A stretch of DNA of 64,000 nucleotides from Roseinatronobacter monicus (lineage in GTDB: Bacteria; Pseudomonadota; Alphaproteobacteria; Rhodobacterales; Rhodobacteraceae): the NCBI RefSeq assembly GCF_006716865.1, contig NZ_VFPT01000001.1, forward strand, positions 987,001 through 1,051,000, read 5' to 3'. The position numbers and the translations under genes are program-made. Below are positions 1 through 64,000 of the stretch, piece after piece. The notes below the pieces were generated by a model. It saw only the letters and a program-made list of their open reading frames with translations, was not told the DNA's origin and made no database searches. Within the stretch, counting starts at the first letter, position 1. Every line of letters begins with the position of its first letter.

Positions 1-1036
1 GGTTCTTGCCACCAGACAGGCCCTGATCAATATCGAGCAGAACGTTTTGCTGGATGCCGTTTCCGCCTATATGGATGTGCGCAGTTCTAGTGAAGCAGTC
101 GCGTTGCGGCAGGCAACCCAGCGCGTGATTACCCAAGAACTGAATGCTGCGCGCGAGCGGTTTGAACTGGGTGAGATCACCCGCACCGACGTCTCGCTGG
201 CCGAAGCGCGCCTTGCGGCCGCGCGCTCTGAGCTTGCGGCAGCCGAAGGCGATCTTGCGGCTGCGCGCGAATCCTACAAGCTGGTAACAGGCGATTATCC
301 GGGACAGTTGCGCCCGCCCCCCGCCTTGCCGGGTACGGCGAGCAACTTGCAAACTGCACAAGACATTGCGCGGCGTACGCACCCGCTGATTTCGCAGCGC
401 CAGCATGAAGTGACAGCTGCGGAGCTGAGTGCCGAAAGCGTGCTTGCAGAGCGCAGCGGGTCAGTGACCGGTACGGCGTCGGTTGGACGGGAATTTGGTG
501 GTCAGGCAGGCGATATGACATCAGCAAGTGCCGGTGTGCGTTATGCCCGCCCCATTTATCAGGGCGGCCAGTTGAATGCGCAGCACCGCCGTGCGACAGC
601 GCAACGCGACGCCGCACGCTCTGGTCTGCACCAGACAGTCGGGCAGGTTTTGCAGAACGTCGCGGTGGCTTGGGCGAATGTCGATGTGGCGACAGCGCGA
701 ATTTCTGCCAGCCAGCAGCAGGTGCGCGCGTCCGAAAGTGCCTTTGAGGGCACTCGGGAAGAAGCCCGGCTTGGTGCACGCACCACTTTGGATGTGCTGA
801 ATGCCGAAACTGACCTGCTGGATGCGCGCACAACCCTGTTGCAGGCGCAGGCGTCTCAGCAAATCGCGACATATAACCTTCTGGCCGCGATGGGGCTGTT
901 AACTGTCGAGCATCTGGGCCTTGGCATCCCGACCTATGACGCTGAGGCGTATTTCAACGCTGTGCGCAACGCGCCCTTGTCGTCACCACAAGGCGACGCA
1001 CTGGACCGCGTCTTGCGCTCGATCGGTCGGGACTGA
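1..1036 (+). CDS. tolC: TolC family outer membrane channel (5' end outside window)
   Basis: Outer-membrane channel of the TolC family, the exit duct of type I secretion systems and RND-type pumps. The frame is already open at base 2, so the true start lies upstream and only the last 344 codons are seen. The visible part is mostly long Ala/Arg/Glu/Gln-rich helices, with the paired signatures RFELGEITRTDV (left) and EARLGARTTLDVLNAE (right) that mark the two repeated halves of the TolC fold. The tail after the helical core is short and hydrophilic. No partner pump or adaptor is visible, so protein export and drug efflux cannot be told apart from this fragment. Confidence 0.9.
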   Translation, partial: VLATRQALINIEQNVLLDAVSAYMDVRSSSEAVALRQATQRVITQELNAARERFELGEITRTDVSLAEARLAAARSELAAAEGDLAAARESYKLVTGDYPGQLRPPPALPGTASNLQTAQDIARRTHPLISQRQHEVTAAELSAESVLAERSGSVTGTASVGREFGGQAGDMTSASAGVRYARPIYQGGQLNAQHRRATAQRDAARSGLHQTVGQVLQNVAVAWANVDVATARISASQQQVRASESAFEGTREEARLGARTTLDVLNAETDLLDARTTLLQAQASQQIATYNLLAAMGLLTVEHLGLGIPTYDAEAYFNAVRNAPLSSPQGDALDRVLRSIGRD

Positions 1037-1219
1037 CGGGCGGGAGTGGGTGCGCAAGCTGGGGGAATCGGGTCGATGTCGCCGGTCGCATGAGTTCACG
1101 ATTGTGCGAAGGTCAAGACCGCGCTACACTTTCCGAAAACAACACTGCTAATGACCGGCTTGGCGCATATTTCGCGCCACCGGCACTTAGGACAGGCACG
1201 TGGCAAAAGGGCAGACAGT

Positions 1220-1909
1220 ATGACCGAAGCGATGTCCCGACGCGAAATCGAGGATGTTTTATCTTCTATCCGCAGGATCGTGTCGCATGATGTTCACCCC
1301 AATGCGTCGCAAGAACAACAAGGCCCCGCGCATGACAAACTGCTTCTGACATCAGAACTGCGGGTCGATGATGCTGCGCCCGCCTTGGACGACGCGCAAT
1401 CGGCCAGCGAGGACCAGGGTTTTGCGACCACCCCAGCCCCGCTTGCCGATACGGATACGGGACCGGTTGTCTCGCAAATTTCCGAAGTCACGCAAGAAGC
1501 TCCCGACGCGGTGCCATTTCCGACGCCCGCGCAAGCCCCGACTGCCGATATCGAGCCATCTGTTGATCTGAGCGCGGCACCTTTTGAGGAAGTACAGGCC
1601 GTTGAAGCTGAAGACTTGCAATCAGACGCAGAGTTGCAAAGCAGCCTTGAAGACAGCGCCTTGGAAGCAACGCTTGCGCGGCTCGAGTCGGTTTTGGCCA
1701 ACTCGGTGCAGCCAAGTGCATCGCGCACACCCGACGCGCGTGCAGACCCGTCAGATGGCGAGCTTATTGACGAGGGCGTCTTGTATCAGATTGTTGCCCA
1801 TATCGTACGGCAGGAATTGCAGGGCGAATTGGGCGAGAAGATCACCCGCAATATCCGCAAGCTGGTCCGGTCCGAAGTCGCGCGCGAATTGCAATTGCGC
1901 AAGTTCTGA
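1220..1909 (+). CDS. PopZ-like (DUF2497-type) polar organising protein
   Basis: 229-residue acidic protein with the architecture of alphaproteobacterial PopZ/DUF2497 proteins: a short conserved N-terminal helix (REIEDVLSSIRRIVSHD, about residues 7-23), a long Pro/Ala/Asp/Glu-rich low-complexity middle (about 25-175), and a conserved helical C-terminus (QIVAHIVRQELQGELGEK ... LVRSEVARELQL). In Caulobacter PopZ these parts give client binding, spacing and oligomerisation at the cell pole. I place the start at 1220 (MTEAMSRRE) because the frame open from 1151 adds 23 residues with no family features. Identity as a functional PopZ is an inference; the N- and C-terminal motifs are what is seen. 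Confidence 0.7.
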   Translation: MTEAMSRREIEDVLSSIRRIVSHDVHPNASQEQQGPAHDKLLLTSELRVDDAAPALDDAQSASEDQGFATTPAPLADTDTGPVVSQISEVTQEAPDAVPFPTPAQAPTADIEPSVDLSAAPFEEVQAVEAEDLQSDAELQSSLEDSALEATLARLESVLANSVQPSASRTPDARADPSDGELIDEGVLYQIVAHIVRQELQGELGEKITRNIRKLVRSEVARELQLRKF

Positions 1910-1913
1910 AACC

Positions 1914-2357
1914 TCAGTCGTCCAGCGGGTAATCTTCCCAATCCTCAACCGGAATCGCATGTTCGGGCACAGTACGGCCCAGCATGGAAATGCCCGATGC
2001 CAGCGTTGAGGCAGGATCGCCCGTGACCAGCGGGTGCCAGTCGGGCAGGCGCTGGCCGTCATGCAACAGGCGGTAGGCGCAGGTTTCTGGCATCCAATAG
2101 GCGATGTCCTTCAACGTGTCAGGGGTCAGCACCACACATTCCGGCACGATGCGCTTGCGCTCTGCGTAATTGGCGCAGCGGCAGGTTGTATCATCGAACA
2201 AGCGGCAGGCGACACGGGTAAAGATCAACTCGTCCGTGTCGATATCTTCCAGTTTGTTCAGGCAGCATCGCCCGCAGCCATCGCACAGCGCTTCCCATTC
2301 TTCATTGGTCATCTGGCGCAGGGGGATATCTTCCCAAAATCTGTCTCTGACTGTCAT
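1914..2357 (-). CDS. YcgN family cysteine cluster protein (UPF0260)
   Basis: 147-residue protein of the YcgN/UPF0260 family. The N-terminal third has the diagnostic cluster CDGCGRCCLNK (about residues 26-36), followed by CRLFDDTTCRCANY and a further conserved Cys in RIVPEC. These cysteines suggest a bound metal or iron-sulfur cluster. It ends WEDYPLDD. The biochemical role of the family is not established. It is convergent with the preceding PopZ-like gene, with only 4 bases between their stop codons, and lies just downstream of the minus-strand methyltransferase, so the two may be cotranscribed. Confidence 0.9.
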   Translation of the reverse strand: MTVRDRFWEDIPLRQMTNEEWEALCDGCGRCCLNKLEDIDTDELIFTRVACRLFDDTTCRCANYAERKRIVPECVVLTPDTLKDIAYWMPETCAYRLLHDGQRLPDWHPLVTGDPASTLASGISMLGRTVPEHAIPVEDWEDYPLDD

Positions 2358-2399
2358 GCGGTGCAGATAATCTGCCCTCTCTTACAAGGAAAGGGCCAA

Positions 2400-2999
2400 T
2401 CAGCATTCGTCCATGTGAAATACCGCCATCTGGCTTGCCCCGCCCAAGTCAGGATGCGCGCCACCAATATCGTGAAATGCGACATGCGCCTTGCCTTGTC
2501 GCGCCACACGCCGCCCCCAGTCGCGGAACCGTGCGCGTGTCCATTCAAAGCGGTGGCCGGGGTGGCGGAAGCGGTGCGCGGGCACGCCCAGCAGCGGGTT
2601 AAATTCGGCATTTGGTGTTGTCAGGATAATGTGGCGCGGACGCAGCACCAAAAACAGCGCCCGCTCCAACTGGGACAGATGCGCAGGGTCCAGATGCTCG
2701 ATCACCTCGATCATCACGGCACAATCAAACCCGGTCAATGACGGGTCTGGTGACAGCAACGACCCAAGCCTGACATCGGCGCGCGCGGCGCTGTCTTGCG
2801 CGTGCAGGCGTGCTTCCAGCTGGGCAACGGCCTCTGCGTCAATCTCGATGCCCACCAATCGGGTGATTTCCGGCAGCGCGGCCAGTCGCAAGAAGAAATC
2901 CCCATCGCCACAGCCGAGGTCGAGCACAGATGTGGGGTTGCAGGCCCGCAGCGCGGCATCGACCGCCGCCATCCGCTCTAGATGCAGCCACGTGGTCAC
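2400..2999 (-). CDS. Hen1-like SAM-dependent methyltransferase
   Basis: Class I SAM methyltransferase. The SAM-binding motif I is VLDLGCGDGDF. Further on, the segment MIEVIEHLDP followed by TTPNAEFN and a late HRFEWTRARF matches the metal-binding signature of the Hen1 family (E-x-x-E-H plus a distal His before FEW), enzymes that 2'-O-methylate RNA 3' ends. The usual bacterial partner Pnkp (kinase-phosphatase-ligase) is not next to it. The frame is open back to an ATG at 3143, but the extra 48 residues look non-coding, so I choose the GTG at 2999 (MTTWLHLERM), which lines up with the family N-terminus. About 199 residues, shorter than full Hen1. The RNA substrate is inferred. Confidence 0.72.
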   Translation of the reverse strand: MTTWLHLERMAAVDAALRACNPTSVLDLGCGDGDFFLRLAALPEITRLVGIEIDAEAVAQLEARLHAQDSAARADVRLGSLLSPDPSLTGFDCAVMIEVIEHLDPAHLSQLERALFLVLRPRHIILTTPNAEFNPLLGVPAHRFRHPGHRFEWTRARFRDWGRRVARQGKAHVAFHDIGGAHPDLGGASQMAVFHMDEC

Positions 3000-3229
3000 G
3001 CAGAAACACGCAGTGTGATACACAACGTCTCGCCGCAGCAGGGCCACTGAGCACAGGCGCTCCAAGGCAGACCAGACGGGGCAGATGGGCGCATGAGGGC
3101 GGTTTCCGACTTGGGGTTGGTACGTTGCGGTGCTGTTTATCATTTCGCGCGCAGGATGCCAAAGCCCAACTGGTTGTCATTGCACCAATCCGCTTTACCC
3201 TAAGGGCTGTCATAAGGGACGTAAAACCA

Positions 3230-5671
3230 ATGCCCGGCTTAGACCAGACTTGCACAAGTGAACTGCCAGCGCCGCTCGCGCGCTGGTTCGCGGCGCAGAA
3301 TTGGGCACCGCATCCCCACCAGTTGCAGATGCTGCATGCCACAGGAAATGCCCTGCTGATTGCACCCACGGGCGGGGGCAAAACGCTGGCGGGGTTTCTG
3401 GCAACCCTTTCGGCTGCGTGCACGGGCGATATGGGGGCAGGCCTGCACACGCTCTATGTCTCGCCCCTCAAGGCGCTGACCCATGACATTGGCCGCAATC
3501 TGGCGCGCCCTGTGGCTGATCTGGGGCTGTCCTTGCGCGTTGAGGACCGCACTGGCGATACATCCGCCACACAGCGCGCGCGCCAGCGTGTGGACCCGCC
3601 GCAGGTTCTGCTGACGACACCGGAAAGCCTTGCGCTGATGCTGTCCTATCCCGAAGCGCCGAAAATCTTTGGATCGCTGGCGCGGGTGGTGATCGACGAA
3701 ATTCATGCACTGGCAGAGTCGCCGCGTGGGGATCAGTTAATGCTGTGCCTGTCACGGTTGCGCAGCCTTGCGCCGCGGATTCAGGTGGCAGGGCTGTCGG
3801 CCACAGTTGAGAACCCTGCCGCATTGGCGCAATTCATGGGCGGCGCTGACCTCATCGCGGCGGACCCCGGCCCCAAGCCCGATATTGCGATGCTGCCCAC
3901 CACGGCTGCGCCGCCGTGGTCCGGGGCAGGCGGGGCCTATGCCGCGCGCGATGTGCTGCGCGCGATTGCAGACGCGCGCCTGACGCTGGTGTTCATCAAT
4001 ACCCGCGCGCAGGCAGAACTGTTCTTTCAGGCGCTCTGGGCTGTGAATGACGACAACCTTGCCATAGGGCTGCATCATGGCAGCCTGTCGAAAGAGGCGC
4101 GTTTGCGCGTTGAGGGCGCGATGGCGGATGGCGCGTTGCGCGCTGTGGTGGCGACGGGCAGTCTGGATCTGGGGCTGGATTGGGGCGATGTGGATCTGGT
4201 CATTCAGGTTGGCGCGCCCAAGAACATCAAGCGGCTGGTGCAGCGTATCGGGCGGGCGAACCACCGCTTCGACACACCCTCGCGCGCGCGGATCGTACCG
4301 GCCAACCGCTTTGAGGTGCTGGAATGTCTCGCCGCGCTGCAAGCGGTTGAGGCGGGCGAGTTGGATGGCGACGGGCGCGCACCTATCGGCGGACTGGATG
4401 TGCTGTGTCAGCATATCCTGCTGCTGGCCTGCGGCGCACCGCTTGACGCGGATGCGCTGTTTGCCGAGGTCACAAGCGCTGGTCCCTATGCGGACCTGAC
4501 GCGCGCGGATTTCGACGCCTGCCTCGATTTCGCGGCCACGGGGGGCTATGCGCTGCGCGCCTATGACCGGTGGCAACGGTTGGTCTTGCGGGGTGGCCTG
4601 TGGCATCTGCGCGACCCGCGCGCAGCTAAGGCAATCCGTATGAATATCGGCACCATTGTTGCGCCAGAGTTGCTGAGCGTGCGGCGCGGGCCGCGTGGTG
4701 GTGCGCCCTTGGGCCAGATCGAGGAGAGTTTTGCCGCCTCGCTCAGCCCCGGCGACACCTTCCTGATCGGCGGGCAGACGGTGCGCTATGATCGTTTGCG
4801 CGACATGATTGTCGAAGTGACACCCCAACCCACGCGAGAACCCAAGATCGCCGTGTTCAATGGCTTGAAAATGGCGACCTCGACCGAATTGTCGGCACGC
4901 GTTCTGACCTTGATCGGGGACCGTGCGGCATGGGGGGCGCTGCCCGCACATATCCGCGACTGGCTGGCGCTTCAGGCGAGGGTTGCACGCCTGCCGCACC
5001 CCGGCACTATGACCTGCGAGAGTTTTCAGCGCGGTGGGCGGTGGTATTTCGCGCTCTATTCCTTTGCGGGGCGCAACGCCAATCAGACCCTTGGCCTGTT
5101 GCTGACCCATAGGATGGAGCGTGATGCGCTGGCCCCATTGGGCTTTGTTGCCACGGATTATGCGACCCTGATCTGGGGGTTGGAGCCGGTGCGCGATCCC
5201 GCGCCCCTGCTGGACCCCGAAGGCCTGCGCGCGGGCTTGCACGACTGGCTGGCGGAAAATGCCATGATGAAGCGCAGCTTCCGCTCGGTCGCCACAGTGG
5301 CGGGGCTGATCCAGCGCAACCTGCCCGGCGCGCGCAAATCCGGCAAGCAGGCGACATTTTCCAGCGATATCCTTTATGACACCTTGCGCAAATATGACCC
5401 CGATCATGTGCTCTTAAAGATCACGCAGGCCAGCGCGATGCGCGGGCTGGCGGATTTCGGGCGGATCGAGGAAATGCTGCGCACCCGCGCGCAAATTGTG
5501 CACTCGATCGCCCCCCATGTCACGCCCTTCGCAGCCCCCCTGATGCTGGAAGCGGGGCGCATTCCCATCAAAGGGGCTGGCAGTGCGCGCCTGCTGGAAG
5601 ACGAGGCCGCGCGCATGATGGCAGAAGCGGGCTTGACGCTGGACGGCGTTGACGGAAAAACACTGGCATGA
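3230..5671 (+). CDS. Ligase-associated DEXH-box helicase (Lhr-type)
   Basis: 813-residue superfamily 2 helicase of the Lhr type found with bacterial ATP-dependent DNA ligases in a DNA-damage-response set. Walker A is APTGGGKT (residues 45-52), the DEIH box is residues 156-159, motif III is GLSATVEN, and motif VI is QRIGRANHR. The long C-terminal half carries the Lhr-core winged-helix region and the DEAD/H-associated domain (GTIVAPELLSVRRG onward). The start at 3230 (MPGLDQTC) is chosen because the frame open from 2930 overlaps the divergent methyltransferase. It overlaps the next gene, pdeM, by 4 bases (ATGA), so the two are translationally coupled. The ligase and exonuclease that normally complete the set are not in the window. 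Confidence 0.92.
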   Translation: MPGLDQTCTSELPAPLARWFAAQNWAPHPHQLQMLHATGNALLIAPTGGGKTLAGFLATLSAACTGDMGAGLHTLYVSPLKALTHDIGRNLARPVADLGLSLRVEDRTGDTSATQRARQRVDPPQVLLTTPESLALMLSYPEAPKIFGSLARVVIDEIHALAESPRGDQLMLCLSRLRSLAPRIQVAGLSATVENPAALAQFMGGADLIAADPGPKPDIAMLPTTAAPPWSGAGGAYAARDVLRAIADARLTLVFINTRAQAELFFQALWAVNDDNLAIGLHHGSLSKEARLRVEGAMADGALRAVVATGSLDLGLDWGDVDLVIQVGAPKNIKRLVQRIGRANHRFDTPSRARIVPANRFEVLECLAALQAVEAGELDGDGRAPIGGLDVLCQHILLLACGAPLDADALFAEVTSAGPYADLTRADFDACLDFAATGGYALRAYDRWQRLVLRGGLWHLRDPRAAKAIRMNIGTIVAPELLSVRRGPRGGAPLGQIEESFAASLSPGDTFLIGGQTVRYDRLRDMIVEVTPQPTREPKIAVFNGLKMATSTELSARVLTLIGDRAAWGALPAHIRDWLALQARVARLPHPGTMTCESFQRGGRWYFALYSFAGRNANQTLGLLLTHRMERDALAPLGFVATDYATLIWGLEPVRDPAPLLDPEGLRAGLHDWLAENAMMKRSFRSVATVAGLIQRNLPGARKSGKQATFSSDILYDTLRKYDPDHVLLKITQASAMRGLADFGRIEEMLRTRAQIVHSIAPHVTPFAAPLMLEAGRIPIKGAGSARLLEDEAARMMAEAGLTLDGVDGKTLA

Positions 5672-6372
5672 CCATTTGTGCCTTTCGCTACCAAGCGCAG
5701 GACTTTATCGCGCGCCCCTCCGGCGCGCTATTCTGGCCGTCTCAGGACGCGTTGATCGTTGCGGACCTGCATTTGGGCAAATCGGCCCGCATGGCGCGGC
5801 GTGGGGGTGCGTTGCTGCCGCCCTTTGAAACCCGCGCCACGTTGGAGCGATTGAACGCTGAGCTGACAGCCAGTGGTGCTGCGCGGCTGATCTGTCTGGG
5901 CGACAGTTTTGACGATGATATGGCAATCGCGGAACTGGGGGACGCGCGCACCCTGATTGAAGATATGTGCCGCCGGCATGAAGCGCTGTGGATCACAGGC
6001 AACCATGACCCTGCGCCGGGTGATCTGCCGGGCCGCATTGTGCCTGAAGCGCAGATCGCCGGACTGACCCTGCGCCATATCGCAGCGCTTGGCCCTGATA
6101 TTTCAGGGCATTACCATCCGAAATTGCGGATCGCAGGCCAGCGATTGCCTGCATTCCTGATCGGGGCGGATCATTTGATCCTGCCTGCATTCGGGGCCTA
6201 TACTGGTGGCTTGGATCATGACGCGCCCGCGCTTGTCGGCCTTGTGCCCGTGGGGCGGGCAATCGTGACGGGCCGCGCGGCCCGCATGGTGCCCTTGCCC
6301 TTGCTTGCCGCGCCCAAGGGGGGCAGGGCGCAGTGGGCGCGCCGTCGCGCGGGGCCACCTGTATCGAATTAA
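5668..6372 (+). CDS. pdeM: Ligase-associated DNA damage response endonuclease PdeM
   Basis: 234-residue calcineurin-like metallophosphoesterase. All metal-binding motifs are present in order: VADLHLGKSA (D-x-H), GDSFDD, GNHDP and GHYHP. PdeM proteins accompany the Lhr-type helicase and ATP-dependent ligase and have phosphodiesterase/endonuclease activity. The start ATG overlaps the helicase stop codon (ATGA at 5668-5671). The C-terminus is Arg/Gly/Ala-rich and less conserved. The assignment rests on the motifs and the coupled helicase. Convergent genes are absent; ftsW follows after 177 bases, probably under its own promoter. Confidence 0.9.
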   Translation: MTICAFRYQAQDFIARPSGALFWPSQDALIVADLHLGKSARMARRGGALLPPFETRATLERLNAELTASGAARLICLGDSFDDDMAIAELGDARTLIEDMCRRHEALWITGNHDPAPGDLPGRIVPEAQIAGLTLRHIAALGPDISGHYHPKLRIAGQRLPAFLIGADHLILPAFGAYTGGLDHDAPALVGLVPVGRAIVTGRAARMVPLPLLAAPKGGRAQWARRRAGPPVSN

Positions 6373-6549
6373 AGCAGGGGCGTCGGCGCCGTTCTGCCCA
6401 AGCCATCCTGAACAGGCCCGCACGCCGCCCAAGCGCGTTATTATGCTGGAATCAACGGGCGTTTCAGGTTAGGCTGGCGCTTACAGACCCGGAAAACGGG
6501 CAATGACAGGCATAATAATAATTCCCGGCAGTGCGATCGAGGCAGTAAC

Positions 6550-7719
6550 ATGACGGAAATGGTATATGGCACCGCGCCCGCGCGCGTGGTGGAACCGGTC
6601 ATCCCGCGGTGGTGGCGGACCATAGACAAGGTGACATTGACATCAGTGCTGCTGCTTATGGCCGTCGGGCTGTTGCTGGGGCTTGCCGCCTCGCCGCCAC
6701 TGGCCACGCGCAACGGGTTGCCGCCGTTTTTCTATGTTCAAAGGCAGGTATTTTTCGGCATCCTTGGCGTGCTGGCGATGATCCTTTTGTCAATGTGCGC
6801 GCCCGAACGTATCCGCCGCTTCGCGGTGCTAGGCTTTTTCGTTTCATTGCTGGCCCTGATGCTGTTGCCGTTTTTCGGCACGGATTTCGGCAAGGGTGCC
6901 GTGCGGTGGTTCAGCCTTGGCTTTGGGTCATTCCAGCCATCCGAATTCCTGAAACCCATGCTTGCGGTTTTTGCCGCTTGGCTGTTCGCTGCGGGCCGAG
7001 AACCCAACGGCCCACCGGGGCAGGCGTTGTCCTTGGGCTTTACGATGCTGGTTCTGGCGCTGCTGGTTATTCAACCGGATTTCGGGCAGGCCGCGCTGGT
7101 CGCGGCTGGCTGGATGGTGATGTATTTCATCGCCGGTGCACCGATCTTTTTGTTGCTGGGCTTTGCAGGTGTGGTGCTGGCAGGGGGCTATACCGCCTAT
7201 CACAATTCCGAGCATTTTGCCCGCCGTATCGATGGCTTTCTGACGGCCGAGGTCGATCCGCGCACCCAGATGGGCTATGCTCAGAACGCAATCTCCGAAG
7301 GGGGTTTCTTTGGCACAGGTGTGGGCGAGGGGCGCGTGAAATGGAACCTGCCTGATGCGCATACCGATTTCATCATTGCAGTGGCGGCCGAAGAATACGG
7401 TCTGATCCTCGTGCTGTTCATCATCGGGCTATATGCCACAATCCTGATACGTTCGCTGTTTCGGCTGATGCGCGAACGCGATACATTTATCCGTCTGGCG
7501 GGCACCGGGATCGTGGTTGTCTTCTCGATTCAGGCGATGATTAACATGGGTGTTGCGGTCCGGTTGTTGCCGTCGAAAGGCATGACTTTGCCGTTCGTGT
7601 CCTATGGGGGGTCATCATTGCTTGCGACCGGCATGGCAATTGGTATGCTTCTGGCATTCACACGGGTAAGGCCGCAAGGCGAAATTGGCGACATGTTGTC
7701 GCGGCGTGTGCATTCCTAA
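6550..7719 (+). CDS. ftsW: Cell division protein FtsW (peptidoglycan glycosyltransferase)
   Basis: 389-residue polytopic inner-membrane protein of the SEDS family, the septal glycan polymerase that works with FtsI. About ten hydrophobic segments are visible. Family signatures include [18 protein letters not shown] after the third or fourth helix, the catalytic-region loop [12 protein letters not shown], and [18 protein letters not shown] near the C-terminus. The N-terminal 25 residues are cytoplasmic and Pro-rich. It heads a run ftsW-murG-murC with a 10-base gap to murG, as in other alphaproteobacterial dcw clusters. The gene normally found just before it (murD) is missing here; pdeM is upstream instead. 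Confidence 0.95.
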
Positions 7720-7729
7720 GGGGCAAACA

Positions 7730-8830
7730 ATGGCCAAACCGCCACTTCTACTTATCGCAGCCGGAGGGACCGGGGGGCATATGTTCCCCGCCCAGGCCTT
7801 GGCCGAGGCGATGCTGGCGCGGGGGTGGCGGGTGAAGCTGTCGACCGATACACGCGGTGCACGCTATGCGGGCGGCTTTCCTGAGGCGGTGAAGGTTGAG
7901 CAGGTCAAGGCCGCAACATTCGCGCGCGGCGGGCTGGCAGACAAGGTGATGGTGCCGTTGCGACTGGTGGCTGGTGTGCTTGCGGCAAGTGCCTCAATGC
8001 TGATCGACCGCCCGCGCGCCGTGATCGGCTTTGGCGGCTACCCGACCATTCCGGCCCTGTCGGCGGCATGGGCCTTGCGTGTGCCGCGCATGATCCACGA
8101 ACAAAACGGTGTGCTGGGGCGGGTGAACCAGATTTTTGCGCGCAGGGTCAACCGGCTGGCCTGTGGCACATGGCCCACGCAAATGCCCGACGGCATCGAG
8201 GCAGAGTTCACCGGCAACCCCGTGCGCGGCGCGGTGCTGGAGCGCGCGGGCGCGGGATATATTCCGCCCGGCGATTATCCGATGGACCTGCTGGTGATTG
8301 GTGGCTCGCAGGGCGCGCGCATCCTGTCAGATGTGGTGCCCGAAGCCATCGCAGCCCTGCCAGAAGAGATCAGGCGCAACCTCAATGTGTCGCATCAGGC
8401 GCGCGAAGAAGATATCGCGCGTGTCGTGGCCGTTTATGAAGCAGGTGGCGTCGCTGCCGAAATCGCGCCGTTCTTCAACGATATTCCCCGCCGCCTGTCC
8501 GAATGCCAGTTGGTTATCAGCCGGGCGGGGGCCTCATCCGTGGCTGATATTTCGGTAATCGGGCGCCCGTCTGTGCTGGTGCCCTATGCGGCGGCTGCGG
8601 CCAATCATCAGGCGGCGAACGCCAAGATGCTGTCATCGGTGGATGCCGCAGTCGTATTTCCCGAAGCGCATTTCACTGCGCCAGCACTTGCCGACAGTCT
8701 GGAATCCATCCTGACCAATCCACGGGCCGCGCAGGCGATGGCGCAGTCGGCCCTGTCTGCGGGCCGCGCCGATGCAACCGAGCGGCTGGCCGAGATGGTC
8801 GAAGCCCTTGCCAGAAAGGACACACCATGA
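7730..8830 (+). CDS. murG: UDP-GlcNAc:lipid I N-acetylglucosaminyltransferase MurG
   Basis: 366-residue GT28 glycosyltransferase that makes lipid II on the inner face of the cytoplasmic membrane. Seen motifs: the N-terminal glycine-rich loop [17 protein letters not shown], the acceptor-side [12 protein letters not shown] and [11 protein letters not shown], the donor-site [12 protein letters not shown], and [12 protein letters not shown] near the C-terminal donor pocket. The start at 7730 (MAKPPLLL) follows GGGGCAA with good spacing; an upstream in-frame ATG at 7685 lies inside ftsW. It overlaps murC by 4 bases (ATGA), which indicates translational coupling. Confidence 0.96.
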
Positions 8831-10239
8831 GCCCGGCCACGAAGCTGCCAACCGACATAGGACCAATACATTTCATAGGCATTGGTGGAATTGGTATGTC
8901 GGGCATTGCCGAGGTGTTGATGACACATGGCTACCATGTCCAAGGCTCTGACTTAAAGGCCAGCCAGATCACCGAAAGGCTGGAAAGCCTTGGGGCAGAG
9001 GTGTTCATTGGCCAGCATTCCGACAATATCGGCCCTGCCGCAGTGGTCGTCGTGTCCACTGCGATCAGACCCGACAATCCCGAATTTCTGGAGGCGCGCC
9101 GCCTTGGCTTGCCAGTGGTGCGCCGCGCCGAGATGCTGGCCGAACTGATGCGCCTGCGCTCGAATATCGCTGTGGCTGGTACACATGGCAAAACAACAAC
9201 CACCACGATGGTGGCCGCATTGCTGGACGAAGGCGGGCTGGACCCGACTGTCATAAATGGCGGCGTGATCCATGCTTACGGGTCCAATGCACGGGCGGGC
9301 GCGGGCGAGTGGATGGTGGTCGAGGCGGATGAAAGCGACGGCTCGTTCAACCGTCTGCCCGCTACGATGGCGATTGTGACCAATATCGACCCCGAGCATA
9401 TGGAACATTGGGGCGATTTTGACGCCTTGCGCAAAGGATTTTACGATTTCGTCTCGGGCATTCCATTCTACGGGCTGGCGATCTGCTGCACCGATCATCC
9501 CGAAGTTCAGGCGCTTGTGGCCAAGCTGACCGACCGGCGCGTCGTGACCTTTGGCTTTAACGCGCAGGCTGATATTCGCGCGATTAATCTGCGTTATGAA
9601 AAGGGCGTTGCCCTGTTCGACATCGCCCTTCAGGATGAGCGCCGCCTTATCAAAGGCTGCGCGCTGCCCATGCCGGGCGATCACAATGTCTCAAACGCTT
9701 TGGCGGCCGTCGCGGTCGCACGGCATCTGGGCATGAATGGCGCCGAAATCCGCAGCGCCCTTGCCAAATTCGGCGGCGTTAACCGGCGCTTTACCCGTGT
9801 GGGCGAAGTGGGCGGTGTGACTATTATTGATGATTACGGTCATCACCCCGTCGAGATTGCAGCCGTGCTTAAGGCCGCGCGACAGGCCCTTGGCGGGCAG
9901 GGGCGCGTCATTGCCGTGCACCAACCGCACCGCTTCACCCGCCTGTCGAGCCTGTTCGAGGAGTTTTGTACCTGCTTTAACGAGGCCGATATCGTTGGAA
10001 TCGCGCCCGTATATGGGGCCGGAGAAGACCCGATACCGGGGGCCAGCCGCGATGATCTGCTGGCAGGGCTTGCGGCGCATGGCCACCGCTCGGTCCATGC
10101 TGTCAGCACCGAGGATGAACTTGAAGCGCTGGTGCGCGAACACGCTGCACCCGGTGACATGGTGGTGTGCCTTGGGGCTGGCACCATCTCTGGCTGGGCG
10201 CATGGGCTGTTGCCGCGGTTGCAGGCAAAGGCTGCGTAA
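8827..10239 (+). CDS. murC: UDP-N-acetylmuramate--L-alanine ligase MurC
   Basis: 470-residue Mur ligase adding L-Ala to UDP-MurNAc, the first step of stem-peptide synthesis. The N-terminal UDP-binding domain has [17 protein letters not shown], the ATP loop is GTHGKTTT (residues 118-125), the central domain has EADESDGSF and [12 protein letters not shown], and the C-terminal domain has [10 protein letters not shown] and VHQPHRFTR. Length is normal. It starts inside the murG stop and its own stop overlaps the next start (TAATG at 10237-10241). In related genomes murB, ddl and ftsQAZ follow; here they do not. Confidence 0.97.
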
Positions 10240-10520
10240 TGGGGCCGGAACAACGCGTCTATCTGATTATGTTCGCATCCGTCTTGGCGGGCGCATTGCT
10301 GGGCGTGCTTCTGATCCGAAACGGCTGGAAGCGGGCCTTTGGCGCATTCGCAGCGGCGCATTTATTCGCCGCCATCGGCCTGATGCTTGCCTTGCAGGGC
10401 AGGTCGCAGGCGGACGGGGTGATGTATGCGATTCTGCTGTCGGTTTTTGTGCTGCCTGCAACCCTTGGTTTGGCAATGGGTGGCGGAGTCGGATGGTGGT
10501 TGCGCCGCCGGGCCGGATAG
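10239..10520 (+). CDS. Small membrane protein coupled to murC
   Basis: 93-residue protein that I do not recognise. It shows three hydrophobic stretches (about residues 7-25, 35-52 and 62-85) separated by short charged turns, and a basic end (WWLRRRAG), so it is probably an inner-membrane protein. The start ATG shares one base with the murC stop (TAATG), which makes translational coupling very likely and supports its being a real gene. Rhodobacterales often have a small membrane protein (DUF2484) between murC and murB. The sequence here does not obviously match what I recall of that family, so no function is assigned. Confidence 0.65.
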   Translation: MGPEQRVYLIMFASVLAGALLGVLLIRNGWKRAFGAFAAAHLFAAIGLMLALQGRSQADGVMYAILLSVFVLPATLGLAMGGGVGWWLRRRAG

Positions 10521-10687
10521 CATCACGACACGGACGCTTTGACTGATCATAATTCTTGCATCTTTCCCTTCGATGCCCAAGAATGTGGCAAAGCTGCTGC
10601 GCAGTCTGGCCGCAATGCTGCTCTGCGATGACTTCGTGCCAGCGAAAGCTTACGCCGTAATGTGTAAGTCCAACAGGAGGGATCTTA

Positions 10688-11692
10688 ATGCTTTATCGTC
10701 CAATGCTTGCTGCAATCGGCCTGAGTGCCCTTGCAGTGTCTGCCCATGCCCAGACCTCAATGCCATTCGCATTGGACTGGCGCTTTGAAGGGCCGTCCGC
10801 GCCCTATTTTGTCGCCATCGACAAGGGCTATTTCGCAGATGCCGGGCTGGAGGTCGAAGTGACCGCCGGACAAGGCAGCCTTGATGCAATCCCAAAAGTA
10901 GCAACCGGGGCGTTTCCAGTTGGTTTCGCGGATATTAACAGCCTGATCAAGTTCCTTGACCAGAACCCTGACGCGCCCGTAATCGGCGCGATGATGGTCT
11001 ATGACAAGCCGCCATTTGCGATTGTTGGTCGTAAATCGCTTGGGATCGAGGCACCCTCTGATCTGGAAGGCCGTATTCTGGGCGCGCCGCCCCCCGATGG
11101 GGCGTTCGCACAATGGCCGATCTTTGTGGCGGAAACCGGCATTGATGCAAGTCTTGTCACAATCGAACCCGTCGGCTTCCCCACACGAGAGCCGTCGCTG
11201 GCCGAAGGCACCGTCGATGCTGTAACGGGGTTCAGCTTCACGTCGTTCCTCAGCACCGCGCGTCTTGGCGTGCCAGAGGATGACCTGACTGTTATCCTGA
11301 TGGCAGATCACGGCGTTGATCTTTATGGCAATGTCGTCATCGTAAACACTGATTTTGCAGAAGAAAACCCTGATGCAGTCTCGGCATTTCTGGAAGCCGT
11401 TGCAAAAGGATGGGTCGACACAATCGCCGATCCTGCCACAGCGATTGAAAGCCTTGTCAGCCGCAACCCTGCGATGGATGGTGAGTTGGAGTTGCGCCGC
11501 CTTGAACTGGCGCTAGAAGATTCGGTCGTGACAGACTGGGTCATGGAAAACGGGATGGGCATTATCGACAATGACCGTTTCGCCAACTCAATCGAGCAGA
11601 TCAAGCTGACTTACGAGTATCAGACAGAACCTGACGCAAGCCTGTATTTTACAGATGCCTTCCTGCCAGAGGGTGGCTTCAAGCTGGACTAA
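10688..11692 (+). CDS. ABC transporter substrate-binding protein, NMT1/THI5 (ThiY/SsuA) type
   Basis: 334-residue periplasmic binding protein with a Sec signal peptide (hydrophobic LAAIGLSALAVS, cleavage probably after AHAQ, about residue 22). The N-terminal lobe has the NMT1/THI5 pattern: DWRFEGPSAPYFVAIDKGYF, then LEVEVTAGQGS and VGFADINSL. Such proteins capture pyrimidine thiamine precursors, sulfonates or nitrate-like anions. The ATPase and permease follow. A strong RBS (AGGAGGG) precedes the ATG, and a terminator follows the stop, consistent with this gene being expressed above its partners. There is no recognisable TPP riboswitch in the 167-base leader, so thiamine specificity is not supported by regulation. 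Confidence 0.85.
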   Translation: MLYRPMLAAIGLSALAVSAHAQTSMPFALDWRFEGPSAPYFVAIDKGYFADAGLEVEVTAGQGSLDAIPKVATGAFPVGFADINSLIKFLDQNPDAPVIGAMMVYDKPPFAIVGRKSLGIEAPSDLEGRILGAPPPDGAFAQWPIFVAETGIDASLVTIEPVGFPTREPSLAEGTVDAVTGFSFTSFLSTARLGVPEDDLTVILMADHGVDLYGNVVIVNTDFAEENPDAVSAFLEAVAKGWVDTIADPATAIESLVSRNPAMDGELELRRLELALEDSVVTDWVMENGMGIIDNDRFANSIEQIKLTYEYQTEPDASLYFTDAFLPEGGFKLD

Positions 11693-11702
11693 GGCTGATA
11701 CG

Positions 11703-11732
11703 AACCAGCGCCCTTGTGGCGCTGGTTTTTTT
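11703..11732 (+). terminator. Intrinsic terminator between binding-protein and ATPase genes
   Basis: A perfect 10-bp stem (11703-11712 AACCAGCGCC with 11718-11727 GGCGCTGGTT), 5-base loop CTTGT, and a run of seven T ending at 11732. It sits 10 bases after the stop of the substrate-binding protein gene and 13 bases before the ATPase start, so it should stop most transcripts after the first gene and leave a minority to read through. Confidence 0.85.
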
Positions 11733-11745
11733 GCGCGGGGACAGA

Positions 11746-12543
11746 ATGCAAAATCTTATTGAAATAAAGGGTGTGCGGCACGCTTATCGCACCGATGCCG
11801 GGCCGCTGCCTGTGCTTGACGGATTGGATGTGTCGGTGCCTGAAGGTGGCTTTGTCGCTGTGGTCGGCCCCTCCGGGTGTGGCAAGTCCACACTGACACG
11901 CCTGATCGCCGGGCTGATGAAGCCTGACGAGGGCGAAGTCTGGCTGCATGGCGAACGTGTTAAGGGGCCACGCGCGACTGTGGGCATGGCGTTCCAGAAT
12001 CCGGTTTTGCTGGAATGGCGCACGATATTGAAAAACGTGCTGCTGCCGCTGGAAATCGTGCCTACCAAATTGTCGAAAAAACAGGCAGAGGAGCGTGCGC
12101 GCTTCTTGTTGTCCTTGGTGGGGCTTGAAGGGTTTGAAGACAAGCGCCCCTCGGAATTGTCGGGCGGTATGCGTCAGCGTGCCTCGCTGTGCCGCGCGCT
12201 GATCCACCAACCCGATGTTCTGATCCTTGACGAGCCGTTCGGCGCGCTTGATGCCTTCACCCGCGAGGATTTGTGGCAGACCATGCACCGCGTCAAGGAA
12301 CGTGAACCGTTTACCGCCGTGCTGATCACGCATGATCTGCGCGAGTCGATCTTTCTGGCCGATCAGGTCGTGGTGCTGTCGGGGCGTCCGGCGCGCACGC
12401 AATATGTGCTGGATATCCCGTCGAATGGCCCGCGCACGCTGGACGATCTCTATACGCCCGAAGCGGCAGAGCAGTTGAATATCTTGCGCCACCAGATTCA
12501 AATCGCGCAAGGGCGCGCCCCGGCAGAGGAAGCGCGCGCATGA
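11746..12543 (+). CDS. ABC transporter ATP-binding protein (nitrate/sulfonate/pyrimidine type)
   Basis: 265-residue ABC ATPase energising the importer. Walker A is GPSGCGKST, the Q-loop region is GMAFQNPVLLEWRT, the signature is LSGGMRQR, Walker B with the D-loop is LILDEPFGALDAF, and the switch His is in LITHDLRESIFLADQ. The start at 11746 (MQNLIEIKG) is preferred over an in-frame ATG at 11716 that lies within the terminator hairpin. It overlaps the permease start by 4 bases (ATGA). The Gln/Ala-rich C-terminal tail is typical of the SsuB/TauB/ThiZ branch. Confidence 0.9.
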   Translation: MQNLIEIKGVRHAYRTDAGPLPVLDGLDVSVPEGGFVAVVGPSGCGKSTLTRLIAGLMKPDEGEVWLHGERVKGPRATVGMAFQNPVLLEWRTILKNVLLPLEIVPTKLSKKQAEERARFLLSLVGLEGFEDKRPSELSGGMRQRASLCRALIHQPDVLILDEPFGALDAFTREDLWQTMHRVKEREPFTAVLITHDLRESIFLADQVVVLSGRPARTQYVLDIPSNGPRTLDDLYTPEAAEQLNILRHQIQIAQGRAPAEEARA

Positions 12544-13313
12544 CCGTTTGGAAAACAGTGCGTGGTATTGGCGTGCCCCTGATCGCGGTCGTCGTGTTTC
12601 TGTTGTTCTGGGAATGGCTGGTCTGGGTGAATGGCTGGCCCAAATTCAAGATGGCGGCCCCGTCTGATCTGCCCCCTGCCTATGAGCGGCACTGGGATTT
12701 GTTCCTGACGATGGGCTGGCAGACTTTGTGGCGCACTGTGCTGGGGCTGTTTCTGGCCGTTTTGTTCGGCACACTTCTGGGCATGATCATGGGCTTTTCG
12801 CGGCTGATGCGCGATGCGCTTTATCCGCTGCTGGTGGGGTTCAACGCCATTCCCAAGGCAACCGTCGTGCCCATCGTGGCGCTGATGTTCGTAGGGCAGC
12901 ATGATTTCAACACGGTGCTGCTGGCCTTCATGATCTCGTTCTTCCCCATTGCGGTGTCCGTCTCGATCGGGCTGTCCACTCTGGAGCCAGAGTATCGTGA
13001 TATTCTGCGCTCGCTCGGGGCGTCTCAGGCGACGATTTTCTGGAAGATCGCGCTGCCAAAGACGTTGCCGGAATTTTTTGGTGCGTTGAAAGTGGCGGTG
13101 ACACTGGCCTTTATCGGCACCAACCTGATGGAGATTGTCAGCCCGCATGGGCGGGGCTTGGGCGCATTGTTTGACAGCGGGCGCACCAATTCCGATTTCC
13201 CGCTGATGTTCGCAGTCTTGATCGCCTTGGCGTTCCTTGGGATCGTTCTGTATTACATCGTCGTGGCACTGGAGAAAATCTTTGCAGGCTGGGCCGAGCG
13301 CGCGCCGGGCTGA
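12540..13313 (+). CDS. ABC transporter permease (ThiX/SsuC type)
   Basis: 257-residue inner-membrane permease with about six membrane helices. The cytoplasmic coupling (EAA-like) loop reads EYRDILRSLGASQATIFWKIALP, divided here by the usual Gly, and contacts the ATPase. The N-terminal helix is VPLIAVVVFLLFWEWLVW. Together with the preceding two genes it forms a complete importer for a small organic substrate, possibly a thiamine pyrimidine precursor; the substrate is an inference from the binding-protein family. The gene ends shortly before an intrinsic terminator. Confidence 0.9.
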   Translation: MTVWKTVRGIGVPLIAVVVFLLFWEWLVWVNGWPKFKMAAPSDLPPAYERHWDLFLTMGWQTLWRTVLGLFLAVLFGTLLGMIMGFSRLMRDALYPLLVGFNAIPKATVVPIVALMFVGQHDFNTVLLAFMISFFPIAVSVSIGLSTLEPEYRDILRSLGASQATIFWKIALPKTLPEFFGALKVAVTLAFIGTNLMEIVSPHGRGLGALFDSGRTNSDFPLMFAVLIALAFLGIVLYYIVVALEKIFAGWAERAPG

Positions 13314-13340
13314 CGCGACCCTTATATGATACTCTGCCAA

Positions 13341-13369
13341 AAGGCCCCGGAAGTTTTCCGGGGTCTTTT
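13341..13369 (+). terminator. Intrinsic terminator after the ABC importer operon
   Basis: Core stem CCCCGGAA (13345-13352) with TTCCGGGG (13356-13363), extended outward by A-T, G-C and G-T pairs, 3-base loop GTT, and TCTTTTG on the 3' side. It lies 27 bases beyond the permease stop. Confidence 0.85.
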
Positions 13370-13446
13370 GGTTTGCCTGCGGGGCAATTGGCGTTTGCGG
13401 GTGTGGGGTTGGCAAAACAGAACTCCTGCCTGTGCTGGATTGTAGG

Positions 13447-13565
13447 CGCAGATGTTTTCATTATCTGCGTGAAGGGTGATTTATTTCCGATATAGGGTGC
13501 AGGAATAGTCCAAATTTCTTATATGGTGCGCGTTATGGCAATTAAGCGGGATATTATTCTATAAT
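13447..13565 (+). promoter_or_regulatory. Probable promoter/operator region of the cysG operon
   Basis: This stretch is AT-rich compared with its surroundings. It holds a perfect inverted repeat CGCAGAT (13447-13453) / ATCTGCG (13463-13469) and a consensus-like -10 TATAAT at 13560-13565, 27 bases before the cysG start. No good -35 is seen at the usual spacing, which would fit an activator-dependent promoter. The repeat is a candidate operator, not an identified one. Confidence 0.4.
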
Positions 13566-13591
13566 GATGCAAGAGTGTAAGGAGTCGCTCC

Positions 13592-14971
13592 ATGCAGCAT
13601 TTTCCAATTTTCCTTGACCTTGCGCGCGCGCATGTCGTCATCGGTGGCGGTGGTGAAATCGCGCTGGCCAAGCTGCGCCTGCTGCTCAAGACCCAAGCCA
13701 CTATAACCGTTTGCGCCGCTCACATCGAGCCAGAGATCAAGGCGCTTGCGCCGCGTGTCACGCTTGTGAACCGCCCTGTGCTGGCCTGCGACTTGGGCGG
13801 CGCGCGTCTGGTTTATGCGGCAACTGGCGACGCGGGCGAAGATGCGCGTATCGCGCGGCTGGGCCATGATGCGGGCGCGCTGGTCAATGTCGTCGATAAT
13901 CTGGACGCGAGCGATTTCATCACCCCTGCGATTGTGGACCGTGACCCGGTTGTCGTTGCCATCGGCACCGAAGGGGCTGCCCCCGTGCTTGCCCGCAAGA
14001 TCAAGGCGCAGCTCGAAGACACGCTACCCGCAAGCCTTGGGTCGCTGGCGCGGATTGGCAAGGCGTTTCGCAAAATGGCCGATGCCTTGCCTCAGGGGGC
14101 GCGCCGTCGTGCATTCTGGGCAGCCTATTATAACGAGGCAGGCCCGCGCGCATATGCCCAAGGGGGCGCACATAGCGTTTCGCAAGCGCTCGATAAGCTC
14201 TTGGCGCAGCATCTTGTCCAGTCCGCCCCGAAAGGCCATGTCGATTTCGTCAGCGCTGGTCCGGGCGATCCTGAATTGATGACGCTGAAAGCGCGCAAAC
14301 TTCTGGACCGCGCGGATGTGGTGATTCATGACCGGCTGGTCACACCTGAAATTCTGGAACTCGCGCGCCGCGAAGCGCTGATCATCTCGGTTGGCAAGCA
14401 AGGGTTTGGTCCGTCGACACCCCAGCCAGATATTCATGACCTGATGATTGAGCATGCAGGGCAGGGCGCGCATGTTGTGCGCCTGAAGGGCGGCGATGCG
14501 TCGGTCTTTGGTCGTCTGGATGAAGAAACCGAAGCGTTGGATGGTGCGGGCATTCCGTGGCAGGTCGTGCCGGGCGTGACCTCTGCGTCCAGTGCTGCGG
14601 CCAGCATTGGTCAAAGCCTGACATCGCGCGGGCGCAACCGGTCCCTGCGGCTGGTCACTGCCCATGACATGAAGGGCTACGCAGATCAGGATTGGGCCGG
14701 CCTTGCCGCACCCGGTGCCGTAACTGCCATCTATATGGGCAAGCGCGCGGCGCGGTTCGTGCAGGGGCGGCTTTTGATGCATGGTGCCGCACCCGATACC
14801 CCCGTCGCGCTGGTCGAGAATGCGTCGCGTCCTGACCAGCAAATTGTGTCTGCAACACTGGCGAGCTTGCCGCAAATGGCCGCGCAGCTCGAAGGCCCTG
14901 CCGTCATCTTGCTGGGCCTTGCGCCAAGGCAGGCACACCAGACCCTCAGCTTGCAGGAGGTTGCCCAATGA
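13592..14971 (+). CDS. cysG: Siroheme synthase CysG (fused dehydrogenase/ferrochelatase and SUMT)
   Basis: 459-residue fusion making siroheme, the cofactor of the sulfite reductase encoded two genes on. The N-terminal half (about 1-205) is precorrin-2 dehydrogenase/sirohydrochlorin ferrochelatase, with the NAD-binding loop VIGGGGEIALAKLR and the segment IGTEGAAPVLARKIK. The C-terminal half (about 215-455) is uroporphyrinogen-III methyltransferase, with SAGPGDPELMTLKARK, VRLKGGDASVFGR, VPGVTSASSAAA and TAIYMGKRAA. RBS AAGGAG precedes the ATG. It overlaps the DUF2849 gene by 4 bases. Confidence 0.95.
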   Translation: MQHFPIFLDLARAHVVIGGGGEIALAKLRLLLKTQATITVCAAHIEPEIKALAPRVTLVNRPVLACDLGGARLVYAATGDAGEDARIARLGHDAGALVNVVDNLDASDFITPAIVDRDPVVVAIGTEGAAPVLARKIKAQLEDTLPASLGSLARIGKAFRKMADALPQGARRRAFWAAYYNEAGPRAYAQGGAHSVSQALDKLLAQHLVQSAPKGHVDFVSAGPGDPELMTLKARKLLDRADVVIHDRLVTPEILELARREALIISVGKQGFGPSTPQPDIHDLMIEHAGQGAHVVRLKGGDASVFGRLDEETEALDGAGIPWQVVPGVTSASSAAASIGQSLTSRGRNRSLRLVTAHDMKGYADQDWAGLAAPGAVTAIYMGKRAARFVQGRLLMHGAAPDTPVALVENASRPDQQIVSATLASLPQMAAQLEGPAVILLGLAPRQAHQTLSLQEVAQ

Positions 14972-15273
14972 GCCGCGATTTCGCTCCCTCGGTATTGACT
15001 GCCAATGACCTGTTTGAGGGGGATGTAGTGTATTTTACAGCAACCGGCGATTGGTCGCGCCAGCATACCGACGCGCTGCTTTTCACCGACCAGCAAGAAG
15101 CCGCAGAGGCGCTTGCCGCCGCGCAGGCACAGCCAGAACGCTTTGTCGGCCCTTATCTGGCACTTGCGCATTCTGGCCTCAATGGCCCGGAACCCGCCCA
15201 TTTCCGCGAGGCGTTTCGCGCGCGCGGTCCGTCCAATTACCGACATGGCAAACAGCCGATGGGCATGTGTTGA
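14968..15273 (+). CDS. DUF2849 domain protein of the sulfite-reduction cluster
   Basis: 101-residue protein of the DUF2849 family, almost always encoded between cysG and cysI in Rhodobacterales and relatives. Conserved features seen are ANDLFEGDVVYFT near the start and the C-terminal RARGPSNYRHGKQP. It has no signal peptide or membrane segment. The start overlaps the cysG stop (ATGA), so it is translationally coupled. Its role is unknown; location suggests a function linked to siroheme enzymes or electron delivery to sulfite reductase. Confidence 0.9.
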   Translation: MSRDFAPSVLTANDLFEGDVVYFTATGDWSRQHTDALLFTDQQEAAEALAAAQAQPERFVGPYLALAHSGLNGPEPAHFREAFRARGPSNYRHGKQPMGMC

Positions 15274-15322
15274 CCTTGTTCACACACCGCCAACTGCCAC
15301 ACAGCCCCAAGGATCGCTTGCC

Positions 15323-16984
15323 ATGTATACCTATTCCGAATTCGACCACGACTTTCTGAAAACCCGCAACGCCCAATTTCGCGCGCAGGTCGAGCGGCGC
15401 ATATCCGGTGCGCTGACCGAAGATGAATTCAAGCCTTTGCGCTTGATGAACGGTCTCTATCTGCAACTGCACGCCTATATGCTGCGCGTGGCTATCCCTT
15501 ACGGCACGCTGAACTCTGCCCAGATGCGCCAGCTTGCGGATATTTCCGAGCGTTGGGACAAAGGTTACGGCCATTTCACCACGCGCCAGAATATCCAGTT
15601 CAATTGGCCGCGCCTGCGCGATGTGCCCGATATGCTGGATGCACTGGCAGAGGTGGGCATGCACGCTATCCAGACATCAGGGAATTGCGTGCGTAACGTG
15701 ACCGCAGACCATTTCGCCGGGGCGAGCGCGGATGAGATTGCCGACCCGCGCCCTGTGGCCGAGTTGCTGCGCCAATGGTCCACCGATCACCCCGAATTCC
15801 AGTTCCTGCCGCGCAAGTTCAAGATTGCCATCACTGGCAGCCCCAATGACCGCGCGGTGACGCGCGCGCATGATATTGGTCTGCGCATGGTCCGTCAGGG
15901 CGATGCGCAAGGGTTTGAAGTCATTGTCGGCGGCGGGTTGGGGCGCACGCCGGTTATTGGCAAGGTGATTTCTGACTTTGTGCCAGAACAAGATCTGTTG
16001 CCCTATATCGAAGCGATCCTGAGCACCTATAACAGCTTTGGGCGGCGCGATAACAAGTACAAGGCGCGCATCAAGATCATGGTGAATGAACTGGGGCTGG
16101 ACGAAGTTCGCGCCCGTGTTGACCGCCGTTTTGCGACCTTGCGCGCCGAGTGGTCGGGGGCGGATCGAGCAATCCTGCGCGATCTGCGCGAAAGCTTTGC
16201 CCCGCCCGCCTTTCGCACTGCGCCGACAGAAGGGTATGACGTCGCCTATCGGCACGATCCGGTGTTCCGGTCTTTCGCGGACACCAATCTTGCAGCGCAT
16301 CGCCACCCCGATTACGCCATCGTCACGATCAGCCTCAAGGCCCATGGCGCAACACCCGGTGATGCGACCGCCGAGCAGATGCGCCTGATGGCCGATCTGG
16401 CGGCGCAATACGGCCATGATGAATTGCGCATCAGCCACGAGCAGAATGTCATTCTGCCGCATGTGCACAAATCTGATCTGCCCCATATTCATGCCGCGTT
16501 GCAATCGGCGGGGCTGGCCACGGCCAATATCGGCCTGATCTCGGACATCATCGCGTGCCCCGGCATGGATTATTGCGCGCTGGCAACTGCGCGGTCGATT
16601 CCGGTGGCGCAGGAAATCGCGCAAGCGTTCCGCGCGCGCGAGTTGGATATCGGTGCGATGAAGATAAAGATTTCAGGCTGCATCAATGCCTGCGGGCATC
16701 ATCATGTCGGGCATATCGGCATTCTTGGTCTGGACCGGGCTGGGGTTGAAAACTATCAGATCACGCTCGGCGGTGATGGGACTGAAACCGCCGCTCTGGG
16801 AGAGCGGGCGGGGCCGGGCTTTGCCTATGACCAGATTGTCCCGGCCATAGACCGGCTGATCTGCGCCTATCTGGACCTGCGTGTTGATGCACAGGAAAGC
16901 TTTATCGCGGCGTTCCGGCGTCTTGGGCCAAAGCCGTTCAAGGACGCGCTTTATCAGACAGGAGGGCGGGCAGATGCAGCCTGA
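15323..16984 (+). CDS. cysI: Assimilatory sulfite reductase (siroheme/4Fe-4S hemoprotein)
   Basis: 553-residue siroheme and [4Fe-4S] enzyme reducing sulfite to sulfide. The cluster/siroheme ligands are visible as C412-x5-C418 (CPGMDYC) and C453-x3-C457 (GCINACGHHH). The two-fold repeated nitrite/sulfite reductase layout is seen, with an N-terminal ferredoxin-like half (GHFTTRQNIQFNWPRL, TSGNCVRNVTAD) and a second half around HEQNVILPHV. I take the start at 15323 (MYTYSEFDHDF); the frame is open further upstream inside DUF2849. It overlaps cysH by 11 bases. Sequence alone does not exclude nitrite use, but the cys neighbours favour sulfite. Confidence 0.92.
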   Translation: MYTYSEFDHDFLKTRNAQFRAQVERRISGALTEDEFKPLRLMNGLYLQLHAYMLRVAIPYGTLNSAQMRQLADISERWDKGYGHFTTRQNIQFNWPRLRDVPDMLDALAEVGMHAIQTSGNCVRNVTADHFAGASADEIADPRPVAELLRQWSTDHPEFQFLPRKFKIAITGSPNDRAVTRAHDIGLRMVRQGDAQGFEVIVGGGLGRTPVIGKVISDFVPEQDLLPYIEAILSTYNSFGRRDNKYKARIKIMVNELGLDEVRARVDRRFATLRAEWSGADRAILRDLRESFAPPAFRTAPTEGYDVAYRHDPVFRSFADTNLAAHRHPDYAIVTISLKAHGATPGDATAEQMRLMADLAAQYGHDELRISHEQNVILPHVHKSDLPHIHAALQSAGLATANIGLISDIIACPGMDYCALATARSIPVAQEIAQAFRARELDIGAMKIKISGCINACGHHHVGHIGILGLDRAGVENYQITLGGDGTETAALGERAGPGFAYDQIVPAIDRLICAYLDLRVDAQESFIAAFRRLGPKPFKDALYQTGGRADAA

Positions 16985-17705
16985 TCCGCAAGCCATTGTA
17001 GCCGGACTTATCGCGCGGCAGCGCGCGACCCCGGCACAAGAGTTTCTGAAGGCTGGAATTGCGCAGCTTGACCGTGTGGCGATGGTGTCATCCTTCGGGG
17101 CAGATTCGGCTGTGCTATTGCACATGATCGCGCAGATTGACCGCGCCTTGCCGGTGCTGTTTATCGACACGCTGGCGCTGTTTCCCGAAACTGTCGCCTA
17201 TCAGCGCGACCTTGCCACGCATCTGGGGCTGCGCAATGTCCAGACCCTTACCCCCGATCGAGAGGCGTTGTTCGTGCGCGACCCTGATGGTCTGTTGCAC
17301 CGCAGCGATACGGAATCCTGCTGCCAGTTGCGCAAATCCGAGCCGCTGACCCGTGCGCTGGCGGGCTATGACGGCTGGATCACCGGACGCAAGCGCCATC
17401 AGGCCGATACGCGCGCCTCGCTACAGCGCGCCGAAGTCGAACCTGCAACAGGGCGCATCCGCCTGAACCCGTTGGCCGATTGGGATGCGCCTGCGATTGC
17501 CGCCTATCTGGATGCGCATGATCTGCCCCGCCACCCGCTTGTGGCGCAGGGCTATCCATCCATTGGCTGCGCGCCCTGCACCTCGCGCGTGAACACTGGC
17601 GAAGACCCGCGTGCGGGGCGCTGGCGCGGCTCCGAGAAAACCGAATGCGGCATCCACTTCACCGGGGGGATGGCGCAGCCACTCAGACGAGAGGACGCAG
17701 CATGA
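16974..17705 (+). CDS. cysH: Adenylyl-sulfate (APS) reductase CysH
   Basis: 243-residue thiol-dependent sulfonucleotide reductase producing sulfite from activated sulfate. The two Cys pairs that bind the [4Fe-4S] cluster of APS-type enzymes are present (C116-C117 in ESCCQLRKSEP; C199 and C202 in GCAPCTSR), so the likely substrate is APS rather than PAPS. The catalytic Cys is C225 in ECGIHF. The PP-loop-like motif SSFGADSAVLL is at residues 39-49. The start at 16974 (MQPDPQAI) is behind GGAGGGCGGGCAG, inside the end of cysI. It overlaps the DUF934 gene by 4 bases. Confidence 0.93.
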   Translation: MQPDPQAIVAGLIARQRATPAQEFLKAGIAQLDRVAMVSSFGADSAVLLHMIAQIDRALPVLFIDTLALFPETVAYQRDLATHLGLRNVQTLTPDREALFVRDPDGLLHRSDTESCCQLRKSEPLTRALAGYDGWITGRKRHQADTRASLQRAEVEPATGRIRLNPLADWDAPAIAAYLDAHDLPRHPLVAQGYPSIGCAPCTSRVNTGEDPRAGRWRGSEKTECGIHFTGGMAQPLRREDAA

Positions 17706-18118
17706 CCACAATCGTCACGGATACAGGTTTCGCGCCTGATGACTGGACGGCAGGGTTTACCCCGCTGGAGGAATTTGATGCAGACCCCGATGCACCGCCG
17801 CAGGCGCTGGACCTGCCCTCCGATGTTGCGCCCGAATCGCTGGAGGGGCGACTGGACGGTATTTCCTTTATCCGGGTCGATTTTCCATCATTCTCGGATG
17901 GGCGCGGCTTTACACTCGCGCGCCAGTTGCGGCGCATGGGGTTCACGGGCCGGTTGCGCGCGCGGGGGCATGTGATTTCTGACCAATACGCAATGGCGCG
18001 GCGCTCCGGCTTTGACGAGGTGGAAATCCCCAACGCGCTGGCGCAGCGTCAGCCGCAGTCTGAATGGCAATCTCGCAGCGATTGGGCCGCGCCGCATTAT
18101 CAGCAGCGGTTGATGTGA
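17702..18118 (+). CDS. DUF934 domain protein of the sulfite-reduction cluster
   Basis: 138-residue protein of the DUF934 family (often annotated as oxidoreductase in the sulfite-reduction pathway). The conserved core is FPSFSDGRGFTLARQLRR, followed by GHVISDQYAMARRSGFDEVE. No cofactor motif is visible. It is coupled to cysH by an ATGA overlap and ends the cys run. Family members are nearly always encoded beside cysI/cysH, but their biochemical role is not settled. Confidence 0.9.
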   Translation: MTTIVTDTGFAPDDWTAGFTPLEEFDADPDAPPQALDLPSDVAPESLEGRLDGISFIRVDFPSFSDGRGFTLARQLRRMGFTGRLRARGHVISDQYAMARRSGFDEVEIPNALAQRQPQSEWQSRSDWAAPHYQQRLM

Positions 18119-18138
18119 GAGAGTTGTAGTTGCTAAGA

Positions 18139-18161
18139 TCACGCGCACCAGTTGCGCGTGA
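18139..18161 (+). terminator. Hairpin after the cys cluster
   Basis: Perfect 9-bp stem TCACGCGCA (18139-18147) / TGCGCGTGA (18153-18161) with loop CCAGT, 20 bases after the DUF934 stop. There is no T-run behind it, so if it terminates transcription it may need Rho or act as a 3'-end stabiliser. Confidence 0.5.
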
Positions 18162-18267
18162 CCCTGTCTGGATATGCGGAATAATCACAAATAACGCCGA
18201 TTTCTTAACTTAGTTTTTGCCTTTTGCTGACAGTTTACGGTGTCACTGCACAAGGATGGAGTTGTTT

Positions 18268-18765
18268 GTGAGTATTCAGCAAGAGTTCGGGCCATCGCTT
18301 CGAAAGGAGTTTTTGTCACGCTATGTCGATAATCTTGCGATGCTGGAACGCCTTCATCGCCTGATGCTCGATGTCATCAAGGACGAGTTCGAGCGCCTTG
18401 GTGTTGTGACGATCAATCCGGTGCAGGCGCTGTTGCTGTTCAATATCGGCGACAATGAAGTCACAGCAGGTGAACTGAAATCGCGCGGGTATTATCAGGG
18501 CTCGAACGTGTCCTATAACCTCAAGAAACTTGTGGAAATGGGCTATATGCACCACCAACGCTCTGCGGTGGACAAGCGCTCGGTCCGCGTGCGGCTGACC
18601 CCGAAAGGGCAGGCGATCCGCAGCAAGCTGTCGGATATGTTCGCCCGCCATGCGCAGACCATGCAACAAGACAAGATCGTTGATTTCGGCGCGCTTGATA
18701 CGGTTGCGCGCACCCTTAAACGCATGGAGCGGTATTGGGGCGACCAGATCAGATATATTTACTGA
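18268..18765 (+). CDS. LdtR-like MarR/winged-helix transcriptional regulator
   Basis: 165-residue winged-helix regulator. The DNA-binding core reads VQALLLFNIGDNEVTAGELKSR (divided across two helices), then GYYQGSNVSYNLKKLVEMGY as recognition helix, and the wing with DKRSVRVRLTPKG, the MarR-family pattern. It closely resembles the alphaproteobacterial LdtR group, known in Liberibacter for controlling an L,D-transpeptidase. I choose the GTG at 18268 because GGAG lies 7 bases upstream; ATG codons at 18256 and 18217 have poorly placed RBSs. It is convergent with ispDF, and no target gene is adjacent. Confidence 0.78.
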   Translation: MSIQQEFGPSLRKEFLSRYVDNLAMLERLHRLMLDVIKDEFERLGVVTINPVQALLLFNIGDNEVTAGELKSRGYYQGSNVSYNLKKLVEMGYMHHQRSAVDKRSVRVRLTPKGQAIRSKLSDMFARHAQTMQQDKIVDFGALDTVARTLKRMERYWGDQIRYIY

Positions 18766-18861
18766 TCGCATCTGGCCCCAAGCTGGGCGGTTGACCGGTA
18801 TCTTGGCGAACATCGCGGCACCGGGCGACATTGTGAAATCGTTTTTCAGAATTGGCCAATG

Positions 18862-20013
18862 TCAGCCGCGGCTGAGGCAGGCCGTGGCGATGGCCGCAAT
18901 CCCTTCCTCGCGTCCGGTGAAGCCCAGACGTTCAGACGTTGTGGCCTTGACGCTGATCTGGCCCATATCGCAGCCCATGATCGCAGCGAGGGCCGCCTGC
19001 ATTGCTGCGGCATGCGGCCCGATCTTGGGGCGCTCGCAGATCAAGGTTACATCGCAATTGTTCAGCCGATACCCGCGCGCGTGCATCAGGCCGACTGCAT
19101 GGCGCAGGAAGATATGGCTTTCCGCGCCTTTCCACTGCGGGTCACTGGGGGGGAAATGCCGTCCGATATCGCCCTCGGCCAATGCGCCGTAAATGGCATC
19201 ACTCAGCGCATGCATGCCCACATCGGCATCGGAATGCCCCTGCAAGGCGCGCTCGTGCGGCACAAGAACACCGCACAGCCAGCACCCTTTGCCCGGCCCA
19301 AAGCGGTGCACATCAAAGCCATTGCCCAGCCGAATATCCATGTCATCTCTCCGTCTTGCCGCGATCAGACGCTCTGCGCGGTCGAAATCCGTTTGATAGG
19401 TCAGCTTCAGATTATCGTCTGCGCCTTGTGTGATGCGCGTTTCAATTCCGGCGGCGCGGGCAATCTCGACATCATCCGCGGCGTCGCCCAGATGGGCGCG
19501 GTGCGCCGCCAGAATTGCCCTGAATTCAAAACCCTGCGGTGTCTGCGCGCGGAACAGATCGGCGCGCGAAACCGCAGCAGCAACCTGCCCGTTTTCCCCC
19601 CGCCACAATGCGTCCACGACCGGCAGCGCAGGCGCGGCTGCAACAGCGTGATCGAGTGCTGCGCACACGTCGCCGATAACGGTGGGGCTGAGAAGCGGGC
19701 GCGCGCCGTCATGAATAAGCACATGCCGCGGCGCGTCACCCTCCAACGCTTCCAGCGCTGCACGCACCGAAGCCGTCCGCGTGTCCCCGCCGAGGACAAT
19801 CGCAACATCGGGCGCGCGCAAGGTGTCGGCCTTGTCCAGATCATCGGGATGCACCACGACCACAAGCCGCGTGACCCCGGCCTGCCTGAACGCGTCCAGC
19901 GTGTGGGCCAGAACGATGCGTCCTGCCAGCATGCGCCATTGTTTTGGCACGCCTGTGCCTGCGCGCGTCCCGCGTCCTGCCGCGACAATGATTGCTGCAA
20001 TATGCTGGCGCAT
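18862..20013 (-). CDS. ispDF: Bifunctional IspD/IspF isoprenoid enzyme
   Basis: 383-residue fusion of two non-consecutive MEP-pathway enzymes. Residues 1 to about 222 are the IspD cytidylyltransferase ([39 protein letters not shown]). The rest is IspF, 2-C-methyl-D-erythritol 2,4-cyclodiphosphate synthase, with the metal site [12 protein letters not shown] and the [14 protein letters not shown] segment. The fusion is typical of alphaproteobacteria. The start at 20013 (MRQHIAAI) follows GGAAGGGCTTTGG; the frame is open to 20100 but that extension has no family match. Divergent from dusB, sharing a roughly 190-base promoter region. Confidence 0.95.
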
Positions 20014-20204
20014 CCAAAGCCCTTCCTTGATCAAGCCCTTGCTATAGGCCAAAGCAGGCCGTGCTGACAATCCGCGCGATTGCCTCAAGAATATGCACAA
20101 TATTTAATCGTTTGATGAAATTCTCGCCAATTGTCTGGTGATCGGGTTTGCTTCTGCTGCACGGCGGGGCTAGGACAAATCACACAAGGATGCAGGGCAG
20201 CGCA

Positions 20205-21233
20205 ATGCACGACGACCTCAAGACCCATCAGGCACAGACCAGCAGGCCATTGGCCGAACTGGCAATTGATCCGGCTGTGCTGTTGGCGCCGCTCGCGGGC
20301 ATCACGGATCTGCCGTTTCGCCGCGTGGTGGCCAGTTTCGGGGCGGGGCTGGTGGTGTCGGAAATGGTTGCCAGTCAAGAGATGGTGCAGGCCAAACCCT
20401 CCATGCGCGCAAAGGCACGGGCCGAATTGGGTCTGGGCGAGGTGCGCACCGCAGTGCAACTCGCCGGGCGCGACGCATATTGGATGGCCGAAGCCGCGCG
20501 CATGGCCGTGGGAAGCGGTGCCGAAATCATTGACATCAACATGGGCTGTCCGGCCAAGAAGGTCGTGGGCGGCATGTCTGGCTCTGCGTTGATGCGTGAA
20601 CCCGATCATGCCCTGCGCCTGATCGAGGCTGTGGTACGTGCAGTGGCGGTGCCGGTCACACTCAAGACGCGACTGGGCTGGGATGACGATTGCCTGAACG
20701 CGGCTGCCTTGGCGCAGCGCGCAGCCGGGGCAGGGGTGCGGATGGTCACGATTCATGGCCGCACGCGCTGTCAGTTCTACAAGGGGCAGGCGGACTGGGC
20801 GGCGATCGCAGATGTGGTGCGGGCCTGCCCGGTTCCGGTCATTGCCAATGGCGATATCACTTCGGTTGCAGCGGCGCGTATGGCACTGGCCCAATCCGGC
20901 GCTGCCGGTGTCATGATCGGACGTGGCGCGCAGGGGCGGCCTTGGTTGCTGGCGCAGGTCGCGGCTGAGTTGTTTGGCACGCCCGCGCCCAAGGTGCCGG
21001 TTGGCGCGGATCTGGTGGCCTTGGTCAGTGCCCATTACGAGGCGATCTTGTCATTCTATGGCCGTGATCTTGGCGTCAAAACCGCACGCAAGCATCTTGG
21101 CTGGTATATTGATGCGGCGGGGGGGGCTGTGGCGCTGCGTCAGAAACTTCAGACTGCGACGGACCCGGCAGAGGTGCTGCGCCTGCTGCCCGATGCCTTG
21201 TCCCCGCTGCCAGATGTGGAGCGCGCCGCATGA
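20205..21233 (+). CDS. dusB: tRNA-dihydrouridine synthase DusB (NifR3)
   Basis: 342-residue FMN-dependent enzyme that reduces uridine in the tRNA D-loop; historically nifR3 in Rhodobacter. Motifs: FMN-barrel start LAPLAGITDLPFRRV, catalytic Cys in INMGCPAKKVVGG, KTRLGWDDD, IHGRTRCQFYKG, and GVMIGRGAQGRPWL near the FMN phosphate. The start is 20205 (MHDDLKTH) behind AGGGCAGCGCA; an upstream in-frame ATG at 20190 is also possible. It heads nifR3-ntrB-ntrC-ntrY-ntrX with a 4-base overlap into ntrB. Confidence 0.93.
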   Translation: MHDDLKTHQAQTSRPLAELAIDPAVLLAPLAGITDLPFRRVVASFGAGLVVSEMVASQEMVQAKPSMRAKARAELGLGEVRTAVQLAGRDAYWMAEAARMAVGSGAEIIDINMGCPAKKVVGGMSGSALMREPDHALRLIEAVVRAVAVPVTLKTRLGWDDDCLNAAALAQRAAGAGVRMVTIHGRTRCQFYKGQADWAAIADVVRACPVPVIANGDITSVAAARMALAQSGAAGVMIGRGAQGRPWLLAQVAAELFGTPAPKVPVGADLVALVSAHYEAILSFYGRDLGVKTARKHLGWYIDAAGGAVALRQKLQTATDPAEVLRLLPDALSPLPDVERAA

Positions 21234-22324
21234 CGCCGCCCGCCACTGGAACGATCTGGTCGGCCTTGCCCGTACCTGCATTGATGATTGGACAAAAAAA
21301 CGGGGTGGAATGCATCGCCGATTGCAACCCCGCAGCAGAGCAATTCCTCAGCCTGTCGCGCCGCTCGGTTCTGGATTGTCCTTTGGCGCGAATCGTTCAG
21401 ATTGACGCACCCATCGAGACAGCCCTGCAACGCTGCCGCGAGAACCGCGCGCCAGTTTTCATCAATGACGCCCCGGTCACCCAAGGTGAGCGTCCGAGTG
21501 TGCATTGCGCGATCCAACTCGCACTACTGGGGGATCAGGGCGATCTTGTGCTGATGCTGATGACCCCGCGCGAGATTGCGGGCAAGCTGGGCAAGGCAGA
21601 TGGCATTCGCCATGCCGCGCGCTCGGCCATTGGCATGTCGCAGATGCTGGCGCATGAGATCAAGAACCCGCTTGCGGGCATTACGGGGGCCGCACAGCTT
21701 TTGTCCATGGGCCTGAGCGGCGAGGATCGCGCGCTTACCGACCTTATCGTGGCGGAGTCGCAGCGCGTCGTCAAACTGCTGGATCAGGTCGAGCAATTCG
21801 GCAACCAGCGCCCGCCCGAATGTCGCGCGGTCAATATTCATGATGTGCTGGAACGCGCGCGCCGGTCCGCCGAAGTGGGCTTTGCCGCGCATATGCAAAT
21901 CCGCGATGCCTATGATCCGTCATTGCCGTCGGTCTGGGCCGATGCTGATCAGTTATTGCAGGTGTTTTTGAACCTGTTGAAAAATGCGGCACAAGCGCAG
22001 CTGATGGGCGGGCGCATTCGCATCAAGACGTTTTTCGAGCAATCCCTGCGGTTACGCGGGGCCGGTGGGCAGGATGTCGCCTTGCCGATCCATGTCGAGA
22101 TCATCGACGATGGCCCCGGCCTGCCTGCCGATATCGTGGATGAAGTTTTTGATCCCTTCGTCTCGGGCCGTGAAAACGGCACCGGTTTGGGGCTGGCGCT
22201 GGTGTCAAAAATCATCGCGGCTCATGATGGCTGGGTGTCTGTCGACAGCAAACCCGGCCGTACCGTGTTCAGAATTTCACTACCCCGAGCGCCCAAGATG
22301 ACTGACAACAAGGAGAGTCGCTGA
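21230..22324 (+). CDS. ntrB: Nitrogen regulation sensor kinase NtrB (GlnL)
   Basis: 364-residue cytoplasmic histidine kinase/phosphatase controlled by PII (GlnB) and acting on NtrC. An N-terminal PAS domain (about 10-115) is followed by the dimerisation/phosphoacceptor helix [20 protein letters not shown] with phosphorylated H142, then the HATPase domain with N-box [10 protein letters not shown]1 DDGPGLP and G2 [12 protein letters not shown]. No membrane segments. Its end overlaps the ntrC start by one base (TGATG), indicating coupled translation. Confidence 0.95.
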
Positions 22325-23715
22325 TGGACGGCACAGTTCTGGTGGCAGATGACGATCGCACGATTCGAACCGTGTTGACACAGGCGCTGACGCGTGCGGG
22401 CTGCAAGGTGCATGCCACCTCCAGCCTGACCACGCTGATGCGCTGGGTGGAAGAAGGGCGTGGTGATCTGGTCATCACAGATGTCATGATGCCGGATGGC
22501 AACGGGATCGAGATGATCCCGAAAATCAGTCAGGAACGCCCGGATTTGCCTGTCATCGTGATCTCGGCGCAAAACACGATCATGACCGCCATTCAGGCCA
22601 ATGAGGTCGAAGCGCATGACTACTTGCCCAAGCCTTTTGATCTGCCTGATCTGCTGAAGCGGGCAGGGGCGGCGATGAAAAACCGCCGCCGCGTCGCGTC
22701 CACAGAGGTGCCGACGCGGCCAAGTCCGGCACCGCGCGGCGACATGCTGAGTATGGACAGTATGCCGCTCGTCGGGCGCACGCCGGTCATGCAGGAATTG
22801 TATCGGCTGATCGCGCGGGTCATCAATTCCGCCATGCCTGTGCTGATCCTTGGGGAATCGGGCACCGGCAAATCGCTGATTGCGTGCACGCTGCATGACC
22901 TGTCTGACCGGCGCAACCAGCCCTTTGTGGCCGCTACTGGTGAGGATCTGAACACCTTTGACGGGGCGCAGGTTCTGTTGTCGCGGGTGCGCGGCGGCAC
23001 GTTGCTGTTTGATGAAATCCTGTCTTATGACACCGATGCGCAACTGCGCGCCGCGCGCCTGCTGGATGCTTTGCCCGAAGACGGGCCGCGCGTCATGGCA
23101 ACTGCACAGGGCAACCTGACGCGCGCGCTTGCCGAAGGGGGATTGCGCGAAGACCTGTATTACCGCCTTGGCGGGGTTGTGCTGAATGTGCCGACACTGC
23201 GCGAACGCATCGACGATCTGGAGCCGTTGTCGCGCCATTTCCTGTCACAGGCAGCGGACGAAGGTGCGACCCTGCGCACCCTGTCCCCCGAGGCGATGGA
23301 AGTTGTGCGGCTGTATTCGTGGCCCGGCAATGTGCGGCAATTACAAAACACCTTGCGCCGCCTTGGATTGACCAGCGCCGACCCGATCATCGCGCGCACC
23401 GAGATTGAGGGCGCGCTGCACAGCCAGCCAAGTGCTGTGTCCGTGGGCGAGCGGTTCACCGATGAGACATTGTCCGAGTCGGTGGCACGCCACCTGCGCA
23501 GATATTTCGACCTGCATGGACAGGATTTGCCACCACCCGGATTGTATGGGCGAATCTTGCGTGAAATGGAAACCCCGCTGATCGAACTTGCGCTCGATGC
23601 AACCGGGGGCAATCAGGCGCGATGTGCCGACCTGCTGGGCATCAACCGCAACACCTTGCGCAAGAAGATCACAGAGTTGGATATTCCCGTCTCGCGTCGG
23701 CGCAAGCTGACCTGA
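22324..23715 (+). CDS. ntrC: Nitrogen response regulator NtrC lacking the GAFTGA loop
   Basis: 463-residue response regulator: receiver domain (phospho-acceptor D53 in TDVMMPDG), AAA+ domain with Walker [10 protein letters not shown] (about 176-184) and Walker [10 protein letters not shown] (224-232), and a Fis-type HTH at the C-terminus ([21 protein letters not shown], here split by the turn). Between the two Walker motifs the sequence [14 protein letters not shown]...RGG is shortened and has no GAFTGA, the loop that contacts sigma-54. This matches Rhodobacter capsulatus NtrC, which works with the housekeeping sigma factor. It sits between ntrB and ntrY. Confidence 0.95.
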
Positions 23716-23825
23716 CAGACGCCCAAAGCAAGAATGTGTGATTTGATGTAGAATTACCACAGGTCATGTGGCAAGCTCGCCTCATTGTATCACGGGCAGC
23801 GGGGCACGTCCCTTGAAGTTACGAG

Positions 23826-26126
23826 ATGCTGGTCGAGGGGGTGGCGCGTGTTAATGGGACCAGTTCGCCGATGCTGAAGGCGGCGATGATAAGATCAGGT
23901 GATGGGCGCTTGTCCAACAGACTGGCGTTGGTGCTGGTGCTGCTGGGGCCGCTGTTGGTGTTTCTGACACTCATGGCGCTGGGTCCGATGGGGCAGGTGT
24001 TTGATTCGCGCAGCCTGTTGCTGGTGCTGCTGGCAGACCTTGTTTATGTTCTGATTATTGCCGCTTTGGTCGCCATTCGTGTGGCGCGGCTGGTGTCTGC
24101 GCGGCGTTCTGACTCGGCAGGGTCGCGGCTGCATTTTCGCTTGTCGACCTTGTTTGCCACCATCGCCTTGGTGCCAACGGTCACTGTGGCCGTCTTTGCC
24201 GTTCTGACATTGAATGTGGGGCTGGAAGGGTGGTTTTCGGACAGGGTGCAGCGCGTGGTCGGGAACTCTATGGCCGCAGCCGAAGCCTATCAGTTCGAGC
24301 AGGAGCGCGATCTGCGCACCGATACGCGCGAATTGGCCGCCTATCTGGAAACTGTGCGCCGTGTGTTCCCCCTGATCGAGGATGGCGAGTTGCGCAGCCT
24401 GTTGTCCGAAGCACAGGCGCAAATCCAGCGCGGGCTGCGCGTGGCCTTTATCGTCGATGGCGAGGGGGAGATACGTGCCCGTGGAGAGCGTTCCTTCAGG
24501 TTCAATTTCACCCCCCTTTCGCCAGAAGATATCGCGCAGGCGCAGGATGGGATTGTCGTGATCCGCGACTGGCCCAACAATGAGTTTCGCGCCATTGTGG
24601 CGTTGGACAACCATTTCGACCGGTATCTTTATGTCGCCCGAGAGGTGGATGGTGCCATTCTCAGCCTGCTGGATGAAACCCGAGAAACTGTCGCATTCTA
24701 TCAACAGCTTGAACGCGAACGGGGGCGCTTGTTGTTTCAATTCGGCGCGCTTTATCTGGGCTTTGCCTTGATCCTGATTCTTGGGTCCATCTGGTTGGGC
24801 CTGAATTTTGCAGAACGGCTGTCCCGCCCTGTGGGCCGGTTGGCGCAGGCGGCCGAGCAGGTGGGCAGTGGTGATCTGGATGTTCAGGTTGAGGTGGCGC
24901 GCGATGATGACGAAATAGCCTTGCTGGGCCGCGTCTTTAACCAGATGACGCATCAGTTAAAGGGGCAGCGCGAAACCTTGCTGGAAAACAACCGCCAGAT
25001 CGAGGCGCGCAGGCGGTTGTTCGATTCCGTTCTGGGGTCGGTGACGGCAGGGGTCGTCGGGCTGGACGCAGAAGGGCATGTCGAATTTATCAACCGTGCC
25101 GCAGTCACGATGCTGGAGTTGGAGGCAATGACCAGCCCGACCGTGCCCTTGGATCAGGTCGTGCCAGAGTTTGCCCCGCTTCTGGAGCGTTTGCGCACCA
25201 CCCCGGCCAATCTGGGCCGCGTTCAGGAAGAACTCAGGATTTCAAGGTCGGGGCGGCTGGAGACATTGCTGGTGCGCATGGCCGAGCGGCGGCGCAGCGA
25301 TGGCCAGTTGGAAGGCTATGTGGTGGCGTTCGATGATGTGAGCGAGCTGGTCTCGGCGCAGCGCATGGCCGCATGGGGCGATGTGGCGCGGCGGATCGCA
25401 CATGAAATTAAGAACCCGCTGACGCCCATCCAGCTTTCCGCCGAACGGATCGAGCGGAAGTTTTCGCGCAAGCTGGAAGGGGCCGATGCCGATAGCCTGT
25501 CGCAACTTACATCTGTAATTGTGCGCCAAACCAATGACTTGCGCCGCATTGTTGATGAATTTTCACGGTTTGCCCGTATGCCCGAACCTGACCGGCGCCC
25601 GCATGATCTGGCCGCCATTCTGCGCGATTGTGCGCTGCTGCAAGAAAGCGGCCAGCCCGATGTGCGTTTTCAGACCGACTTGCCCGCCGAAGCTGTCATC
25701 GTTGAAGTGGACGACACGATGATGGCCCAAGCCTTCACAAACTTGATTAAGAATGCAGGTGAAGCTATTGAAACGCGTATGGAAAATGAGGGTGCGGGAA
25801 AGTTCGTTCCAGAGATACGATTGAGTTTCGAGGCGTTCGAGAGCGAATTGCGGATCACCATATCCGAAAACGGGGTCGGGCTGCCCGAGGATCGCTCGCG
25901 ACTGTTTGAACCTTATGTGACGACGCGCGCGGCGGGCACCGGACTGGGCCTGTCTATTGTGCGCAAGATTATCGAGGAACATGGCGGCACGTTGCGGCTG
26001 GAAGATGCGGAAATGTTTGACGGCGACACCCATGCCGGTGCGATGGCAGTTATTCGTCTGCCACGCCTGACACCCCAACAGATGACCGAGGAAGACATGA
26101 GCAAATTAGCGAGTAGTGACGCATGA
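23826..26126 (+). CDS. ntrY: Membrane sensor kinase NtrY
   Basis: 766-residue transmembrane histidine kinase of the NtrYX system linked to nitrogen and redox control. N-terminal hydrophobic segments (LALVLVLLGPLLVFLTLMAL; LLVLLADLVYVLIIAALVAI; LFATIALVPTVTVAVFAVL) precede a periplasmic sensor region, another helix (LYLGFALILILGSIWLGL), HAMP (about 330-385), PAS, then phosphoacceptor H526 in [13 protein letters not shown] and the HATPase motifs LIKNAGEAIE and GTGLGLSIVRKI. The exact start is uncertain; ATG codons at 23871 and 23886 are alternatives. It overlaps ntrX by 4 bases. Confidence 0.94.
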   Translation: MLVEGVARVNGTSSPMLKAAMIRSGDGRLSNRLALVLVLLGPLLVFLTLMALGPMGQVFDSRSLLLVLLADLVYVLIIAALVAIRVARLVSARRSDSAGSRLHFRLSTLFATIALVPTVTVAVFAVLTLNVGLEGWFSDRVQRVVGNSMAAAEAYQFEQERDLRTDTRELAAYLETVRRVFPLIEDGELRSLLSEAQAQIQRGLRVAFIVDGEGEIRARGERSFRFNFTPLSPEDIAQAQDGIVVIRDWPNNEFRAIVALDNHFDRYLYVAREVDGAILSLLDETRETVAFYQQLERERGRLLFQFGALYLGFALILILGSIWLGLNFAERLSRPVGRLAQAAEQVGSGDLDVQVEVARDDDEIALLGRVFNQMTHQLKGQRETLLENNRQIEARRRLFDSVLGSVTAGVVGLDAEGHVEFINRAAVTMLELEAMTSPTVPLDQVVPEFAPLLERLRTTPANLGRVQEELRISRSGRLETLLVRMAERRRSDGQLEGYVVAFDDVSELVSAQRMAAWGDVARRIAHEIKNPLTPIQLSAERIERKFSRKLEGADADSLSQLTSVIVRQTNDLRRIVDEFSRFARMPEPDRRPHDLAAILRDCALLQESGQPDVRFQTDLPAEAVIVEVDDTMMAQAFTNLIKNAGEAIETRMENEGAGKFVPEIRLSFEAFESELRITISENGVGLPEDRSRLFEPYVTTRAAGTGLGLSIVRKIIEEHGGTLRLEDAEMFDGDTHAGAMAVIRLPRLTPQQMTEEDMSKLASSDA

Positions 26127-27508
26127 GTGACATTCTGATTGTTGATGATGAGCGCGATATCCGCGAGTTGATCTCTGATATTCTGGAGGATGAGGGGTTC
26201 ACCACCCGGCGTGCCGCCAATTCGGATGACGCCATGGCCGAGGTCAACGCCAACCCGCCCGCGCTGATGGTGCTCGATATCTGGCTGAAAGACAGCAAGA
26301 TGGACGGTATCGACATTCTGATGACGGTCAAACGCTCTAATCCCGATATTCCCATCGTCATCATTTCGGGCCACGGCAATGTCGAAATTGCGGTCGCTGC
26401 GATCAAGCAGGGGGCCTATGATTTCATTGAAAAACCCTTCAACATTGACAAGCTGATGGTGGTCATCAGCCGCGCAATGGAAGCGTCGCGCCTGCGGCGC
26501 GAGAACTTGGTCTTGCGGCGGCGTGATACCAACAGCGCCCAGATGCTGGGGGAAAGCCACGCTTACCGCGCCATGTATGCGCAGCTTGAAAAAGTGACCA
26601 GCTCGAACGCAAGGATCATGCTGACCGGCCCTGCGGGCAGTGGCAAGGAAGCGGCTGCGCGCTTCGTGCATGAACATTCCGACCGCGCCTCATGCCCCTT
26701 TGTCTGCGTATCTGCCGCCACGATCGAGCCGGAGCGTATGGAAGAAGTGCTGTTTGGCCGCGAAAGCCCCGAGCGCGGGGTCGAGCCGGGCCTTCTGGAG
26801 CAGGCGCATGGCGGTGTGGTCTATCTTGACGAAGTGGCCGACATGCCGATGGGCACGCAATCCAAGATCCTGCGGGTCTTGGTCGAGCAGCAATTCACCC
26901 GCGTGGGTGGCGCGGATAAGGTGCGCGTTGATCTGCGCGTCATGAGTGCGACCAGTCAGGATTTGTCCCAGCGCGTGCGCGATGGTCTGTTCCGGCAGGA
27001 ATTGTTTGACCGCCTCAGCGTAGTGCCGATCCCCGTGCCCGGTCTGGAAGACCGTCGTGAGGACATCCCCTTGCTGGCCGAGCATTTCCTTGACGAGTTG
27101 CACCGCACGCAGGGCCTTGCAAAGCGCAGCTTGTCCGACGCCGCACGCGCGCATCTGCAAGCCATGCGCTGGCCCGGAAACATTCGCCAGCTGCGCAATG
27201 TGATCGAGCGGGCGATGATTCTGGGCGACGCTGGACGCGCCATCGACATTCGTGACCTGCAATCAGAGGTGCCGGGCGAGGGCGATGAGAATGAGCCCAA
27301 ACTGGTGCTGTCGGGCAGTCTGACGACCTTGCCCCTGCGCGAAGCGCGCGAGTTGTTCGAGCGCGAATACTTGTTGTCGCAGATCAAGCGGTTCGGGGGC
27401 AATATCAGCCGGACTGCGTCATTTGTGGGCATGGAGCGCTCGGCCTTGCACCGCAAACTGAAATCCCTTGGGGTGAATACTGCGAAATTGTCCGAGATGA
27501 AGGGCTGA
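26123..27508 (+). CDS. ntrX: Response regulator NtrX with altered GAFTGA region
   Basis: 461-residue partner of NtrY: receiver domain with D52 (VLDIWLKDSKMDG), AAA+ domain with a modified Walker A (GPAGSGKE, 169-176) and Walker B region GVVYLDEVADMP, and a Fis-type HTH (NISRTASFVGMERSALHRKLK). Where a sigma-54 activator has GAFTGA, this protein reads FGRESPERGVEPG, so it probably does not remodel sigma-54 polymerase. Its start overlaps the ntrY stop (ATGA). A 92-base gap separates it from trkA. Confidence 0.95.
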   Translation: MSDILIVDDERDIRELISDILEDEGFTTRRAANSDDAMAEVNANPPALMVLDIWLKDSKMDGIDILMTVKRSNPDIPIVIISGHGNVEIAVAAIKQGAYDFIEKPFNIDKLMVVISRAMEASRLRRENLVLRRRDTNSAQMLGESHAYRAMYAQLEKVTSSNARIMLTGPAGSGKEAAARFVHEHSDRASCPFVCVSAATIEPERMEEVLFGRESPERGVEPGLLEQAHGGVVYLDEVADMPMGTQSKILRVLVEQQFTRVGGADKVRVDLRVMSATSQDLSQRVRDGLFRQELFDRLSVVPIPVPGLEDRREDIPLLAEHFLDELHRTQGLAKRSLSDAARAHLQAMRWPGNIRQLRNVIERAMILGDAGRAIDIRDLQSEVPGEGDENEPKLVLSGSLTTLPLREARELFEREYLLSQIKRFGGNISRTASFVGMERSALHRKLKSLGVNTAKLSEMKG

Positions 27509-27600
27509 CAGCGTGGCTGCGCATCATGGGCTTGAACATGCGCCGCCATGCTGACACATGACACGCCAGATGCGTCGCCATTTGAAGGAGCGAATGCGCC

Positions 27601-28977
27601 ATGAAGGTCATTGTTTGCGGTGCGGGGCAGGTCGGCTGGCAGATCGCGCGCCATCTGTCGAGTGAACGCAATGACGTCACGCTTGTGGACAGCAAACCCG
27701 AACTTGTGCGCCGCGCGACCGATGCGCTGGATGTGCAGGGCATCGTCGGCTTTGCCAGCCACCCCGGTATTCTGGAACAGGCAGGCGCGCGCGACGCCGA
27801 CATGGTGATCGCCGCCACATATTCGGACGAAGTGAATATGGTCACCTGTCAGGTTGCACATTCGGTTTTTGGCGTCACCCGCAAGATCGCGCGGCTGCGC
27901 GAACAATCTTATCTGGACCCGCGCTATTCCGACCTGTTCCGCCGCGAGCATATGCCGATTGACGTCATCATCAGCCCCGAGCGCGAAGTCTCGCAAGCCG
28001 CCCTCAAGCGGGTGGCCTATCCTGAAGCCTTCGATGTGCAGGAATATTTTCAGGGCAAAGCGCTGCTGATCGGTCTGGCGCTGGATACCGATTGCTCTGT
28101 TCTCAACACCTCCTTGCGCCAGTTGTCAGACCTGTTTCCAACCTTGCGGATCATGGTGGCGGGTGTACGGCGCGGCAAGCGGTTGTTCGCGCCCGAACCC
28201 GAAGACCAGTTATATGCAGGCGACCAGATCTATGTGCTGGTCGACGCGCGCGATGTTGCCCGCGCCTTTGAAGTGTTCGGCAAGTCACCGGCCCGTCAGG
28301 AACGTGTGCTGGTCATCGGTGGGGGGAATGTCGGGCTGTCTGTGGCCCGCGCGCTGGAAAACCAGCCGGTGCGCGTCCGGGTCAAGGTGATCGAGCGTGA
28401 CCGCGCCCGCGCCGAGGCGGCGGCTGACGGACTGGAGCGCTCGATTGTGCTGCATGGTGATGGCATGGATGCCAACCTGCTGGACGAGGCGGGCATCGGC
28501 AAGATCGACTCGGTGTTGCTGCTGACAGATGACGACCGCACCAATCTGCTGGCGGCGGTGCGCGCGAAATCGCTGGGGGCCACTCAGGCCATCTCGTTGA
28601 TCAATGACCCCGGCATGGTGTCGCTGGCGGGCGCAATGGGAATTGACGCACATATCAACCCGCGCGCGCTGACAGTGTCGTCGATCCTGCGGCATGTGCG
28701 GCATGGGCGGGTGCGCTCGGTCTATCTGCTGGGCGACCGAGAGGCCGAGGTGATCGAGGCACAAGTTCTGGGCACGTCGCAACTGTCGAATGCCCGCGTG
28801 CGCGACATAGCCTTTCCCGAAGGCGCATTGCTGATCGGCGTGTCGCGCAAGGGTGAGTTTTTGCGCCCCACAGGTGACATGGTGTTGCGCGAAGGCGATC
28901 TGGTGGTGATTTTCTCACTGACCGGCGATGTGCCGAAGGTCGATGAATTGCTGCAAGTTGCGGTCGAATTCTTCTGA
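27601..28977 (+). CDS. trkA: Potassium uptake regulatory subunit TrkA
   Basis: 458-residue cytoplasmic NAD-binding subunit gating the TrkH potassium channel. It is an internal duplication: two RCK_N Rossmann domains, starting VIVCGAGQVGWQIARHLS (residue 3) and VLVIGGGNVGLSVARALE (about residue 236), each followed by an RCK_C domain. RBS AAGGAG is 8 bases before the ATG. trkH follows after 35 bases. Placement between ntrX and hfq is the usual one in Rhodobacterales. Confidence 0.95.
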   Translation: MKVIVCGAGQVGWQIARHLSSERNDVTLVDSKPELVRRATDALDVQGIVGFASHPGILEQAGARDADMVIAATYSDEVNMVTCQVAHSVFGVTRKIARLREQSYLDPRYSDLFRREHMPIDVIISPEREVSQAALKRVAYPEAFDVQEYFQGKALLIGLALDTDCSVLNTSLRQLSDLFPTLRIMVAGVRRGKRLFAPEPEDQLYAGDQIYVLVDARDVARAFEVFGKSPARQERVLVIGGGNVGLSVARALENQPVRVRVKVIERDRARAEAAADGLERSIVLHGDGMDANLLDEAGIGKIDSVLLLTDDDRTNLLAAVRAKSLGATQAISLINDPGMVSLAGAMGIDAHINPRALTVSSILRHVRHGRVRSVYLLGDREAEVIEAQVLGTSQLSNARVRDIAFPEGALLIGVSRKGEFLRPTGDMVLREGDLVVIFSLTGDVPKVDELLQVAVEFF

Positions 28978-29012
28978 GCCGTCGCGCGCAACAGCGAGAG
29001 AGAGAGGCGCCA

Positions 29013-30521
29013 ATGCAGCGCAGATCGCATGGGATCGTGATTATTGTTGCCCTGATGGGCATCACGGCACTGGCGATGCTGCTGCCTGCTGCCGTTGGCT
29101 TTACGCTGCGCGAACATGAACTTGCGCGCGCGTTTCTGTATTCTGCGGGGCTGCTGGGCAGTCTGACGGGGTTGGTTTATCTGGCCAGCCGCTCTGGCGC
29201 GGCGGTGGTCGCAGGTGGGGCGCATCCGTTCTATTACCTGACCTTCGCCTATCTGTTCCTGCCGGTCCTGATGGCGGTCCCCCTGACCGAGGCAGTGCCG
29301 GGCATCCGCTTTCTGGATGCGTGGTTTGAAATGCTGTCGGCCTTTACCACCACAGGGGCCAGCGTGCTGGAAGGCGAGGTGACGCGCAGTCTGCATTTGT
29401 GGCGCGCGACTGTCGCGTGGGGGGGCGGGCTGTTCCTGATGGTGGTTGCGATTGCGCTGCTTGCACCGCTGAATTTGGGCGGGTTCGAATTGTTTCGCAA
29501 CCGTTCTGGTGCCGTTGGGGCTGCATCTGGCTGGGGCGAGGTGCACCAACCCACACGGATTGATGAAAGCTTTGACGACAAGACCCTGTCGCGCATGGCC
29601 GATCAGGTTGGGGTGGTAGCACCGGTCTATGTCGGGTTGACGCTGATGTTATGGGTGGCGCTGTCGATTGCTGGCAACCCGCCGCTGGTGGCGCTTATGC
29701 TTGCCATGTCGACCCTCTCTACGTCCGGGATTGCGCCAGATGGCGCGTTGAGCGGGCTTGCCACCGAGATGCTGATTGCCGCAATTCTGATTCTCGCGCT
29801 CAGCCGCAGGCTGTGGCCCGGTGCACGCGGGATGCAGCAAGGGCAGGGCGCACCTTGGCGTGACCCTGAACTGCTGCTGGCAGGTGGTATCTTGCTGGTG
29901 ATATTTGCCGCACTGGTCCTGCGTGCGGCGTTTGTGCCGCATCCCTCTGGGATAGGGGGGCATGTGTCGATGATCTGGGGCCATCTTTTCACCAGCCTGT
30001 CTTTTCTCAGCACCACTGGGTTTATCAGCGAAGTGGGCGGCGGGGTTTCAGCCGTGTTTCCGGGCGCGGCGGGGATAGTACTGCTGGGCCTTGTCATTTT
30101 TGGGGGCGGGGTTGCGACAACCGCAGGCGGGCTGAAGCTGATGCGCGTCTTTGCCTTGGGCTGGCAGGCGCGGCGCGAAGTGGCGAAACTTGTCTATCCC
30201 GACAGCGTCGGCGGAGATGGTGCGCGGCTGCGCAGCCTGCGGCGTGAGGGGGCGTTTTCGGCCTGGCTGTTCCTGATGGTGTTCATTTTTTCGCTGACCG
30301 CGCTGACGGCCTTGTTGACGCTGACCGGGGTAAGTCTGGAAGATGCCACGATTTTCGCGGCGGCAGCCCTGACAACGACTGGCCCGCTTGCCCAGATCGC
30401 AGGCCAAGAGCCGCTGCTTTGGGCGGGCTTGGGGGATTTTGGCAAGATGGTCATGGCCTTTGGCATGCTGCTGGGGCGGCTGGAATTGCTGCTCTTGTTG
30501 TCGGTTTTCTGGCGCCGCTGA
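29013..30521 (+). CDS. trkH: Potassium uptake channel subunit TrkH
   Basis: 502-residue polytopic membrane protein of the TrkH/KtrB family. Selectivity-filter-type loops are seen in the repeats: FTTTGASVLEG, STLSTSGIAPDG, FLSTTGFISEVGG and TTTGPLAQ; a helix break GGGVATTAGGLKLMR lies in the third repeat. With TrkA it imports K+ using the membrane potential. It begins 35 bases after trkA and is probably in the same transcript. Confidence 0.93.
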   Translation: MQRRSHGIVIIVALMGITALAMLLPAAVGFTLREHELARAFLYSAGLLGSLTGLVYLASRSGAAVVAGGAHPFYYLTFAYLFLPVLMAVPLTEAVPGIRFLDAWFEMLSAFTTTGASVLEGEVTRSLHLWRATVAWGGGLFLMVVAIALLAPLNLGGFELFRNRSGAVGAASGWGEVHQPTRIDESFDDKTLSRMADQVGVVAPVYVGLTLMLWVALSIAGNPPLVALMLAMSTLSTSGIAPDGALSGLATEMLIAAILILALSRRLWPGARGMQQGQGAPWRDPELLLAGGILLVIFAALVLRAAFVPHPSGIGGHVSMIWGHLFTSLSFLSTTGFISEVGGGVSAVFPGAAGIVLLGLVIFGGGVATTAGGLKLMRVFALGWQARREVAKLVYPDSVGGDGARLRSLRREGAFSAWLFLMVFIFSLTALTALLTLTGVSLEDATIFAAAALTTTGPLAQIAGQEPLLWAGLGDFGKMVMAFGMLLGRLELLLLLSVFWRR

Positions 30522-30679
30522 GTTTGCTTATATCTGCTTGCGGGAAATATAATTTCGTTTGTACCGCAATTTATCCGGTTTCAGGGCTGGAAGTTTTCCG
30601 AATCGCGCTTCATACTCAACCCAGAGGGAGATGAGGCTCTCTGCGTAAAGCAAACACGCCCTGACAAAAAGGCAAGCGC

Positions 30680-30913
30680 ATGGCCAATGATAAACAAAAC
30701 CTGCAAGATGCATTTCTGAACCATGTCCGCAAGAACAAGGTTCCAGTAACTGTATTCCTGATTAACGGTGTCAAACTGCAAGGTGTAATCACCTGGTTTG
30801 ACAATTTCTGTGTCCTTTTGCGTCGGGATGGACAAAGTCAGCTTGTCTACAAGCACGCCATTTCGACCATAATGCCGGGACAGCCGATTTCGCTATATGA
30901 GGGCGAAGGCTGA
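30680..30913 (+). CDS. hfq: RNA chaperone Hfq
   Basis: 77-residue Sm-like hexameric RNA-binding protein mediating sRNA-mRNA pairing. Sm1 motif ([17 protein letters not shown]) and Sm2 motif ([12 protein letters not shown]) are complete, with the proximal-face Gln in NLQDAFLN. The short acidic tail is normal for alphaproteobacteria. hflX starts 8 bases after the stop, the classical hfq-hflX pair. The 158-base upstream gap is AT-rich enough to hold its own promoter. Confidence 0.97.
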
Positions 30914-30921
30914 TCGCCAAT

Positions 30922-32232
30922 ATGTCAGATGAACCGTCGGATACCGGGAGTGACGTGGGCGCGGAACGCACCCGCGCTATGGTTCTGCATCCAGAGATCA
31001 AGGCGCATGTGCGCATACGAGAACCGGAACTGGCACTTGACGAGGCGGTGGCACTGGCGCATGCCCTTCCGGGACTTGATGTGGCGGATGAACGGGTTGT
31101 GCGCTTGCCAAAAGCGCATCCCGGCATGTTGTTCGGGTCCGGCAAGGTAGAAGAACTGGCGCAGATTATCGCCGAGGCTGAAGTCGAGCTTGTTCTGATC
31201 GACGGACCGGTGACGCCTGTGCAACAGCGCAATCTGGAACGCGCGTGGAAGGTCAAGCTGCTGGACCGCACGGGCCTGATTCTGGAAATCTTTGCAGATC
31301 GGGCGCGCACGCGCGAAGGCGTGTTGCAGGTCGAGTTGGCGGCACTCAGCTATCAGCGCACGCGGCTTGTGCGGGCTTGGACCCACCTGGAGCGCCAGCG
31401 CGGCGGTCTGGGCTTCGTTGGTGGTCCGGGCGAGACACAGATCGAGGCAGACCGCCGCGCCATTGACCTGCAAATGGTGCGCCTGCGCAGGCAACTCAGC
31501 AAGGTCACACGCACCCGCGAATTGCACCGCGCCGCACGGCGCAAGGTGCCGTTTCCGGTGGTGGCGCTGGTCGGCTATACAAATGCGGGCAAATCGACCT
31601 TGTTCAACCGCCTGACCGGTGCCGAAGTGCTGGCCAAGGATATGTTGTTTGCAACCCTTGATCCGACGATGCGCGCAGTGCGCCTGCCCACAGGCAAGGA
31701 CATTATCCTGTCCGATACGGTGGGCTTCATCTCGGACCTGCCGACGCAACTGATCGCGGCGTTTCGCGCCACTCTGGAAGAGGTGCTGGAGGCGGATCTG
31801 ATTGTGCATGTCCGCGACATCGCGCACCCCGAGACAGAAGAACAGGCGCGCAATGTCCGCGATATTCTGGCGGATCTGGGGGTTGGTGTGCATACGCGCC
31901 AGATCGCGCTTTGGAACAAGGCAGACCTTTTGCCACCAGAGCAGCACGCGGCCTTGGCCGAGCGCGCGCAGACGGAGAAAGATGTCTATCTTGGTTCTTC
32001 AGTTACAGGGCAGGGGTTGGAGGCGTTCTTCACCACATTGACCGAGCAACTGGACGATACCCGCCATACCGCCGAGATTCATCTGACCTTTGCACAAGGG
32101 CGCGTGCGTGCTTGGCTGTTCGAGCAAGGCGTGGTCGAGCAAGAGCAGCAGGATCAGCAAGGATACGCGCTTCAGGTCAATTGGACCGACAAGCAAAAAC
32201 GCCAGTTCAGGTCCATGCTGCAAGGCGAATAG
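30922..32232 (+). CDS. hflX: GTPase HflX
   Basis: 436-residue ribosome-associated GTPase that can split stalled ribosomes. The N-terminal HflX domain ends in the glycine-rich GGLGFVGGPGETQIE. The G domain has G1 GYTNAGKST (218-226), G3 DTVGFISDLP and G4 NKAD. A 20-residue acidic N-terminal extension (MSDEPSDTGSD...) precedes the conserved region; the downstream in-frame ATG (MVLHPEIK) is an alternative start. It closes the nifR3-to-hflX block. Confidence 0.95.
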   Translation: MSDEPSDTGSDVGAERTRAMVLHPEIKAHVRIREPELALDEAVALAHALPGLDVADERVVRLPKAHPGMLFGSGKVEELAQIIAEAEVELVLIDGPVTPVQQRNLERAWKVKLLDRTGLILEIFADRARTREGVLQVELAALSYQRTRLVRAWTHLERQRGGLGFVGGPGETQIEADRRAIDLQMVRLRRQLSKVTRTRELHRAARRKVPFPVVALVGYTNAGKSTLFNRLTGAEVLAKDMLFATLDPTMRAVRLPTGKDIILSDTVGFISDLPTQLIAAFRATLEEVLEADLIVHVRDIAHPETEEQARNVRDILADLGVGVHTRQIALWNKADLLPPEQHAALAERAQTEKDVYLGSSVTGQGLEAFFTTLTEQLDDTRHTAEIHLTFAQGRVRAWLFEQGVVEQEQQDQQGYALQVNWTDKQKRQFRSMLQGE

Positions 32233-32300
32233 GGGCGGTTTGGGCGGCAACGTCCCATAGGTTGCGGCGTGACTGTGCTTTGAATAGCACGGCCCGATAC

Positions 32301-32331
32301 ACCAGCCTTGGCGCGAAGGGCTGGTTTGTGT
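32301..32331 (+). terminator. Probable terminator after hflX
   Basis: Stem ACCAGCC (32301-32307) / GGCTGGT (32319-32325) with an 11-base loop, followed by TTGTGTT. The T-run is interrupted, so efficiency is uncertain. It is the only clear structure in the 209 bases between hflX and the insertion sequence; the rest is AT-rich and may be the old upstream region of the GGDEF gene now beyond the element. Confidence 0.5.
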
Positions 32332-32441
32332 TAACCTTTCATTCAGTAAAATATGGGTAAGGCCTATAAAACGCCATAATTAAAATCTAATTAAGAACCA
32401 GCCAGACCGAAGCAGATTTTGGCGCATAAATGTTTAAAATT

Positions 32442-33932
32442 GGCTATTTCGCGGTTTGTGTGGGTGGCTTGGTTTCCGTTCATTTGCCTGTGGCACAAGA
32501 TGTTGTGCGGTAGGGTGACGCTGGTAAGTGGGTGAGATTGCCTGCGATGAGGTATGACATGTTGATGAGGTTGCGGGTTTTGCGATACCCGCGCGCCCGA
32601 GCCTTTGCGGCCTGAATGAGGCCGTTGATGGCTTCGACAGCGCCGTTGCTCAGATCGCTGTCAAAACCGTTAAGTATACCATCCCAGTGCGCCTTGAGTG
32701 TCAGAGCGAGTTTCTTGAATGCTGGCAGCCTGCTGCGGCGCGCCCATTGAAACCAGGCGGTAAGCCGTTCTTCGGCCTCTGCCTTGGACTCGGCTTCAGC
32801 AAAGATGTCGCGCAAAGCCTCTTTCAAGCGAAACGCGCGTCCTGTTTTCAGGTGCATCCGAGATAGATCATGATGCTGTGTGATCTGCCGCTTCGTCCAT
32901 CTCTTCTTGTCCTTGAGCCACATCCAGCGGCTGTGTTTCAACTCAGGTCTGCTGCGTACTTCGGCGCGGCGAACCTCTTCAAGCGCCACATTGGCCAGTT
33001 GGATGACATGGAATGGGTCGAAGGTAACATCCGCGTTCGGCAGATGCTTTGCGACGCCAGAAATGTAGGCCCTACTCATATCGATACAGGCAGCGGAGAT
33101 GGCATCGGGATCACCGCCATGGGCGCGCAGATCTTCACCGAAAGCCGCCACAGTCTTTGCATCACGTCCTTCACAGGCAAAGAGAAGCCTGCCGGCCAGA
33201 AGGTCGTGAAATAGGGTGATGTAATTATGCCCGCGGCGCGCAGCTGTCTCGTCAATCCCAAGGGCGGTCACGGCGCTGAAGTCTTCGCGATCTCGCGCTG
33301 ACGACACGTAATGGTCAAGAACCCGCCAGAGGCGATCGTCACCAACATCAAGCATATCAGCAACAGCCTTCACCGGCATCTGTCGCACCAGCGCAATCAC
33401 AAAGGCTTCAAACAACTGACTGAAACCGCTGCCACTGCGCGCCCAGGGGACCGGAACCTGTCCGGTCTTGCTACATTGGCTGCAAGCAACACGTGGCACA
33501 TCGGCATGGATGAAAGCCTTGTGCTCGAAAAAACGCAGGTGTTCCCAGATCCTGGATCGCGTGTCATGGACGGGCTGATCGGGCGCGCCACAGGAGGGAC
33601 AAGCAAATCGACTTCCCGCCTTGAAGCGGACGTCAAAGTGGATCTCTTTGAGTTTGGCGTCAAAACGTACGTCCGTGACACTCCACGGAGCCTGCAGGCC
33701 AAGAGCTGTCGTGAACAAACTTGTCTCGGGACCCATGAATGCCTCCTCATCCGCTGGTTTCAGGAAGCTTCACCCTATCCAAAAAAACTGCCGCAGCTCA
33801 ACAGGCTCGGCGCGTCTGACGCTGCGATATTTGAGGTCTCCGCGACAGACGCGCCTTATGTTGTGACCACAATATCTGGTAGAAGATTCAATCCGCCGCC
33901 CACCAGCAACCCACACAAATCGCGAAGGGACC
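32442..33932 (-). mobile_element. ISL3-family insertion sequence, copy 1
   Basis: 1,491-bp element with imperfect terminal inverted repeats of about 25 bp (left GGCTATTTCGCGGTTTGTG; right end reads GGTCCCTTCGCGATTTGTG on the minus strand). It is flanked by an 8-bp target duplication TTAAAATT (32434-32441 and 33933-33940), the length expected for ISL3. It carries one transposase gene and appears intact. It inserted into AT-rich DNA between hflX and a GGDEF gene. A second copy at 58962-60452 differs by one base that I could see. Confidence 0.95.
32480..33736 (-). CDS. tnpA: ISL3-family transposase (copy 1)
   Basis: 418-residue DDE transposase. An N-terminal zinc ribbon has CPSC and CSQC pairs (FACPSCGAP; RVACSQCSKTG). 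The catalytic core shows ALGIDETAARRGHNY (first Asp), AACIDMSRAYISG (second Asp) and SNGAVEAINGLIQAAKARARG (the Glu, here near the C-terminus), the ISL3/transposase_12 pattern. The start is behind GGAGG with 5-base spacing. The protein is identical in both copies and the frame is undamaged, so it is probably active. Confidence 0.93.
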   Translation of the reverse strand: MGPETSLFTTALGLQAPWSVTDVRFDAKLKEIHFDVRFKAGSRFACPSCGAPDQPVHDTRSRIWEHLRFFEHKAFIHADVPRVACSQCSKTGQVPVPWARSGSGFSQLFEAFVIALVRQMPVKAVADMLDVGDDRLWRVLDHYVSSARDREDFSAVTALGIDETAARRGHNYITLFHDLLAGRLLFACEGRDAKTVAAFGEDLRAHGGDPDAISAACIDMSRAYISGVAKHLPNADVTFDPFHVIQLANVALEEVRRAEVRSRPELKHSRWMWLKDKKRWTKRQITQHHDLSRMHLKTGRAFRLKEALRDIFAEAESKAEAEERLTAWFQWARRSRLPAFKKLALTLKAHWDGILNGFDSDLSNGAVEAINGLIQAAKARARGYRKTRNLINMSYLIAGNLTHLPASPYRTTSCATGK

Positions 33933-33965
33933 TTAAAATTTTCGAAGTGAACGGGATGCACCCCT

Positions 33966-34799
33966 ATGGCCAATGATTTATCTTCTCAAGCTTTGTCCGT
34001 CACTGAAGCGTCTTTCGCTGCTCCCGATCCTATGAACGAGCAGTATGACACAATCTTCTACCTCATTCGCCAGACCACGGGTGCAAGTCATGTGGCCATT
34101 CAATTCGACGGCGCGCCGATGCAGGCCGTGCCGGTCGATCTTGCCTGCATTCAGGCGCCCCTTGTGCATCAGGGGCGTCGGATCGGGGTTTTGCGGGCCT
34201 ATGCGAAAGAATTTGAATCAGGTGCGGCACATATGCTGGCCGGTTTTGCCGTGCTTGCCGCCGAACATCACGCGCTTTGGTCGGTTGCGCATTGCGACAT
34301 GCTGACACGGGCCATGACACGCCGCGCCTTTATGGCCGATCTGGGCCGCGCCGTGGCGACATGGCAGCGTGGCGGGGTTCCGTGTTCGTTGGTGGTGTTC
34401 GATCTCGACCACTTCAAAAAGATAAACGACACCTATGGCCATGCAGCAGGCGACGCGGTTCTGCGTGCAGTGGCGCATGTCGTTCAGTCGGAATTGCGCC
34501 CCTGTGACCGGCTTGGCCGGTTGGGCGGCGAGGAGTTCGGCGTTATTTTATTGGCCGATGCAGAATCTGCGATGGAAATAGCAGAACGCCTGCGCGCTGT
34601 CATTGAGGGAACAATTGTACGCGATTATCCCGTGATTGAATTTACGGCCAGTCTGGGCGTTGCAACCTGCACTGCGCTGACAGACACCCGTGAAACCTTG
34701 ATGTCGACAGCCGATGAGTACCTGTATCAAGCCAAAGAAGCCGGGCGCAACCGCGTGTTGGGTGCAGTCAGCATTCCCGAGTTTGAGCTGTTTGATTAA
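33966..34799 (+). CDS. GGDEF diguanylate cyclase with N-terminal GAF-like domain
   Basis: 277-residue cytoplasmic protein. Residues of about 25-110 look like a degenerate GAF sensor domain (IFYLIRQTTGASHVAIQFDG). The rest is a GGDEF domain with DHFKKINDTYGHAAGD, active-site GGEEF (187-191) and an intact product-inhibition I-site RPCD (178-181) exactly five residues upstream, so it should make cyclic di-GMP with feedback control. The ISL3 copy ends only 25 bases before the start codon once the target duplication is set aside, so its original promoter is probably displaced. Confidence 0.9.
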   Translation: MANDLSSQALSVTEASFAAPDPMNEQYDTIFYLIRQTTGASHVAIQFDGAPMQAVPVDLACIQAPLVHQGRRIGVLRAYAKEFESGAAHMLAGFAVLAAEHHALWSVAHCDMLTRAMTRRAFMADLGRAVATWQRGGVPCSLVVFDLDHFKKINDTYGHAAGDAVLRAVAHVVQSELRPCDRLGRLGGEEFGVILLADAESAMEIAERLRAVIEGTIVRDYPVIEFTASLGVATCTALTDTRETLMSTADEYLYQAKEAGRNRVLGAVSIPEFELFD

Positions 34800-34930
34800 G
34801 TTTGCGCATCGCGTATACAGGAAATTGTCCCGATCTTGAATTTGGGGCTTTGAACTGGCGTCGATAATCCATAAATGGAATGCGTATGATCGCGTAGTCT
34901 ATCTGGCTGACGCGGCAGAGGGAGACACTC

Positions 34931-35158
34931 ATGCTGAACAATATTGGGCCTGCTGGCTTCATCATCATTGCGGTTGTCGTGCTTGTGCTTTTCGGACGCG
35001 GCAAGGTAAGTGCGCTGATGGGCGAAGTGGGCAAAGGGATCACCTCGTTCAAGAAGGGCCTGAAAGACGGCTCTGAAGAGATCGAGAAGACCTCGGATGA
35101 AGATGGCGTGACGAACGCGCGCGACATCACCCCTGAAAACGACAAGGACAAGGTCTGA
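34931..35158 (+). CDS. tatA: Twin-arginine translocase subunit TatA
   Basis: 75-residue pore-forming subunit of the Tat protein exporter. A short N-terminal membrane helix ([17 protein letters not shown]) is followed by an amphipathic helix ([21 protein letters not shown]) and an acidic hydrophilic tail. The family FG hinge is present in LFGRG. RBS GAGGGAGA precedes the ATG. tatB follows 91 bases later and tatC after it. Confidence 0.92.
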
Positions 35159-35249
35159 CCCACGCGGTCCCTGATTCGGATCAGGGCGCTGTGTGTGGTG
35201 CAGGATTGGACTGTCGTAAACCTGAGTGTTCAGGTGCAAAGGGGATGTG

Positions 35250-35924
35250 ATGTTTGATCTCGGCTGGACAGAGCTGATGGTGATCGGCATCGTGGCTTTG
35301 ATCGTGGTGGGTCCAAAAGACCTGCCCAAAATGTTTCGATCGCTTGGTCAGTTCACGGCCAAGGCAAGATCTATGGCGCGCGAGTTTCAGCGCGCAATGG
35401 ATGACGCTGCGGATTCGACGGGCGTCAAAGATGTGGCGCGCGATCTGCGCCGCGCGACAGACCCGCAAAGCATGGGGCTGGATGAAGTCAACAAGATGCG
35501 CAACTGGGACCCGTTGAAAGATCCGGGCAAAAAGGGGAAGGGCGCAAAACCTGCCGCTGTCGAAGCTGACCCGGAAAGCGCCGAGGATGACGAAGAGGCC
35601 ATGGACCGCATCTCTGCCGAAATGGACACTCTGCGCAAAGAGCGTGCGCCAAAACCTGTGACCCCCAAAGCTGCGGCTAAACCCGAAGCGCAGGCCAAGC
35701 CACAGACCAAAGCGCAGCCCAAACCCGAAGGCAAGCCAACACCCGCAACCAAGGCCAAAGCCGAAACGAAGGCCCCGCCCAAAACACCTGCCAAGCCCAA
35801 AGCCGCCGCAAAACCTAAATCGGCGAGCAAGCCTAAAGCTGCGGCCAAGGCCAATCAGACTGCGACATCGCCCGCGCCGTCAAACGCGCCCAAAGGTGAT
35901 GCGACGGATAAGAGCAAAGCATGA
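35250..35924 (+). CDS. tatB: Twin-arginine translocase subunit TatB
   Basis: 224-residue Tat receptor subunit. The N-terminal helix has the TatB signature MFDLGWTELMVIGIVALIVVGPKDLP, here cited in two parts (FDLGWTELMVIG and VVGPKDLPK), followed by the amphipathic helix MFRSLGQFTAKARSMAREFQ. The last 100 residues are a long Lys/Ala/Pro repeat region (AKPEAQAKPQTKAQPKPEGK style), longer than in E. coli. The start at 35250 follows AAAGGGGATGTG; an upstream in-frame ATG at 35226 is less likely. The tatC start overlaps its stop. Confidence 0.93.
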   Translation: MFDLGWTELMVIGIVALIVVGPKDLPKMFRSLGQFTAKARSMAREFQRAMDDAADSTGVKDVARDLRRATDPQSMGLDEVNKMRNWDPLKDPGKKGKGAKPAAVEADPESAEDDEEAMDRISAEMDTLRKERAPKPVTPKAAAKPEAQAKPQTKAQPKPEGKPTPATKAKAETKAPPKTPAKPKAAAKPKSASKPKAAAKANQTATSPAPSNAPKGDATDKSKA

Positions 35925-36802
35925 GCACATCCAATTCGCGTGACGATATCGACGACAAGGGCGCGCCGCTTATCGAGCATCTGGCGGAACTGCGCAACCG
36001 GCTGATCAAGTCTGTTTTCGCTTTCGTTGTGGGGATGGTGCTGTGTTTCACGGTTGCCACGCCGATTTTCAACTTTCTGACGGCCCCTTTGTGTGATGCG
36101 CTGGCCTCGCGCGGGCAGGATTGCGACCTGATCTTCATCAGCCCGCAAGAGGGTTTCTTCGTGGCGATCAAGGTGTCGCTGCTGGGCGGCTTCATGCTGT
36201 CTTTCCCGGTAATCGCAAGTCAGATGTGGCGCTTTGTGGCCCCTGGTCTGTACCGGTCCGAGAAGCATGCCTTTCTGCCTTTCCTTGTGGCCTCGCCTTT
36301 CATGTTCTTTCTGGGTGCGTCGTTTGCGTTCTATGTGGTCACACCACTGGCCTACAACTTCTTCCTTGGCTTTCAACAGTTCGGCACAGGGGGCGAGGTT
36401 GTTGAGGGCGTTACCGGCGCGGCACCCTTGTCGGTGGTTTTTCAAGGCTCTGCGCAGGAATATCTGAACCTGACCATAAAATTCATCGTGGCTTTCGGCC
36501 TGTGTTTCCAGTTGCCGGTGTTGCTGACGCTGATGGGCAAGGCCGGGCTTGTTTCCGAAGCGGGTCTGCGGGCCGGGCGGAAATGGGCGATTGTGGGTAT
36601 TCTGACGCTGGCCGCATTGGTGACCCCGCCGGATGTGATTACGCAGGTGATCCTGTTTGTGGTGGTTTACGGGCTCTATGAAATCTCGATCCGGCTGGTC
36701 GGCTATGTCGAACGCAAGCGCAACGAAGAGCTGCGCCGCGAAGGGCTGCTGGATGACGAGGATGACGAGATTTTCGAGGACGAGCTGGAAGACGAGAAAT
36801 GA
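35921..36802 (+). CDS. tatC: Twin-arginine translocase subunit TatC
   Basis: 293-residue six-helix membrane protein that recognises twin-arginine signal peptides with TatB. Signature segments: LIEHLAELRNRLIKS at the N-terminus, SPQEGFFVAIKVSLLGG, ASPFMFFLGASFAFYVV and the C-terminal ALVTPPDVITQVIL. The C-terminal cytoplasmic tail is very acidic (DDEDDEIFEDELEDE). It overlaps tatB and the following ATPase gene by 4 bases each. Confidence 0.96.
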   Translation: MSTSNSRDDIDDKGAPLIEHLAELRNRLIKSVFAFVVGMVLCFTVATPIFNFLTAPLCDALASRGQDCDLIFISPQEGFFVAIKVSLLGGFMLSFPVIASQMWRFVAPGLYRSEKHAFLPFLVASPFMFFLGASFAFYVVTPLAYNFFLGFQQFGTGGEVVEGVTGAAPLSVVFQGSAQEYLNLTIKFIVAFGLCFQLPVLLTLMGKAGLVSEAGLRAGRKWAIVGILTLAALVTPPDVITQVILFVVVYGLYEISIRLVGYVERKRNEELRREGLLDDEDDEIFEDELEDEK

Positions 36803-37671
36803 CCTCTGGCTCTGACACGGGTTTTGCAGCGGATGACAGTTTGCGCCGGATCGCCGAGGCGCTGGAGCGGCTGTCACCCGCTGCAACCCCCGCGCCAGAT
36901 TTGACGGCAGCAGAGGCCTTTGTCTGGCATGTTGCACCAGACCATCTGCAACCTGTAGCGCAGGTCAATCGGGTGTCGCTGGATCTGCTTGTTGGGATTG
37001 GCCGGTCGCGCGATACGCTTTTGACCAACACGTTGCAATTTGCAAAAGGTCTGCCTGCGAATAACGCCCTTCTATGGGGCGCGCGGGGGATGGGGAAATC
37101 GTCGCTGGTCAAGGCAGTTCATGCGCGCGCGCTGGAACTGGAACCTGCCTCTGCCCTGAAGCTGGTGGAAATTCAGCGCGAGGATTTGCCCTCAATCGGA
37201 CGGCTGATGGCGCACATGCGCGCATCGCCTGCGCGGTTCATTCTGTTTTGCGATGATCTGTCCTTCAGTCATGATGACCAGCATTACAAATCGCTCAAGG
37301 CTGTTCTGGATGGCGGGGTTGAGGGGCGACCAGATAATGTCGTTCTTTACGCAACCTCGAACCGTCGGCACCTTATGCCGCGTGACATGATCGAGAATGA
37401 GCGGTCTTCCGCGATTTCACCGTCTGAAGCCGTGGAAGAGAAGGTCTCGCTTTCGGACAGGTTTGGCTTGTGGCTGGGCTTTCACCCCTGCGATCAGGAC
37501 GAGTATCTGGCGATGATCGAAGGCTATTGCGCGGCTTATGGCTTGCACATTGCCCCGGATCGCCTGCGCGCCGAGGCGATTGAATGGCAGGCGACACGGG
37601 GCAGCCGTTCGGGGCGGGTTGCGTGGCAATTCTTTACTGACCTTGCCGGGCGCGAAGGTGTGCGGCTATAG
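36799..37671 (+). CDS. DUF815-family ATP-binding protein
   Basis: 290-residue P-loop ATPase of the DUF815 group (AAA-like). Walker A is LLWGARGMGKSSLVKAV, Walker B is FILFCDDLSF, and the sensor-like segment VVLYATSNRRHLMPRDM follows, all conserved in the family. It is coupled to tatC by ATGA. The family has no firm function. Placement after tatABC is common in Rhodobacterales and may be only positional. Confidence 0.88.
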   Translation: MTSGSDTGFAADDSLRRIAEALERLSPAATPAPDLTAAEAFVWHVAPDHLQPVAQVNRVSLDLLVGIGRSRDTLLTNTLQFAKGLPANNALLWGARGMGKSSLVKAVHARALELEPASALKLVEIQREDLPSIGRLMAHMRASPARFILFCDDLSFSHDDQHYKSLKAVLDGGVEGRPDNVVLYATSNRRHLMPRDMIENERSSAISPSEAVEEKVSLSDRFGLWLGFHPCDQDEYLAMIEGYCAAYGLHIAPDRLRAEAIEWQATRGSRSGRVAWQFFTDLAGREGVRL

Positions 37672-37730
37672 GCTTGGGCTTCGTGCCGCGTTATTTCGAT
37701 GACCTTTCCATTTCCGACTGAGGGCTGGCC

Positions 37731-38177
37731 ATGATTACCCTGACAGCGCTTGTCACCCTGTTTGCTGCTGCCTTTTTGGCGGCCACAATCATTCCATTTC
37801 AATCCGAGGCGGTGTTTGTGGCGCTGCAACTTGGCAATGTCAGCGGTTTGGTGCTTCTGGTTGCAATTGCCAGTCTGGGCAACACGCTGGGCGCATTTGT
37901 GAATTATGCGATCGGGATGCGGGTCGAGACTTATCGTGACAAGCGCTGGTTCCCGATGCGACCAGACCAGCTTGAACGCACCCAAGGCTGGTTTCGCCGC
38001 TATGGGGTATGGTCGCTGCTGTTAAGCTGGGCACCTGTGCTGGGCTGGTTCACGCTGGTTGCAGGCATCATGCGCACGCCGTTGTGGCAATTCGCGCTGC
38101 TGGTAAGCATTGCCAAGACCGGGCGCTATGCGGTCTTGGCTTGGGTAACCTCTCATGCGATGGCGCTGGCAGGATAA
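37731..38177 (+). CDS. YqaA-like (SNARE-associated/DedA-type) membrane protein
   Basis: 148-residue inner-membrane protein of the YqaA branch of the DedA/SNARE-associated family. Helices are visible at about 4-25, 33-58 and 104-145; the conserved parts are PFQSEAVFVALQLGN, LGNTLGAFVNYAIGM and the re-entrant-loop type GVWSLLLSWAPVLGWFTLVAG. DedA proteins are linked to lipid flipping and proton-dependent transport; the exact role of YqaA is unknown. Its stop is 3 bases from that of the convergent next gene. Confidence 0.85.
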   Translation: MITLTALVTLFAAAFLAATIIPFQSEAVFVALQLGNVSGLVLLVAIASLGNTLGAFVNYAIGMRVETYRDKRWFPMRPDQLERTQGWFRRYGVWSLLLSWAPVLGWFTLVAGIMRTPLWQFALLVSIAKTGRYAVLAWVTSHAMALAG

Positions 38178-38180
38178 GGT

Positions 38181-38807
38181 TTAATCCTCGTCACTGCACA
38201 GATAGACCGCACCACCGATCACAACCACACTTGCAGCTGCCCCCACCAGCACTGCAGGTGCGCTGACTGCGGCCCCCACACTTGTGCCCACGGATGACAG
38301 TATTCCCGTTAGCGCACCTGCATTGCCCGACAGGATCATGGCCCCGGAACTGTGTGTGACCGCCGAGACGGTCGAGGAGAACAGGCTTGGGCGCATCCCG
38401 TCTTCGGCTTGTCGGCCCACGCCCATCAAGGTCATGGCTTCTTGTTTGGTGGTGTTCACCAGTTTGCAGGTTTTCGACGGCTCGACGCAGCGGCCGAAAT
38501 TGTCACGCCGCCCCTGTGCGGGCATCGAGTGGCTTTGTGTCAAGGGGTCGTAATTGGCGCAAAAGACCTCTCGCTCTGCTGCTGACAGATCGGGCATCAG
38601 ATAGGTGATGACAACTGCGCCCGGACATTGGTGGCCCCGACGCAAGAAGCGCTCTCGAAAAGAGGAAAAGGTCGGGTCTGCGGTATCGTAGAAAATCGTG
38701 ACGGGCTCGCCGTCGATCTTGGTGTCGCATTGGGTCGGGGCCGCGTGCAACGGGCCAGTGCCCAAGACCGCAAGAAGCGCCGCGCCAATAAGGGTTTTTG
38801 TCCACAT
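38181..38807 (-). CDS. Secreted or membrane-anchored protein of unknown function
   Basis: 208-residue protein I do not recognise. It has an N-terminal signal peptide (LIGAALLAVLGTGPLHA, cleavage near residue 23), six or seven cysteines in the middle part (QCDTKI, HQCPGA, VFCANY, RCVEPSKTCK) that could form disulfides in the periplasm, and a Gly/Ala/Val-rich hydrophobic C-terminal segment (SAPAVLVGAAASVVVIGGAVYL) ending CSDED. This suggests export with a C-terminal membrane anchor or hydrophobic tail. It is monocistronic between two convergent or divergent neighbours. Confidence 0.7.
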   Translation of the reverse strand: MWTKTLIGAALLAVLGTGPLHAAPTQCDTKIDGEPVTIFYDTADPTFSSFRERFLRRGHQCPGAVVITYLMPDLSAAEREVFCANYDPLTQSHSMPAQGRRDNFGRCVEPSKTCKLVNTTKQEAMTLMGVGRQAEDGMRPSLFSSTVSAVTHSSGAMILSGNAGALTGILSSVGTSVGAAVSAPAVLVGAAASVVVIGGAVYLCSDED

Positions 38808-38972
38808 TATTTTCTGGCCTCAATATAGGGTGATCGGGTTTAGGCCCGGTCTTGTTTGTCTTGTCCTGCAAGGGGCTGAGTCGGCGTAATTGGTGACCGA
38901 ACCCTACCGCTGAGATCAGCGAGGATAGGGGCATGTGTCAAGTGTGGCGGAAATCATATCTTCGGCATTCAA

Positions 38973-39002
38973 TGCGGCGGCACCAGCCAAGGGGCCGCCG
39001 CA
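38973..39002 (-). terminator. Hairpin after the TRAP operon
   Basis: Perfect 9-bp inverted repeat TGCGGCGGC (38973-38981) / GCCGCCGCA (38994-39002), starting 6 bases beyond the stop of the TRAP permease gene on the minus strand. No T-run follows. The rest of the 201-base gap to 38807 has nothing else I can support. Confidence 0.5.
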
Positions 39003-39008
39003 GATGCT

Positions 39009-41039
39009 TCAGGCAGGGGACAATCGGCGCGCCAGCAACCAGTTCCAGCCCAGCAGTGCCAGAAGTGCCGCCGCGCCTGCCAGTTCAATTGCCAGCGACG
39101 GATGGAACACCGCGATAACAGCAGGGATCATTGCCACCCGCGACACCGGGTCGATCCATGTGAAAAGATACCCTTCTATCGCGGCGGCAAAGGCGACAAG
39201 CGCAATGATGATGATCGTGCCTGTCAGCAGCACATGCCACAGCTCTCCGCCCATAATGATGACCGGATTGAACACCATAAACGCAGGGATCAGATACAGA
39301 CCCTTGGCGAATTTCCACGCCTGCATACTGGTTTCCATAGGTTTCGCGCCCGCCACAGCCGCGCCTGCAAACCCTGCAAGGGCCACAGGCGGCGTCACAT
39401 TGCTGTCTTGCGAATACCAGAACACCACCAGATGCGCGATCAGCAGCGGAATGCCAAATTCATTATGCAGCGCCGGTCCCACCAGCACGATCAGCACGAT
39501 ATAGCTGGCCGTGACCGGCAGCCCCAGCCCAAGGATGAGCGAGGCCAGCAGCACCAGCCCCAGCGCGATCACGATATTGCCGCCCGAAAGCGAGATCATC
39601 ATCGAGCTGAACTTCAACCCCAACCCGGTCAGGCCCACAACACCCACGATAATGCCCGCAACCGCACAGGCAATCGAGACGGCGACCGCGTTGCGCGCGC
39701 CCAGCTCCAGCGATTCAAAAATCATCCGCAGTCCGCGCATGACCGACGCCTGAACCCGCGCCGTGGTCACAGGCCCATCGGCGAACACCGACCAAAGGCC
39801 GCGCAACCCTGCCACGCCGATCACTGTCAGGATTGCCCAGAACCCGACCCGCATGGGCGAGATATTGTTGACCAACAGCCAGACCAGCAGCACCAGCGGC
39901 ACGATGAACTGCCAACCCGCCGCCAGCACTTGCCGCACAACTGGCAATTCAGACGCTGACATGCCTTTCATGCCTTGTTTCATCGCCACGAGATGCACAA
40001 ACAAATAGACCGTGCCCAGATACAGGATCGCCGGAAAGATCGAGACCATGACAATTTCGATATAGGGCACACGCGTGTATTCCGAGATGAGGAATGCGCC
40101 TGCGCCCATCAGGGGCGGCGTGATCTGCCCACCGGTCGAGGCTGCGGCCTCGATCCCGCCGGCCTGCTTGGGCTTGTAGCCCAGCCGCTTCATCAGCGGG
40201 ATTGTGAATGCGCCGGTCGTGACCACATTGGCAATCGCCGAGCCAGAGATTGATCCCATCCCCGCCGAGGCGATGACGGCGGCTTTTGCAGGCCCGCCGG
40301 GTTTGCGGCCCGTGGCGGCAAAAGCCAGATCAATGAAAAACTTGCCCGCGCCGGTTTTCTCCAGAAATGCGCCGAACAGCACGAACATGAACACGAAGGT
40401 TGCCGCCACACCCAGCGGCAGGCCGAATATGCCCTCTTGCCCCAGGTAAAGCTGCCCCACCAGCCGGTCCACACTCGCCCCTCTGTGCGACAGCACGCCC
40501 GGCATCCATTCGCCAAGGCCCGGCAGCGCACCGCGTGGCCCCGCAAGCGCATAAAGGATTGCGATAGCGCCGATGATTGTCAGGCCCAAGCCCACGGCAC
40601 GGCGGCTCGCCTCTAGCACGGCGATGATACAGATGATGCCCACCATAATATCGGTGGAGGTCCACCAGCCTGCGCGGGCAATGATGTCATCAAGATACCA
40701 GATGATGTAAAATCCGCTCAGGAATGCGGCAGTCAGAAAGCCTGCGTCAATAATCCAGCCCAGAACGCCACGTTTGCGGGTCTGACCGAAAACCGGAAAG
40801 ATCAGAAATGCCAGAAACAGCACAAAACCCAGATGCGCGGTGCGCTGGTAGAACAACCCCAGCGGCTGTATCCCGGCAGTATAGAGTTGGAACAGTGACA
40901 GCGAGATTGCGACCGCTGTAATCAACCACAGCACTGGCTTTGGCTGGAACCTGTCCGCAGAGCGCAGGTTTTCAGGAATGGTGCCGCCTTCGACCTGATC
41001 GGGCACAGAGAGGTTTGTCGGATCGACATTTGACGTCAT
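39009..41039 (-). CDS. TRAP transporter fused permease (DctQM-type, TAXI class)
   Basis: 676-residue inner-membrane protein that joins the small 4-helix and large 12-helix TRAP subunits, as is usual for transporters with TAXI binding proteins. About 16-18 hydrophobic segments are visible. The large-subunit signatures are GGPAKAAVIASAGMGSISGS, GGIEAAASTGGQITPPLMGA (each cited within 20 residues) and LGLGLPVTASYIV with PPVALAGFAGAAVAG. It is a sodium- or proton-coupled secondary importer. The substrate is unknown. DUF1850 and TAXI binding-protein genes lie just upstream on the same strand. Confidence 0.93.
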   Translation of the reverse strand: MTSNVDPTNLSVPDQVEGGTIPENLRSADRFQPKPVLWLITAVAISLSLFQLYTAGIQPLGLFYQRTAHLGFVLFLAFLIFPVFGQTRKRGVLGWIIDAGFLTAAFLSGFYIIWYLDDIIARAGWWTSTDIMVGIICIIAVLEASRRAVGLGLTIIGAIAILYALAGPRGALPGLGEWMPGVLSHRGASVDRLVGQLYLGQEGIFGLPLGVAATFVFMFVLFGAFLEKTGAGKFFIDLAFAATGRKPGGPAKAAVIASAGMGSISGSAIANVVTTGAFTIPLMKRLGYKPKQAGGIEAAASTGGQITPPLMGAGAFLISEYTRVPYIEIVMVSIFPAILYLGTVYLFVHLVAMKQGMKGMSASELPVVRQVLAAGWQFIVPLVLLVWLLVNNISPMRVGFWAILTVIGVAGLRGLWSVFADGPVTTARVQASVMRGLRMIFESLELGARNAVAVSIACAVAGIIVGVVGLTGLGLKFSSMMISLSGGNIVIALGLVLLASLILGLGLPVTASYIVLIVLVGPALHNEFGIPLLIAHLVVFWYSQDSNVTPPVALAGFAGAAVAGAKPMETSMQAWKFAKGLYLIPAFMVFNPVIIMGGELWHVLLTGTIIIIALVAFAAAIEGYLFTWIDPVSRVAMIPAVIAVFHPSLAIELAGAAALLALLGWNWLLARRLSPA

Positions 41040-41052
41040 CGGAACCAGCCTG

Positions 41053-41511
41053 TCAGTTGGGGTGTGTCAGTATAAGTGTAAGCGCCGATTGCAGGGGCAG
41101 GGGGACCGTGTGATCGCCTGCGACCAGCCTGTGTCCGACGGCACTGGAACCGGTGCGCAGCTTCAGGCGGTTGCCGGGCAGGGCTTCATCAATATCACCG
41201 ATCCAGTAGCCGCCCTGCTGCGCGGGTGTCAACGTGCCGCGCCCTTCAACCTCGCCCAAGCCTGCGGCAAAATCATGCAGATAGCTGCGCGTCAGCGTCA
41301 GGTGATCGTCGCGGTTCTGGAAGCAATCTGCCACCTTTCCGCCTGTCACCGAATGCGCCCAATGCAGGCAGATTTCCTGACCCTGTGGCATGGGCAAGGA
41401 CGCAACCACCCCGCCATCAGCGCTATGGGCTTGAAACACCGGATCAGCAGATGCGGGCGCAGACAGAAACAGGGCGGCCAAAACCAGCCGCCCTGTAATT
41501 AATCCCGTCAC
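41053..41511 (-). CDS. DUF1850 domain protein of TAXI-TRAP operon
   Basis: 152-residue protein with an N-terminal signal-like segment (LVLAALFLSAPASA, cleavage near residue 22). The core carries the DUF1850 features ICLHWAHSVTGGKVADCFQ and LRTGSSAVGHRLVAG. The family occurs almost only with TAXI-TRAP transporters, between the binding protein and the fused permease, as here; its role is unknown but is presumably periplasmic. It overlaps the binding-protein gene by 4 bases and is 13 bases from the permease gene. Confidence 0.88.
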   Translation of the reverse strand: MTGLITGRLVLAALFLSAPASADPVFQAHSADGGVVASLPMPQGQEICLHWAHSVTGGKVADCFQNRDDHLTLTRSYLHDFAAGLGEVEGRGTLTPAQQGGYWIGDIDEALPGNRLKLRTGSSAVGHRLVAGDHTVPLPLQSALTLILTHPN

Positions 41512-42491
41512 GGACGCTGATGATCTTGTGCGGTCGCGCCCACTTCCTCCAGATAGCGCAACGCGCCGGGGTGGAAGGGGATGGGCGTTGAATCGACGCT
41601 GAACTCGACAGTCGTATCATTGGCTGCCGGATGGATGTCGATCAGTTCCTGCACATTCTCGTACATGGCTTTGGTGATGTTATAGGCCATCTCCTCGTCC
41701 ATATCGGCATGAACGATCAGCACATTCGGCGTCGAGATGGTCAAAACCGGCTCGGCCATGCCATCATACAGACCCTCGCGCAAAGAATAGGGCGCGAATG
41801 TCGGCTCTGCCTCGATTGCGGCGGCAATTTCTTCGGTGCTCAGTGCAATCAGACTGATCGAGCGTGTGGTTGCCAGATTCATGATCGAGCTGGTGGGCGG
41901 ACCCACACTCCAGAACCCGGCTGCGATGTCACCATCGCGCAGTGCATCGGCGGTTTCATTGAAGTTCAGGCGCTGCGGCTCGAAATCATCATAGGTGATG
42001 CCATTCGCCTCAAGCAGTGTTTGTGCGCTGACTTCTGTGCCAGACCCCGGTGCCCCGACCGAGACGCGCTGGCCGCGCAGATCCTCGATGCTGGAAATGC
42101 CGCTATCGGCCAGTGTGACGATTTGCACCGCATTCGGGTAGATGGACGCCAGCGCGCGCAACTCATCAATCTGCCGCCCCTCAAACGCCCCTTCACCGTG
42201 GAACGCCTGATAGACGGTGTCGGCCAATGCAAGGGCCATATCCGAATCAAACCGCGAGATCAGCGCGACGTTTTCGACCGACGCGCCGGTTACCTCGACG
42301 CTGGCTGTAGCGCCTTCGACATGATTGTTGATCACTTCGGCCAAGCCCCCGCCATAGGGGAAGTAGACGCCGCCTGTCCCGCCCGTTGCGATTGACAATT
42401 CCTGCGCCTGAGCCGCATTCCCCATACCGAAAGCAAGGGCCGCAGCCGGGACCGCAAGTGCGCGCAGCCCGTTTACAAAACAGTTGTTCAT
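41508..42491 (-). CDS. TAXI-family TRAP solute-binding protein
   Basis: 327-residue periplasmic binding protein with a signal peptide (LAVPAAALAFGMGNAAQA, cleavage near residue 30). TAXI features: LSIATGGTGGVYFPYGGGLA at the start of the mature protein, the ligand-site LRGQRVSVGAPGSGTEVSA, and DGDIAAGFWSVGPPTSSI. I take the start at 42491 because GGAGGATAGA precedes it; the ATG at 42503 lies inside that RBS. First gene of the TRAP operon, which is therefore regulated from the 42492-42696 region. Confidence 0.93.
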   Translation of the reverse strand: MNNCFVNGLRALAVPAAALAFGMGNAAQAQELSIATGGTGGVYFPYGGGLAEVINNHVEGATASVEVTGASVENVALISRFDSDMALALADTVYQAFHGEGAFEGRQIDELRALASIYPNAVQIVTLADSGISSIEDLRGQRVSVGAPGSGTEVSAQTLLEANGITYDDFEPQRLNFNETADALRDGDIAAGFWSVGPPTSSIMNLATTRSISLIALSTEEIAAAIEAEPTFAPYSLREGLYDGMAEPVLTISTPNVLIVHADMDEEMAYNITKAMYENVQELIDIHPAANDTTVEFSVDSTPIPFHPGALRYLEEVGATAQDHQRP

Positions 42492-42538
42492 TCTATCCTC
42501 CATTGTCGAGCAAGCACTCGAAGTGCCCCGTTTCTCCT

Positions 42539-42611
42539 CTCGGGACGGGTGATGATAGCCCGAGTTTTTCCCCCATTAAAACAGTTTTCGTGCAGAATCG
42601 TGCATCTTTCG
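42539..42611 (-). promoter_or_regulatory. Leader region of the TRAP operon with repeats
   Basis: This part of the TRAP upstream region holds an inverted repeat CTCGGG (42539-42544) / CCCGAG (42559-42564) next to a T-run, and a direct repeat of CGTGCA separated by four bases (CGTGCAGAATCGTGCA around 42590-42605). The repeats are candidate regulator sites; no specific regulator or -10/-35 pair can be named. Confidence 0.3.
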
Positions 42612-42696
42612 TTGCTTGGGTGGATTTCTGTAAAAATATTGACACTGATCTGGTCCAAAAAACAGCGTGTGTGCAAATTATGCAGGCTTTACTGCG

Positions 42697-43335
42697 TCAC
42701 AGCGTAAGCGGCGCGCCTGTGACACCCAGCACAGGGCCCCCCGCGGCGCGCGCATCCTCGTGGTCATGTGTCACAAGGATGACAGGCAAGCCCCGCGCGC
42801 GTGCCGCTTGAAACACAAATTCGCGCATCTGAACGCGCAGATCCCTGTCGAGTTTGGAGAATGGTTCATCCAGCAGCAAGGCGCGCGGCGCAGATAGCAG
42901 CGTGCGCATCAGGGCCACGCGGGCGCGCTGCCCACCCGACAATGTGGCGGGATCGCGCTGCCCCATTCCGGCCAGTCCTGCCTCGACCAGCGCTTGTGCT
43001 ATGGCGGCGTCGCGGTCAGGTGCGGATTTTGGCAGGCCAAAGCCCAGATTGCCCGCAACGGACAGATGCGGGAACAGGATGTCATCCTGAAACAAAATTC
43101 CAAGCTTGCGCGCGTGTGTGGGCAGATGGGTGATCTCGCGCCCTTCCAGATAGATCCGCCCGCTGGCCTGAAACGCGGGCGGCAAGGCCCCGATCAGGGC
43201 AGCAAGGGCGGTGGATTTGCCGCAGCCAGACGGGCCCATAATGGTCAGCACCGCGCCTGCCGCAACTTCGACCGAGAGGGCGACCATGACCGCGCCCTGA
43301 TGCGTGATTTCCAGATTTTCAAGGCGCAGGCTCAT
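42697..43335 (-). CDS. ynjD: ABC transporter ATP-binding protein, YnjD-like
   Basis: 212-residue ABC ATPase. Walker A is GPSGCGKST, the Q-loop is LGILFQDDILFPHLSV, the signature is LSGGQRARVAL, Walker B is ALLLDEPFSKLDR, and the switch His is in LVTHDHEDA. It is the shorter YnjD-type ATPase, lacking a C-terminal regulatory extension. The start at 43335 (MSLRLENL) overlaps the permease stop by 4 bases (ATGA); the frame is open far upstream but only in antisense to the permease. Last gene of the ynjBCD-like operon. Confidence 0.88.
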   Translation of the reverse strand: MSLRLENLEITHQGAVMVALSVEVAAGAVLTIMGPSGCGKSTALAALIGALPPAFQASGRIYLEGREITHLPTHARKLGILFQDDILFPHLSVAGNLGFGLPKSAPDRDAAIAQALVEAGLAGMGQRDPATLSGGQRARVALMRTLLSAPRALLLDEPFSKLDRDLRVQMREFVFQAARARGLPVILVTHDHEDARAAGGPVLGVTGAPLTL

Positions 43336-45002
43336 GCGATCTGCATGCCCCGGCGATTGCGGAAAAGCAAGGCGGGCACGGCAAGGCAAAGCGCGAACAC
43401 CCCCATTGGCAATGCCATCTGCACCACGGCCCAAACGCCGATCAACCGCCTGTTGCCGGATGAGGCCAGCGCCACCGCTTCGGTCGTCACAGTGCTGACG
43501 CGGCCTGCGCCGATCAGAAGGGTCGGCAGATATTGCGCGACCGATGTGGCAAAGCCCACCGCCGCTGCAATTAGCAAGGCACGTGCCAGCATGGGCAGGC
43601 GCACCGCCCAAAGCACGCGGGCCGGGCGCGCGCCAAGCGCTGATGCGGCCATGCCAGCGCGTGCGTCCCATGCCCGCCACGGATCGGCCAGCGATAGGTA
43701 GACATAGGGCAGCACGAAGACCAGATGCATCGCCATCACCGACATGCGTGTGCCATCCATTCCCAGCACCAGCGCAAATGTTGCCAGTCCCGGAAGAAAG
43801 GCAATCTGCGGCACGATCAGGGGCAGATAGATCAGCCCGATCAGGGGCGTGCGGGTGGTGTTTTGCGCTTGTAGCGCCGCGATGCTCAGGCATAGCGCGA
43901 CTAAAGTTGCGCCCAGCGCGATCACACCGGTCTCGAAACCAATGCGGCGCAGATTGTCGGATTGTCCTGTCCAGTTGCGCAAGCTCCAGACGTCGGGCAG
44001 CAGGGCAGGGAAGCGCCACAGCCCGGCGAAAGACCACACCAGCAGCCCCGCCAGCCCGAGGCCCACCGCCAGCCCGATGGCAAGCGCCCCCGCAGCCCCC
44101 AGCGGGCGCAACGCCAGATCAACGGCCACGCCGCGCCCGCCTGCTGCCGCCCAAACGGCACCCCTGCGCGCAATCAGCCCCTCGGCCAGCCGCCACAATG
44201 CCAATGCGCCGATCACCAATGCCAGTTGCAACACCGCGCCCGCCGCGGCCTGAAAGCGCAAGGCAAGGTCGGGGTGTGTCATCCAGTCCAGAATTTGCAC
44301 GGCCAATGTCGGTGGGCGGGTCGGTCCGAGGATCAGCGCCACATCGACCACGGACATGGAATAGGCCAGCACTGCATAGACGGGCAGGCGGATTTGGGCA
44401 TAGACGCGCGGGGCCACAGCCTTCATCCAGCCGGTGACACGGCCATAGCCAAGGCTGCGTGCAACCATCTGCGCGCGCAGGCTGTCGGTCTGGGGCAGGG
44501 CGGCCAGCGTCATCAGCAGTAGAAACGGCACTTCCTTGACGATCAGCCCAGCAACCAAAGCAAGGCCAAGCGGGTCATTGACGATCAACAGGTCTGGCGG
44601 GCGCTCCCATCCGGTTGCCCAAGGCGACAGCCCGCGCGCGATCCAGCCAGAGGGCGCAATCAGAAATGCCAGCCCAAAGGCTGCGGCTGCATGTGGCAGC
44701 GACAAGAGCGGTGCCAGCGCGCGGGTGATCCATGTGAATGACCGCGTGCCCTGCCATGCCGCCACGATCAGCAATGTCAGCGCAAGTGACAGCCCTGTCG
44801 CCAGAATGCCTGTCACCAGCGACAATTTTACCGCGCCGGACAGTCCCGGCCACGCGAGCAATGCGCGCCAAGGTGCCAAGCTCAGCCCGTCCCCGCCTAG
44901 CGCGGGCAAGTAGCCAAAGGCGGGGCCGATCACCCCTGCCAGCCCTGCCAGAACCGGCAGAGCCAACAGCAAAAGTGCCGCCCATAGCCCGAAACGGGCC
45001 AA
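43332..45002 (-). CDS. ynjC: ABC transporter fused permease, YnjC-like
   Basis: 556-residue permease with two tandem binding-protein-dependent transport domains (about 55-270 and 330-545), each with an EAA-type loop: MVARSLGYGRVTGWMKAVAP in the first and MAASALGARPARVLWAVRLP in the second. This fused form is typical of iron(III)/thiamine/YnjC importers. The assigned start is a TTG at 45002, two bases after the ynjB-like stop; an internal start cannot be excluded. Substrate is unknown. Confidence 0.88.
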   Translation of the reverse strand: MARFGLWAALLLLALPVLAGLAGVIGPAFGYLPALGGDGLSLAPWRALLAWPGLSGAVKLSLVTGILATGLSLALTLLIVAAWQGTRSFTWITRALAPLLSLPHAAAAFGLAFLIAPSGWIARGLSPWATGWERPPDLLIVNDPLGLALVAGLIVKEVPFLLLMTLAALPQTDSLRAQMVARSLGYGRVTGWMKAVAPRVYAQIRLPVYAVLAYSMSVVDVALILGPTRPPTLAVQILDWMTHPDLALRFQAAAGAVLQLALVIGALALWRLAEGLIARRGAVWAAAGGRGVAVDLALRPLGAAGALAIGLAVGLGLAGLLVWSFAGLWRFPALLPDVWSLRNWTGQSDNLRRIGFETGVIALGATLVALCLSIAALQAQNTTRTPLIGLIYLPLIVPQIAFLPGLATFALVLGMDGTRMSVMAMHLVFVLPYVYLSLADPWRAWDARAGMAASALGARPARVLWAVRLPMLARALLIAAAVGFATSVAQYLPTLLIGAGRVSTVTTEAVALASSGNRRLIGVWAVVQMALPMGVFALCLAVPALLFRNRRGMQIA

Positions 45003-45003
45003 G

Positions 45004-46215
45004 TTACTGGCCTGTGCCGTAGCGCGCGGTCCAGTCTTCGGCGATGCGGGTCATCCAGCTTGGATGGGGTTCTTTCAGTCCTTTGCCCATCTGGTCCGGT
45101 GCGAGCGTGGCAATGCCCAGCTCCAACGCCTCAAACTGTGCACGGTCCGCGTCTTCCAGCAGATGCAGGCCCAGAACTGTCTGAAAGCCAAGGATTGCAG
45201 GGTCTTGCGCGCGGGCCTGAATTTCGGGGTCAAGGATCAGATTTGCAAGCACCAGCGCGCCTTCGGAATTGGCGGCGTTATAGGGGATCGACAGGTATGA
45301 GGAATTGGCCAACGTGCCTTCTTCAAAGACGAAGGTGCGTACAGTGTCCTGCAATTCGCCATCCGCAATCGCGGCAGATGCGCGCCCCGGATTGAAGGCA
45401 AAAGCGATGTCGATCTCGCCATCCGCCAGCAACTGACCCAGCGCGGGTTCATTGGCCGGATAGGCGCGCCCCTGCCGCCACAGGTTTGGCGTGATCTCAT
45501 CCAGAAATGCCCAAAGCGGGGCTGTCACCGTGTCATAATCTACGTTGTCGGTTGATCCCATCAGCACGGAAGGATCATCCAGCACGCCGTATAGCGCTTG
45601 TTTGAGAAAGCTGGTGCCCAGAAAATCGGGCGGCTGCGGATAGGTAAAGCGTCCCGGATTCTCCGCGATCCACGCCCGCAGCGCATCAAGCGTGCGCGGC
45701 GGCTCTGGCAGGGTGGCGCTGTCATATTCAAACACCATCTGGAACATGGCCCAAGGGCTGCCATAGCCTTCGACCGGCAAGGTGAAGTCGATCAATACGG
45801 CGGGGTTTGCTTCGGTATCGACCAAGGGCCAATTTGGCAGGCTTTCGGCAAAGGGGCCGAACAAAAGCCCCTGTTCCTTCATCGACGCGAAATTTGCGCC
45901 ATTGATCCAGATGACATCGACCGCGCCCCCGGTATCGCGCCCCGCCTGCCGTTCGGAGATGACGCGGGTGACGGCATCTGCTGTATCGGCCAGCCGGACA
46001 TGTTCCAGCGTGACACCGTGGCGTTCTTGCATGTCCGTCCCGACCGAGGCGATGAACGCATTGATGCGCGGATCACCCCCCCATGCGTGCCAATAGACAG
46101 TCTGGCCGCGCGCCGCCTCTAGCACGCTGTCCCAGTCTGTGGGGTCTGGCGTGTCTGCGGACAAGGGCGAAAAGGCAAGCAGCGCAAGTGCCGCAGTCGT
46201 GAGGTATTTCAGCAT
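45004..46215 (-). CDS. ynjB: ABC transporter substrate-binding protein, YnjB-like
   Basis: 403-residue periplasmic binding protein with a signal peptide (LTTAALALLAFSPLSA, cleavage near residue 19). Family features: ARGQTVYWHAWGGDPRINAF at the N-terminus, VDVIWINGANFASMKEQGLL and GYGSPWAMFQMVFEYD, characteristic of YnjB (COG4134) rather than of ThiB. The start at 46215 (MLKYLTTA) follows AGGAAAGACACCTC; the frame is open to 46329 but that part has no family match. It heads the operon; ynjC follows with a 1-base gap. Confidence 0.9.
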   Translation of the reverse strand: MLKYLTTAALALLAFSPLSADTPDPTDWDSVLEAARGQTVYWHAWGGDPRINAFIASVGTDMQERHGVTLEHVRLADTADAVTRVISERQAGRDTGGAVDVIWINGANFASMKEQGLLFGPFAESLPNWPLVDTEANPAVLIDFTLPVEGYGSPWAMFQMVFEYDSATLPEPPRTLDALRAWIAENPGRFTYPQPPDFLGTSFLKQALYGVLDDPSVLMGSTDNVDYDTVTAPLWAFLDEITPNLWRQGRAYPANEPALGQLLADGEIDIAFAFNPGRASAAIADGELQDTVRTFVFEEGTLANSSYLSIPYNAANSEGALVLANLILDPEIQARAQDPAILGFQTVLGLHLLEDADRAQFEALELGIATLAPDQMGKGLKEPHPSWMTRIAEDWTARYGTGQ

Positions 46216-46531
46216 GAGGTGTCTTTCCTGTGATGGATCGTTGCCAGAAGTATACGCAGCGAGATGCGATTTTGTTTCGAACAAAGCGCACGCCGGATTG
46301 CAAGGTTTTAGTGCTGGCAGAAAAATCATTTACCTGCATCAGGTTAGTGCGTGTCAAGCTTTGGAAAACCCGCAAAGTGTTCAAAGGAATGGGGACTTGG
46401 CGGGGCATGACAGGCCGCACGTGGGGGTTGGTGCGAATCCGCCGACACAGGGTTGTGAAGGCTTGGCCTACTGGGATGTCCGGCGCGGCTTGGATAAGGC
46501 GCCGACAACACTAACGATCCCGGAGAGACTT
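46216..46531. other. Divergent intergenic region with a hairpin leader
   Basis: 316 bases between the divergent ynjB-like and DUF882 genes. On the minus strand TTGACA (46352-46357 complement) is a candidate -35 for ynjB, with only a weak -10. On the plus strand a stem GTC(C)GGCGC (46478-46486, one bulged C) / GCGCCGAC (46499-46506) lies 25 bases before the DUF882 start. No known riboswitch class could be matched, and no convincing small gene is seen. Confidence 0.4.
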
Positions 46532-47089
46532 ATGCCATTCGATGCTCAGCAATCTGCGTACAACAGGCGTGCGTTCCTGTTTGGTGCCTCAGCCGCTCTG
46601 ACAGGTTTGACGGCCAGTCCAAGTTTCGCGTTGCCGTTTTTTCGCAGAAACGAAGCGCCAGAACCGGCTGAGACACGCAGCCTTTTCATGGTGAACCAGC
46701 GGACAGAAGAGGTGTTCCACGAGGTGTACTTTAATGGTGAGGCGTACTTGCAGGAAGCGCTTGACCGCTTCTCGCTGTTTTCGCGCGACCTGCGCAATGG
46801 CGAGGTCGGCGAGATGGACCCGCATCTGCTTGATCTGGCATCCGACGTGCAAAAGCTGATCAGCGTTGAGGAACCCCTGATCCTGACGCATGGTTTTCGG
46901 TCTTCCTCCAGAAATGTGCGCGGTGGTGCGGCCAATTCGCGCCATCTGCATGGCCAAGCGCTGGATATTGCGCATCCAAGATTGCGTCCGCGCGAATTGC
47001 ACCAACACGCCGCAGCGCTCGGTCGCGGGGGGCTTGGGCGATACGCGACTTTTATTCATATCGATACCGGCCCGACCCGCCAATGGTAG
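46532..47089 (+). CDS. YcbK/DUF882-family Tat-exported peptidase-like protein
   Basis: 185-residue protein with a twin-arginine signal (NRRAFLFGASAALTGLTA), so it should be exported folded by TatABC. The rest is the DUF882/peptidase M15-like domain: ILTHGFRSSSRNVRGGAANS, the zinc-site pattern HLHGQALDI (H-x6-D type) and a C-terminal FIHIDTGPTRQW carrying the last metal His. Members are predicted murein endopeptidases or carboxypeptidases. The start at 46532 follows GGAGAGACTT. It stands alone before the queuosine genes. Confidence 0.9.
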   Translation: MPFDAQQSAYNRRAFLFGASAALTGLTASPSFALPFFRRNEAPEPAETRSLFMVNQRTEEVFHEVYFNGEAYLQEALDRFSLFSRDLRNGEVGEMDPHLLDLASDVQKLISVEEPLILTHGFRSSSRNVRGGAANSRHLHGQALDIAHPRLRPRELHQHAAALGRGGLGRYATFIHIDTGPTRQW

Positions 47090-47127
47090 GGTTGTCTTTC
47101 GCCTGAACGGGCACTAAATCGCCAGTC

Positions 47128-47162
47128 ACCGGTCGCAGCCTACCCGGTTAACAAAACAAGGA
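47128..47162 (+). promoter_or_regulatory. preQ1-I riboswitch controlling queC translation
   Basis: The sequence matches the preQ1 class I aptamer nearly base for base. Stem P1 is ACCGG (47128-47132) / CCGGT (47144-47148). Loop L1 TCGCAGCCTA contains the conserved CGCAG. C47143 is the position that pairs with the ligand in the Thermoanaerobacter tengcongensis aptamer, and the tail TTAACAAAACAAGGA (47148-47162) is the conserved A-rich linker and P2 strand. AAGGA (47158-47162) is also the queC ribosome-binding site, 7 bases before the ATG, so ligand binding should hide it. Repression of queC by preQ1 is the inferred effect. Confidence 0.93.
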
Positions 47163-47169
47163 CTGACAC

Positions 47170-47871
47170 ATGAGGACGAATCTTATCTGCTCTGGCGGGC
47201 TGGACTCTGTTTCGCTTGCCCATATTCTGGCCGACCAAGGGGTATTGAAGCGCCTGACCTCTTTCGATTACGGCCAACGTCACCGCAAGGAACTGGACTA
47301 CGCGCAGGCCTGTGCCGAACGGCTGGGCGTTGCGCATCATGTCATCGACATGCGCTCTATCGGGGCGGCGCTGACGGGGTCTGCGCTGACAGATGATATC
47401 GCGGTGCCCGACGGCCACTATGCCGAAGACACCATGAAGGTCACTGTGGTGCCTAATCGCAACGCGATTATGCTAAGCATCGCGTATGGAATTTCTGCGG
47501 CACAGGATGACGACACTGTCGCCACCGCCGTGCATGGCGGCGATCATTTCATCTATCCCGATTGCCGCCCCTTATTCACGCAGGCATTCGATGCGATGCA
47601 GCGCGCGGCACTGGATGGTTACGCGGATATTGCCTTGCACACCCCGTTCGTGAACCGCTCCAAGGCCGATATCGTGCGCGAGGGCGCGCGCGTTGACACG
47701 CCTTTTGCGCAGACATGGTCATGCTACAAGGGTGGCGCGCAGCATTGCGGGCGCTGCGGCACCTGTGTCGAGCGGCGCGAGGCCTTTCATCTGGCGGGCA
47801 TTCCCGATCTCACAGCCTATGAAGACCCGGAATTCTGGCGGCAGGCCATAGGCCGCAGGGAGGCGGTCTGA
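47170..47871 (+). CDS. queC: 7-cyano-7-deazaguanine synthase QueC
   Basis: 233-residue ATP-dependent enzyme converting 7-carboxy-7-deazaguanine to preQ0. The PP-loop is CSGGLDSVSLAH (Leu where Met or Gln is usual), followed by SFDYGQRHRKEL and VVPNRNAIML. The zinc site is the Cys set SCYKGGAQHCGRCGTCVERREAF. It lies directly under the preQ1 riboswitch. queD starts at its last base (TGATG overlap of one base), followed by queE and queF: a complete route to preQ1 except for GTP cyclohydrolase I. Confidence 0.96.
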   Translation: MRTNLICSGGLDSVSLAHILADQGVLKRLTSFDYGQRHRKELDYAQACAERLGVAHHVIDMRSIGAALTGSALTDDIAVPDGHYAEDTMKVTVVPNRNAIMLSIAYGISAAQDDDTVATAVHGGDHFIYPDCRPLFTQAFDAMQRAALDGYADIALHTPFVNRSKADIVREGARVDTPFAQTWSCYKGGAQHCGRCGTCVERREAFHLAGIPDLTAYEDPEFWRQAIGRREAV

Positions 47872-48224
47872 TGTTTCGTATCACCAAGGAGTTCCATTTC
47901 TCGGCCTCGCATCAACTGTCACATCTGCCAGCGGATCATCAATGTGCAAGGCTACATGGGCATAACTACATCGTCGTGGTCGAGCTTGCCGCCCCGGACC
48001 TGAATGCAGACGGGTTCGTGCGTGACTACCATGAACTCAAGCCGCTCAAGGCCTATATCGACGACACTTTTGATCACCACCACCTTGATGATGTTCTGGA
48101 GGTTCCCTCAACAGCCGAGAACCTTGCGCGCCATTTCTACGACTGGTGCAAGGCGCGCTGGTCCGAGACGGCGGCAGTGAAAGTGTCGGAAACGCCCAAG
48201 ACATGGGCCGAATACCGGCCATGA
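47871..48224 (+). CDS. queD: 6-carboxytetrahydropterin synthase QueD
   Basis: 117-residue member of the PTPS/QueD family making 6-carboxytetrahydropterin from dihydroneopterin triphosphate. Zinc and catalytic motifs: [12 protein letters not shown] (His), CARLHGHNY (catalytic Cys and two zinc His), DYHELKPLK, and FDHHHLDD. The C-terminal Glu is in [10 protein letters not shown]. Normal length. The start shares a base with the queC stop, and the queE start overlaps its own stop (ATGA). Confidence 0.95.
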
Positions 48225-48928
48225 GCCTGCGCATCGCTGAAATTTTCGGCCCCACCATTCAGGGTGAGGGCGCATTGATCGGAGAGCCGACAGTGTTTGT
48301 TCGTGCTGGCGGGTGCGATTACCGCTGTGTGTGGTGCGACTCGCTGCATGCTGTGGATACGGCATTTCGTCACCAGTGGCAGAAGATGAGTGCGCAAGCG
48401 GTGTGGGACGACGTGCGCGCGCTGTCAGGTGGGCAGCCGCTCACAGTCTCGCTGTCCGGCGGCAACCCCGCCATTCAGGACTTCGCGCCGCTTATCGCGC
48501 TTGGCAAGGCCAAAGGTTACCGGTTTGCCTGTGAAACCCAAGGGTCGATTGCGCGGCCATGGTTTGCCGATCTCGACACGCTGGTCCTCAGCCCAAAGCC
48601 GCCATCGGGCGGCGAGGTGATGGATTGGGCGGCGTTTGAGCTATGCGTGGCTGCGGCAGGGGCGCGCCCCAAAACCGTCCTGAAAATCGTGATCTTTGAC
48701 GAGGTGGATTATGCCTGGGCCAAGGATGCCGCCAGCAGATACCCCGATCTTCCGCTCTATCTGCAACCGGGCAATCCCGATGTGGACCCAGATCATGCGG
48801 TCGATCTGGCTGCGTGCACGGATCGGTTGTTATGGCTGGTCGACAAGGTAACGCAAGACAGATGGTTCACCGCGCGCGTGCTGCCGCAGCTTCATGTGCT
48901 GATATGGGGCAACAAGCGCGGTGTCTGA
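48221..48928 (+). CDS. queE: 7-carboxy-7-deazaguanine synthase QueE
   Basis: 235-residue radical SAM enzyme forming the deazapurine ring. The iron-sulfur Cys triad is C32-x3-C36-x2-C39 ([12 protein letters not shown]). The N-terminal [13 protein letters not shown] and the central [11 protein letters not shown] (GGE-like SAM motif) are conserved. The start at 48221 (MSLRIAEI) overlaps the queD stop by 4 bases; an upstream in-frame ATG at 48146 is inside queD. queF follows after 24 bases. Confidence 0.95.
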
Positions 48929-48952
48929 CGAATGTGCAAAAAGGAAACGCTG

Positions 48953-49417
48953 ATGACGGAAACGATCTATAGCGGGCTGAAGCAACTGGGCGAGGCAACA
49001 GACCTGCCCGACAGCCCGGAAACTGCGGAGTTGGAGCGTGTTCAGAACCCGCAGGCCGATATCGCCTATTGCGTGCGGTTTGTGGCGCCTGAATTTACCT
49101 CGCTTTGTCCTATGACGGGCCAGCCAGATTTCGCGCATCTGGTCATCGACTATGTGCCGGGGGATTGGCTGGTCGAGAGCAAATCCTTGAAGCTGTACCT
49201 AGGATCATTCCGCAATCACGGCGCGTTTCATGAGGATTGCACCATCTCGATCGCGCGGCGGCTGTTCGCGTTTCTTGACCCGCAATGGCTGCGGATTGGC
49301 GGCTATTGGTATCCACGCGGCGGCATTCCAATCGACGTATTCTGGCAAACCGGGCCATTGCCCGAAGGTGTTTGGATACCAGATCAAGGTGTTGCCCCGT
49401 ATCGTGGGCGCGGCTAG
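48953..49417 (+). CDS. queF: NADPH-dependent preQ0 reductase QueF (type I)
   Basis: 154-residue tunnel-fold enzyme reducing preQ0 to preQ1. Catalytic Cys is C52 in [12 protein letters not shown], and the QueF motif ESKSLK is at 75-80, followed by [15 protein letters not shown]. This is the short, unimodular form. The start at 48953 (MTETIYSG) is behind AAGGAAACGCTG; an in-frame ATG at 48932 precedes that RBS. Its product preQ1 is the ligand expected for the riboswitch before queC, so the operon can be regulated by its own end product. Confidence 0.95.
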
Positions 49418-49430
49418 GGCAACCGCGCCC
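49406..49430. terminator. Hairpin between convergent queF and rpoH2
   Basis: Perfect 8-bp stem GGGCGCGG (49406-49413) / CCGCGCCC (49423-49430) overlapping the queF stop codon. A second, imperfect hairpin follows in 49440-49475 and then a T-rich stretch GATGTTTTGTT. Together they probably separate the two convergent genes. Confidence 0.5.
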
Positions 49431-49490
49431 GCACAACACCGCGGGCAAGTGTGCTGAATTACACCCTTGCCGCGCGATGTTTTGTTGGGT

Positions 49491-50369
49491 TCACGACAGC
49501 AGGCTCAACACTTCGCTGGAACTTCCCTCAAGGCTGGCTCGCATTTTCTGAAACGCGACGACTTGTATCTGACGGACGCGCTCTTTGGATAGGTTCAACT
49601 CTTCGCCAAGCGATTCCAATGTGCTGGGCTGTTCCAGCAACATGCGCTTGCGTATGATAAGCCGCTCGCGTTCTGACAGGCTTGCCATCGCATGAAGCAG
49701 CCATTCACGCAGTTGCGCCCTGTCGTGTGACTGTTCGATCTTGGCCTCGGCCTGCTCCGCGTCATCTTCGAGGGAGTCGATCCATTCCCGCCCGTCTTCA
49801 TCCTGCGATTGCAGTGCATTCAGCGAGAAATCCCCGCCCGCGAGCCGACCATCCATGAACTCGACATCATGGAGTGGTATTTTCAGTTCGCCGGCCACCG
49901 ATTTGCGGATTTCGGCGCTGTTGATCTCTTCGCCGCGCGCCAATGCTTCGCGCTCGAACTTTGCTTTCACGCGCTTATAGTTGAAAAACAGCGACTTCTG
50001 GTTCGAGGTCGATCCGACCCGCACCATCGACCAGTTGCGCATCAGGTAGTCCTGAATGCTGGCGCGTATCCACCATGTCGCATAGGTCGAGAAGCGCAAC
50101 TCGCGGTCGGGATCAAACTTGTTTGCCGCTTTCATCAGACCCATTCCTGCCTCTTGAATAAGGTCATTCATGGGCATTCCGTAGCGGCGGAATTTTGAGG
50201 CGATTGAGACAGCAAGACGCATGTAAGCGTTAATCAGACGGTGCAACGCCTGCTCATCCCCATGATCGCGCCAAGCGCGGGCAAGCGCCCACTCAGTTTC
50301 TGCATCCAGCATCTCGGCTTTCATAGCGAGGCGGGCGGTGCGGCGGTCGTCTTGGATATCAAGTTGCAT
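49491..50369 (-). CDS. rpoH2: RNA polymerase sigma-32 factor RpoH2
   Basis: 292-residue group 3 sigma factor of the heat-shock type. Region 2 reads FRRYGMPMNDLIQEAGMGLM and FSTYATWWIRASIQDYLMRN; the RpoH-specific box follows as NQKSLFFNYKRVK; region 4.2 HTH is LESLGEELNLSKERVRQIQ. In Rhodobacterales the second RpoH is part of the singlet-oxygen and stress cascade under RpoE/ChrR. The divergence from the canonical RpoH box suggests RpoH2 rather than RpoH1. RBS ACAGGAG precedes the ATG. I could not see a clear RpoE-type promoter upstream. Confidence 0.88.
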   Translation of the reverse strand: MQLDIQDDRRTARLAMKAEMLDAETEWALARAWRDHGDEQALHRLINAYMRLAVSIASKFRRYGMPMNDLIQEAGMGLMKAANKFDPDRELRFSTYATWWIRASIQDYLMRNWSMVRVGSTSNQKSLFFNYKRVKAKFEREALARGEEINSAEIRKSVAGELKIPLHDVEFMDGRLAGGDFSLNALQSQDEDGREWIDSLEDDAEQAEAKIEQSHDRAQLREWLLHAMASLSERERLIIRKRMLLEQPSTLESLGEELNLSKERVRQIQVVAFQKMRASLEGSSSEVLSLLS

Positions 50370-50906
50370 GCGCTTACTCCTGTTTTGAGGTGTTTACGCA
50401 GTGGACGCTTGGTCAGTTCAGAATAAGATGCGGGTGTGCCGTTTTGGCGCGGCACAAGGTAAATTCCGACCACCTGTCGCAAACGCGCCCTATATTGCGA
50501 ACGGGCGCTTCGCGGCAGAGGTGAAGCGGCAACAGGCCCAGAACAGAAGCGGCGCCAAGGCAAAGAGTGCTATGACGCCTGCGATCTTTGACTCACGGTT
50601 TGGGGGTTAAAGCCCGATTGACTTGTGCATTTCTGCAATTACCCCAGAATAGTTCCCACTTTTCAGAGAAAGCGCACAAAGGTTCACAAGCTGAATGAAC
50701 TTCATGTCTGTAGCCTTCGGAGGCTCTCGATACTCTCCGGTCCAAAGCCTTTCAGCCATCATATAAGCTACATTAGCAACGTCATCACGCTCGATCTTTA
50801 CAGTTTAGTCCGCCATATTCGTGCCCAAATACTAAGTTTTCGATAGGTAAAGTTTGGTCAAGAATCACGGGAAGTTAATCTCTTGGGACTTTTAATTCTC
50901 GGTTCA
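50370..50906. other. Transition between core genome and accessory region
   Basis: The first 230 bases (to about 50600) are GC-rich like the core and contain a hairpin GTGCCG/CGGCAC near 50435-50455 but no gene I can support. A plus-strand frame at 50401-50610 encodes 69 residues without recognisable features. From about 50610 composition shifts to AT-rich, which I take as the left edge of the accessory region. No tRNA gene, integrase or att-like long repeat was found here. Confidence 0.5.
50607..50816 (-). pseudogene. Short reading frame with an in-frame stop, possible gene remnant
   Basis: On the minus strand an ATG at 50816 is followed after three codons by TAA, and the same frame then stays open for 65 more codons to a stop at 50607. 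The translated part (VKIERDDVANVAYMMAERLW ... MHKSIGL) has an ordinary amino-acid mix, which is unusual for random sequence. Either it is a gene with a nonsense mutation or a 51-residue gene starting at the ATG at 50762. I do not recognise the family and saw no clear RBS. Confidence 0.3.
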
Positions 50907-51254
50907 GCCCAGAGGGATGCCCAGCTTTGTGAGTTCCTGCCGAGCATAACCGACTGCAATCTCTTTCATCAAGCCGAGTGTCACACCCCCTGCCTTCTGG
51001 GCCGAATCTTTTGTTTTGTCCCAAACGGTATCACTGCGGATGGCCGCGAGGTAGTCATGACCTTGATTGGTGATCCTGAAAACCCCGTCATTTACCTCTA
51101 AAAACAGCCCAGCATCCGAGAGCCATTTTCCGTGCATGTAGCGCTTCAACTCTTCTTCACTTGGGCTGAGGCAAATCGGCATCACAAGGTAAGGCTCTTG
51201 TAATTGTTCTGCTTCAAAAAGCATTTCTCGAATGAAGTCATCGTCTCGCGTCAT
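50904..51254 (-). CDS. DUF2513 domain protein
   Basis: 116-residue cytoplasmic protein of the DUF2513 family: N-terminal RDDDFIREMLFEAEQ, central winged-helix-like part (WLSDAGLFLEVNDGVFRITNQGHDYL, cited as LSDAGLF and ITNQGHDYLAAIRSDTVWDK), and the C-terminal GGVTLGLMKEIAVGYARQEL. These proteins are common in phage- and island-borne DNA and have no assigned function. The start at 51254 (MTRDDDF) is behind GAAAGGTGAACC; the frame is open to 51305. It is the first accessory gene after rpoH2. Confidence 0.85.
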   Translation of the reverse strand: MTRDDDFIREMLFEAEQLQEPYLVMPICLSPSEEELKRYMHGKWLSDAGLFLEVNDGVFRITNQGHDYLAAIRSDTVWDKTKDSAQKAGGVTLGLMKEIAVGYARQELTKLGIPLG

Positions 51255-51693
51255 TGGTTCACCTTTCAATAAACAGATTGAACATAACATGAACATACAT
51301 CTCATTCAACCCAGTGAAAACCAGTGCGCTCCAAATATAATGTGGGGCAGATTGTTGCCGGTTTTTCGGATTATCTAATGAAAACAATGACTTGCTGGGA
51401 GATATGGCGGAGACGATGTCCGCCAGGTCAAGTCCGTTAACAAGTTTAATCAATAAAAATCAGATGCTTGAGATTGTATTGATTTGAGTTTGTGCAGCAA
51501 AATGTGCAGCAAGAAAAGTGGGAGTAGGTCGATGGCCGTACACGTCGGCAGATCATGGTGGGCTAATAGACTTCTAGGCGATTTGTGACTAGTGCTTGTA
51601 CGGCGGTAGCCATGAAGATGGTATCTTTGGGTTATCGTGAGCCATCGTTCGAAATAATAGCGCCCTGCGCAGTTTCAACGTCTTGCAATCTAG
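51255..51693. other. AT-rich intergenic region with a short direct repeat
   Basis: 439 bases between the DUF2513 gene and the HNH gene. I see no convincing reading frame. There is a tandem 10-base repeat TGTGCAGCAA at 51491-51500 and 51503-51512. The part next to the HNH gene should contain the 3' end of the defence operon transcript, but no clear terminator hairpin is visible. Confidence 0.4.
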
Positions 51694-52551
51694 TCAGGTA
51701 ACTAACCGCGAAAGCTGTGGATCATTGCGCACGACGACACACCACTTCGCAACGGCAGAGAGATCTGCGGATGGATTGGTTAGTTCGCGAATGCGTGAAC
51801 GTACTGAGGTAATCTTCATTTTGGCGGCGGGGTTGTTGCCCTGACTACATCGGCCTCTTGCCTCAACGAAGTCACCGATCAGGAGGTCTACTTTTTGCCA
51901 AACTTTGCGTCGCGCCTCTGCCAAAGGTCCGTGTTCGTTCAACTTAAGTCGGTCTATAGTGATGTAGACTCGTTCCTGCTCCCAAGCTGATGATCCAGGC
52001 GTTGGAATCGCCTTACCTTCTTCATCAAAGGCTATCAACGCCACGTCATCATCATCGATCGGATCCAAAAGATAACGAGACTCTGATTCTTCCTTTGGAG
52101 CAACAAAACTTGAGCACAAAGAACCTGCCTGCAGCGGAAACCAACCTCCCTTCTTACGATTGCCAACGGTACCACAAACCCGAAAATTCATAAAGTTGAA
52201 GGCAAGCCACCAATATCCATCGCGAACCGTACCATCGAGATCCCGTGCTTCCTTCTTCGGACGAAAGTGCTCGACATCGTAATGTGAATAAAGATCACGG
52301 GTCTCAGAGAACCAGCATTTACCACCAGAAAGAGCCAGCATCCAAGGTTTTAGATCCCCCCAGTGCTTGCGATTGGCGTCGATCAATGCGTTACGTGCTT
52401 CCCGATCGCCAGCAGTCTCAAACGCCGCCATATCGTTGAGAAGCTGCGCTGACCTTGCGAGCCAATCATCCCACTGAACTTGTGTCCAAGGCTCCCACCC
52501 CGGAATATCCGTGTCGGTTGGCAATTTATGTTCAAGGTCAATCCAGATCAC
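51694..52551 (-). CDS. ptuB: HNH endonuclease-like protein, Septu PtuB type
   Basis: 285-residue protein. The centre matches the HNH nuclease core of PtuB-type effectors: GGKCWFSETRD (C79), YDVEHFRPKK (H95), then YWWLAFNFMNFRVCGTVGNR (cited to 20) and KKGGWFPL. The two zinc-binding CxxC pairs usual in the family are incomplete here (C79-x2-S82; C126-x2-V129). It starts with GTG, overlapping the ATPase stop (GTGA), so translation depends on the gene before it. With that ATPase it resembles the PtuA/PtuB (Septu) anti-phage pair. Its frame is intact although the ATPase gene is interrupted, so expression is doubtful. Confidence 0.72.
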   Translation of the reverse strand: MIWIDLEHKLPTDTDIPGWEPWTQVQWDDWLARSAQLLNDMAAFETAGDREARNALIDANRKHWGDLKPWMLALSGGKCWFSETRDLYSHYDVEHFRPKKEARDLDGTVRDGYWWLAFNFMNFRVCGTVGNRKKGGWFPLQAGSLCSSFVAPKEESESRYLLDPIDDDDVALIAFDEEGKAIPTPGSSAWEQERVYITIDRLKLNEHGPLAEARRKVWQKVDLLIGDFVEARGRCSQGNNPAAKMKITSVRSRIRELTNPSADLSAVAKWCVVVRNDPQLSRLVT

Positions 52552-53156
52552 TCATTTGCCTCATCGCGTAGGATCTCATTAATTATATCGTCGGCGATCC
52601 GATTTTGCTCGGCTTGCTCCTCGGGTGTCAATGTCGGTTTTCGGAACTTCTGGTGCTGCGCCATCTTGCGAACAAAAAGCGCATAATCGGGATCACGGAA
52701 GTCAGATGTCGAAAAGCCGAGATCAGCGAGCTCCGCGGAAAGCCGAGAGAGTTCAGCATCCTCATCAACACTGCGGGGAGATTTCACAAATAACTCATTT
52801 CTTCTGAAAAGGCGCCGCTCGGTTTCTATATCCAATGTGGATGACAGACCAAAAAGCTCGCTCTTTAGCAGTCCAGTTACTCCCATCCCCTGGGGGTGTT
52901 CGTCGGGTACTTCGACTACGGACCGATTTCCTATGCGCCGGAGGATGTGTACTTGCTCCCTTTTAAGGCTCCCAACCATCATCGGATCATGGGTGGTGAT
53001 CAGAATCTGGGAACCGCCGGAGGTTAGCTTGTCCTGTTCTGCTCCAAGAACCCCTTCAATGTCGTCGAAGTAGCGCAGCTTCCAGATTGGATTGATGTGT
53101 GTGTCTGGCTCGTCAAGCAAGAACAAGCAGTGATCTTCGCGAGTAATGCGCATTAG
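52548..53156 (-). pseudogene. ptuA: 3' part of IS21-interrupted PtuA-like AAA ATPase
   Basis: C-terminal 200 residues of the ATPase whose 5' part is at 55745-56932. It carries Walker B and the D-loop (CLFLLDEPDTHINP; D409-E410 in the reconstructed numbering) and the switch His (ILITTHDP, H450). After these comes a helical region to the end (LRDEANE). The frame runs upstream into the insertion sequence to 53258, but that extra part is IS sequence. Joining MRITRED across one copy of CATTAG restores a continuous frame, so this was a single gene of about 596 codons. Confidence 0.85.
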
Positions 53157-53192
53157 TGTTGAGCGACAACCACCTTGGCCGGTAGCGACAAC

Positions 53193-53262
53193 CATCTTGG
53201 CCGGTGGCGCTGATCGGAGGGCGGGCTTGCCCGCCTGGAGGTCAGCGCCACCGGCCAAGATG
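53193..53262 (+). repeat. Long perfect inverted repeat at the left end of the IS21 element
   Basis: Two 21-base arms (53193-53213 and 53242-53262) are perfectly complementary. The 28-base spacer itself folds (GGCGGGC 53220-53226 / GCCCGCC 53229-53235). The left arm includes the internal terminal-repeat core CTTGGCCGGT. The hairpin is followed by ATTTTGGG and lies just upstream of istA, so it could stop outside transcription from entering the element. Confidence 0.85.
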
Positions 53263-53291
53263 ATTTTGGGTTAGGTGCTGGTCGCTGCGGG

Positions 53292-54842
53292 TTGATAAGC
53301 CGGAAGCCTCTACGTTCCAACGGAGGACCCCGGTTGGCCTATCAATCCATCACCGACCAGCAATTGAGATTATACATGACCGACCTCAAAAATCACAGCC
53401 AATGCACATCAGCCGCCCGTGCCGGGTTCAGCGAAAGAACCGCTCGGCGATTTGATGCAGATCCAACGCCCCCTTCACAGCGCAAGATTGTTCACGGGCG
53501 TACAGTATCCGATCCTCTTGAAGGGTATTGGGAGAATGACATCCTTCCTGTTCTGGAGAACGACAATGCCCTGCAGGCCGTGACGTTGTTGCGTCACCTC
53601 CAGGGTCTACATCCTTTGGCTTTTCCAGATGATCGCATCCGCCGAACCCTGGAGCGAAGGGTCCGGCAGTGGCGCGCGCTTAAAGGCCCGGAGCGCGACA
53701 TCATTTTTCGCCAGACACCAGAGCCAGGCTATATGGCACAGTCCGACTTCACCCATGCAGCCGAGCTGGAAGTGACCATTGCAGGCGCACCATTCCCGCA
53801 CCTGCTTTATCATTTCGCAATGGTCTATAGCCGCTGGGAACATGTTGGTGTTGTCTTGGGCGGGGAGAGTTTTACGGCCTTGGCCGAGAACCTCCAGCAG
53901 GCGTTGTGGGCCTTGGGGGGTGTTCCACAAAACCATCGTACGGATAGTCTTTCAGCCGCATTTCGAAATCTGACGCGTGACGAGTGTGAGGATATTACCA
54001 AGCGCTATGAAGCGTTCGTCGGTCATTATGGTATGGATGCCAGTCGCAACAACCGTGGTGAAGCCCATGAGAATGGCGCCGTGGAATCGCAGAACCGTCA
54101 CTTGAAGAAGGCCATCGCACAGGCACTGATCCTGCGCGGCAGCCGTGATTTTGCATCTGTGGCCGAGTATCGTCGTTTCATTGATATGCTGGTGGCGCGG
54201 CGCAATCGACAGCGTATGGAAGCGGTTGAGGTAGAACAGCTGCATCTTAAACCTTTGCCGCCGCGGCGCACCACAGACTATACGGAAGTTATCGTGCCGG
54301 TCACAAGAATGGGCGGCTTCAGGGTCAAAAGCATCTTTTACAGCGCGCCGTCACAGCTCATCGGGCAGCGTTTGCGCATCCATCTATATGATGACCGCCT
54401 CGACGCATTCTTGGGCAGCACCCTTGTCGCAACGCATCCCCGTGGCCGAGGCCGTAACGATGGCCATCGTGTCCATGTCATCAATTACCACCACGTTATC
54501 CATGCCTTGAAGCGCAAACCACAGGCTCTTTGGAGCTCGATCTACCGCGATAGCCTCTTCCCCCGCACCGAATACGCGCAGGCCTGGGAAGTGCTACAGC
54601 ACAGCCTGCCGCGACGCGACGCCTGCCGCCGCATGGTCGCTCTGCTCTTTATTGCCCACGATCAAGCCTGCGAAGCGGAATTGGCACGTCTTCTTGCTGA
54701 CGATCTCGGCTCTGGTTTGATACCGGACCCAAAGACGCTCGCGACACAGCTCACCCCTAAACACGCGGTGCTGCCAAAGGATGTTGTGGTTTCTCATCCG
54801 TCGCTGGACAGCTTCGATGCGCTGCTGGAGGTACGCGCATGA
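53292..54842 (+). CDS. istA: IS21-family transposase IstA
   Basis: 516-residue transposase. The N-terminal HTH region is NHSQCTSAARAGFSERTARR. The DDE integrase core shows AQSDFTHAAELEV (Asp), NHRTDSLSAAF (Asp) and HENGAVESQNRHLKKAIAQA (Glu). A mu-type C-terminal barrel follows. The start is uncertain: TTG at 53292 gives the full frame, and TTG at 53334 is closer to the usual N-terminus. It overlaps istB by 4 bases (ATGA), the classical IS21 arrangement. No damage is seen. Confidence 0.92.
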   Translation: MISRKPLRSNGGPRLAYQSITDQQLRLYMTDLKNHSQCTSAARAGFSERTARRFDADPTPPSQRKIVHGRTVSDPLEGYWENDILPVLENDNALQAVTLLRHLQGLHPLAFPDDRIRRTLERRVRQWRALKGPERDIIFRQTPEPGYMAQSDFTHAAELEVTIAGAPFPHLLYHFAMVYSRWEHVGVVLGGESFTALAENLQQALWALGGVPQNHRTDSLSAAFRNLTRDECEDITKRYEAFVGHYGMDASRNNRGEAHENGAVESQNRHLKKAIAQALILRGSRDFASVAEYRRFIDMLVARRNRQRMEAVEVEQLHLKPLPPRRTTDYTEVIVPVTRMGGFRVKSIFYSAPSQLIGQRLRIHLYDDRLDAFLGSTLVATHPRGRGRNDGHRVHVINYHHVIHALKRKPQALWSSIYRDSLFPRTEYAQAWEVLQHSLPRRDACRRMVALLFIAHDQACEAELARLLADDLGSGLIPDPKTLATQLTPKHAVLPKDVVVSHPSLDSFDALLEVRA

Positions 54843-55660
54843 CCTCCCGGGAGATCGACATCCACACGCTGCCCAGCATGCTGAGCGCCCTGCGCTTACC
54901 CAGCTTCCACAAGCTATGGCAGGAAATCGCCACACGAGCCGATACCGAAGGCTGGCCGGCTGCGCGCTTCCTGGCCGTGCTGGCCGAATACGAACTCGCC
55001 GAGCGGGACATGCGCCGCATGCGCCGTCATCTGAATGAATCCCAGCTCCCAGCTGGAAAGACTTTGGCAACCTTCGATTTCAAAGCTCTGCCTACCTTAC
55101 CACGCGCCCGGGTCGAAGCTCTGGCTGCGGGAGATTGGTTGGACGGCGGCGCAAACCTGATCGCCATTGGCAACTCCGGCACGGGCAAGACCCACATTCT
55201 CTGTGCCATTGGCCATGCCCTGATCGAAGCAGGCCATAGGGTCTTCTATACCCGGACCAGCGATCTTGTCCAAAGACTGCAAGCCGCACGTCGGGATCTG
55301 GTGCTCGAAGCAGCTTTGGCCAAGCTCGACAAATTTGACCTGATCATCCTTGATGACATTACCTATGCCCACAAGGATCAGGCCGAAACCGGGGTGCTCT
55401 TCGAACTGATTGCCCGGCGATACGAATATCGCAGCATCGCCATCGCGGCCAATCAGCCGTTCAGTGGATGGGATCAAATCTTTCCCGACAAAGCCATGAC
55501 CGTCGCGGCCATCGACCGACTTGTCCACCATGCCAGCATTCTTGAGATGAATGCGCAAAGCTTTCGCCAAAGAAGCGCTGCGGCCAACATGAAAATGCAA
55601 AACGAAGCCTCAGCGACAACCAAAAACGACAACCAAGAAGAAGGAAAAAACCTGACCTAA
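54839..55660 (+). CDS. istB: IS21-family ATPase IstB
   Basis: 273-residue AAA+ helper ATPase of IS21 transposition, related to DnaC/DnaA. Walker A is IGNSGTGKTHIL and Walker B is LIILDDITYAHKDQ; the sensor-like segment IAIAANQPFSGWDQIFPDKA follows. The N-terminal helical part (about 1-90) contacts IstA. The C-terminus is short and polar. Together with istA it should make a functional element. Confidence 0.93.
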   Translation: MTSREIDIHTLPSMLSALRLPSFHKLWQEIATRADTEGWPAARFLAVLAEYELAERDMRRMRRHLNESQLPAGKTLATFDFKALPTLPRARVEALAAGDWLDGGANLIAIGNSGTGKTHILCAIGHALIEAGHRVFYTRTSDLVQRLQAARRDLVLEAALAKLDKFDLIILDDITYAHKDQAETGVLFELIARRYEYRSIAIAANQPFSGWDQIFPDKAMTVAAIDRLVHHASILEMNAQSFRQRSAAANMKMQNEASATTKNDNQEEGKNLT

Positions 55661-55690
55661 AGACAGTAAAAAACACAACCCCGGCGGCCG

Positions 55691-56932
55691 CTATAACCGG
55701 CCAAGGTGGTTGTCGGCACCGGACAAGGTGGTTGACGCGCTACACATTAGTCCAAGCACCGTAAGAATCTGTAACTCACCTTCGGACAGCTGCGTGAAAC
55801 CGACCTTGCCGCCGTGTTCGTCACGCTTTCTGACGGTGATACGCACCTCGTCGATCAGATCTCCGATATACGCGCCCTCAGCGTAGCGAAAGAAACTGTC
55901 AGTACCTCCTACTAGCTCGCCGAGCTGTTTGAGGTTTTTTTGACTGGGGACAAATAGATAGAGTTGCCGCTGCTTTTCCGTTCGGCCACGAAAATCAATC
56001 TGCTTTGTAGCTTCTTGCTCTATAGGGGCCCAGGACACTTGCCATAGCTTGTCGAGGAATTCGCTTACGACATTGCCGCGGGCGTACCAAAATCTTGGAT
56101 CGCCCTCATTCAATTCGTTCTCATCAAACCTACCAGCTCGGCGTTTTTCGCGCAGGCGGTGCGGTTCTTTTAAAACAAAGAGCGCCGACTCTAGCGAATC
56201 GATGTGAAGGTTCTTTAGGACCTTCTCGAAAACTGCGTCGTCTGACAGCAGGCATGCCAGCAGCACGAGCTGGCTGTGACCTCCGCGACAGTAGAACAAA
56301 CGTCGCAGTCGGTCGTCGCCCGTATGTTTTAGCCGCGCCTCGTTCTGGCGCCTGGCTTCCGCAACGGCACGAATATCAGCATCTGTGCCCGTGAAATTCT
56401 CAAGAAGCCTTTCAGAAAGCACCTCGTCGGCTGTGATTTCTTGGCGCTGATTGAAACGGCGCTGGTGTTCTTGGAAAAGCGACTCGATCCGCTCATTCCG
56501 GCCAGAGTAATATGCAAAAACATGCGAGGGTAGCAGACGTGGGCCGCGACGTTCATCGCGCGGCGACTTGTCGGCACGATCATTCGTGAGGAGGTAATCT
56601 TGGCTGACCTTGTCGTCATCCACCCAGACAAATGGGCGTTTCTGCTTGGCAGTGTCAGCTTGAATACGCACCGTGTGACCGCGGATTTCATATTCTAGGG
56701 TGTAGTCAAGAGACGCGTCGCGATTGAGGTCGATGTCACGGAAGATGGTGATCAGCGCCTCGATAAGGTTCGACTTGCCGGTCCCGTTTTGACCGATCAA
56801 AGCGTGACTGCGAATGCGCTTGGGATCAATCTCCGTGGATGCGCCGGGCATCGCAGAAACGTGCGTTTTGAAGTCGATGACCAAATCTTGCAGGTTTCGA
56901 AAATTTGGGATCGCCAAATGGATAAGCTGCAT
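55691..56932 (-). pseudogene. ptuA: 5' part of IS21-interrupted PtuA-like AAA ATPase
   Basis: The gene starts at 56932 (MQLIHLAIPNFRNL), one base after the hsdS stop codon, so it is coupled to hsdS. Residues 1-396 are native: a RecF/SMC-type N-terminal strand pair, Walker A GQNGTGKS (47-54), a helical insertion, and the ABC signature LSEGE (382-386). At 55745 it enters the IS21 element, adding 17 foreign residues to a stop at 55691. Walker B and the switch His are on the other side of the element, so neither fragment can form an ATPase site. The domain order plus the downstream HNH gene suggests PtuA; other OLD-free AAA ATPases of defence systems remain possible. Confidence 0.8.
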
Positions 56933-56933
56933 A

Positions 56934-58859
56934 CTAGGCCCCCGCCGCCTCAGCGGGTTTTTCCAACATTTCAGCCACTGTCGGTTCAGCAATCCAACCG
57001 TGCGCTACCTCAGTTTTGAGTTGCGCATAGAAGGCATCAATTTCACCGCCAAAGCGCTGCCAAAGATCTCTGGCAGGTAGTTCGCCATTGTGGCGGGCAA
57101 GGATTGTTGTCAGTGGTGCCTGTGCAGTGACATCGGGAGTGGTGCCCAATCGAAGCGGAGCAATCAATTCTGTTTGTGGGACTTTCACAGCCGCAGGTCC
57201 TTCTTCTACAAGTGATATGCCGGTTATTGAATTGACGGCAGCTATTACAAATTTTTTGGAGACGTCTAGTTTCTCTTCCAACTGATCTGAGAGCCGTTCG
57301 CACATTTGATGGTATGAACGCAAACTGGGTAGAATTTCAGGCAGCATTTCTATTGGCGGGACTGGAATCAGCACGCTACCAACTTGTTTGAGATTAAGGC
57401 CTGGCTTGTCTCCATAAATGTAACGCGCCAAGAATGCCTGACCGCCGAAAGCGTTTACCATCCAAAAATGAATGAACTCAGATAGTCTGGGGTCCAGTAA
57501 GCGAATTAGGGCGACATGCTGACTAACATAGGCATATTGCGGAAGATCGGGAACGACCGCGCACCTACCCACATTTCCGCCAGTAATCGTGATCAAAAGG
57601 TCCGATGGCTGGACCAATGTACGCATTCCTTCTGCCTTTTCAGGCAATCGTACGAACGCTGGTTTCTCGAAAATGAGCTCATCATGCTTAATATCCTGAG
57701 AGCGTATAAAGGAGTCGCCTTCGTTTGCTATGTACTTTTTCCAACCTCTCGAACCGCTGGTGATGTACTCGGTTAGCTTGGAAAGCGGTTTCCACTCCCA
57801 TCCGTGCGAAAGTGGGCGTAGTTCAGCATCGGCAAAGATTTCTGATTGCCTCATTCGTGACTTTGGGGTCGTAACTCCTCGCAACACGAGATCACACATA
57901 ACATCGCGAAGTTTACGAACGTCCTGCTTTTCGCTGAAAAGGCTGTCAAAGTTGGTTTCTAGTCTTTCCCAACTCTCTTTGAGCCCATATGGATCATGGG
58001 CGTCGGCTACGGCTTGAAGTGTGGAATGACGCAAAGCGTTTTGTAGCCTGCGGCGTGTTTGCTGTTGTCGTTCTAGCTGACTGCATAAATTCATCAGTTC
58101 ATCGACTTTTTCGACGATCCGATTTTGCTCTTCGACAGGAGGGTACGGAATCGCAAGCTCTCGAACGGTGCTAGTATTCAATTCAACCTGTTGAGTTGTT
58201 CCAGATACCAGGGAATCTTGGTGCGATGGTTGAATTCTTGCCTGAACCCAAGGTGATGCGATCACACACCAAACATAACGTGGATTTGCTATCGACGTCA
58301 AACGTATCACTGACACGTGAGAGTCCGCGACCGCCTTATAATCAGGCCTATCTGGATATATTGCCACTCGCCCGGCGGTGCCGGTACCGGTAGAGTTCCA
58401 AAGAAGGTCACCACCTTTTAGGAACCGTTCCTCTCCATAATCGGAAATCGATTCGTCGGCCACATAGCGACTGAGACTATGATCAAATCCCGACCACTGA
58501 ACGCATTTTTGTGAAATTACTTGTACGGAACCATGGTCGGCATATCTCGGACCTTTTCCCCTTTGAATGTATAGTGAAATACCTTCCAGACGCACCCATT
58601 TCCAATGGTCCGGAACCGTATATGGCGCAGCCGTCAATGGGGAGTGTGGTCGCGTCGCTCGAAGTTTCAATTCTGCCGCGTAATGTCGGCACTGATCAGC
58701 CGCAGATTCTAGTGACTCAGGTATAGAAGAATCGGAATTTTCCAGAGTTACTAACCGGCCAGAGATCGCAAGTTGAAGCACCAAATTGCGTAATTTTTCA
58801 ACTCCCCCGGGGGCATTCGCAATGTGCCCAAATTCCGCAAGAAACTGAGACGCTTCCAT
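56934..58859 (-). CDS. hsdS: Type I restriction enzyme specificity subunit HsdS
   Basis: 641-residue DNA-recognition subunit. Two target-recognition domains are visible (about 60-240 and 330-520), each ending in the conserved helix that spaces them: VEEQNRIVEKVDELMNLCSQ after the first and IEMLPEILPSLRSYHQMCER (cited to 20) after the second. The C-terminal 100 residues carry an extra domain (LARHNGELPARDLWQRFGGE). The start overlapped the original hsdM stop (TGATG), a coupling now broken because the ISL3 copy at 58962-60452 lies in between. Transcription may come through the IS, whose transposase gene points the same way. Confidence 0.92.
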   Translation of the reverse strand: MEASQFLAEFGHIANAPGGVEKLRNLVLQLAISGRLVTLENSDSSIPESLESAADQCRHYAAELKLRATRPHSPLTAAPYTVPDHWKWVRLEGISLYIQRGKGPRYADHGSVQVISQKCVQWSGFDHSLSRYVADESISDYGEERFLKGGDLLWNSTGTGTAGRVAIYPDRPDYKAVADSHVSVIRLTSIANPRYVWCVIASPWVQARIQPSHQDSLVSGTTQQVELNTSTVRELAIPYPPVEEQNRIVEKVDELMNLCSQLERQQQTRRRLQNALRHSTLQAVADAHDPYGLKESWERLETNFDSLFSEKQDVRKLRDVMCDLVLRGVTTPKSRMRQSEIFADAELRPLSHGWEWKPLSKLTEYITSGSRGWKKYIANEGDSFIRSQDIKHDELIFEKPAFVRLPEKAEGMRTLVQPSDLLITITGGNVGRCAVVPDLPQYAYVSQHVALIRLLDPRLSEFIHFWMVNAFGGQAFLARYIYGDKPGLNLKQVGSVLIPVPPIEMLPEILPSLRSYHQMCERLSDQLEEKLDVSKKFVIAAVNSITGISLVEEGPAAVKVPQTELIAPLRLGTTPDVTAQAPLTTILARHNGELPARDLWQRFGGEIDAFYAQLKTEVAHGWIAEPTVAEMLEKPAEAAGA

Positions 58860-58961
58860 CAGGCGTCCTCGCTGGCAAAGTGGTGCGCCAATGCTGCCGC
58901 TAGTTCGCTCTTTAAGCGATTTTCGGTTTCTTCGATCTGGCCAAGCAGGGTCTTATATTTA
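58860..58961 (-). pseudogene. hsdM: Detached 3' end of hsdM
   Basis: This 102-base remnant encodes the last residues of HsdM in the frame expected after removing the insertion: KTLLGQIEETENRLKSEL then AAALAHHFASEDA and TGA at 58861-58859, overlapping the hsdS ATG. Joining it to the main hsdM frame through one copy of TATATTTA restores an HsdM of about 591 residues. The amphipathic helix it encodes is the normal C-terminal tail of the protein. Confidence 0.88.
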
Positions 58962-60452
58962 GGCTATTTCGCGGTTTGTGTGGGTGGCTTGGTTTCCGTT
59001 CATTTGCCTGTGGCACAAGATGTTGTGCGGTAGGGTGACGCTGGTAAGTGGGTGAGATTGCCTGCGATGAGGTATGACATGTTGATGAGGTTGCGGGTTT
59101 TGCGATACCCGCGCGCCCGAGCCTTTGCGGCCTGAATGAGGCCGTTGATGGCTTCGACAGCGCCGTTGCTCAGATCGCTGTCAAAACCGTTAAGTATACC
59201 ATCCCAGTGCGCCTTGAGTGTCAGAGCGAGTTTCTTGAATGCTGGCAGCCTGCTGCGGCGCGCCCATTGAAACCAGGCGGTAAGCCGTTCTTCGGCCTCT
59301 GCCTTGGACTCGGCTTCAGCAAAGATGTCGCGCAAAGCCTCTTTCAAGCGAAACGCGCGTCCTGTTTTCAGGTGCATCCGAGATAGATCATGATGCTGTG
59401 TGATCTGCCGCTTCGTCCATCTCTTCTTGTCCTTGAGCCACATCCAGCGGCTGTGTTTCAACTCAGGTCTGCTGCGTACTTCGGCGCGGCGAACCTCTTC
59501 AAGCGCCACATTGGCCAGTTGGATGACATGGAATGGGTCGAAGGTAACATCCGCGTTCGGCAGATGCTTTGCGACGCCAGAAATGTAGGCCCTACTCATA
59601 TCGATACAGGCAGCGGAGATGGCATCGGGATCACCGCCATGGGCGCGCAGATCTTCACCGAAAGCCGCCACAGTCTTTGCATCACGTCCTTCACAGGCAA
59701 AGAGAAGCCTGCCGGCCAGAAGGTCGTGAAATAGGGTGATGTAATTATGCCCGCGGCGCGCAGCTGTCTCGTCAATCCCAAGGGCGGTCACGGCGCTGAA
59801 GTCTTCGCGATCTCGCGCTGACGACACGTAATGGTCAAGAACCCGCCAGAGGCGATCGTCACCAACATCAAGCATATCAGCAACAGCCTTCACCGGCATC
59901 TGTCGCACCAGCGCAATCACAAAGGCTTCAAACAACTGACTGAAACCGCTGCCACTGCGCGCCCAGGGGACCGGAACCTGTCCGGTCTTGCTACATTGGC
60001 TGCAAGCAACACGTGGCACATCGGCATGGATGAAAGCCTTGTGCTCGAAAAAACGCAGGTGTTCCCAGATCCTGGATCGCGTGTCATGGACGGGCTGATC
60101 GGGCGCGCCACAGGAGGGACAAGCAAATCGACTTCCCGCCTTGAAGCGGACGTCAAAGTGGATCTCTTTGAGTTTGGCGTCAAAACGTACGTCCGTGACA
60201 CTCCACGGAGCCTGCAGGCCAAGAGCTGTCGTGAACAAACTTGTCTCGGGACCCATGAATACCTCCTCATCCGCTGGTTTCAGGAAGCTTCACCCTATCC
60301 AAAAAAACTGCCGCAGCTCAACAGGCTCGGCGCGTCTGACGCTGCGATATTTGAGGTCTCCGCGACAGACGCGCCTTATGTTGTGACCACAATATCTGGT
60401 AGAAGATTCAATCCGCCGCCCACCAGCAACCCACACAAATCGCGAAGGGACC
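58962..60452 (-). mobile_element. ISL3-family insertion sequence, copy 2 (in hsdM)
   Basis: 1,491-bp element, same ends as copy 1 and flanked by its own 8-bp target duplication TATATTTA (58954-58961 and 60453-60460). It lies near the 3' end of hsdM with the transposase gene in the same direction as the restriction operon. The only difference from copy 1 that I found is A at 60261 versus G at 33741, in the spacer between the transposase RBS and start codon. Confidence 0.96.
59000..60256 (-). CDS. tnpA: ISL3-family transposase (copy 2)
   Basis: 418-residue DDE transposase with the same translated sequence as the copy at 32480-33736, including the zinc-ribbon cysteines and all three catalytic acidic residues. 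The upstream spacer reads TATTC instead of CATTC after GGAGG. Because it is codirectional with hsdM and hsdS, its promoter or read-through across it may now supply hsdS transcription. Confidence 0.93.
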   Translation of the reverse strand: MGPETSLFTTALGLQAPWSVTDVRFDAKLKEIHFDVRFKAGSRFACPSCGAPDQPVHDTRSRIWEHLRFFEHKAFIHADVPRVACSQCSKTGQVPVPWARSGSGFSQLFEAFVIALVRQMPVKAVADMLDVGDDRLWRVLDHYVSSARDREDFSAVTALGIDETAARRGHNYITLFHDLLAGRLLFACEGRDAKTVAAFGEDLRAHGGDPDAISAACIDMSRAYISGVAKHLPNADVTFDPFHVIQLANVALEEVRRAEVRSRPELKHSRWMWLKDKKRWTKRQITQHHDLSRMHLKTGRAFRLKEALRDIFAEAESKAEAEERLTAWFQWARRSRLPAFKKLALTLKAHWDGILNGFDSDLSNGAVEAINGLIQAAKARARGYRKTRNLINMSYLIAGNLTHLPASPYRTTSCATGK

Positions 60453-62133
60453 TATATTTAACTAGTAGTAGGTCTGGATCATGAATTTCTTCCTCCGGAC
60501 CGTTGGGGTGGGTCTCATCAAGGTTGAAGATAGGCCAGTAAATTCGGTCGCCCGCAGCTTGAGCATCACTTGACTGCAGGCGCAATTCCTCTGCTTGGGC
60601 GCGCAGAATGTCCATCTGATCCTCAACCGGCTTTCGCTGCAGATCACCGCTTACCCCTTTGATCGACTCACGCAGGTCACGCACTCGGTTTTCTAGCGCC
60701 TTGGCGTCATTGTTCAGTGTGTCGGCGCGATCCCAGTGTGGTCTTGCACCAGCTTCTGCTTGCTCACGCTTAGTCTTGAAGTCGACCTTCCAAGCGAATT
60801 CGTTTGGCTCTCGGTCAGCGAAATCATTCGACTCCTTGCCCCACCAGTCCTGTAGGGGTTTGAACTCTTCAAACCGGATCGGTTTGGTCTTGCTGTAGCT
60901 CTTGTAGCCAGGCGGGTATGGGTGCTCGTAGAACCAGATGGTGTCGGTATGGAAGTGTTCGGTACCATCATCATTGACTTCACCTTTGGTGAAAAACAAA
61001 AGGTTCGTCTTGATGGTTGTGTAGGGTGCGAACACGCCTTTTGGCAGGCGCACAATTGTGTGCAGGTTGCAGTCACGGAGCAACAGCTGCTTTAGAGTGC
61101 CCTTGAGGCCATCGCCAAACAGAAAACCATCAGGCAGCACGACCGCGGCGCGCCCGTTTTCCTTCAACAGTTTCTTGATGATAAGAGCCATGAACATATC
61201 GGCCGTCTCGCGCGTGCGAAGATCCGCTGGATAATCGCTGCCCACGCCGTCATCTTCATACCCACCAAAGGGCGGATTGGTGATCACGCAATCCACTTTG
61301 TCGTGGGCGCTCCAATCGTTCCAGCCTTTTCCCAAGGTGTTGCGGTGTTCGATCTGGCTAGGTACATCAATGCCATGCAACAGCATGTTGGTTGTGCACA
61401 GCAGGTGAGGCAGCTGCTTCTTCTCAATGCCACGGATCAGGGTTTCGATGGCGCGCTGGTCTTCCGCACTGGACTTGGCGGAAAGCTGGTTGCGGAAATG
61501 ATCGATCGCAGCAGTCAGGAAGCCGCCAGTCCCGCAAGCAGGGTCTAGCACGGTTTCGCGTTTGGCAAGGCTAGGGTTGAGGCGATCAGCCATGAATTGA
61601 GTGAGGGCGCGCGGGGTGTAGAATTCCCCCGCATTCCCGGCACCGCGCAGGTCGTTCAGAAGCTGTTCGTAGACGTCGCCCAAGTTTGCCCGGGTCTTGA
61701 AGTCATGGAAGTCTATCGCCTCTTCCAGCTTTTCGATAACAGCAAGCAATTGCGTGCCGGATTTCATGTAGTTGTTGGCATCTTCGAAAACGCTGCGGAT
61801 CACCATATGCTGTGGGCTGGCGTTTGCATCGAGTTCTTTCAACGAAGCAAAAAGCTCGTTGTTCACGAACCCTACAATATCGCTTGGTGCGATCTGAGGT
61901 TTTCTCTTCCCGTCATCCCCGGGCAAATAGGCGGCCCAATTTCGCCACCGCATAGGCTCTGGCAATGGAGACTTGTACGTATTGTTGTCGTCTTCCCACT
62001 CCTCTTCCCGCTGGTCGAAGACCTTTAGGAAGAGCATCCACGTAAGCTGACCAAGGCGTTGGGCGTCGCCGTCGACGCCGTCGTCCTTGCGCATAATGTC
62101 CTGAATGGATTTGATGGAGTTGCTGAGGTTCAT
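60376..62133 (-). CDS. hsdM: Type I DNA methyltransferase HsdM with IS-encoded C-terminus
   Basis: N6-adenine methyltransferase subunit. The N-terminal helical domain (about 1-165) precedes the catalytic domain with FYTPRALTQFM, SAM motif DPACGTGG (197-204) and catalytic NPPF (286-289). Residues 1-560 are native. Then the frame enters the ISL3 copy and adds 25 foreign residues (RSLRDLCGLLVGG...) before TAA, in place of the native 31-residue tail found at 58860-58961. The active site is intact, but the lost tail normally contributes to contacts with HsdS, so activity is uncertain. It starts 35 bases after the hsdR stop. Confidence 0.9.
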   Translation of the reverse strand: MNLSNSIKSIQDIMRKDDGVDGDAQRLGQLTWMLFLKVFDQREEEWEDDNNTYKSPLPEPMRWRNWAAYLPGDDGKRKPQIAPSDIVGFVNNELFASLKELDANASPQHMVIRSVFEDANNYMKSGTQLLAVIEKLEEAIDFHDFKTRANLGDVYEQLLNDLRGAGNAGEFYTPRALTQFMADRLNPSLAKRETVLDPACGTGGFLTAAIDHFRNQLSAKSSAEDQRAIETLIRGIEKKQLPHLLCTTNMLLHGIDVPSQIEHRNTLGKGWNDWSAHDKVDCVITNPPFGGYEDDGVGSDYPADLRTRETADMFMALIIKKLLKENGRAAVVLPDGFLFGDGLKGTLKQLLLRDCNLHTIVRLPKGVFAPYTTIKTNLLFFTKGEVNDDGTEHFHTDTIWFYEHPYPPGYKSYSKTKPIRFEEFKPLQDWWGKESNDFADREPNEFAWKVDFKTKREQAEAGARPHWDRADTLNNDAKALENRVRDLRESIKGVSGDLQRKPVEDQMDILRAQAEELRLQSSDAQAAGDRIYWPIFNLDETHPNGPEEEIHDPDLLLVKYRSLRDLCGLLVGGGLNLLPDIVVTT

Positions 62134-62168
62134 GTGCTCTTCTTATTCCTATTGGCCCGCAAAGCGGT

Positions 62169-64000
62169 TCAGGCCTGTCTTTGTTCATCGTTCTCGTAAA
62201 GTGCCTTCTCAAGCGACCTTACCGCCTCAGCGTAATCCTCGACGCTGCCGAAAATCCCGCGCCGGATTTGGGTCTTACTTCCGAATTGGTCGAACGGTGG
62301 GAGTTCAAGCACCTTCGCGTCTTCGATATCCTGGACACCATGGTCGGCAAATTTGTCGAGCAAAGCTTCCAGCACAGCGCGGGCTTGTTCTCCGTACTTT
62401 CCAAACACATCTCGTTTCCGGACGTTTTCGGCCCGCTCGCGGCGCGTCAACGGCTTCTGATCGAAGGCGACGTGAGCAACGAGATCAAACGCGTCAAGTT
62501 TCACCCCATTGGGCACAGCCTGTTGGAGGATCTCCAGCGGCACACCCTGACTCGTCAACAATTCGAGGACCGCTTGCTTTCGATCTGCACTATTCCAGCG
62601 CCGCAGGAATTCGGTCAGGCTACCAAATTCGTCTTGAAGCGACTTTTTGATGCTGTCCTTAAGTAAAACACGGTAGTCCTCGGTGATCAGTTTTCCGTTA
62701 GCATCAAGATATTGAGAACGTTCAACTGCAACGCGGACCTCTACATCGTCGATGAAATATTTTACGCGTCCTGGCCCAGTTCCACCACCGATTTCAACAC
62801 CGGCCGGTCGGCCGTCGCCATCTGTTGTCTTGATCTGAGATGCTGGCAGATCTTGTTCACCGCCAACTTGTGGATTTTGGTCGTCCGGGGGAACGACAGA
62901 TTCACCGGGTTTCGGCTCGTAAATAACAACAGGATCGCCATCGAACTCCGGATCTGCGAACAGACGCGTTGCCCCTTTGAAATCCATAATGGTGAAGTAG
63001 AGCTTCTGATAGTCCTCACGCAAACGGGTGCCCCGACCGATTATCTGCTTGAACTCGGACATCGAATTGATTGTTTGATCGAGCACGATTAATTTACAGG
63101 TCTTCGCGTCTACCCCTGTTGTCAGAAGTTTAGAAGTAGTTGCAATAACTGGATAAGGTTCGTCGTTATCGATGAAGTAGGATAGCTGGGCCTTGCCCTC
63201 GGTATCATCTCCTGTGATGCGCATCACATACCGACGATTTCTCGCAGCAGCGGGTATGATTTTTACCAGTTCTTGCCGCATTCGTTCAGCATGGTCTTGG
63301 TCGTCGCAGAAGATAATGGTCTTCGCCATTGGGTCGGTGGCTTTCAAGTACTCCCAAGCCTTCATGGCAACTAATCGAGTGCGCTTTTCTAGAACAAGGC
63401 CTCGGTCGAAGTCTTTCGAATTGTACTGTCGCTGCTCCACCGGCTGCCCCAGTTTGTCCAGTTTTCCTGTTTCAGGCGTGTAACCCAACGCATCGACATC
63501 GGTGGCAATGCGAATGACCTTGTAAGGTGCCAGGAAGCCGTCCTCGATCCCTTGCTTTAAAGAGTAAGTGTAAACTGGTTCGCCAAAATAATTGAAATTG
63601 CTTATTTCTTTTGTTTCTCTCGGTGTCGCGGTTAGGCCTAGGTGCGTTGCGTTGCCGAAGTAATCGAGAACCTCCCGCCAGGCAGAGTCGTCCGCTGCGC
63701 TGCCCCGATGGCATTCGTCGACAACGACAAGATCGAAAAAATCTGACGGGAACTGTCGATAGATTTGCTTCCATTGCTCGCGGCCGGTCACTGCTTGATA
63801 AAGCGCCAGATAAATTTCATAGTTTTTCTTGACTTCACGATTGGTGACCTTGTGCATGACTTCGCCAAACGGTGCGAAGTCCTGCTGCATAGTCTGATCT
63901 ACTAGAATGTTTCGATCCGCCAGGAACAGTATCCGCTTCTTTGCTTTAGCCTTCCAAAGACGCCAAATAATCTGGAAAGCTGTATAGGTCTTTCCTGTGC
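62169..64000 (-). CDS. hsdR: Type I restriction endonuclease subunit HsdR (5' end outside window)
   Basis: C-terminal part of the restriction/translocase subunit, EcoEI type. The frame is open to the window edge: the last bases encode TGKTYTAFQIIWRLWKAK, part of Walker A, so the N-terminal nuclease domain lies outside. Visible are motif II VVVDECHRGS, motif III LGLTATPRET, IIFCDDQDHAERM, and motif VI KQIIGRGTRLREDY, followed by the EcoEI_R_C-like helical domain to the end (YENDEQRQA). It is the first gene of hsdRMS-ATPase-HNH. No frameshift or stop is seen in the visible part. Confidence 0.93.
   Translation of the reverse strand, partial: TGKTYTAFQIIWRLWKAKAKKRILFLADRNILVDQTMQQDFAPFGEVMHKVTNREVKKNYEIYLALYQAVTGREQWKQIYRQFPSDFFDLVVVDECHRGSAADDSAWREVLDYFGNATHLGLTATPRETKEISNFNYFGEPVYTYSLKQGIEDGFLAPYKVIRIATDVDALGYTPETGKLDKLGQPVEQRQYNSKDFDRGLVLEKRTRLVAMKAWEYLKATDPMAKTIIFCDDQDHAERMRQELVKIIPAAARNRRYVMRITGDDTEGKAQLSYFIDNDEPYPVIATTSKLLTTGVDAKTCKLIVLDQTINSMSEFKQIIGRGTRLREDYQKLYFTIMDFKGATRLFADPEFDGDPVVIYEPKPGESVVPPDDQNPQVGGEQDLPASQIKTTDGDGRPAGVEIGGGTGPGRVKYFIDDVEVRVAVERSQYLDANGKLITEDYRVLLKDSIKKSLQDEFGSLTEFLRRWNSADRKQAVLELLTSQGVPLEILQQAVPNGVKLDAFDLVAHVAFDQKPLTRRERAENVRKRDVFGKYGEQARAVLEALLDKFADHGVQDIEDAKVLELPPFDQFGSKTQIRRGIFGSVEDYAEAVRSLEKALYENDEQRQA

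What the first reader, a model, noticed from the sequence alone, without database searches (positions are those of the whole stretch)
51694..64000. Type I restriction-modification operon with a Septu-like ATPase/HNH pair built into it
Five minus-strand genes follow each other tightly: hsdR, 35 bases, hsdM, TGATG overlap (reconstructed), hsdS, 1 base, AAA ATPase, GTGA overlap, HNH protein. The last two have the domain content of PtuA (SMC-like ATPase with Walker A, signature, Walker B, switch His) and PtuB (HNH with DVEHFRPK core). Such tight spacing suggests that the pair is a fixed part of the operon rather than a neighbour. A possible logic is that the ATPase senses DNA altered or cut by the type I enzyme, or a phage inhibitor of it, and then releases the HNH nuclease; that mechanism is speculation.
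Basis: partly seen in the sequence, partly recalled or inferred. Interest (0 to 1): 0.8.

Follow-up and report, generated by a model that had tools for sequence, protein, structure and literature searches.

The report
Septu pair built into restriction operon
A bacterial DNA-restriction operon carries a second antiviral enzyme pair as a fixed part, and in many distant relatives that pair is there while the usual DNA-cutting subunit is not, which suggests a restriction system with a swapped-in weapon; the copy in this genome is itself broken by two jumping elements.

Summary
On the minus strand lie hsdR, hsdM, hsdS, an SMC/ABC-type ATPase and an HNH protein, spaced as stated. Two genes carry complete insertion elements with target duplications: hsdM an ISL3, the ATPase gene an IS21. 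The system is almost certainly inactive here. The last two proteins match PADLOC's Septu PtuA1 and PtuB1 models over their whole length (ATPase pieces searched apart). In relatives the pair is a fixed part of type I operons: all 20 readable loci of 21 from genome contigs have hsdS-ptuA-ptuB in that order. With one E. coli locus added, 18 of 21 have 1-2 bases between hsdS and ptuA, and 20 of 21 a 4-base ptuA/ptuB overlap. Sixteen loci of more distant Septu PtuB relatives showed no hsd gene by the queries used. On a tree of 43 ATPases hsd linkage changes once. The unexpected result: 11 of 13 loci of more distant hsd-linked PtuAB have no detectable hsdR, and in two genomes checked whole none was detected. 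I therefore favour HsdMS as self/non-self sensor and PtuAB as an effector that can accompany or replace HsdR (mechanism inferred, about even odds), over a PrrC-like guard or mere co-location.

The parts
62169..64000 (-). hsdR, EcoAI/EcoEI-type restriction subunit, 609 residues inside the window, continues beyond it
   Evidence: NCBIfam NF046051 856.9 bits (cut-off 550); open frame of 822 aa in the genome
60453..62133 (-). hsdM, N-terminal piece of the interrupted methyltransferase gene
   Evidence: N6_Mtase 218 bits, HsdM_N 46.4 bits; PADLOC MTase_I 956.4 bits. The queried stretch began at 60376, so its last 25 or so residues are read out of the insertion element
58962..60452 (.). ISL3-family insertion element inside hsdM (transposase gene 59000-60256, minus strand)
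   Evidence: ISL3 transposase 343.1 bits; ends and 8-base target duplication TATATTTA; 17 full copies in genome
58859..58961 (-). hsdM, C-terminal piece, ending in the TGATG overlap with hsdS
   Evidence: the same -1 junction in L002, L007, L009, L015, L022 and L053
56934..58859 (-). hsdS, specificity subunit, 641 aa
   Evidence: Methylase_S 54 bits; PADLOC Specificity_I 476.3 bits, 1-640 of 641
55745..56932 (-). ptuA, N-terminal piece of the interrupted ATPase gene (Walker A and LSEGE signature)
   Evidence: PADLOC PtuA1 PDLC00293 398.9 bits over profile 1-330. The queried stretch 55739-56932 holds 6 bases of the element
53157..55744 (.). IS21-family insertion element inside ptuA (istA 53292-54842, istB 54839-55660, plus strand)
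   Evidence: IS21 transposase 199.2 bits, IstB 266.2 bits; ends and 6-base duplication CATTAG; 9 full copies
52548..53156 (-). ptuA, C-terminal piece (Walker B FLLDEPD, TTHDP switch)
   Evidence: PADLOC PtuA1 PDLC00293 263.9 bits over profile 329-526. The queried stretch 52548-53168 holds 12 bases of the element
51694..52551 (-). ptuB, HNH protein, 285 aa, uninterrupted
   Evidence: PADLOC PtuB1 PDLC00343 341 bits over 1-284; no Pfam family at E<=0.1

Best explanation
The locus is a type I restriction-modification operon whose last two genes are a Septu ATPase/HNH pair inherited as part of the system. My preferred mechanism: the HsdM2S methyltransferase marks the host's own sites and recognises unmarked invading DNA; instead of, or beside, HsdR, it engages or licenses PtuA, whose ATP cycle activates the PtuB nuclease. 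PtuB then cuts DNA or, as in characterised Septu and retron PtuAB, tRNA. Shown by sequence: gene identities, fixed order and junctions, joint inheritance, and recurrent absence of detectable hsdR. Inferred: physical coupling, the trigger, and the target. In this genome the copy is almost certainly dead, because insertion elements break hsdM and ptuA.
For: PtuA and PtuB profiles cover both proteins. All 20 readable loci of 21 in genome contigs have hsdS-ptuA-ptuB; junctions conserved. In the 398-genome phylum sample, 3 of 3 PtuB matches above 200 bits lie beside PtuA and hsdM, while the 16 loci holding the 18 weaker matches show no hsd gene by the queries used. In a second sample (family of G249), 4 of 4 PtuA matches at E<=1e-50 have an hsdM within 4 kb. 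E. coli, 5426 genomes: the hsdM places covering at least 80% of the two query genes number 3 and 10, and all 13 have ptuA beside them. Linkage changes once on the ATPase tree. Among 12 loci with full-length HsdR, distances of HsdR, HsdM, PtuA and PtuB correlate pairwise (r 0.49-0.69, p<=0.0054). hsdR was not detected in 11 of 13 loci of the more distant hsd-linked group, nor anywhere in G051 and G319 by HSDR_N or an HsdR query. The HsdM NPPF motif is present in 34 of 34 HsdM sequences or fragments examined, so methylation is probably retained.
Against: No activity, methylome or complex was measured. Loss of hsdR is a common harmless decay of type I systems (general knowledge), so its absence need not mean replacement. 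hsdR could act in trans: the L014 genome has an EcoAI-type HsdR frame elsewhere, and the E. coli chromosomes (not held) and the plasmid hosts' chromosomes were not searched. HSDR_N scores EcoAI-type controls only 27-30 bits (cut-off 25.1). G051 and G319 each have two ResIII matches, 46-64 bits, that I did not follow up; six HsdR-like frames in the control records score 126-153 bits, but one further frame that has HSDR_N scores only 64.7. Two of 13 distant loci keep hsdR or pieces of it (L116, L118), and 15 of 19 window-clade loci keep it as one frame. A close hsd relative lacks ptuAB (L076, HsdM 81% identical), so HsdMS does not need PtuAB. The conserved HsdS tail, a candidate docking site, is about as conserved in L076. 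In the more distant group HsdM and PtuB distances do not correlate (r 0.13, p 0.27). The correlations have no housekeeping-gene control. Both structure models were poor and were not used.
Confidence: 0.5

Rival explanations
1. PtuAB is a guard of the type I enzyme, working like PrrC with EcoprrI: it is held silent by the Hsd complex and fires (tRNA or DNA cleavage, abortive infection) when a phage protein inhibits that complex.
For: PrrC lies inside a type I locus and is unleashed when T4 Stp inhibits EcoPrrI; it is an anticodon nuclease (review PMC12707154, passages). Septu EcB88 and retron-Eco7 PtuAB deplete or cleave tRNA-Tyr (PMC13096335 section 8; PMC11555353 passages). DarTG2 sits between hsdS and hsdR in EPEC (PMC12255303 passages).
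Against: In 11 of 13 more distant loci no hsdR was detected that could be guarded, although HsdMS alone could still be the guarded object. No PrrC family was reported for either ATPase piece by Pfam.
Confidence: 0.3
2. Co-location without functional coupling: hsd operons are landing places for defence genes, and ptuAB is simply carried and expressed there.
For: Other defence genes use such places: a YhcG/DUF1016-type nuclease between hsdM and hsdS in 10 of the 21 genome-contig loci, DarTG2 in EPEC. Most hsdM of the wider family have no such pair: 2 of 70 places with E<=1e-60 lie beside the PtuB of this clade in the phylum sample.
Against: One change of linkage on the ATPase tree; conserved 1-2 base and 4-base junctions; joint inheritance; pair kept where hsdR is lost; contrast with 0 of 16 loci of the other Septu.
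Confidence: 0.17
3. The arrangement in this window is a chance product of insertion elements or assembly.
For: Two insertion elements lie in the operon, and both are present in many copies.
Against: Each element is flanked by its own target duplication, and uninterrupted relatives show the same gene order.
Confidence: 0.02

Closest known systems
Septu type I (PtuA/PtuB, PADLOC models PDLC00293/PDLC00302 and PDLC00343/PDLC00330)
   Same: ATPase and HNH gene in the same order with a short overlap; full-length profile matches; profile matches to solved PtuA and PtuB chains
   Different: Characterised Septu is described as a two-gene system (PMC13096335, passages); here the pair is bound to hsdM and hsdS
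Septu type II / type I-A retron (Ec78, Ec83)
   Same: A PtuAB effector pair put under the control of another module
   Different: The partner is a type I methyltransferase and specificity subunit; the NCBIfam retron PtuA/PtuB cut-offs are not reached
TIGR04435 'restriction system-associated AAA family ATPase' with its partner gene
   Same: SMC-like ATPase plus HNH-like partner directly after hsdS in hsdRMS operons (L059, L061, L066). The family's name shows that NCBI's curators had noticed a restriction link
   Different: A separate branch of the ATPase tree with a different partner family; the window pieces score 56 and 54.3 bits against a cut-off of 300
EcoprrI-PrrC
   Same: Nuclease encoded inside a type I operon (review passages); its ABC-type ATPase domain is recalled
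   Different: PrrC is one protein with an anticodon nuclease domain (recalled); here the nuclease is a separate HNH protein, and hsdR is often absent
MADS (methylation-associated defence system)
   Same: Methyltransferase, HsdS-like subunit and AAA ATPase in one system (NCBIfam names)
   Different: MAD2, MAD3 and MAD5 profiles match far below their cut-offs (88.5/720, 12.2/420, 43.1/400 bits); the full MADS gene set is recalled and was not sought

Membership tests
Septu (type I) | PtuA: ABC/SMC-type ATPase with Walker A, signature, Walker B and switch His | tested here: met
   PtuA1 profile 398.9 + 263.9 bits on the two pieces; motifs in uninterrupted relatives. The window gene itself is interrupted
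Septu (type I) | PtuB: HNH nuclease encoded directly after ptuA | tested here: met
   PtuB1 341 bits; H95 and N122 invariant in 16 aligned sequences
Septu (type I) | Protection against phages | not testable with these tools
   -
Septu (type I) | PtuA/PtuB oligomer | tested here: inconclusive
   Only sequence-profile matches to solved PtuA/PtuB chains; own models too poor
Septu type II / retron I-A | Reverse transcriptase gene before ptuA; retron PtuA/PtuB cut-offs | tested here: not met
   The gene before ptuA is hsdS; PtuB 42.2 of 150 bits, PtuA 13.8 of 500 bits on the C-terminal piece. No separate search for a reverse transcriptase was made
Type I restriction-modification system (EcoAI/EcoEI type) | hsdR, hsdM and hsdS genes | tested here: met
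   hsdM interrupted, so activity in this genome is not expected
TIGR04435 restriction-associated AAA | Score of 300 bits | tested here: inconclusive
   56 and 54.3 bits on the pieces; the full-length distant relative L056 scores 132.6. No full-length member of the window's own clade was scanned against NCBIfam
PrrC / RloC | Anticodon nuclease domain fused to the ATPase | tested here: not met
   No such family among the Pfam or NCBIfam matches of either piece
MADS | MAD2/MAD3/MAD5 cut-offs | tested here: not met
   Scores far below the cut-offs

The most novel reading that the evidence does not exclude
HsdMS-PtuAB is a restriction-modification type of its own: a type I methyltransferase and specificity complex that uses a Septu ATPase/HNH pair in place of the HsdR motor nuclease, with the five-gene hsdRMS-ptuAB form (this window) as its sister state carrying both effectors. 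Septu would then be a methylation-steered effector in this clade.
Probability: 0.4. Interest if true: 0.85.

Novelty: new variant of a known kind. Interest (0 to 1): 0.62.

Why it matters
As far as I know, what triggers Septu is not settled. A Septu clade bound to HsdMS offers a concrete candidate: recognition of unmethylated DNA. If PtuAB can stand in for HsdR, type I systems have a second way to restrict, and annotation pipelines that score restriction-modification and Septu separately would probably report these loci as a broken restriction system plus an unrelated Septu. The E. coli four-gene loci make this testable in a laboratory strain.

Tried and rejected
HsdS C-terminal tail as a PtuA docking site: rejected as Septu-specific, because the tail is about as conserved (78.8%) in the ptuAB-less L076.

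HsdR evolving independently of the other genes: a first Mantel run suggested it, but that run included broken HsdR rows. With 12 full-length HsdR the correlation is there, so I dropped the claim.

Structure comparison: the models of PtuB (mean pLDDT 62.9, residues 77-165 with the HNH centre below 50) and of L002 PtuA (49.1) were too weak.

Phage and viral collections: no PtuB relative in phages or viral contigs. L121 shows only an hsdM fragment of the more distant type on an E. coli plasmid. Prevalence with PDLC00293 at E<=1e-60 in a sample centred on G199: 1 of 369 genomes, at a contig end where hsd linkage cannot be read (L119).

Rows left out of counts: L021 (ptuB only from residue 90, near a contig end), L119 (contig end), L005, L010, L012 and L013 for hsdM/hsdR counts (short flanks), L128 (apparently the genome of L002), L054-L055 and L122-L127 (near-copies of other E. 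coli loci; counted only in the genome tallies). L057, L062 and L118 PtuA and the interrupted window PtuA are not in the tree; L128-L131 were fetched after it. In the tree L019 and L020 were labelled as having hsdR although it is broken there, and only 7 of the 43 rows are free of hsd. L058 and L131 have a PtuA-like ATPase without a recognised PtuB and are not counted among the 13 distant PtuAB loci. The junction script takes the start codon nearest to the preceding stop, which favours short gaps; for L056 and L057 (strand turned in the script) it gave no usable hsdS/ptuA value, so they are not in the 21. One window-clade locus with an open hsdR, L008, has a broken hsdS, and in L007 only residues 1-361 of the window HsdR are matched within its 826 aa frame.
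Full report
What is in the window. The window lies at G000:C1:987001-1051000 of a 4.7 Mb genome in 6 contigs. Minus-strand genes: hsdR (62169 to beyond the window end), hsdM, hsdS (56934-58859), ptuA and ptuB (51694-52551). Two genes are interrupted: hsdM by an ISL3 element at 58962-60452 with the duplication TATATTTA, ptuA by an IS21 element at 53157-55744 with CATTAG. The genome holds 17 and 9 full-length copies of these elements, 98-100% identical, these two included. The system is therefore almost certainly not working here, and the breaks look recent. I restored neither gene.

Identity. HsdR is of the EcoAI type (856.9 bits, cut-off 550). The pieces of the ATPase match PADLOC PtuA1 (PDLC00293) over profile 1-330 and 329-526 with 398.9 and 263.9 bits, and the HNH protein matches PtuB1 (PDLC00343) over 1-284 with 341 bits. 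NCBIfam's retron PtuB and TIGR02646 match below their cut-offs, and so does TIGR04435, 'restriction system-associated AAA family ATPase'. Profiles of the wider clade reach solved PtuB chains (best E 5.8e-08) and PtuA chains (6e-13 for 8ee4), among other ABC-type ATPases such as AriA and Rad50.

Is the pair a fixed part of the operon? A scan of genome contigs with PtuB gave 21 loci. All 20 that can be read have hsdS-ptuA-ptuB in that order; the 21st holds only part of ptuB. Most titles name beta- or gammaproteobacteria (classes recalled), such as Pandoraea, Methylomonas, Hahella, Klebsiella and Stutzerimonas; the 21st is a Sulfitobacter. Taking those 20 and one E. coli locus, 18 of 21 have 1 or 2 bases between hsdS and ptuA, and 20 of 21 have the 4-base ptuA/ptuB overlap (the script takes the start nearest to the preceding stop). 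In a phylum sample of 398 genomes, PtuB matches at E<=1e-8 occur at 21 places in 17 genomes. The 3 above 200 bits all lie beside PtuA and hsdM. The other 18 places, in 16 loci, show no hsd gene by blastp with my query set. Five of these 16 stretches are at most 10.5 kb long (L062, L102, L103, L104, L106), and L103-L106 gave no match at all to my queries at the cut used. In a second sample (family of G249), 4 of 205 genomes have PtuA at E<=1e-50 and all 4 have hsdM within 4 kb. One of these appears to be the genome of L002; another, G869 (L131), has no PtuB recognised. All 6 plasmid records with PtuA at E<=1e-20 have hsdS beside it. The reverse does not hold for the wider family: of 70 hsdM places at E<=1e-60 in the phylum sample, 2 lie beside this PtuB (G000, G319), and the closest one, G316/L076, with an HsdM 81% identical to the window's, has none. 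Within E. coli, however, hsdM places that cover at least 80% of the two query genes are always with ptuA: 3 of 3 and 10 of 10, in 13 of 5426 genomes.

Tree and joint inheritance. On a tree of 43 ATPases (35 hsd-linked, 7 free, 1 unlabelled), hsd-linked versus free changes once and hsdR presence changes five times (several long branches, bootstrap not settled, L019 and L020 labelled as hsdR-bearing). Across 12 loci with full-length HsdR, pairwise distances of HsdR, HsdM, PtuA and PtuB correlate (r 0.49-0.69, p<=0.0054), while HsdS, whose target domains shuffle (general knowledge), correlates weakly or not at all. Across 17 loci HsdM and PtuA give r 0.70, p 0.0008. In 10 loci of the distant group HsdM and PtuA give r 0.49, p 0.048, and HsdM and PtuB r 0.13, p 0.27. 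No housekeeping gene was used as a control.

The unexpected part: hsdR is optional. In the window's clade, 19 loci (window included) show the hsdR region. Fifteen have one open hsdR frame (one cut by a contig end, one by the window end) and four do not: L014, L019, L020 and E. coli L053. In those four, hsdM, ptuA and ptuB remain open; hsdS is open over nearly its whole length, with an unclear start in L019 and L020. Against this, L008 keeps hsdR and has a broken hsdS. In the more distant hsd-linked PtuAB I count 13 loci: L056, L057, L109-L118 and L130. In eleven no hsdR was detected; L116 has one and L118, which is decayed, has pieces. A frame-independent tblastn with all HsdR queries on the hsdR-less loci found only the remnants in L053 and L014. 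HSDR_N and an HsdR query found nothing in G051 and G319 (rated 100% complete, in about 60 and 110 contigs), nor on plasmids NZ_CP045722, NZ_CP012741, NZ_CP032092 and NZ_CP061181, while the positive controls rang. ResIII, a general helicase family, gave two matches each in G051 and G319 and one on NZ_CP032092 (46-64 bits), which I did not follow up. G319's own ptuA is broken by one stop. All 10 E. coli genomes of this type are annotated hsdM-hsdS-AAA ATPase-hypothetical or HNH protein, with no hsdR in the stretches shown, 6.5-9 kb either side of the ptuA match. The methyltransferase motif NPPF is present in all 34 HsdM sequences or fragments examined.

How it probably works. HsdMS still looks able to methylate and recognise sites. 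PtuAB needs both ATPase and HNH motifs in Septu EcB88 (PMC13096335, passages), where phage infection triggers cleavage of the tRNA-Tyr variable loop (section 8). PMC11555353 (passages) cites another Septu as targeting nicked DNA; that original paper is not held. I infer that HsdMS supplies self/non-self discrimination and PtuAB the effector, beside HsdR in the five-gene form and instead of it in the four-gene form. The guard model (PrrC-like) is the main rival. Simple decay of hsdR with a passively linked Septu is the plain alternative.

Known or new. Eight literature searches, in the open PubMed Central subset and some with capped listings, showed no paper describing Septu as part of hsd operons or HsdMS-PtuAB without hsdR; of the listed papers I saw passages or sections of six. 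The PADLOC paper (passages) describes Septu type I, type II (retron) and a frequent Hma neighbour. The name of TIGR04435 shows that a sister ATPase was already seen near restriction systems. I call it a new variant of a known kind.

Noticed in passing
L059:5490-11432, L061:6129-12245, L066:7998-15349: A sister arrangement: hsdR-hsdM-hsdS followed by a TIGR04435-type ATPase and an HNH-like partner (weak PDC-M01B/PDC-M62B and PtuB matches), with 1-14 base overlaps.
   Followed up: partly
L058:8574-11198; L131:6099-7970: hsdRMS operons with a 615-623 aa PtuA-like ATPase and no PtuB gene recognised.
   Followed up: no
L003:5406-6455, L008:4012-5061, L016:5156-6205 and seven more loci: A YhcG/DUF1016-type PD-(D/E)XK nuclease gene sits between hsdM and hsdS in 10 of the 21 genome-contig loci (three of them only about 35% identical to the query, one a fragment); none was seen in the window's operon.
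   Followed up: partly
L109:5586-11284, L117:7245-13035: Gene order hsdS-ptuA-ptuB-hsdM, with the methyltransferase gene last and no hsdR detected.
   Followed up: partly
window 32442-33932: A second copy of the same ISL3 element; 17 full-length copies in the genome.
   Followed up: yes
G000:C1:1118026-1124012 (outside the window): A further type I system with its own hsdM and hsdR about 70 kb away; the genome has four HSDR_N matches in all.
   Followed up: no
L053:3383-6612: Two DUF262 genes upstream of the E. coli hsdM-hsdS-ptuA-ptuB locus, on a stretch with an integrase beside guaA.
   Followed up: no
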